Shown here one piece after another: positions 1-21,589 of a stretch of 21,589 bases of DNA. The DNA is taken from assembly GCA_021158055.1 (NCBI GenBank), contig JAGGVJ010000044.1, positions 1 to 21,589 on the forward strand, in the 5' to 3' direction. The stretch is from Candidatus Iainarchaeum sp. GTDB lineage: Archaea > Iainarchaeota > Iainarchaeia > JAGGVJ01. Position numbers and translations under genes: made by a program. Numbering within the stretch: position 1 is the first letter of the stretch; every line of letters begins with the position of its first letter. The notes below the pieces were generated by a model. That model was not told where the DNA came from and ran no database searches. It worked only from the letters and a program-made list of their open reading frames with translations.

Positions 1-22
1 CAGCGATACTTTTTAGTATGCC

Positions 23-40
23 TTTTTAATTACTTTATTT
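23..40 (+). promoter_or_regulatory. Possible TATA-like region upstream of the first giant surface gene
   Basis: This AT-rich stretch resembles archaeal TATA elements and is the only such block visible upstream of the first gene within the window. It lies about 70-85 bases before the proposed start, so a leader of roughly 45-60 nt would be expected. The element is degenerate and the window begins only 22 bases before it, so this is a weak call. Confidence 0.22.
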
Positions 41-96
41 GTGTTTTACTGTGCAGATTCAGTGGATTTTTTGATTGAAAGGGGAAAAATGCAATT

Positions 97-102
97 AAGG
101 TG
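97..102 (+). promoter_or_regulatory. Ribosome-binding site (AAGGTG) that decides the start of the first giant gene
   Basis: AAGGTG lies 6 nt before an in-frame TTG at 109. The same spacing (5-8 nt) separates GGTG from the starts of S27e, aIF2-alpha and priL in this window. The longer sequence TTAAGGTGTTG also occurs immediately before the start of the paralogous gene at 16601-16611. A GTG at 100 and a TTG at 103 are also in frame, but they overlap this motif, so they are less likely starts. The ATG at 89 is out of frame and stops after seven codons. Confidence 0.5.
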
Positions 103-108
103 TTGTTT

Positions 109-3100
109 TTGAATGCGTTAACTAAATCATTTGTTTTTTTAACTGTTGTTCTTTTTTTGTCCCCTGTTTTTTCAGCGGGAACCTGGTGGGATTCAAACTG
201 GGAATACAGGAAAGCAATTACAGTTACTGATTCTTCCGGTTCTGAGTTGACTGATTTTCAGGTTGCAGTTGAGTTTGATTCTGCTTCTTTGATTTCAGCC
301 GGCAGTATGAACAGTGATTGCAGTGATTTGAGGTTTGCTGACGAGATGGGTTTGAGCCAGTTGAGCTATTGGATTGAGTCTGGGTGCAATACTGTAAGTA
401 CAAAGGTTTGGGTCAAGGTGCCAAATATTCCTGCAAACGGTTCAACTGAGATCCATATGTATTACGGCAATCCTTCTGCTGTTTCTGAAAGCCGTGGAAA
501 TGATGTTTTTGAGTTTTTTGATGATTTTAATGATGATGTAATTGATGTTTCAAAGTGGCAAAATACAACTGGTTTTTCTGAGTCAGGAGGGTATCTGAAC
601 GGCGGAAATACATCTTACAGAATACTTAGTTTGAATTCTTTTACAGGCAACTATGTCTTGGAAACAAAACACTTAACCACGACAGATGCCACCAATGGTT
701 ATCAGGCAGGGGGTTGGTATGCGTCGTCTTCGAACGGCTACAATGTTTTGCTTCATGCAACAAGCAGGTGGTATACGCGAAATGATGGTGATTGGCATGG
801 GATGGGGTCGTTTTCCTACCTGGATTCCTGGGTAAAAATCAAAACTGTTGCGGCCGGTTCTAATTCCAAGGCAGGTTTGTATAGATTGTCTGACGGGGCG
901 GAGTCAACAGAAGCGATTGACGACAACAGCGGTTTGGATTTAGAGTATGTCGGGCTAGGTAAAAGAAATGATAATAGCTTTACAGGTCAGGGTTATTCAG
1001 CTAAATGGGACTGGATTTTTGTAAGAAAATATTCTTCATCGGACCCCACATCGACGTTGGGTGCGCAGGAGCAAAGCGACAACCCAAGAGTAACAGGCAT
1101 TTCATTTAACCCTGTTTCATCTGAACCGGGGCAGACTGTGGCTGTAACAGCAACGGCTACTGACCCGCAAGGAATTGAAACAATCGGCACTTACACTTTC
1201 ACAGTCAAGCGACCGGATTCAAGCGTATTTGCAGGGCCTGTTACTCAGGCCGGTAACCAGTACTCTTTTACGCCAGATGAAATAGGTTACTGGTCGGTTG
1301 AAGTGACGGCAGCTGACATTGAAGGCAACAAAAGTTATTATCTTTCCCGAAAACTGCTTGTAAATGTTTGGTGGAACTCAAACTGGAAGTACAGGAAACA
1401 AATTGATGTCACTGAAAAGACAGGGTTTGACCTTGCAAACTTTCAGGTTGCAATAGATGCGCAAAACCTTATTTACAATAACGCGGGAATTGTCGGAAGC
1501 TGGCATTTTTCAGAAGGAAAAGGAATAAGGGCAAGTGATTCATCGAAAGAGGGCAACAGGGGAAAAATTGTCGGCGCAATCTGGACGACTGGAAAAGCAA
1601 ACGGAGGGCTTCAGTTCAGCGGCAGTGAAAGCAGTTATGTTGAAGTTGAAAACGATTCAAGTTTGACTCCGGCAAGCGAGTTCAGTGTTGAAGCGTGGGT
1701 TGAGGCAACGGACCTTGGCACCCCTCAGGAAACCGATCCTAAATCGTGTCTTGAGATACTTAGGAAAGGTGACTCTGCAGGAGACGGCGTTTATGCCGTT
1801 GACCCTGACGGGGTTGGGGGAAACCCTTCTTTTCAGGTTTATTGCGATATGACTACTGACGGCGGGGGCTGGACAGTGGTCGGGCATTACAGGCACCCTG
1901 CGTATGAAAATGCTCCTGCAGACCACGACAACAGGGATTATGCTTATTTCATGAAGGCGAGGTCAGATAATTATTTCGGAAAAGAGGATTATCTGGCAGA
2001 CCCGAACTCAGTCGGCCCGTGGACTGACTGGAGAGTTTTACAGGGCTTTGAATGGCCGGTTGAATTTGCAGTTGTTTTGGATAAAGGCGACAGTTACGCT
2101 TCAGGCTGGGAAACATACACCAAAAAAGCGGTTTACCTTGTAAAAAACAGGAACACCATGCCTAATTATGGGACCACGCAAGACCTTACAAGTTCAGACA
2201 ATGTATTATACAAACTCAACACAGCAGACAACTGGACAGACGTCGGAAGCAGTTCGGCTTCAGGAATATACTACTGGTATCCGAGAAATTCGGGAAATTC
2301 TTACCTCACGCTGTTTCATGTAAGCAATTATTATTACATTGACGGAAGAGCCGCAACCAATTACCACTACAACAACTACTACGGTTCAGGAATGCCCGGG
2401 GGAAACAATTCATGGCACCACGGTTCACACCTGCTTGTCAGGGAATCCGATTTGACTCCGGCAATCATCAAGAAAAGCGGTTCCTTTGAGTTGTCTGTTG
2501 AAAACGGTGAGTTTGTGGGGCGGATAAACAACAGGCCTGTTAGAACTCCTGCTTTGACGGGGTGGAACCACATAGTTATGACCTACAACAAAAACGCACC
2601 TTCAAACCAGCAAAAAATTTATGTAAACGGGGAGCTTAAAGCTCAATCGAGTTTGACTGAAGGCATAAATTCAAATACGAGCAAGGTTTTTATCGGCAGG
2701 TATCTCAACGGAAAAGTTGACGAAGTGCGTGTTTATGATAGGGAAATGTCCCAGGCAGAAGTTGCTGAAAGGTTCAGTTTGAGCAAGGCGAAATCGGACT
2801 ACAGCGACGTGAAATTTGTGTGGTTTGACCCGGTTTCAAACACCGACAAGGAACTGTTTCACTGGTTTGAAAACGATGAAAAAGTTTGGGTAAATGTTCC
2901 TGAACTCAAGGCCAATTCCACTGAAACCCTTTACATGTACTACGGCAACAGTGCTGCTTCAAGCCAGCCGAGAGTGGTTTACGAGTCATATGATGCAAAC
3001 GAGTTTTACACTGACGGAACTGCTGGAAGCGGTTCCTGTTCAACTTCAACAAATGCCCAGGGGTGGGAATGTGATTACTGTTCCTGCAGCAGTAACAAGT

Positions 3101-6003
3101 GGAACGGGATGTATATGATGCGCGCGACAAACCCTGACAGCGCGACCCTCAATTTCAACACGCCGTACCCTGAAGAAGACCACCTGCTCTGCCTGAAGAT
3201 GATTGACGGTGACAGGTGGCAGGGGTACAGGATAACCACTGAAGACGGGTATTCAACAGAATACAGGTACAACCCCGGGCATTACTGGGGCGGAGACGGG
3301 GGAACAGGCGGTCAATATGAATGGGATTCGTTTGACAATGACGTTGACATTTCATCTTATTTCAGCGATGTTTGCGTTGTGATTCCCGCTGAACACATTG
3401 ATTCCAACCAGTTTGCAATCACTTTTGATGACGGGGTCAAAGGAAGCATCCCTTCGTGGATTTCAGGGATAAAGCTTGTTGCCGGCGGTGTTTACAAAAT
3501 GGCGACGTATGAAGCGGAAAGAATACAGGACCACGAATATGCAGTCACCTATTATTGGGAGAGCACTGACTGGGGCTGGTATGGGGGTTGGAACAGCAGG
3601 GGAATGACCAATGCGACCGGAACGCATAACCTTACTGCTCACACGCAATATCCCGGCGAGCCCCACAAATTTGTCATTGATTCACTTGACGACAGGAACT
3701 CCTGTTATTACATTTCAGTCAACGGGTGGACTTCGCAGACCAACTGCACGCCCCAAAACGGCGGATATCATGACCAAGTTTCTCCGTTTTTCATTCCCGG
3801 CGGAGTGATTCCGACAAAAGATTTCACAATCAGCGTCACCACTCAAAGCAGTGGACGTTACACTACCCAATGGATGCTTTCAAGGGGAATGGAAAATGAA
3901 CCTGCTGCATCAATCGGATTTGAGGAGAGAAGCAATACGCCGTATGTTACGGGTGTTGTTGTCAGTCCGGGTTCGCCTGAACAGGGAAAAGAAGTCACCG
4001 TCACAGTCAATGCAGCTGATAGGCAGGGCATTGAAACGATTTCAAGCTATGAGTTCACAATCAAAAAAGCTGACGGCAGTGTTTTTGCAGGCCCTGTAAC
4101 CCAGTCAGGCAATGAATACTTGTTTACTCCTGATGCCGCGGGTTACTGGTCGGTTGAGGTGAGTGTGACTGACTCAGACGATCATAAAAGTGATGTGCAT
4201 TCAACGCAAGTGGTTGTCAGTGGTTGGTGGAACAGTAATTGGAGTTATAGGATTCCAGTAACTCTTACAGATACTTCGGGTTCAAATCTTATTGATTATC
4301 AGGTTGCAATTGAGTTTGATTCCGCTTCTTTGGTTTCTTCGGGATTAATGAATGCTGACTGCAGTGATTTGCGGTTTGCTGATGTTTATGGAATACATGA
4401 GTTGAGCTACTGGGTTGAGTCCGGGTGCAACACGTCCAGTACTAAGGTGGGGGTAAAGGTTCCAAGTATCCCCGCGAGTGACTCGGAAACAATTTACATG
4501 TACTACGGCAACCCAGATGCTTTAAGTGCAAGTGATAAGTTGGGGATTTTCACGGTTTTTAATGATTTTGAAGACAGTTTTTCAACCGGTTTTGGGGCCT
4601 GGCAAGTGGTTGAGAGTCATGATTTCACTGCTTTTGTGACGGATTATTACCAGTTGGGGTCTGGTTCGCTTTTGCAGTATCAGGATGACACTTCTCATAA
4701 TGCGTATAAGAAGGAGAGGTTAAGTGTTGATTTGAGCGGAAAGCTGATTGGAAAATTAAGAATTTACAATATATCTAGCTGGAGCACCACTAATTCAGGT
4801 AGCTGGTGGTCTTGGGCTTACACGCAGTTTTGCGTTAGGGACGGGACCAATAGCTATTGCAAATCAACAATGTATCACAAGCCCAATGCAGAGACAAAAG
4901 TTCACTATGACAATGTTGATACTGCTGACGGGTCTGAAGCGGGTTCTGATGGCAGGACATGGTATTATTATGATTATGTGATTCCTGATACCTGGAACAA
5001 GGAGTCAGTAACAATTGAGTTAATAACTGATGCTGACGGCGGTGATCAAGGAGCATTGGTGAAGTCCTGGGGCAGATGGGACGTGATGTACGCTCAGGGA
5101 GCAGTTTCTTCTGAGCCCACAGTTATTTTTGGTGTGCAGGAACAGTTTGACGCTCCAATAGTTACAGGAATCTCGCTTAATTTTTCTCTGTTTGAGGTAG
5201 GAGACACCATTGAGGCGACTGCTACTGCGACTGACCCGAATGACGACCCAATCATCCAGTATGATTTCCGTGTTTTGAATGGTTTGGGTAATGGGGTTTT
5301 GAATCCCTCTGTTCAGGGTTCAAATGTTTATTCTTTTACTGCTGTTGGCGAGCTTGGTTTGTGGCAGGTGAAAGCAAAGGCGTTTGACGGGGAGTACTGG
5401 GGTCCTGAATTCACCAAGGAAGTGTTTGTGAATGATTCAAGCCTTGCAACTGCGGGTTTGAGTTTTGATAATGGGGTATTTTCAAACACTGAAGTGTCAG
5501 CCGGAAGCGTGGTTCTTTTGGATGGACAAACAAATGGGGCTTTCACCACTAATGCAATTGACCCAGTGAATTTCAGCAAGTGGGGTGTCGTGACTTTCTC
5601 AAAAACCACGCCCGGGAGTTCAACGCTGACTGTTGATGTTTTGAAAGCATCTGATGATTCAGTTTTAATCGCAGACGTGAAGAACGGACAAAACATTTCA
5701 GGTCTTGGAGCCACTGCCATAAAACTGAGGGCAAATTTCACTTCCGGGAGCACTCCGTTTTTGGATTCATGGGACGTGAGTTATTATTCTCAATTTAAGA
5801 TAACTGTAACCAATTGCTCGGCTCCTTACTCAGGCGAAGTCACTGCAGAGGCGGTGAGGGTAAGTGATTCTGAAGAGTTTGGCCCGTTCACAGGAACCAA
5901 CGGGCAAGTGTTTGTTGAAGTCCCGCCGGGAATTTACAACATTCAGGCGTGCATTCCTGAAAACGAAAAGTGCAGCTGGAAGTACAACGTGGAACTCGCA
6001 TGA
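109..6003 (+). CDS. Giant secreted multidomain surface protein (DUF2341 / Ig-like / LamG / fibrinogen-related)
   Basis: A protein of about 1,964 aa with an N-terminal hydrophobic signal peptide (109-177, ending near FSAG). Domains in order, by nucleotide: DUF2341 module 1 (184-474, WWDSNW...MYYGN), a beta-rich insert (508-1059) ending VRKYSSSDP, Ig-like 1 (1081-1368), DUF2341 module 2 (1369-2952) interrupted by a LamG domain that is itself interrupted by a fibrinogen-related domain, an unrecognised Trp/Tyr/Cys-rich region (2977-3924), Ig-like 2 (3931-4224), DUF2341 module 3 (4225-4515) with insert (4537-5139), Ig-like 3 (5155-5433), a beta domain (5437-5784) and a transthyretin-like C-terminal domain (5794-6000). 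There is no C-terminal membrane helix, so the means of surface retention is unknown. Such proteins are typical of archaeal cell surfaces; adhesion or recognition is inferred. The start is TTG 109 on RBS spacing; GTG 100 is the alternative. Confidence 0.9.
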   Translation: MNALTKSFVFLTVVLFLSPVFSAGTWWDSNWEYRKAITVTDSSGSELTDFQVAVEFDSASLISAGSMNSDCSDLRFADEMGLSQLSYWIESGCNTVSTKVWVKVPNIPANGSTEIHMYYGNPSAVSESRGNDVFEFFDDFNDDVIDVSKWQNTTGFSESGGYLNGGNTSYRILSLNSFTGNYVLETKHLTTTDATNGYQAGGWYASSSNGYNVLLHATSRWYTRNDGDWHGMGSFSYLDSWVKIKTVAAGSNSKAGLYRLSDGAESTEAIDDNSGLDLEYVGLGKRNDNSFTGQGYSAKWDWIFVRKYSSSDPTSTLGAQEQSDNPRVTGISFNPVSSEPGQTVAVTATATDPQGIETIGTYTFTVKRPDSSVFAGPVTQAGNQYSFTPDEIGYWSVEVTAADIEGNKSYYLSRKLLVNVWWNSNWKYRKQIDVTEKTGFDLANFQVAIDAQNLIYNNAGIVGSWHFSEGKGIRASDSSKEGNRGKIVGAIWTTGKANGGLQFSGSESSYVEVENDSSLTPASEFSVEAWVEATDLGTPQETDPKSCLEILRKGDSAGDGVYAVDPDGVGGNPSFQVYCDMTTDGGGWTVVGHYRHPAYENAPADHDNRDYAYFMKARSDNYFGKEDYLADPNSVGPWTDWRVLQGFEWPVEFAVVLDKGDSYASGWETYTKKAVYLVKNRNTMPNYGTTQDLTSSDNVLYKLNTADNWTDVGSSSASGIYYWYPRNSGNSYLTLFHVSNYYYIDGRAATNYHYNNYYGSGMPGGNNSWHHGSHLLVRESDLTPAIIKKSGSFELSVENGEFVGRINNRPVRTPALTGWNHIVMTYNKNAPSNQQKIYVNGELKAQSSLTEGINSNTSKVFIGRYLNGKVDEVRVYDREMSQAEVAERFSLSKAKSDYSDVKFVWFDPVSNTDKELFHWFENDEKVWVNVPELKANSTETLYMYYGNSAASSQPRVVYESYDANEFYTDGTAGSGSCSTSTNAQGWECDYCSCSSNKWNGMYMMRATNPDSATLNFNTPYPEEDHLLCLKMIDGDRWQGYRITTEDGYSTEYRYNPGHYWGGDGGTGGQYEWDSFDNDVDISSYFSDVCVVIPAEHIDSNQFAITFDDGVKGSIPSWISGIKLVAGGVYKMATYEAERIQDHEYAVTYYWESTDWGWYGGWNSRGMTNATGTHNLTAHTQYPGEPHKFVIDSLDDRNSCYYISVNGWTSQTNCTPQNGGYHDQVSPFFIPGGVIPTKDFTISVTTQSSGRYTTQWMLSRGMENEPAASIGFEERSNTPYVTGVVVSPGSPEQGKEVTVTVNAADRQGIETISSYEFTIKKADGSVFAGPVTQSGNEYLFTPDAAGYWSVEVSVTDSDDHKSDVHSTQVVVSGWWNSNWSYRIPVTLTDTSGSNLIDYQVAIEFDSASLVSSGLMNADCSDLRFADVYGIHELSYWVESGCNTSSTKVGVKVPSIPASDSETIYMYYGNPDALSASDKLGIFTVFNDFEDSFSTGFGAWQVVESHDFTAFVTDYYQLGSGSLLQYQDDTSHNAYKKERLSVDLSGKLIGKLRIYNISSWSTTNSGSWWSWAYTQFCVRDGTNSYCKSTMYHKPNAETKVHYDNVDTADGSEAGSDGRTWYYYDYVIPDTWNKESVTIELITDADGGDQGALVKSWGRWDVMYAQGAVSSEPTVIFGVQEQFDAPIVTGISLNFSLFEVGDTIEATATATDPNDDPIIQYDFRVLNGLGNGVLNPSVQGSNVYSFTAVGELGLWQVKAKAFDGEYWGPEFTKEVFVNDSSLATAGLSFDNGVFSNTEVSAGSVVLLDGQTNGAFTTNAIDPVNFSKWGVVTFSKTTPGSSTLTVDVLKASDDSVLIADVKNGQNISGLGATAIKLRANFTSGSTPFLDSWDVSYYSQFKITVTNCSAPYSGEVTAEAVRVSDSEEFGPFTGTNGQVFVEVPPGIYNIQACIPENEKCSWKYNVELA
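1732..2445 (+). other. Fibrinogen-related domain inserted inside a LamG domain inside a DUF2341 module
   Basis: The translated segment begins KSCLEILRKGDSAGDGVY and continues with FQVYCDMTTDGGGWTVV, the classic start of fibrinogen C-terminal-like domains found in collagen-type and bacterial or archaeal surface proteins. It ends near NSWHHGSHLLVRES. Upstream flanking sequence (FSVEAWVEATDLG) and downstream sequence (AIIKKSGSFELSVENG...GWNHIVMTYN...VYVN-like...VDEVRVYDREMS) read as one continuous LamG fold, so this domain sits in a LamG loop. The two cysteines of the N-terminal part (at about 1747 and 1843) would pair as in the family. Ligand binding is unknown. Confidence 0.75.
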
Positions 6004-6086
6004 TCGGCTAATTCTCTGTGATTGATTTTGAGTTGCGTAGTCAATAAGTGAATTTTAAAAAGAAGTAATGTTATATTTTGTATTAT

Positions 6087-6118
6087 TCAGGCGCAGTTTG
6101 CCTTGTCTTTTTTTAAAT
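6087..6118 (+). terminator. Possible T-rich terminator after the first giant gene
   Basis: A run of seven T residues (6108-6114) follows a short imperfect AGGC/GCCT inverted repeat. Archaeal termination commonly uses T tracts with or without a hairpin. Position (about 100 bases after the stop and before the next promoter) fits, but the hairpin is weak. Confidence 0.3.
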
Positions 6119-6132
6119 GGTTGAATGATTAG

Positions 6133-6161
6133 TATTTTATTGTTTTTAGGGATGGAGATGG
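6133..6161 (+). promoter_or_regulatory. TATA-like element and GGAG ribosome-binding site before the P-loop kinase-like gene
   Basis: TATTTTAT (6133-6140) lies about 28-35 bases before the ATG at 6168, and GGAGATGGAG (6152-6161) lies 6 nt before it. Both are visible in the sequence. If the TATA element is used, the leader would be very short and the purine block would lie close to the transcript start. Confidence 0.3.
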
Positions 6162-6167
6162 AGTATT

Positions 6168-6839
6168 ATGGTTGAAAAGTTTTTGAAGGACAGCATTATT
6201 AAAATAAAAAAAGTCGGTTTTGAGGGTTCTTTTGGAGTCGGGAAGTCAGCTACGATTCTTGGGGCGATGGGAAAACTCAAGTCAATGCATTTCAACGTGG
6301 AGATGATTCCTGAAGTGATTCGCGAGTGCCCGTTTCCCGCGGACCTGAGCGCCGGTGCAGACACGCAGTACTGGATTTTGAAGACACAGATGCAAAAAGA
6401 AATTGATGTTTCAAAAAATTTCCCTGACTTCATTTTTTGCGACAGGTGCGTTTTAAGCATGGTAGTGTATGGTTCTTTGCTTTTTGAGGAAGGGAAGCTT
6501 TCAGAAAAAGAACTGCGCCTTATCGTCAGGCTTGCGCGGGACTGGATTTCTTCTTATACTTGTTTTGTGCTTGTTGCGCCGATCAAGTCAGAGGAAGTGT
6601 TTGACGACGGGTTCAGGAGAACTGACCGCAAAGCGCAGCTTGCCTTGCACAACCGGTTTGAGGAAACCCTGAAGTTGATGGGGGTCCCGTTTACAGTAGT
6701 TTCAGGCGAGTACGACGAGCGGATAAAGGAAACAGTGTCTTTTTTGAGGGACCTGAAAAGGGACAACACAGAAGAAGAAACACTGAAAAAAGTGTTTGGG
6801 CTTGCAAAAAACAATGCAAACAAGGACAGTGAAAAGTGA
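6168..6839 (+). CDS. P-loop ATPase / nucleoside-kinase-like protein (AAA_28/NadR-like)
   Basis: A 223-aa soluble protein with a Walker A motif GSFGVGKS (residues 20-27). It has a conserved EVIRECPFP segment (49-57), a TQYWILKTQMQKEI helix (66-79), a DR pair after a hydrophobic strand (IFCDR, 89-93) and a lid-like FRRTDR (149-154), followed by a strand GVPFTVVSG. This order matches the AAA_28 group of P-loop proteins, which includes the nicotinamide riboside kinase part of NadR and resembles thymidylate and deoxynucleoside kinases. The substrate cannot be read from the sequence. The charged tail (200-223) is probably disordered. It lies 57 bases upstream of adenosylhomocysteinase and may share a transcript with it; a link to nucleoside or cofactor salvage is inference only. 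Confidence 0.75.
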   Translation: MVEKFLKDSIIKIKKVGFEGSFGVGKSATILGAMGKLKSMHFNVEMIPEVIRECPFPADLSAGADTQYWILKTQMQKEIDVSKNFPDFIFCDRCVLSMVVYGSLLFEEGKLSEKELRLIVRLARDWISSYTCFVLVAPIKSEEVFDDGFRRTDRKAQLALHNRFEETLKLMGVPFTVVSGEYDERIKETVSFLRDLKRDNTEEETLKKVFGLAKNNANKDSEK

Positions 6840-6881
6840 TTTTGTGTTTTGATTTGATTTTTTAGAGTTGTTTAATTTTTT

Positions 6882-6890
6882 CAAAGGAGG
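6882..6890 (+). promoter_or_regulatory. Strong Shine-Dalgarno before adenosylhomocysteinase
   Basis: AAAGGAGGG lies 6 nt before the ATG at 6897 and is close to the ideal anti-Shine-Dalgarno complement. It is one of the two strongest such sites in the window, the other preceding L44e, which suggests efficient translation. Confidence 0.6.
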
Positions 6891-6896
6891 GATAAT

Positions 6897-8147
6897 ATGT
6901 CAAAAGTTGCTGATTTGAGCCTTGCAGCGCAGGGAAAACTAAAGATTGAGTGGGCGCAGGCGCACATGCCTGTGATGGCAAAGCTTGTGGAAAAATATTC
7001 CGCGACAAAGCCGCTTGAAGGAATGAGGGTTGCAGGGTGCCTGCATGTTACAAAGGAAACCGCAGTGCTTGTGAAATCTTTGGTTGCCGCGGGTGCGGAG
7101 GTTTCCTGGAGCGGGTGCAATCCCTTGAGCACCCAGGACGACATTGCCGCTGCGCTGGCTGAAGAAGGTGTTGACATTTATGCCTGGAGAGGGCTTTCGA
7201 CCGAAGAGTTTTACTGGTGCATTGAACAGACCCTGAAGTTCAGGCCCACTCTTACCCTTGACGACGGCGCGGATTTGATTGTCCTGATTCACAACAAGCA
7301 CAAGGAACTCCTTGAAGACGTGGTTGGGGGAACGGAAGAAACCACCACGGGAATACACAGGCTTAAGGCCATGGCTGACGCAGGGGATTTGAAGTACCCT
7401 TTGATTGCAGTCAACAACGCCCAGACAAAATGGGATTTTGACAACGTTTACGGAACAGGCCAGAGTTCACTTGACGGCATATTAAGGGCTTCAAACATTC
7501 TTTTGGCAGGAAAAACTTTTGTGGTTGCAGGTTACGGCCATTGCGGAACCGGAATTGCCTTTCGCGCGAGCGGGATGGGCTCAAACGTGGTTGTGACTGA
7601 AATCGATGCAGTCAAGGCGCTTAGGGCAAAAATGGACGGGTTTTCTGTAATGCCCATGGATGAAGCGGCAAAAGTCGGCGATATTTTTATCACTGCAACT
7701 GGGATGAAGGACGTGATTGTCGGGAAGCATTTTGAGTCAATGAAAGACGGTGCGATTGTCTGCAACACAGGCCATTACGACGTTGAACTGAATTTGCCTG
7801 AACTCAAGAGCCTTTCAGTTGAACGCAGGGAAGTGCGCCCGAACAATGCCGAGTATGTTTTTGAAAACGGAAAAAAGATTTTTGTGCTTGCGGAAGGCCG
7901 TCTTGTAAACCTTTCTGCTGCCGAGGGGCACCCGAGCGAGGTCATGGACATGTCTTTTGCAAACCAGTTTTTGTCATTGATCCGCCTGGCGCGAGAGGGA
8001 AAAAACCTTGAGAACAAAGTTTATGATGTTTCTCTTGAGCAGGACGCCCTTGTTGCTGAAACAAAGCTTGAGGCCATGGGTGTAAAAATAGATAAACTAT
8101 CGCCTGAACAGGTAACTTATCTCACAGACTACAACGCAGGAACATGA
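6897..8147 (+). CDS. ahcY: Adenosylhomocysteinase (S-adenosyl-L-homocysteine hydrolase)
   Basis: A cytoplasmic NAD-dependent enzyme that splits S-adenosylhomocysteine into adenosine and homocysteine, relieving product inhibition of methyltransferases. The 416-aa length is normal for archaeal members. Visible signatures: CLHVTKETAVL (48-58), CNPLSTQDD (74-82), LDDGADL (121-127), TTGIHRL (150-156), the substrate/active-site block NNAQTKWDFDNVYGTGQS (173-190, with Lys178 and Asp182), the Rossmann NAD motif GKTFVVAGYGHCGTG (205-219) with acidic Glu235 ending the second strand, TGMKDVI, NTGHYDVE (290-297) and LAEGRLVNLSAAEGHPS (331-347). The protein ends YLTDYNAGT, so it has the short archaeal-type C-terminus rather than the KPDHYRY-type tail of many bacteria and eukaryotes. 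The family assignment is secure. Confidence 0.97.
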   Translation: MSKVADLSLAAQGKLKIEWAQAHMPVMAKLVEKYSATKPLEGMRVAGCLHVTKETAVLVKSLVAAGAEVSWSGCNPLSTQDDIAAALAEEGVDIYAWRGLSTEEFYWCIEQTLKFRPTLTLDDGADLIVLIHNKHKELLEDVVGGTEETTTGIHRLKAMADAGDLKYPLIAVNNAQTKWDFDNVYGTGQSSLDGILRASNILLAGKTFVVAGYGHCGTGIAFRASGMGSNVVVTEIDAVKALRAKMDGFSVMPMDEAAKVGDIFITATGMKDVIVGKHFESMKDGAIVCNTGHYDVELNLPELKSLSVERREVRPNNAEYVFENGKKIFVLAEGRLVNLSAAEGHPSEVMDMSFANQFLSLIRLAREGKNLENKVYDVSLEQDALVAETKLEAMGVKIDKLSPEQVTYLTDYNAGT

Positions 8148-8240
8148 GTGATGCACGCGGGAATGAGGGTAAGTATGCTTTGCTGCAAACGATTTGTGTT
8201 AATTGATTGATGCCTGATTTTTTGAAGTGATTGGGAGCAT

Positions 8241-8278
8241 TATTTATTCTATTTAATCCATATTGTTTTCGGTGAGAA
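8241..8278 (+). promoter_or_regulatory. Candidate promoter and GGTGA ribosome-binding site for the primase cluster
   Basis: The AT-rich block TATTTATTCTATTTAAT (8241-8257) resembles an archaeal TATA box 25-40 bases upstream of priL. GGTGA at 8271-8275 lies 8 nt (counted from GGTG) before the TTG at 8283. The 135-base gap behind the adenosylhomocysteinase gene contains no other recognisable element. This is the most likely promoter of the replication part of the cluster. Confidence 0.4.
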
Positions 8279-8282
8279 GTGC

Positions 8283-9329
8283 TTGCAGGACGACAACCTT
8301 ATTTTATGCAGCAAATACCCGTTTTCGAGGTCAGCAGCAAGTTTTGTTTCAAAAAGCGATGTTTCCCTGGAAAGCGTGGGAGACGAAACCGTTCAGATGG
8401 CGGTTTCCCGTGCTCTCCAGGCAATAAACAACGGGCAGGTTGAGCATCTGCACACTCATGACAGCGCCGTGTTAAAGCTTCAGGTGTATGCTTATCCCCT
8501 TGCAAAAATACTTGTTTCACTCATAGGCAACCCTTTGATAACAAAAAAGTACATTGAAGGGGAAGTGAAAGGGTTTATCAAAAGCATTGAGCTTGAACCG
8601 AAAGGGCTTGATTTTTCAATTCAGTTTGCAAGAGACGAGTTTCAGCTTGATGCGGATTATGCGCATCTCAAGCGCTACGATTGCTCTGTTCTGTTAATTG
8701 ATTACCTGAAGTGTGGTTTCAACGAGCGCGACATGAATTTCGTGAACATGCCTGTTCGCGACGGTCTCGTGTTTTTGTCAGCCCACCAGTTAAACATTGT
8801 GCTTGCTTCAATGCTTGCTTCAATGCTTTCAAAAACAATTTCCCGCATACCTGCTGAAATGAAAAACCCTTCGGAAAAGTTTTTTGTGGCGGCAAGGGAT
8901 TTGAGGGAAAAGATAAAACTGAAGGTTTCAAAAAAACTGTCTTCAGATGCATTCAGGGGCGAGTGTGCGGTTATTGAACAGGTTCTTTCCGAAGGGGTGC
9001 CTGACGGGAGAAAGCGGCTGCTTTGGAAGGTGCTGCCTCATTATCTGAGACTGAAAAGCATCAGTATGGATGAAGCAAAGGAGCTCCTTTCAAAATGGCT
9101 TGACTTGTGCGATGAAATTGAAAAGTTTGACGGGAACAAGTCGTGGTATGTGAATTATTACACGGAAAACGCTTTTGACAGGCACATCCAGCCGCTTGGG
9201 TGTGAAAAGCTTTTCGCGGAGTTTGCGTTTGTTTCGGCGTGGAAGGATCTGTGCAGTGGCTGCAAAAGAAATAAGATAACAAGGGATAATAGAAGCAAAA
9301 GAACAAGGCCTTCAAAGAAAAAAGATTGA
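8283..9329 (+). CDS. priL: DNA primase large subunit PriL
   Basis: The non-catalytic subunit of the archaeal primase, which partners PriS to start primers on both strands. The 348-aa length fits the family. The N-terminal part has the family-type YPFSRSAASFV segment (12-22) and a helical body. The C-terminal part contains GRKRLLWKVLPHYLRLKSISMDEAKELLSKW (242-272) surrounded by cysteines C228, C276, C307, C324 and C327; four of these probably bind the [4Fe-4S] cluster of PriL. The cysteine spacing is shorter than in eukaryotic PRIM2. The basic tail (328-348) may contact nucleic acid. The gene begins with TTG 8 nt after GGTG. It lies 20 bases upstream of priS, supporting both the identity and an operon. 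A perfect 12-bp tandem duplication (8801-8824) encodes LASMLASM. Confidence 0.85.
   Translation: MQDDNLILCSKYPFSRSAASFVSKSDVSLESVGDETVQMAVSRALQAINNGQVEHLHTHDSAVLKLQVYAYPLAKILVSLIGNPLITKKYIEGEVKGFIKSIELEPKGLDFSIQFARDEFQLDADYAHLKRYDCSVLLIDYLKCGFNERDMNFVNMPVRDGLVFLSAHQLNIVLASMLASMLSKTISRIPAEMKNPSEKFFVAARDLREKIKLKVSKKLSSDAFRGECAVIEQVLSEGVPDGRKRLLWKVLPHYLRLKSISMDEAKELLSKWLDLCDEIEKFDGNKSWYVNYYTENAFDRHIQPLGCEKLFAEFAFVSAWKDLCSGCKRNKITRDNRSKRTRPSKKKD
8801..8824 (+). repeat. Perfect 12-bp tandem duplication inside priL
   Basis: GCTTGCTTCAAT occurs twice back to back, giving an in-frame LASM-LASM duplication in a helical part of PriL. It is directly visible and does not disrupt the frame. Confidence 0.8.
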
Positions 9330-9349
9330 TTTTTTGAATATGTGATGGA

Positions 9350-10522
9350 ATGGATTTGAAAAACAGCGTGACAAAAAGTGTGTCTGCCGAATTGTTCATA
9401 AAGGAAAAGTTCAGGCAGTATTACTCAAAAAGGATTTCTTTCCCGTTTTTTGTTGACAAACGCGAGTTCGGGGTTTCGTTTGACCTTAAAAAGAAGATTG
9501 CCATGCGCCACCTTGCCTTTTCCACTGAGAACGCCCTTAATTCGTTTCTTGTGTCGGAAGTTCCGTTTTTTATTTCTTATTCCCTTGCGTATTACGAGAT
9601 TCCGGATGCAAGGCCCATGGAAGCGAAAAACTGGCTGGGGGCGGACCTTGCTTTTGATCTGGACGCGCAGGACATTGTGCCGAGAAAATGCAAAGAGGAC
9701 CATTCGGACGCGTGGGTTTGCGAAAAGTGCCTCGGCGCAATAAAAGACGAGACAGTGAAACTCGTGGAAAATTTTTTGGTTCCGGATTTCGGGTTTGACA
9801 AGAACAAGCTGCAGATTGTCTTCAGCGGCCACAAGGGTTACCACGTGCATTTTCGGGAAAACGAGATTCATTCTCTTGACCAGCGCGCAAGAGTAAAACT
9901 CATTGATTATGTTACGGGAAGAAATATTGATGAAAAAGGCCTCGGATTTTTCAAAGAAAAAGACATATTTGTTTCGTTTCCGCGCCCCGGTGATTTTGGC
10001 TGGAGAGGGAAAGTGGCGTCCAAGGTACTGGAAGTTATTGAAAAAGCCACCACTGTTGATGATTTGCTTTTGATTGATGGTGTCGGGGAGAAAACAGCAA
10101 GAATGATTTTAAGCAACAAAGAACAAATGATTAAGGGAGTAAACAAAGGCAATTGGAACCAGCTGCCCGGGATGGGCGGGGCAAAATGGCTTAATATCGC
10201 AAGGTCGCTTGGGGTAAAGCTCAGCTCAGAGGTTGACGCACAGGTTACGTCAGACACGAAAAAACTCTTGAGGCTTCCTGAAAGCCTTCACGGCGGTTCC
10301 GGTTTTAAAGCTGTTACTGTGAAAAACCTTGATTCTTTCGACCCGTTGAATGAAGCGGTTGTGTTTGGGAATGAACCTATAAAGGTTCATGTGACCGAAT
10401 CGCCTGGAATGTGCATTAAGGAGCAGACTTTCGGGCCGTTTAAGGATGAGTGGGTTGAGTTGCCTGAATTTGCCGCGGTTTATTTTGCTTGCAGGGGGGT
10501 AGTTGATGGATTTAAACTTTGA
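9350..10522 (+). CDS. priS: DNA primase small (catalytic) subunit PriS
   Basis: The polymerase subunit of archaeal primase. The catalytic pair is Asp103/Asp105 in LAFDLDAQD, and the third acidic residue is Asp296 in SSEVDAQVTSD. A zinc-binding block follows the first motif (C114, H117, C124, C127). SGHKGYHVHF (159-168) is the nucleotide-binding SGxKGxH motif, and LRLPESLHGGSGFKA (307-321) is the conserved primer/nucleotide contact motif. The 390-aa length is slightly above the usual 330-380 aa. The extra length is partly a segment at 237-290 with two hairpin-like turns (IDGVGEKTARMIL and LPGMGGAKW) that looks like tandem helix-hairpin-helix. ATG 9350 is the first usable start; nearby upstream ATGs stop at once. 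The 3' end overlaps gins51 by 17 bases. Confidence 0.95.
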   Translation: MDLKNSVTKSVSAELFIKEKFRQYYSKRISFPFFVDKREFGVSFDLKKKIAMRHLAFSTENALNSFLVSEVPFFISYSLAYYEIPDARPMEAKNWLGADLAFDLDAQDIVPRKCKEDHSDAWVCEKCLGAIKDETVKLVENFLVPDFGFDKNKLQIVFSGHKGYHVHFRENEIHSLDQRARVKLIDYVTGRNIDEKGLGFFKEKDIFVSFPRPGDFGWRGKVASKVLEVIEKATTVDDLLLIDGVGEKTARMILSNKEQMIKGVNKGNWNQLPGMGGAKWLNIARSLGVKLSSEVDAQVTSDTKKLLRLPESLHGGSGFKAVTVKNLDSFDPLNEAVVFGNEPIKVHVTESPGMCIKEQTFGPFKDEWVELPEFAAVYFACRGVVDGFKL

Positions 10523-11237
10523 GGAAATAAGGCGCATACAGCGTCTTGAAAAAAACACGCCCAGGCTTGTGGAAATAGATCCGGAGTTTTACGCTCATTT
10601 GTCAGGCTATCTTAAAAAAAAGAAAGATGACTACGTCCATTCGCTTAAGAGTTCTTCGGCAATTTCCCTTGAAGACGCGCGCGATTTTGAAAACATGAAC
10701 CGCCTTGTAAACGATATTTACGAGCGCCGCGAGAAAAAGGTTATTCTCCGGGCAATCAGGGCTTCGCGAACAGGCGAAGTTGACAACTCGCATATGACTG
10801 TTTTTGAGGAAAAAATGTTTAAGGATGTTGTTTCTGTCCTTGAAAAATACAAAAAAGTAATAAACGACATTTTTGACGGCAACGGTTCTTCGTCTTCGCT
10901 TGCGAAAAAAGCAGGCAAATCCATGAAAAGCAGGGGAAAAGCACTGAGTAAAGGCAATGAAGCAGGTGAAGACAAGAAGTCGGGAAATGATAAAACAGGT
11001 GTTGTCGAAGATGTTGCTGAAGACGCAAAAACAGAGCGGCAGGAAAACGATTTGAGTGCAGGTGATCCTGATAAGGAAGGTTTAAATATTGTTAGCGTGA
11101 GAATTATTAAGGACATGCCTGGTTTTATTGGCCCTGATAAGGTAAGCTACGGCCCTTTTGAAGTTGACCAGTATGTTGAACTTCCAAAACACATTGTGGA
11201 CTTGTTAGTCAAGCGAAATGTTGCAGAAATTGATTGA
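10506..11237 (+). CDS. GINS complex protein, Gins51/Gins15 type
   Basis: A replisome factor that, with Gins23 or as a homotetramer, activates the MCM helicase within the archaeal CMG complex and connects to primase. The 243-aa protein has an N-terminal helical A domain (about 1-122; IDPEFYAHLSGYLKK, FENMNRLVNDIYERREKKVILRA region). A low-complexity Lys/Glu/Ser/Gly linker follows (125-192), then a small C-terminal beta-type B domain (195-240; SVRIIKDMPGFIGPD...YGPFEVDQYVELP). The A-then-B order is the Gins51 (Sld5/Psf1-like) arrangement. I chose ATG 10506, preceded by GGGGGT, over the TTG at 10503. The start lies inside the end of priS, which implies translational coupling. The linker is longer than usual for this family and would let the B domain move freely. 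Confidence 0.88.
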   Translation: MDLNFEEIRRIQRLEKNTPRLVEIDPEFYAHLSGYLKKKKDDYVHSLKSSSAISLEDARDFENMNRLVNDIYERREKKVILRAIRASRTGEVDNSHMTVFEEKMFKDVVSVLEKYKKVINDIFDGNGSSSSLAKKAGKSMKSRGKALSKGNEAGEDKKSGNDKTGVVEDVAEDAKTERQENDLSAGDPDKEGLNIVSVRIIKDMPGFIGPDKVSYGPFEVDQYVELPKHIVDLLVKRNVAEID

Positions 11238-11424
11238 AGTTTCTGTTTTGGCATATGTTGCCTGACAGCGCCGGCAGATGATTTGATTGCCTGTGTTTTG
11301 TTTTTCTATGTGTTGGGAAGTGTCATTTATGTCTTTTAACGTTTCATGTGATTTTTATGGATTGCATGTTTTATGAATTGTATGATATGCACAATAGTCA
11401 CTTTGTGCGCAAGGAGGAGTTTTA
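11238..11424 (+). promoter_or_regulatory. Intergenic region before L44e: probable terminator and promoter
   Basis: This 187-base gap divides the replication genes from the translation genes. It holds a pyrimidine-rich TGTTTTGTTTTTCT run (11293-11306) that could end the upstream transcript. It also has TATA-like T/A blocks (ATTTTTATGG at 11351-11360; TTTTATGAAT at 11370-11379). The strong ribosome-binding site AAGGAGGAG (11411-11419) lies 5 nt before the ATG of rpl44e. No small gene or RNA structure was convincing. Which TATA block is used cannot be decided by eye. Confidence 0.35.
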
Positions 11425-11727
11425 ATGAAGTTTCCTGCTGAACAGAACAAGTATTGTCCTTACTGTAATACGCAAACCAAGCAAACCATTAAACTTGGCG
11501 GTGGAAAGGTTTCAAAAGCATCCACTAAAATGAGGTTTGGAGTCAGGAAAAGGGCCAGGAAAGAAAAAGGTTACGGTGCCATTAACGTCAGGGGAAAAGC
11601 AGCCAACACAAAAAAACTTGCAAGGGGCTATCAGCTTAAGCTGACTTGTTCGGTGTGCAAGAAAAGCCACATGATAAAACTGGCGCAGGGAAAAAGGCTC
11701 AAGAAAAAACCCGAACTTATTAAATAA
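11425..11727 (+). CDS. rpl44e: Large-subunit ribosomal protein eL42 (L44e)
   Basis: A zinc-ribbon protein of the archaeal and eukaryotic large ribosomal subunit, near the tRNA exit site. The 100-aa protein is highly basic with two CxxC pairs: C11/C14 (YCPYCNTQT) and C75/C78 (LTCSVCKKSH). The central KMRFGVRKRARKEKGYGAINVRGKAANTKK region is rich in Arg/Lys, as in the family. Length and cysteine positions are normal. A near-ideal AAGGAGGAG ribosome-binding site precedes the ATG. Together with S27e, aIF2-alpha and Nop10 it forms a gene order that is common in archaea. Confidence 0.95.
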   Translation: MKFPAEQNKYCPYCNTQTKQTIKLGGGKVSKASTKMRFGVRKRARKEKGYGAINVRGKAANTKKLARGYQLKLTCSVCKKSHMIKLAQGKRLKKKPELIK

Positions 11728-11827
11728 GTTTATGGCTTTGTCTTGATCTTTGGGGTCTTGTCTTAAAGTTTTGCCCTGATGTTTTGACGTTTCATTTGAG
11801 GTTTGCGGATTTTTTGAAGGTGATTTA

Positions 11828-12010
11828 ATGAATGTTTCAATGCCAAAAAGCAGGTTTTTGAAAGTAAAATGCTTTGACTGTTCCAAAGAACAGGTAATTT
11901 TCGGATGCGCAAGCACCGGTGTGAAATGTGTTGTTTGCGGAAAAGAAATAGTGTCTCCAAAAGGAGGCAAGGCAAACATCAAAACCAGAATCATAAACGT
12001 TTTGGATTGA
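11828..12010 (+). CDS. rps27e: Small-subunit ribosomal protein eS27 (S27e)
   Basis: A zinc-ribbon protein of the archaeal and eukaryotic small ribosomal subunit. The 60-aa protein has the diagnostic FLKVKCFDCSKEQVIF segment and CxxC pairs C15/C18 and C34/C37, followed by a short basic C-terminus. The start is ATG 11828, 5 nt after GGTG. An in-frame ATG four codons later (residue 5) is possible but poorly spaced. It follows L44e after a 100-base T-rich gap and precedes aIF2-alpha, matching a conserved archaeal order. Confidence 0.95.
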   Translation: MNVSMPKSRFLKVKCFDCSKEQVIFGCASTGVKCVVCGKEIVSPKGGKANIKTRIINVLD

Positions 12011-12040
12011 TTGCCGGCAGTTAGTGGTCAGAATCAGTTT

Positions 12041-12082
12041 GAAAGTTTAAAATTTGTTTGTTGAAAGTTTAAGGTTTGTTTG
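12041..12082 (+). repeat. Two-copy 20-bp direct repeat (22-bp period) upstream of aIF2-alpha
   Basis: GAAAGTTTAAAATTTGTTTG at 12041-12060 is repeated with two changes as GAAAGTTTAAGGTTTGTTTG at 12063-12082. The period of 22 bp is about two helical turns. The copies lie in the 102-base gap between rps27e and aIF2-alpha. The first copy contains a TATA-like TTTAAAA. This could be a duplicated promoter or regulator site, or a simple slippage product. Confidence 0.6.
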
Positions 12083-12100
12083 ACGGTTTCGAAATAGTAT

Positions 12101-12107
12101 TGAGGTG
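12101..12107 (+). promoter_or_regulatory. GAGGTGA ribosome-binding site fixing the TTG start of aIF2-alpha
   Basis: GAGGTGA lies 4 nt before the TTG at 12113. No ATG in frame gives a complete S1 domain, so the site and the protein family together support a TTG start. Confidence 0.6.
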
Positions 12108-12112
12108 AGTTT

Positions 12113-12898
12113 TTGAGTGGATTTCCTGTTGAAGGCGAATTAGTCATTGTAAATGTTACGAAAGTAAAACCTTACGGTGCGTTCGCAATTCTTTCTGAAT
12201 ATGATGGCAAGGAAGGATTTGTCCACATTTCAGAGGTTTCCACTTCTTGGGTAAAAAACATCCGCAACTTTGTCAAGCCGGGAACCACGAGAGTCGCGAA
12301 AGTGATCGGGGTTGATGTCAGCAAAGGCCAGATTGACTTGTCGCTCAAGCGCGTTTCTGAAGGCGACGTCAGGAAAAAAATGGACAGTCATCGCCGGGCA
12401 ATCCGCTCGAAAGGACTTTTTGAGTTCATGGTTAAAAACTCAAACAAGGACTTGTCGGAAATTCAGGAAAAAGTAAAAAAGCCCCTTGACACGGAATTCG
12501 GGGACTTGTATTCTGCTTTTGAGTATTCTGCGTTGAACGGTGCGGATTCGCTTTCGGATTTGGTCGGGAGTGAATGGAGTAAGATCATATTTGACACGGC
12601 TGAAAAAAGCATTACCATCTCAAAAGTTTCAATCGGCGGAAACCTGATTTTAACAAGTGATGCAAGCGACGGGGTGGAAAGGATTAAAAAAGCCATTTCA
12701 GCTGTTGACGGGGTGGATTTCGGGGAGGACATTTCAGTTGAACTCACTTACATTTCCGCGCCAAAATATAAGATTGACGTTGTTGCTTTGGATTACAAGA
12801 CCGCTGAAAAAGCCCTTAAGCAGGCAACTGACCTGGTCATGAACAGGATGGTCGAGCTTAAAGGCGCGGCGTCTTTTGAAAGGCGTGAAAAGGAATGA
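12113..12898 (+). CDS. eif2a: Translation initiation factor aIF2 subunit alpha
   Basis: One of three subunits of aIF2, which delivers initiator Met-tRNA to the small ribosomal subunit. The 261-aa length is normal. The N-terminal S1/OB domain (about 8-82) is clear: GELVIVNVTKVKPYGAF, EGFVHISEVS, KGQIDLSLKRV. The loop around SEVSTSWVKNIRNFVKPG (40-57) corresponds to the eukaryotic Ser51 region. It is followed by the helical domain (about 86-170) and the alpha-beta C-terminal domain that binds aIF2-gamma (about 172-255). It begins with TTG after GAGGTGA and overlaps nop10 by four bases (ATGA), an arrangement that favours translational coupling. Confidence 0.95.
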   Translation: MSGFPVEGELVIVNVTKVKPYGAFAILSEYDGKEGFVHISEVSTSWVKNIRNFVKPGTTRVAKVIGVDVSKGQIDLSLKRVSEGDVRKKMDSHRRAIRSKGLFEFMVKNSNKDLSEIQEKVKKPLDTEFGDLYSAFEYSALNGADSLSDLVGSEWSKIIFDTAEKSITISKVSIGGNLILTSDASDGVERIKKAISAVDGVDFGEDISVELTYISAPKYKIDVVALDYKTAEKALKQATDLVMNRMVELKGAASFERREKE

Positions 12899-13062
12899 AA
12901 TACTTGCTTAGGGTGTGCGGCGACTGCGCAAGGTATTCGCTTTCCCGCGAGTGCCCGGAATGCGGGAAAAAAACCGGTTACGCTCACAGCGCACCTTTTT
13001 CTCTTGAGGACCGTTACGGTGCCTGCAGAAGAAAACTGAAGCAGGAACAGGGTTTAATTTAG
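12895..13062 (+). CDS. nop10: H/ACA ribonucleoprotein subunit Nop10
   Basis: A small component of the H/ACA guide-RNA pseudouridylation complex, where it braces the catalytic subunit Cbf5. The protein is only 55 aa: MKYLLRVCGDCARYSLSREC, then PECGKKTGYAHSAPFSLEDR, then YGACRRKLKQ and a short tail. It has the archaeal zinc ribbon (C8, C11, C20, C23) and the family signature of a Pro/Phe-containing AHSAPFS turn followed by DRYG and a basic helix. The start ATG overlaps the aIF2-alpha stop codon (ATGA). The aIF2-alpha/nop10 pairing is widely conserved in archaea and supports the call. Confidence 0.95.
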   Translation: MKYLLRVCGDCARYSLSRECPECGKKTGYAHSAPFSLEDRYGACRRKLKQEQGLI

Positions 13063-13079
13063 CTGTTTTGCGTGATTAA

Positions 13080-13865
13080 ATGAAATCAAACGTTGTGTGG
13101 AAAGAAAAGCCAAAGCTGAAAAACGCTTCGCTTATTTGCGGCCTTCCCGGAATCGGTCTTGTCGGGCAGATTGCCGCAAACTATCTGGTGGACAAGCTTT
13201 CAATGACGAAAGCAGCAGACCTTTATTCGCCTCATTTTTACCCGCAGGTAATAACTGATTTAAGCGGAAAGATAAAAATGATCCGCGACGAGTTTTATTG
13301 CTGGAAAAACCCTTCCGGAGACGATTTGATCGTGTTGAGGGGAGACATGCAGCCGTTCATAAACCCGCAGATCCAGGTTAATTTCCCTCACTTTCAGGTA
13401 AACAACGATATTCTTGACGCCGCATTGGAAATGAACGCAAAAAAAGTGATTACTCTGGCAGGCCTTGGAATAAGCGAAGCTGATTCCAGGTCAAAGGTCC
13501 TGGTTGCCGGAAACGACAGTGAACTGATAAAAAAAGCAGTTGATTTGGGCGCCAGCATCACCCCTACGGGATTGCCGATAATTGGCGGCGCAGGGTTGCT
13601 TTTGGGTCTTGCAGAAATCCGAAGCGTTCCCGCGGTTTGCCTGATGGGAAAAACCAATGCCAAAGTACAGGGCCCTGATGTGGAAGCTGCGAAATCAGTT
13701 GTGGAGTTTGTTTCAAAGCTTGCGGGGTTTGAAATTGACATGAGTGAAATAGAGGAAAACGCAAAGAAATCCACAAAGATTTTCAAAGACGTTCTTGAAA
13801 AAGTTCAGGAACAGGAAAAAGCCATGAAAAGGTCGCGTGAAGTTGACACCGCTTATATCCGTTGA
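13080..13865 (+). CDS. PAC2-family proteasome assembly chaperone-like protein
   Basis: A 261-aa protein with the PAC2 signature GLPGIGLVGQIAANYLVDKL (21-40). It continues with DLYSPHFYPQVITD, FINPQIQVNFPHFQ, a VITLAGLGIS strand and LPIIGGAGLLLGLAE (162-177), and ends in a charged helix that is probably coiled coil (about 221-252). Archaeal members (PbaA/PbaB type) bind 20S proteasome alpha rings as chaperones or activators; others are uncharacterised. The last residues are AYIR, close to but not matching the HbYX tail that docks into the proteasome. The gene follows nop10 by 17 bases with a weak ribosome-binding site, so it probably depends on the upstream transcript. PAC2 genes next to aIF2-alpha/nop10 are common in archaea. 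Confidence 0.88.
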   Translation: MKSNVVWKEKPKLKNASLICGLPGIGLVGQIAANYLVDKLSMTKAADLYSPHFYPQVITDLSGKIKMIRDEFYCWKNPSGDDLIVLRGDMQPFINPQIQVNFPHFQVNNDILDAALEMNAKKVITLAGLGISEADSRSKVLVAGNDSELIKKAVDLGASITPTGLPIIGGAGLLLGLAEIRSVPAVCLMGKTNAKVQGPDVEAAKSVVEFVSKLAGFEIDMSEIEENAKKSTKIFKDVLEKVQEQEKAMKRSREVDTAYIR

Positions 13866-13866
13866 A

Positions 13867-13926
13867 GCGCACACTGTAAACTATGCGCCCGCGGTTTTTT
13901 TGGTTTTTTAATTTTGTTTGCTTTTT
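13867..13926 (+). terminator. Hairpin plus T-tract terminator at the end of the informational cluster
   Basis: GCGCA (13867-13871) and TGCGC (13884-13888) can pair. They are followed by a T-rich run from 13895 to about 13926 containing seven-, six- and five-T tracts. T tracts are the main archaeal termination signal. The position directly after the PAC2 stop and before an independently promoted AT-rich gene fits a transcript end. Confidence 0.6.
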
Positions 13927-13945
13927 GCCGGGTTCAAAACAAAAC

Positions 13946-13953
13946 TTTATATA
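13946..13953 (+). promoter_or_regulatory. TATA box of the AAA ATPase gene (probably leaderless)
   Basis: TTTATATA is a near-consensus archaeal TATA box centred about 30 bases before the ATG at 13980. Transcription would therefore begin at or very near the start codon, and no Shine-Dalgarno is present. Leaderless transcripts of this kind are common in archaea. Confidence 0.6.
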
Positions 13954-13981
13954 GTACAATAATTATATAAAATTGTACTAT
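13951..13981. repeat. Perfect 10-bp inverted repeat between TATA box and start codon
   Basis: ATAGTACAAT (13951-13960) and ATTGTACTAT (13972-13981) are exact reverse complements separated by 11 AT-only bases; partial symmetry continues inwards. The left arm overlaps the end of the TATA box and the right arm overlaps the ATG. The layout suggests an operator for a dimeric repressor, possibly autoregulatory, or alternatively an RNA hairpin or a footprint of insertion. Confidence 0.7.
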
Positions 13982-15284
13982 GAAAGAAATTATAAAAACA
14001 CTGCTGATTGAATGGAAAGAAAGAAAATTGCCTTTTATTTTTGACAGGGACATCGATCTTGATAAATACACTGAGTCAAGGCCAAATAAGATAATAGCTG
14101 TTTCAGGATTCAGAAGAACCGGCAAGACTTATTCTATGATGCATGTCATCAGGGAACTGTTAAAAGAGAACACTAAAGAAAATGTTGTTTACCTTAATTT
14201 TGAAGATGAAAGGATTCCGGAGAAGACGGAGTTTTTAACAATGTTGATTCCGACAATAAATGAATTATTTAAAGGCGAGTTAAAATTTTTGTTTTTAGAT
14301 GAAATTCAGAACATTCCAAATTGGAGTAAATGGCTGAGGAGAGTTTATGATGCGGAGAATATAAGATTTTTTGTGTCCGGCTCTTCTTCAAAAATGTCAA
14401 GCAAAGAGATTCCCACTGAATTGAGAGGCAGGTTTTTGGAAGTAAAAATGTTCCCTCTTTCGTTTAAAGAATTTTTAAGGTTTAAAGGACTTGAATTTGA
14501 CTTAAAAACAATAGGTTATTCGGATAAGCAAAAATCAGAATTGCTGAAATATTTAAATGAGTTTCATGAATACGGCTCTTTGCCTGAGATTGTGCTGGCG
14601 GAAGAGGGCAGGAAAGCAGATATCGCTAATTCATATTATCAAACCGTTGTTCGGCGGGACATTATAGAACGGCATAATATCAAGAACGAGGAGGCATTAA
14701 AGGCCTTGTTAAGGCTTTTGCTTAACTCTACTAAGTATTCCGTAAGTAAAATGTACAATAACCTAAAAGCATTGCATCATAAAGTGGGAAAATCGACTTT
14801 GCAAAAGTATCTTGGTTATGTGGAGAATTCGTTTTTTATGTTCAGTGTTCCGATCTTTTCATATAAAATCAAAGATCAGATGCAGTATGCCAGAAAAAAT
14901 TATTTTGTTGATGTTGTTTTTATAAGCAAGCTTTCAAATAAATTCACTAAAGATTTTGGAAGGCTGTACGAGAATTCAACCGCGATTGAGTTAAAGAGAA
15001 GGAATAAAGAATTTTATTATTGGGAAAATTCAAAGAAACAAGAAGTTGATTTTGTAATTGTTGAAGACGCTAAAGCCAGTCAGCTAATTCAGGTCTGCTT
15101 CAACATTGCTGATTTGGAGACAAGGAAAAGGGAAATCAGGTCTTTAATCCAGGCAAGCAGGGAATTAAAATGCAAAAACTTGGCAGTGATTACAGAAGAT
15201 TGTGAAGATGAAACTGAAGAGGAATGGTTTGGCACAAAAAGAAAGATAAAATTTATTCCATTGTGGAAATGGCTGCTTGAATAA
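13980..15284 (+). CDS. AAA_14 / DUF4143-type archaeal ATPase
   Basis: A 434-aa protein with Walker A GFRRTGKT (43-50), Walker B FLFLDEIQ (103-110), a sensor strand FFVSGSSS (130-137), an ELRGR motif (147-151) and a FPLSFKEFLRF segment (158-168). A helical region and a C-terminal DUF4143 part follow, with ENSTAIELKRR, FYYWE, EVDFVI (355-360) and LIQVCF (369-374). The C-terminal part resembles a PD-(D/E)xK nuclease fold, but the usual EVK-type lysine is replaced in QVC, so cleavage activity is doubtful. Families of this kind are abundant, often multicopy and spread horizontally in archaea; their role is unknown. The gene is more AT-rich than its neighbours (many AAA, ATA, TTA and AAT codons) and has its own promoter, which suggests acquisition. 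Confidence 0.85.
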   Translation: MKEIIKTLLIEWKERKLPFIFDRDIDLDKYTESRPNKIIAVSGFRRTGKTYSMMHVIRELLKENTKENVVYLNFEDERIPEKTEFLTMLIPTINELFKGELKFLFLDEIQNIPNWSKWLRRVYDAENIRFFVSGSSSKMSSKEIPTELRGRFLEVKMFPLSFKEFLRFKGLEFDLKTIGYSDKQKSELLKYLNEFHEYGSLPEIVLAEEGRKADIANSYYQTVVRRDIIERHNIKNEEALKALLRLLLNSTKYSVSKMYNNLKALHHKVGKSTLQKYLGYVENSFFMFSVPIFSYKIKDQMQYARKNYFVDVVFISKLSNKFTKDFGRLYENSTAIELKRRNKEFYYWENSKKQEVDFVIVEDAKASQLIQVCFNIADLETRKREIRSLIQASRELKCKNLAVITEDCEDETEEEWFGTKRKIKFIPLWKWLLE

Positions 15285-15316
15285 AGTGAGATTGATTGAA
15301 CCTGTAAATAATTTCA

Positions 15317-15366
15317 GTGATGAAACGATGAAACACCAAACACCGCTTTTATCTGCAAATTACTGA
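15317..15366 (+). ncRNA. Weak candidate C/D box-like small RNA
   Basis: GTGATGA (15317-15323) matches the archaeal C box RTGATGA, and CTGA (15363-15366) matches the D box. The 50-nt span is right for an archaeal C/D guide RNA, and flanking TTTCAGT/ACTGAAA can pair. However, no clear internal D' and C' pair was found and the terminal stem overlaps the boxes. The motifs are short enough to occur by chance. Confidence 0.15.
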
Positions 15367-15396
15367 AAGTGTTCGCGTTATTTTTGGGGTTAGAAA

Positions 15397-15480
15397 ATGA
15401 ACAAAGATTATCTGAAAAAGCGAAAAAAGTTAGGACACGACATTAGCTGTTTTAGGGCCGTCAATTTCAAGTCAGCTTAA
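15397..15480 (+). CDS. Possible 27-aa basic peptide, doubtful
   Basis: An ATG preceded by GGGGT opens a 27-codon frame beginning MNKDYLKKRKKLGHDISCF and ending NFKSA. The peptide is lysine-rich at its N-terminus with no recognised motif. It may be chance, or a remnant of a longer gene. There is no further support. Confidence 0.15.
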   Translation: MNKDYLKKRKKLGHDISCFRAVNFKSA

Positions 15481-15566
15481 ATTGCCTTAAACAGTTTGCG
15501 TTTTTGTCTTGCGGCGCCTGCCTGAAAACGCAAATTATTAATTGTTTGCGGATTAAAGATGATATT

Positions 15567-16520
15567 ATGTTTGACTACTGGAAACTTCCGCCTTATAACT
15601 TTGCAGGGCTTGAAAGCCACTGTGATTTTGAGTCCTCAAGGTTTGTGGTGGTTCCCGTGCCTTTCGACAGCACTGTCTCTTACGGTTCCGGCTGCAGGGA
15701 AGGCCCTCACGCAGTGATTTCTGCGAGCAGGCACATGGAGCTTTTTGACAGGGATTTCGGCGAGCCATACCTGCATGGAATCTGCACTCTTGATGAGCTT
15801 GAGCCGGCGCGCGGAGACCCGAAAGAAACAATTGACCGCGTTTGTTTTGTTGCAAAAAAAATAGTTGAGGCGAGAAAGATCCCGGTGTTTCTTGGAGGCG
15901 AGCATTCAATCACAGTTGGGGTTTTGAACGCGTTCAAGGAAATCAGCGACAACGTAAACGTTCTCAAAAAAGCTGTGTCAGCAACTTCTTCAAAAGAAAG
16001 AGACAAGGGGTTGCTTGTGGTGCAGTTTGACGCGCACGCTGACCTGCGCGACGAGTTTGACGGAACAAAGTATTCCCACGCGTGCGTGATGAAGCGCGCG
16101 CATGAAACGTTTGACACCCTGCAGATCGGGTTGCGCTCGGTTTCAAAAGAAGAAAGCGGGTTCATGGAAAAAAACAAGTTTGACTGTTTTTTTGCACAAG
16201 ATCTGAATTCAGACAAGGATTCAGGCAAAACAACCATTGCAAAAAAGATTGAAAAACTTGTGCAAGGTCGGGAAGTGTACATTTCAGTTGACATGGATGT
16301 TTTTGACCCTTCGGTTGCGCCGGGAGTCGGAACCCCCGAGCCAAACGGCTTGGCTTACAGGCAAGTCCTTGACCTTGTTTCTTTGATAGTTTCTGCTTCT
16401 TCCAAGACAGTCGGTTTTGACTGTGTTGAAACAAGCCCGATTCCAGGAAGCACCGTGACTGAATACACGGCAGCAAAGCTTGTGTATTCAATGATGGGCT
16501 TTTTGTCTGCGAAAAGGTAA
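15567..16520 (+). CDS. speB: Agmatinase-family ureohydrolase
   Basis: A manganese-dependent enzyme that hydrolyses agmatine to putrescine and urea in polyamine synthesis; some archaeal relatives prefer aminopropylagmatine, which cannot be excluded. The 317-aa protein has the complete arginase-fold metal set: His113 in LGGEHSIT, Asp155/His157/Asp159 in QFDAHADLRDE, and Asp242/Asp244 in YISVDMDVFDPSVAPGVGTPEP. SHACVM (170-175) and the C-terminal DCVETSP (285-291) are also conserved. A short insert (about 131-147, Lys/Ser-rich) sits before the DAHAD strand. I chose ATG 15567 because family similarity begins at FDYWKLPPYNF; a TTG start at 15504 would add 21 unrelated residues. The gene sits alone between the ATPase and the second surface gene. 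Confidence 0.93.
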   Translation: MFDYWKLPPYNFAGLESHCDFESSRFVVVPVPFDSTVSYGSGCREGPHAVISASRHMELFDRDFGEPYLHGICTLDELEPARGDPKETIDRVCFVAKKIVEARKIPVFLGGEHSITVGVLNAFKEISDNVNVLKKAVSATSSKERDKGLLVVQFDAHADLRDEFDGTKYSHACVMKRAHETFDTLQIGLRSVSKEESGFMEKNKFDCFFAQDLNSDKDSGKTTIAKKIEKLVQGREVYISVDMDVFDPSVAPGVGTPEPNGLAYRQVLDLVSLIVSASSKTVGFDCVETSPIPGSTVTEYTAAKLVYSMMGFLSAKR

Positions 16521-16530
16521 AGGCAAGCAG

Positions 16531-16608
16531 ATATTTAAACAAGAAGTCATTTTCTTAATTCAGGCTTATTGATAAATTTGTTTTTAAGTTGAGTTGCGCT
16601 TTAAGGTG
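16531..16608 (+). promoter_or_regulatory. Promoter and ribosome-binding site of the second giant surface gene
   Basis: ATATTTAAA (16531-16539) is a good archaeal TATA-like box just after the agmatinase stop, predicting a transcript start near 16560 and a leader of about 50 nt. AAGGTG (16603-16608) lies 5 nt before the ATG at 16614. The surrounding TTAAGGTGTTG is identical to the sequence before the first giant gene (95-105). Confidence 0.5.
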
Positions 16609-16613
16609 TTGAA

Positions 16614-19600
16614 ATGGTTGTCCAAAAAAAGTTGTTTTTGATTTTTGCGTGCATTGTGGCTCTTTTTCTTTTTATTCAGCCGGTTTGCTCCGCTTCATGG
16701 TGGGATTCAAACTGGGAGTACAGGAAACCGGTCACTGTGACTGACACCAGCGGTTCTGATCTGGCTGATTTTCAGGTTTTGTTCGGGTTTGATTCTCAAT
16801 CACTGGTTTCTGCCGGGAAGATGAATGCTGATTGCAGTGATTTGAGGTTTGCTGACGAGTCGGATTTGCGGGAGTTGAGTTATTGGGTTGAGTCCGGGTG
16901 CAACACTGCAAATACGATGGTGTGGGTGAAGGTTCCAAGCATCCCCGCAAGTTCATTTACAGTCATATATATGTATTACGGCAACGCGCCTGCAAGTTCT
17001 GCGAGCAACTATATCAATACTTTTGATGTCTTGGGTGACGGCTCTGACGGGACTTTAACAGTTTCTTCTGCGGGTACGGTGGTTAATGATTATGATTACT
17101 TAACCGGAAATGAAGATGCTGGAGAAACATCCATAGTTGTAAACAGCGGTTCTGGTTTTTCAGATGGAGACGAAATATTGATAATACAGATGCAAAGCTA
17201 TTCCGGCGGTGTTGCAGGAACCTATGAGTTCAGAAAGATAAGTTCCGGCGGGGGCACGACAACATTCACGCTTGATGCGCCGTTAAAAAACAGTTATGCT
17301 TCAGGGACGTTTAACCCGTCCGCCGCCACGGTGACGCAGGTTGTCAGGGTTCCGCAATATACCGGCGTGACCGTTGATGCAGGGGCAAGTATAATTTCTT
17401 CTGCCTGGAATGGTTACAAGGGAGGGGTAGTCATATTTAGGGCAAGCGGAGATGTAACTGTAAATGGAAATATTGATGTGTCAGGCAAGGGGTTTAGCGG
17501 GGGTGCCGGGGCAGCTGCTACTTCACCTGCACTTGGGGGCATAACATATAATGGAAGAGGCGGTTCAGGAGGTTATGTTTATTCATATGCCGGGCTTGCG
17601 GGACAAGGCGGTGGCGGAGGCGGAGGCAGCTGGACCAACGGAGGGATGGGAAGCGGCGCTGCCGGAACTGTCGGCGGCGCGGGCGGAGGCGGTGGCGGAC
17701 AGCGGGAAGGTTGCTATATGTCCCCTTATGGTGGCGGTGGCGGCGGAGGTGGATATGGCTCCGCAGGCAATGGGGGGTACGGGAGTAATAATGGTTCAGA
17801 GGGCATTAATTCAATGGGCGGCTCGGGAGCAACCCCCGCCGCTGTCGGCTGTAACAGCATCGGTTCCCCTGGCGGGGGCGGAGGCGGCGGAATTTACGGA
17901 ACACCTAATCTTGCCAAGTTATATTTAGGAAGCGGTGGTGCAGGTGGCGGAGGCGGCTGGCAACAGGATGGCGGCGGCAGTTCATCCGGCGGAAGCGGTG
18001 CAGGCGGAGGAGGAATTATTTATGTCACTGCAAACGCCATTGCCATTAATGACGGTGCGGCAGTTTCGGCTGACGGTGACCAGGGTTCAGCTGGCGGTAC
18101 AAGCGGTAACGGCAATTCAGGCGGGGGAGGGGGAGGTGCCGGAGGTTCGGTATATCTCACAGGAAATTCCCTTGCCGTGGGCACGGTCCAGGTAACTTCT
18201 GACGGCGGGGCAGGAGGGGCAGGCGGAAACGGACCTATGGCCGGTGGTATCGGCGGAGATGGCCGCATCCGTTTAAGTTCTTATTCCATATCAGGTTCAA
18301 CGGGCCCGACAGCTTATACAGCGGGATTTGATGAGGAATATGTCCGAAAATACGCTTCCTCTGAACCAGCGTCAGATATGGGTGTGGAGGAGCAGAGTGA
18401 TCTGCCGTGTGTTACAGGTGTTTCTTTTGATCCAGTTTTTCCCGAGTCAGGCCAGCTTGTGACTGTGACGGCAGCCGCTGATGACCCGCAGGGAATCGGG
18501 ACGATTGACAGTTATTCTTTTACGGTGAAAAGCCCTGAAGGGAGTGTGTTTGCGGGGCCGGTTTCGCAGGGGAGCAATGTGTATTCTTTTATTCCCAATG
18601 TTGCGGGTTCGTGGACTGTTGAGATTACGGCGACTGATGCAGAGGCGAACACAAGCAGTGTTTTCAGCGAGAGTGTGAGTGTCCGCGGCTGGTGGGATTC
18701 AAACTGGGAGTACAGGAAAGCAATTACTGTGGCTGACACCAGCGGTTCTGATCTGGCTGATTTTCAGGTGCTGGTCGGGTTTGATTCTCAATCCCTGGTT
18801 TCTGCCGGGAAGATGAATGCTGATTGCAGTGATTTGCGGTTTGCTGACGAATCGGGTTTGAGCGGGTTGGGTTACTGGGTTGAGTCCGGGTGCAATACTG
18901 CGGACACGAGGGTTTGGGTAAAGGTCCCTGAAATCCCCGCAGGTTCAGGCAAGACAATCTATGTTTACTACGGCAATGCGGAAGCGGAGAGCGCGAGTGA
19001 CGGGGATGCAGTGTTTGAGTTTTTTGATGATTTTGAGGATGATGTTGTTGGACAAATGGCTACTGGATGGGTTGATGCAAGCACCGGAAGTGGGTGGTCA
19101 CAAGTGAGTGATGCACAAGCCAAGCAAGGAAGTAAAAGCTTGGAAGCATATGGGGTTTCGTCAAGCAACGATGGCATACCTAGGAGATACAATATTGATT
19201 CAGTTGTAGATTATGCTTTTAGTTTCTGGGCAAGGTTTGGTAATGTTGATGCAGGTGGAGATGTAGCTTTTAGCTTTAGTGATACAAATGGTGGAGGTTT
19301 GGGGTCGGCAAGTGAAATTTTTAGCGCGAGTTCTATGATGATTTATGCTGAGACAGGCAGCACTTTTTTCACACCCGTTGATGATACTTGGTATTTCTTT
19401 GAATTTAAAAAAGCTAATTCATTGTCAAGCGCTTATGTTTATGATGCAAACCGGGATTTAATAACAAGTGTAGTAGACCAACCAGCACCGTCTACTTATG
19501 GTTTTGATAAAATTTATATAATTAGTGGTAATGGGGGGCAGGATTGCTTTTTTGATGTATTTCGAATCCGCAAATACGCTTCTTCCGAACCGGAATCAAA

Positions 19601-21589
19601 TGTGGGTGTGGAGGAGCAGAGTGATCTGCCGTATATTACAGGTGTTTCTTTTGACCCGGTTTTTCCCGAGGCAGGTCAGCTTGTGACTGTGACGGCGACC
19701 GCTGCTGACCCGCAGGGAATCGGGACGATTGACAGTTATTTTTTTACTGTGAAAAACCCTGAAGGGAGTGTGTTTGCTAGTTCGGGTTCGCAGGAGAGTA
19801 ATGTTTATTCTTTTGCTCCTGATGTTGCTGGTTTGTGGACTGTTGAGGTTACTGTGACTGATGCACAGGCGAACACAAGCAGTGTGTTCAGTGAACAAAT
19901 CAGTGTTGGTGGTTGGTGGGATTCAAACTGGATGTACAGGAAACCAATTACTGTGGCTGACACCAGCGGTTCTGATCTGACTGATTTTCAGGTGTTGCTT
20001 GAGTTTGATTCCGCTTCTTTGATTGCAGACGGCTTGATGAATGCCGATTGCAGTGATTTGCGCTTTGCTGACGGGTTTGGTTTGAGTGCGTTGGGTTATT
20101 GGGTTGAGTCGGGTTGCAATACTGCAAGCACCAAGGTTTGGGTGAAGGTTCCGGCTATTCCCGCAAACGGTTCAACAGACATTCACATGTATTACGGCAA
20201 CGCGCCTGCTGAGAGTGCAAGTAGCGGATCAGGTACTTTTGAGTTTTTTGATGATTTTGAGGAGGGGGTATTAGATAAATGGAAACAAACTACCTATGGC
20301 TCAATATCGACTACAGCTCATTCAGGCACATATTCTGGTGTGAGTACTACTGCCTGTTGTAAGGGTGAGCCAAACTTAGGTTTTATTTCTAACGACTTTT
20401 CGGCAATTCATAATTGTGTTGTTGAATATTGGTTTCGTGAAACTGCACGCCAGCCGTATTTCGGGTTATATATGGATTCTGGTAATTCCAATAACCGCTT
20501 TAAAAACCGAGTAGATTGCGAGCCTCACAGTGCAATGACTACAGAGTTTTGGGTTACAGAAAACGGTAGCTCTCTTGGTGGTAGTGGTAATGTTAGTGAT
20601 TTTAGTCGAAACACCTGGTATCATTCAAAAATAATAGTAAATGGAACAAATATAAAATGGTATTTTGATACTGCCGATGCGACGACTTTAAGAGGCGAGA
20701 TGACGCACGCAAATATTGCTAATTTGAATTTCACAAATTTTGCGTTTGTGGCCCGGGGAGGAAATACATACGCAGATGACATCCGCGTCCGCAAATACGC
20801 TTCTTCCGATCCCGCCGTAAGTTTTGGCGCGCAGGAGCAGTTTGGGGCGCCGGTTGTCACAGGGATGTCTTTTAATTTTTCGTTGTTTGAAGTAAGGGAT
20901 TCTGTAGAGGCGACTGCAGTGGCGTCTGATCCCGAAGGCGATCCGGTCATTCAGTATGATTTCCGTGTTTTTGATGGTTCGGGAAATGAGGTTTTGAATC
21001 CCGCAGCCCAGGATTCAGGCACTTATTCTTTCAATGCGATTGGCGAGCCCGGTTTGTGGCAGGTAAAGGCAAAAGCGAGTGACGGTGAGTACTGGGGCCC
21101 CGAGTTTACCAAAGAAGTGTTTGTGAATGATTCAGGTCTTGCAACCGTGGGTTTGAGTTTAAGCAACGGAGAGTATTCAAGCACTGAGCTGGTTGACGGA
21201 AGCGTGGTTCTTTCAGGCACGCAGTCAAGCGGGACTTTCATTACTCCTGCGATTGAGCCCGTGAATTTTAGCAAGTGGGGAGTCGTGACTTTTTCAAAGA
21301 CCACTCCGGGAAACTCAGCGCTGATGGTTGATGTTCTGGACGCGTCTGATGACTTGGTTTTAATCGCGGACGTGAAGAACGGGCAGAACATTTCAGGTCT
21401 TGAAGCCGGCGCCATAAAACTGAGGGCAAACTTTACTTCCGGAAGCACTCCGACACTGGATGCGTGGGACGTGAGTTATTACTCTCAATTTAAAATCACA
21501 ATCACGGATTGTTCAAATCCCTATTCGGGTGAGGTCACTACAGAAGCGGTAAGGGTAAGTGATTCCGAAGAGTTCGGCCCGTTCACGGG
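16614..21589 (+). CDS. Giant secreted DUF2341 surface protein with glycine-rich domain, partial (runs off window)
   Basis: The frame is open from ATG 16614 to the last base (1,658 complete codons, no stop). By nucleotide: signal peptide (16614-16694, hydrophobic core LIFACIVALFLFI, predicted cut after CSA), DUF2341 module 1 (16698-16988), a beta domain beginning INTFDVLGDGSDGTLTV (17005-17470), a glycine-rich region (17473-18270), Ig-like 1 (18394-18689), DUF2341 module 2 (18690-18977), a concanavalin-like insert (19014-19600), Ig-like 2 (19618-19913), module 3 (19914-20204), insert (20235-20820), Ig-like 3 (20845-21123), a beta domain (21127-21474) and the start of a transthyretin-like tail. 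Each module ends with an RKYASSxP-type sequence. It is a paralogue of the gene at 109-6003. By alignment the last base corresponds to 5894 there, so the stop should lie about 109 bases beyond the window. It is probably surface-exposed; its ligand is unknown. Confidence 0.9.
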   Translation, partial: MVVQKKLFLIFACIVALFLFIQPVCSASWWDSNWEYRKPVTVTDTSGSDLADFQVLFGFDSQSLVSAGKMNADCSDLRFADESDLRELSYWVESGCNTANTMVWVKVPSIPASSFTVIYMYYGNAPASSASNYINTFDVLGDGSDGTLTVSSAGTVVNDYDYLTGNEDAGETSIVVNSGSGFSDGDEILIIQMQSYSGGVAGTYEFRKISSGGGTTTFTLDAPLKNSYASGTFNPSAATVTQVVRVPQYTGVTVDAGASIISSAWNGYKGGVVIFRASGDVTVNGNIDVSGKGFSGGAGAAATSPALGGITYNGRGGSGGYVYSYAGLAGQGGGGGGGSWTNGGMGSGAAGTVGGAGGGGGGQREGCYMSPYGGGGGGGGYGSAGNGGYGSNNGSEGINSMGGSGATPAAVGCNSIGSPGGGGGGGIYGTPNLAKLYLGSGGAGGGGGWQQDGGGSSSGGSGAGGGGIIYVTANAIAINDGAAVSADGDQGSAGGTSGNGNSGGGGGGAGGSVYLTGNSLAVGTVQVTSDGGAGGAGGNGPMAGGIGGDGRIRLSSYSISGSTGPTAYTAGFDEEYVRKYASSEPASDMGVEEQSDLPCVTGVSFDPVFPESGQLVTVTAAADDPQGIGTIDSYSFTVKSPEGSVFAGPVSQGSNVYSFIPNVAGSWTVEITATDAEANTSSVFSESVSVRGWWDSNWEYRKAITVADTSGSDLADFQVLVGFDSQSLVSAGKMNADCSDLRFADESGLSGLGYWVESGCNTADTRVWVKVPEIPAGSGKTIYVYYGNAEAESASDGDAVFEFFDDFEDDVVGQMATGWVDASTGSGWSQVSDAQAKQGSKSLEAYGVSSSNDGIPRRYNIDSVVDYAFSFWARFGNVDAGGDVAFSFSDTNGGGLGSASEIFSASSMMIYAETGSTFFTPVDDTWYFFEFKKANSLSSAYVYDANRDLITSVVDQPAPSTYGFDKIYIISGNGGQDCFFDVFRIRKYASSEPESNVGVEEQSDLPYITGVSFDPVFPEAGQLVTVTATAADPQGIGTIDSYFFTVKNPEGSVFASSGSQESNVYSFAPDVAGLWTVEVTVTDAQANTSSVFSEQISVGGWWDSNWMYRKPITVADTSGSDLTDFQVLLEFDSASLIADGLMNADCSDLRFADGFGLSALGYWVESGCNTASTKVWVKVPAIPANGSTDIHMYYGNAPAESASSGSGTFEFFDDFEEGVLDKWKQTTYGSISTTAHSGTYSGVSTTACCKGEPNLGFISNDFSAIHNCVVEYWFRETARQPYFGLYMDSGNSNNRFKNRVDCEPHSAMTTEFWVTENGSSLGGSGNVSDFSRNTWYHSKIIVNGTNIKWYFDTADATTLRGEMTHANIANLNFTNFAFVARGGNTYADDIRVRKYASSDPAVSFGAQEQFGAPVVTGMSFNFSLFEVRDSVEATAVASDPEGDPVIQYDFRVFDGSGNEVLNPAAQDSGTYSFNAIGEPGLWQVKAKASDGEYWGPEFTKEVFVNDSGLATVGLSLSNGEYSSTELVDGSVVLSGTQSSGTFITPAIEPVNFSKWGVVTFSKTTPGNSALMVDVLDASDDLVLIADVKNGQNISGLEAGAIKLRANFTSGSTPTLDAWDVSYYSQFKITITDCSNPYSGEVTTEAVRVSDSEEFGPFT
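16741..16863 (+). repeat. DUF2341 direct repeat, copy 1
   Basis: This 123-nt segment matches 18733-18855 with six differences, counted by eye, and is part of the first DUF2341 module of the second giant gene. The identity at synonymous positions is much higher than between other modules, which points to recent duplication or gene conversion. Confidence 0.85.
17473..18270 (+). other. GC-rich glycine-repeat coding region
   Basis: About 266 codons dominated by GGN glycine with Ser, Ala, Asn and Tyr, in runs such as GGGGGGGSW and GGGGGGGGYG separated by short beta-like strands (IIYVTANAIAI, SVYLTGNSLAV, RIRLSSYSI). It lies where other modules have a concanavalin-like insert. The upstream segment (DGDEILIIQMQ, VVRVPQYTGVTV, GGVVIFRASGDVTVNGNIDVSGKGF split around it) resembles a domain of bacterial surface proteins, including myxobacterial ones, that precedes glycine-rich loops. 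Several G-runs (for example 17870-17890 and 18121-18135) are visible. Confidence 0.8.
18381..18553 (+). repeat. Ig-like direct repeat, copy 1
   Basis: Begins GGTGTGGAGGAGCAGAGTGA and closely matches 19605-19777 with scattered differences. The offset between copies is 1,224 nt, the same as between DUF2341 modules 2 and 3 (18690 and 19914), so the Ig-like domain and the following module form one repeat unit. Confidence 0.85.
18733..18855 (+). repeat. DUF2341 direct repeat, copy 2
   Basis: Partner of 16741-16863, with six mismatches over 123 nt. A third, more diverged copy lies in module 3 from about 19957. Confidence 0.85.
19605..19777 (+). repeat. Ig-like direct repeat, copy 2
   Basis: Partner of 18381-18553 at a 1,224-nt offset. 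It encodes the end of the preceding insert (GVEEQSDLP) and most of the Ig-like domain. Confidence 0.85.

Follow-up and report, generated by a model that had tools for sequence, protein, structure and literature searches.

A fibrinogen-like domain nested within a LamG domain within a DUF2341 module of a giant archaeal protein, and a LamG loop as a probable socket for guest domains

The locus and its giant genes

The stretch of DNA analysed here (21,589 nucleotides, referred to as the window) lies within contig 18 of an archaeal genome of 1.15 Mb in 45 contigs; all of the window features described are on the forward strand. The ORF at 100..6003 encodes a protein of 1967 amino acids that comprises an N-terminal hydrophobic stretch, which by eye reads as a putative Sec signal peptide, three DUF2341 modules and a shared C-terminal region. 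It belongs to a family of paralogous giant DUF2341 proteins with variable bodies, represented also by a second ORF of the window (16614-21587) and on contigs 8, 15, 22, 31, 34 and 36 of the same genome. An N-terminal stretch (LFLNALTKSFVFL..LSPV.SAG) is common to several members of this family, as is a C-terminal region (SLAT.GLS...KWGV.TFSKTTPG...YSGEVTAEAVRVSDSEEFG).

Five of the six DUF2341 modules in the window are contiguous, as an initial sequence-only reading of the window had stated, and each is 96 amino acids long: modules 1 (184..471) and 3 (4225..4512) of the first giant ORF, and modules 1 (16698..16985), 2 (18690..18977) and 3 (19914..20201) of the second. The first DUF2341 of the second ORF is followed by a glycine-rich module (approximately 17019-18290), which by eye looks similar to modules in L094 (contig 15 of the same genome), and also to a domain inserted in a LamG of another DPANN phylum (L355; see below).

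A three-level nest in the second module

The remaining module, the second of the three in ORF 100-6003, is made up of five pieces. An N-terminal part of DUF2341 (1369..1476; WWNSNWKYRK...FQVAIDAQNLIY; WWNSNW...QNLIY) is followed by the N-terminal half of a LamG domain of the Laminin_G_3 type (1477..1719, ending SVEAWVEATDLG). A fibrinogen-like guest of 247 amino acids (1720..2460; TPQETDPKSC...LLVRESDLTP), related to GGGWT and fibrinogen-related domains (FReDs), occupies a loop of the LamG. The LamG then resumes at AIIKKSGSFELSV with a C-terminal half of a type also seen in split LamGs from other DPANN phyla and a short linker to DUF2341 (together 2461..2799), and the C-terminal part of DUF2341 runs from YSDVKF (2800) to MYYGN (2800..2949). 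Translation and alignment placed the boundaries where the sequence-only reading had drawn them; the start of the guest falls within about three residues of the DLG chosen there, and since a motif LG.ES.PG.SC also stands ahead of the FReDs of L014, L015, L036 and L115 (loci in our collection), the LG may belong to the guest.

Profile searches of 1369-2952 recovered all three families: Laminin_G_3 in two stretches (71.1 bits against a cut-off of 27.6), GGGWT_bact (NF040941; 76.3 against 30; core at 1744-1881, with the YCD..GGGWT N-terminal subdomain present), Fibrinogen_C (PF00147; 33.6 against 22, covering profile positions 2-47 of 221 only) and DUF2341 (PF10102; 32.7 against 23.4). The Pfam DUF2341 domain begins after the insertion point and taken alone is unsplit, so that to speak of a split DUF2341 depends on taking the upstream WW..YRK..FQV segment as part of the same domain; the two occur together in 55 of 56 untruncated cases. 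With that segment counted as DUF2341, the three-level nest, fibrinogen-like domain in LamG in DUF2341, is real, and the double insertion that had been claimed for this module is present.

The same reading had supposed such an insertion to be rare, and this is not borne out (the supposition was half right). When the guest is omitted, five LamGs of the same genome can be aligned with that of the window along its length, the one in contig 8 being cut by the contig end. The four complete ones, which lack a FReD, occupy the same slot of DUF2341, as does a LamG in a module of another family. Among 57 distinct DUF2341 C-parts in the set of loci examined, 49 directly followed an N-part, six had a LamG in between, one stood alone and one was truncated. 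The LamG-in-DUF2341 arrangement is therefore ordinary, and split LamGs recur in four DPANN phyla (see below). DUF2341 modules, some with LamG, were also observed in IMG/VR contigs classed as viral (L188-L212).

Predicted structure of the hosts

AlphaFold2 was run with two alignments, one rich in host sequences (A3) and one with added FReD rows (A4). Separate rows for N- and C-terminal fragments had been misplaced by MAFFT, and were replaced by row sets that a script chose by counting residues in the expected region; as such selection presupposes the domain boundaries, the result depends in part on how the sequence was parsed. The A3 model had a pLDDT of about 90 through most of both hosts (high in residues 8-30 and 481-527 of DUF2341 and 40-112 and 373-470 of LamG) and below 50 in the guest, which in the A4 model still lay mostly below 60 despite the FReD rows. 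Within DUF2341, values of 93 and 90 were obtained for residues 11-30, upstream of the Pfam boundary, and mostly 83-94 for the C-part.

Aligned jointly by VIA-align, the two LamG halves (model 37..470) matched the contiguous jellyroll 5hon_A with Z 20.5 and rmsd 2.4 over 179 residues, and the model thus shows them folding as one intact jellyroll around the guest. The view that the two parts of DUF2341 would form one domain rests on pLDDT and contiguous homologues. The earlier proposal that both host folds are kept accordingly stands for LamG, by its fit to a known structure, and for DUF2341 extends as far as those two lines of evidence. A Foldseek search against BFVD gave mostly LamG-like matches. 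Clostridial neurotoxin binding domains ranked high in the structure search by virtue of the common jellyroll, and no relationship to toxins is claimed.

The fibrinogen-like guest

Known FReDs are matched by the first 50 or so residues of the guest alone. Over its length it is 56-64% identical to bacterial proteins, and a scan of 84,980 species genomes with peptide patterns recovered relatives of full length from a Myxococcales MAG with six tandem copies (57-64% identity), from Marinilabilia and from a Bacteroidota MAG (56% each), and from no others; its absence elsewhere is weak evidence, because the scan was limited by those patterns. No relatives of the guest were found in viral contigs. A FReD core is present in four of 87 genomes of the window's phylum. 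The second FReD of this genome (contig 36, 29211-29333) lies directly after a DUF2341 and is not nested. Comparison of base composition between the guest (GC 47.5%; third position 49%) and the ORFs downstream (46.2%; 47.6%, near the guest values) and upstream (43.7%; 40.2%, below them) gave no clear sign of recent transfer.

Split LamGs in other DPANN archaea

Of the 71 ORFs with a FReD match that were inspected first, only two, those of the window and of an archaeon of another phylum (L014), had the FReD within a LamG. A third LamG (L120) is interrupted in the same loop, in this case by a DUF2341 together with a LamG. The C-halves of these three and of L144 (whose N-half would fall beyond its contig end) are mutual best or near-best matches, and the four were combined in a profile, A5, which was searched against two other DPANN phyla (371 and 156 genomes). 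Among the C-half matches in the loci retrieved, all ten informative held-out loci that scored at least 73 bits proved to be split, and the 46 below 73 bits comprised 10 of split type and 36 uninterrupted (these counts leave out four C-half matches cut at a contig edge). The excess of split loci in the top ten corresponds by our own hypergeometric arithmetic to about 5e-6, a figure to be read with the reservation that the loci are not independent. The loci found by A5 are related through selection, the split state itself not being a selection criterion. An N-half was located upstream in all ten, one being truncated by the contig start. A profile of eleven split C-halves, applied in the window's phylum, set the window and L120 alone well apart.

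Altogether, 20 individually checked split LamGs, distributed over four DPANN phyla, are cut at about the same loop (the window, L014, L120, the ten A5 loci, L269, L270, L331, L337, L283, L290 and the second L353 gene); L275, L285, L330, L348 and L144 were left out as unconfirmed, and L160, which had been flagged as split, was excluded since its break is at another place. In cases of clean separation between the halves, the match of the N-half mostly stops at around model position 77-82 of 205. Most of the genomes involved are fragmented assemblies. The literature searched yielded no report of a LamG split in this way.

The guests at this loop are varied. FReDs are found there in the window, L014 and L363, RCC1 domains in L265, L283 and L362, FG-GAP domains in L264 and L269, DUF2341 modules in L352, L353 (twice) and L359 (and, with a LamG in addition, in L120), and a glycine-rich module in L355. 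The guest of L263 looks NIDO-like by eye and had no Pfam match, and for several others a Pfam search gave nothing or sub-threshold matches only. One L353 gene (G577:C7) provides a second kind of triple nest with the roles reversed, as in its protein of 1085 amino acids the DUF2341 guest in the LamG socket (residues 529-794) is itself split by about 175 amino acids. As a separate observation, the N-termini of five archaeal FReD proteins (L014, L024, L033, L036 and L115) look class III pilin-like when read by eye.

Origin of the nested module

We consider it probable that module 2 serves as a head, nested to three levels, of a secreted and adhesin-like protein, and that its LamG loop acts as a socket for whole guest domains. 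The DUF2341 loop before the SDLRF strand carries the LamG jellyroll, a usual guest in this genome, and the loop after the LamG EAWV strand is the entry point for a further domain, here fibrinogen-like. As DPANN archaea of four phyla place different guests in the same loop, the LamG would serve as a frame for display and the guest would be the part that varies.

Socket-type C-halves are akin to one another. In a first tree of C-halves, 11 of 13 split rows fell into one group (SH-aLRT 96), which broke up when eight more split rows were added. The distribution of split and uninterrupted labels then required nine changes against 18.4 in shuffled data (none of 500 shuffles being as low), a clustering that is favoured by most split rows having been found by C-half similarity; for the N-halves the corresponding figures were 11 and 15.4 (one of 500 as low). 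The larger tree does not unite the split C-halves in a single clade and so gives no firm ground for one socket lineage.

In a tree of whole domains, the window LamG grouped with LamGs from its own genome that are uninterrupted (100/90). The nearest relative of its N-half is likewise an uninterrupted LamG of that genome (53%), and the nearest relatives of its C-half are split LamGs of other phyla. To judge from these relationships the window LamG looks like a mosaic; recombination and shared constraint both fit the discordance of its halves. A single clade of the window and L014 LamGs was not rejected (p 0.275), and one common clade of the window, L014 and L120 LamGs was (p 0.011).

It may be, though we think it rather unlikely, that the guest and the LamG C-half were moved by recombination as one cassette which replaced the resident C-half, an explanation that concerns the arrival of the guest and is compatible with a socket. 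The differing affinities of the two halves argue for such an event; however, the alignments are short and have few supported branches, a constraint shared by C-halves that lie beside a guest would give the same pattern, and no intermediate or donor was seen. We give still less credence to a one-off event in which a piece of a bacterial FReD gene entered an ordinary LamG of this genome, any likeness to other split LamGs being chance or convergence: the position of the whole domain and of its N-half would suit this, as would the otherwise bacterial occurrence of the full-length guest, but the affinity of the C-half, the FReD-like guests of L014 and L363 at the same site, and the tenable clade of window and L014 LamGs all speak against it. 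Misassembly, as might be suspected of a 45-contig assembly that is likely to be a MAG, is a very improbable source of the FReD within the LamG, because the reading frame runs unbroken through both joins, the two halves of LamG complement each other, the host folds are modelled well and the same layout occurs in independent genomes. Equally hard to credit is a mere succession of partial domains, two of LamG and two of DUF2341, an explanation that draws on the unsplit state of the Pfam DUF2341. It is refuted for LamG by the structural model, in which the two halves can be superposed together on a single jellyroll, and each half covers a part of the profile that the other lacks.

A possible basis for partner specificity

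Dependence on other cells is widespread among DPANN archaea, and the means by which they recognise a partner are poorly known. If the socket explanation is right, the protein of ORF 100-6003 would be a Sec-exported adhesin located on the cell surface or a pilus, with the LamG loop receiving exchangeable heads; the guest may bind a surface ligand on a partner cell, and guests may have been swapped to change specificity. The module may in that case form the compound ligand-binding head that the sequence-only reading had suggested. A more far-reaching idea, which we put forward as distinctly tentative, is that socket-type LamGs of DPANN archaea take up whole unrelated recognition domains, and that a block of guest plus LamG C-half moves as a unit between genes and phyla, amounting to a plug-in system for partner specificity.

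In an otherwise conserved LamG, a single defined loop that accommodates guests as different as FReDs, RCC1 and FG-GAP propellers and DUF2341 modules would be a possible site of specificity, which could be tested domain by domain. The same loop offers protein engineering a ready-made insertion site, and the module is a natural example of domain insertion with the guest exceeding its host at both levels. Annotation that ignores such splitting will miscount the LamGs of these genomes.

Comparison with known systems

LamG proteins of DPANN archaea have been proposed as host-attachment factors (PMC7414124, PMC10266531). DUF2341 proteins are encoded in archaeal type IV pilus loci, where they are proposed to be tip adhesins (PMC4858521), and a screen of M. 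maripaludis for transformation defects repeatedly recovered a DUF2341 gene (PMC10133366). The pilus-locus proteins have the same domain and are likewise large and multi-modular; unlike them, the DUF2341 of module 2 hosts a LamG, and inspection by eye of the ORFs listed for the window revealed no recognisable pilus genes.

At the level of the guest, the N-terminal 50 or so residues with YCD..GGGWT correspond to those of GGGWT_bact and fibrinogen-related domains (NF040941, PF00147), and the best PDB matches are intelectin-type lectins; the remaining 190 or so residues match bacterial homologues only, and not the ligand-binding part of animal FReDs. The LamG has its counterpart in sequence family and fold (Laminin_G_3/ConA-like jellyroll, PF13385) in domain 4 of AbnA (5hon_A), which is contiguous (206 residues), whereas the window LamG is broken by 247 amino acids in the loop after the EAWV strand.

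The topology of the whole module is identical to that of the nested A1-B1-C-B2-A2 insertions in a catalogue of domain insertions, where nesting of up to six levels is recorded and guests are smaller than their hosts in 77% of events (PMC13114784). The present module differs from most of these in that guests exceed hosts throughout, a LamG of about 190 residues lying in a DUF2341 of about 90, and a FReD of 247 in that LamG of 190.
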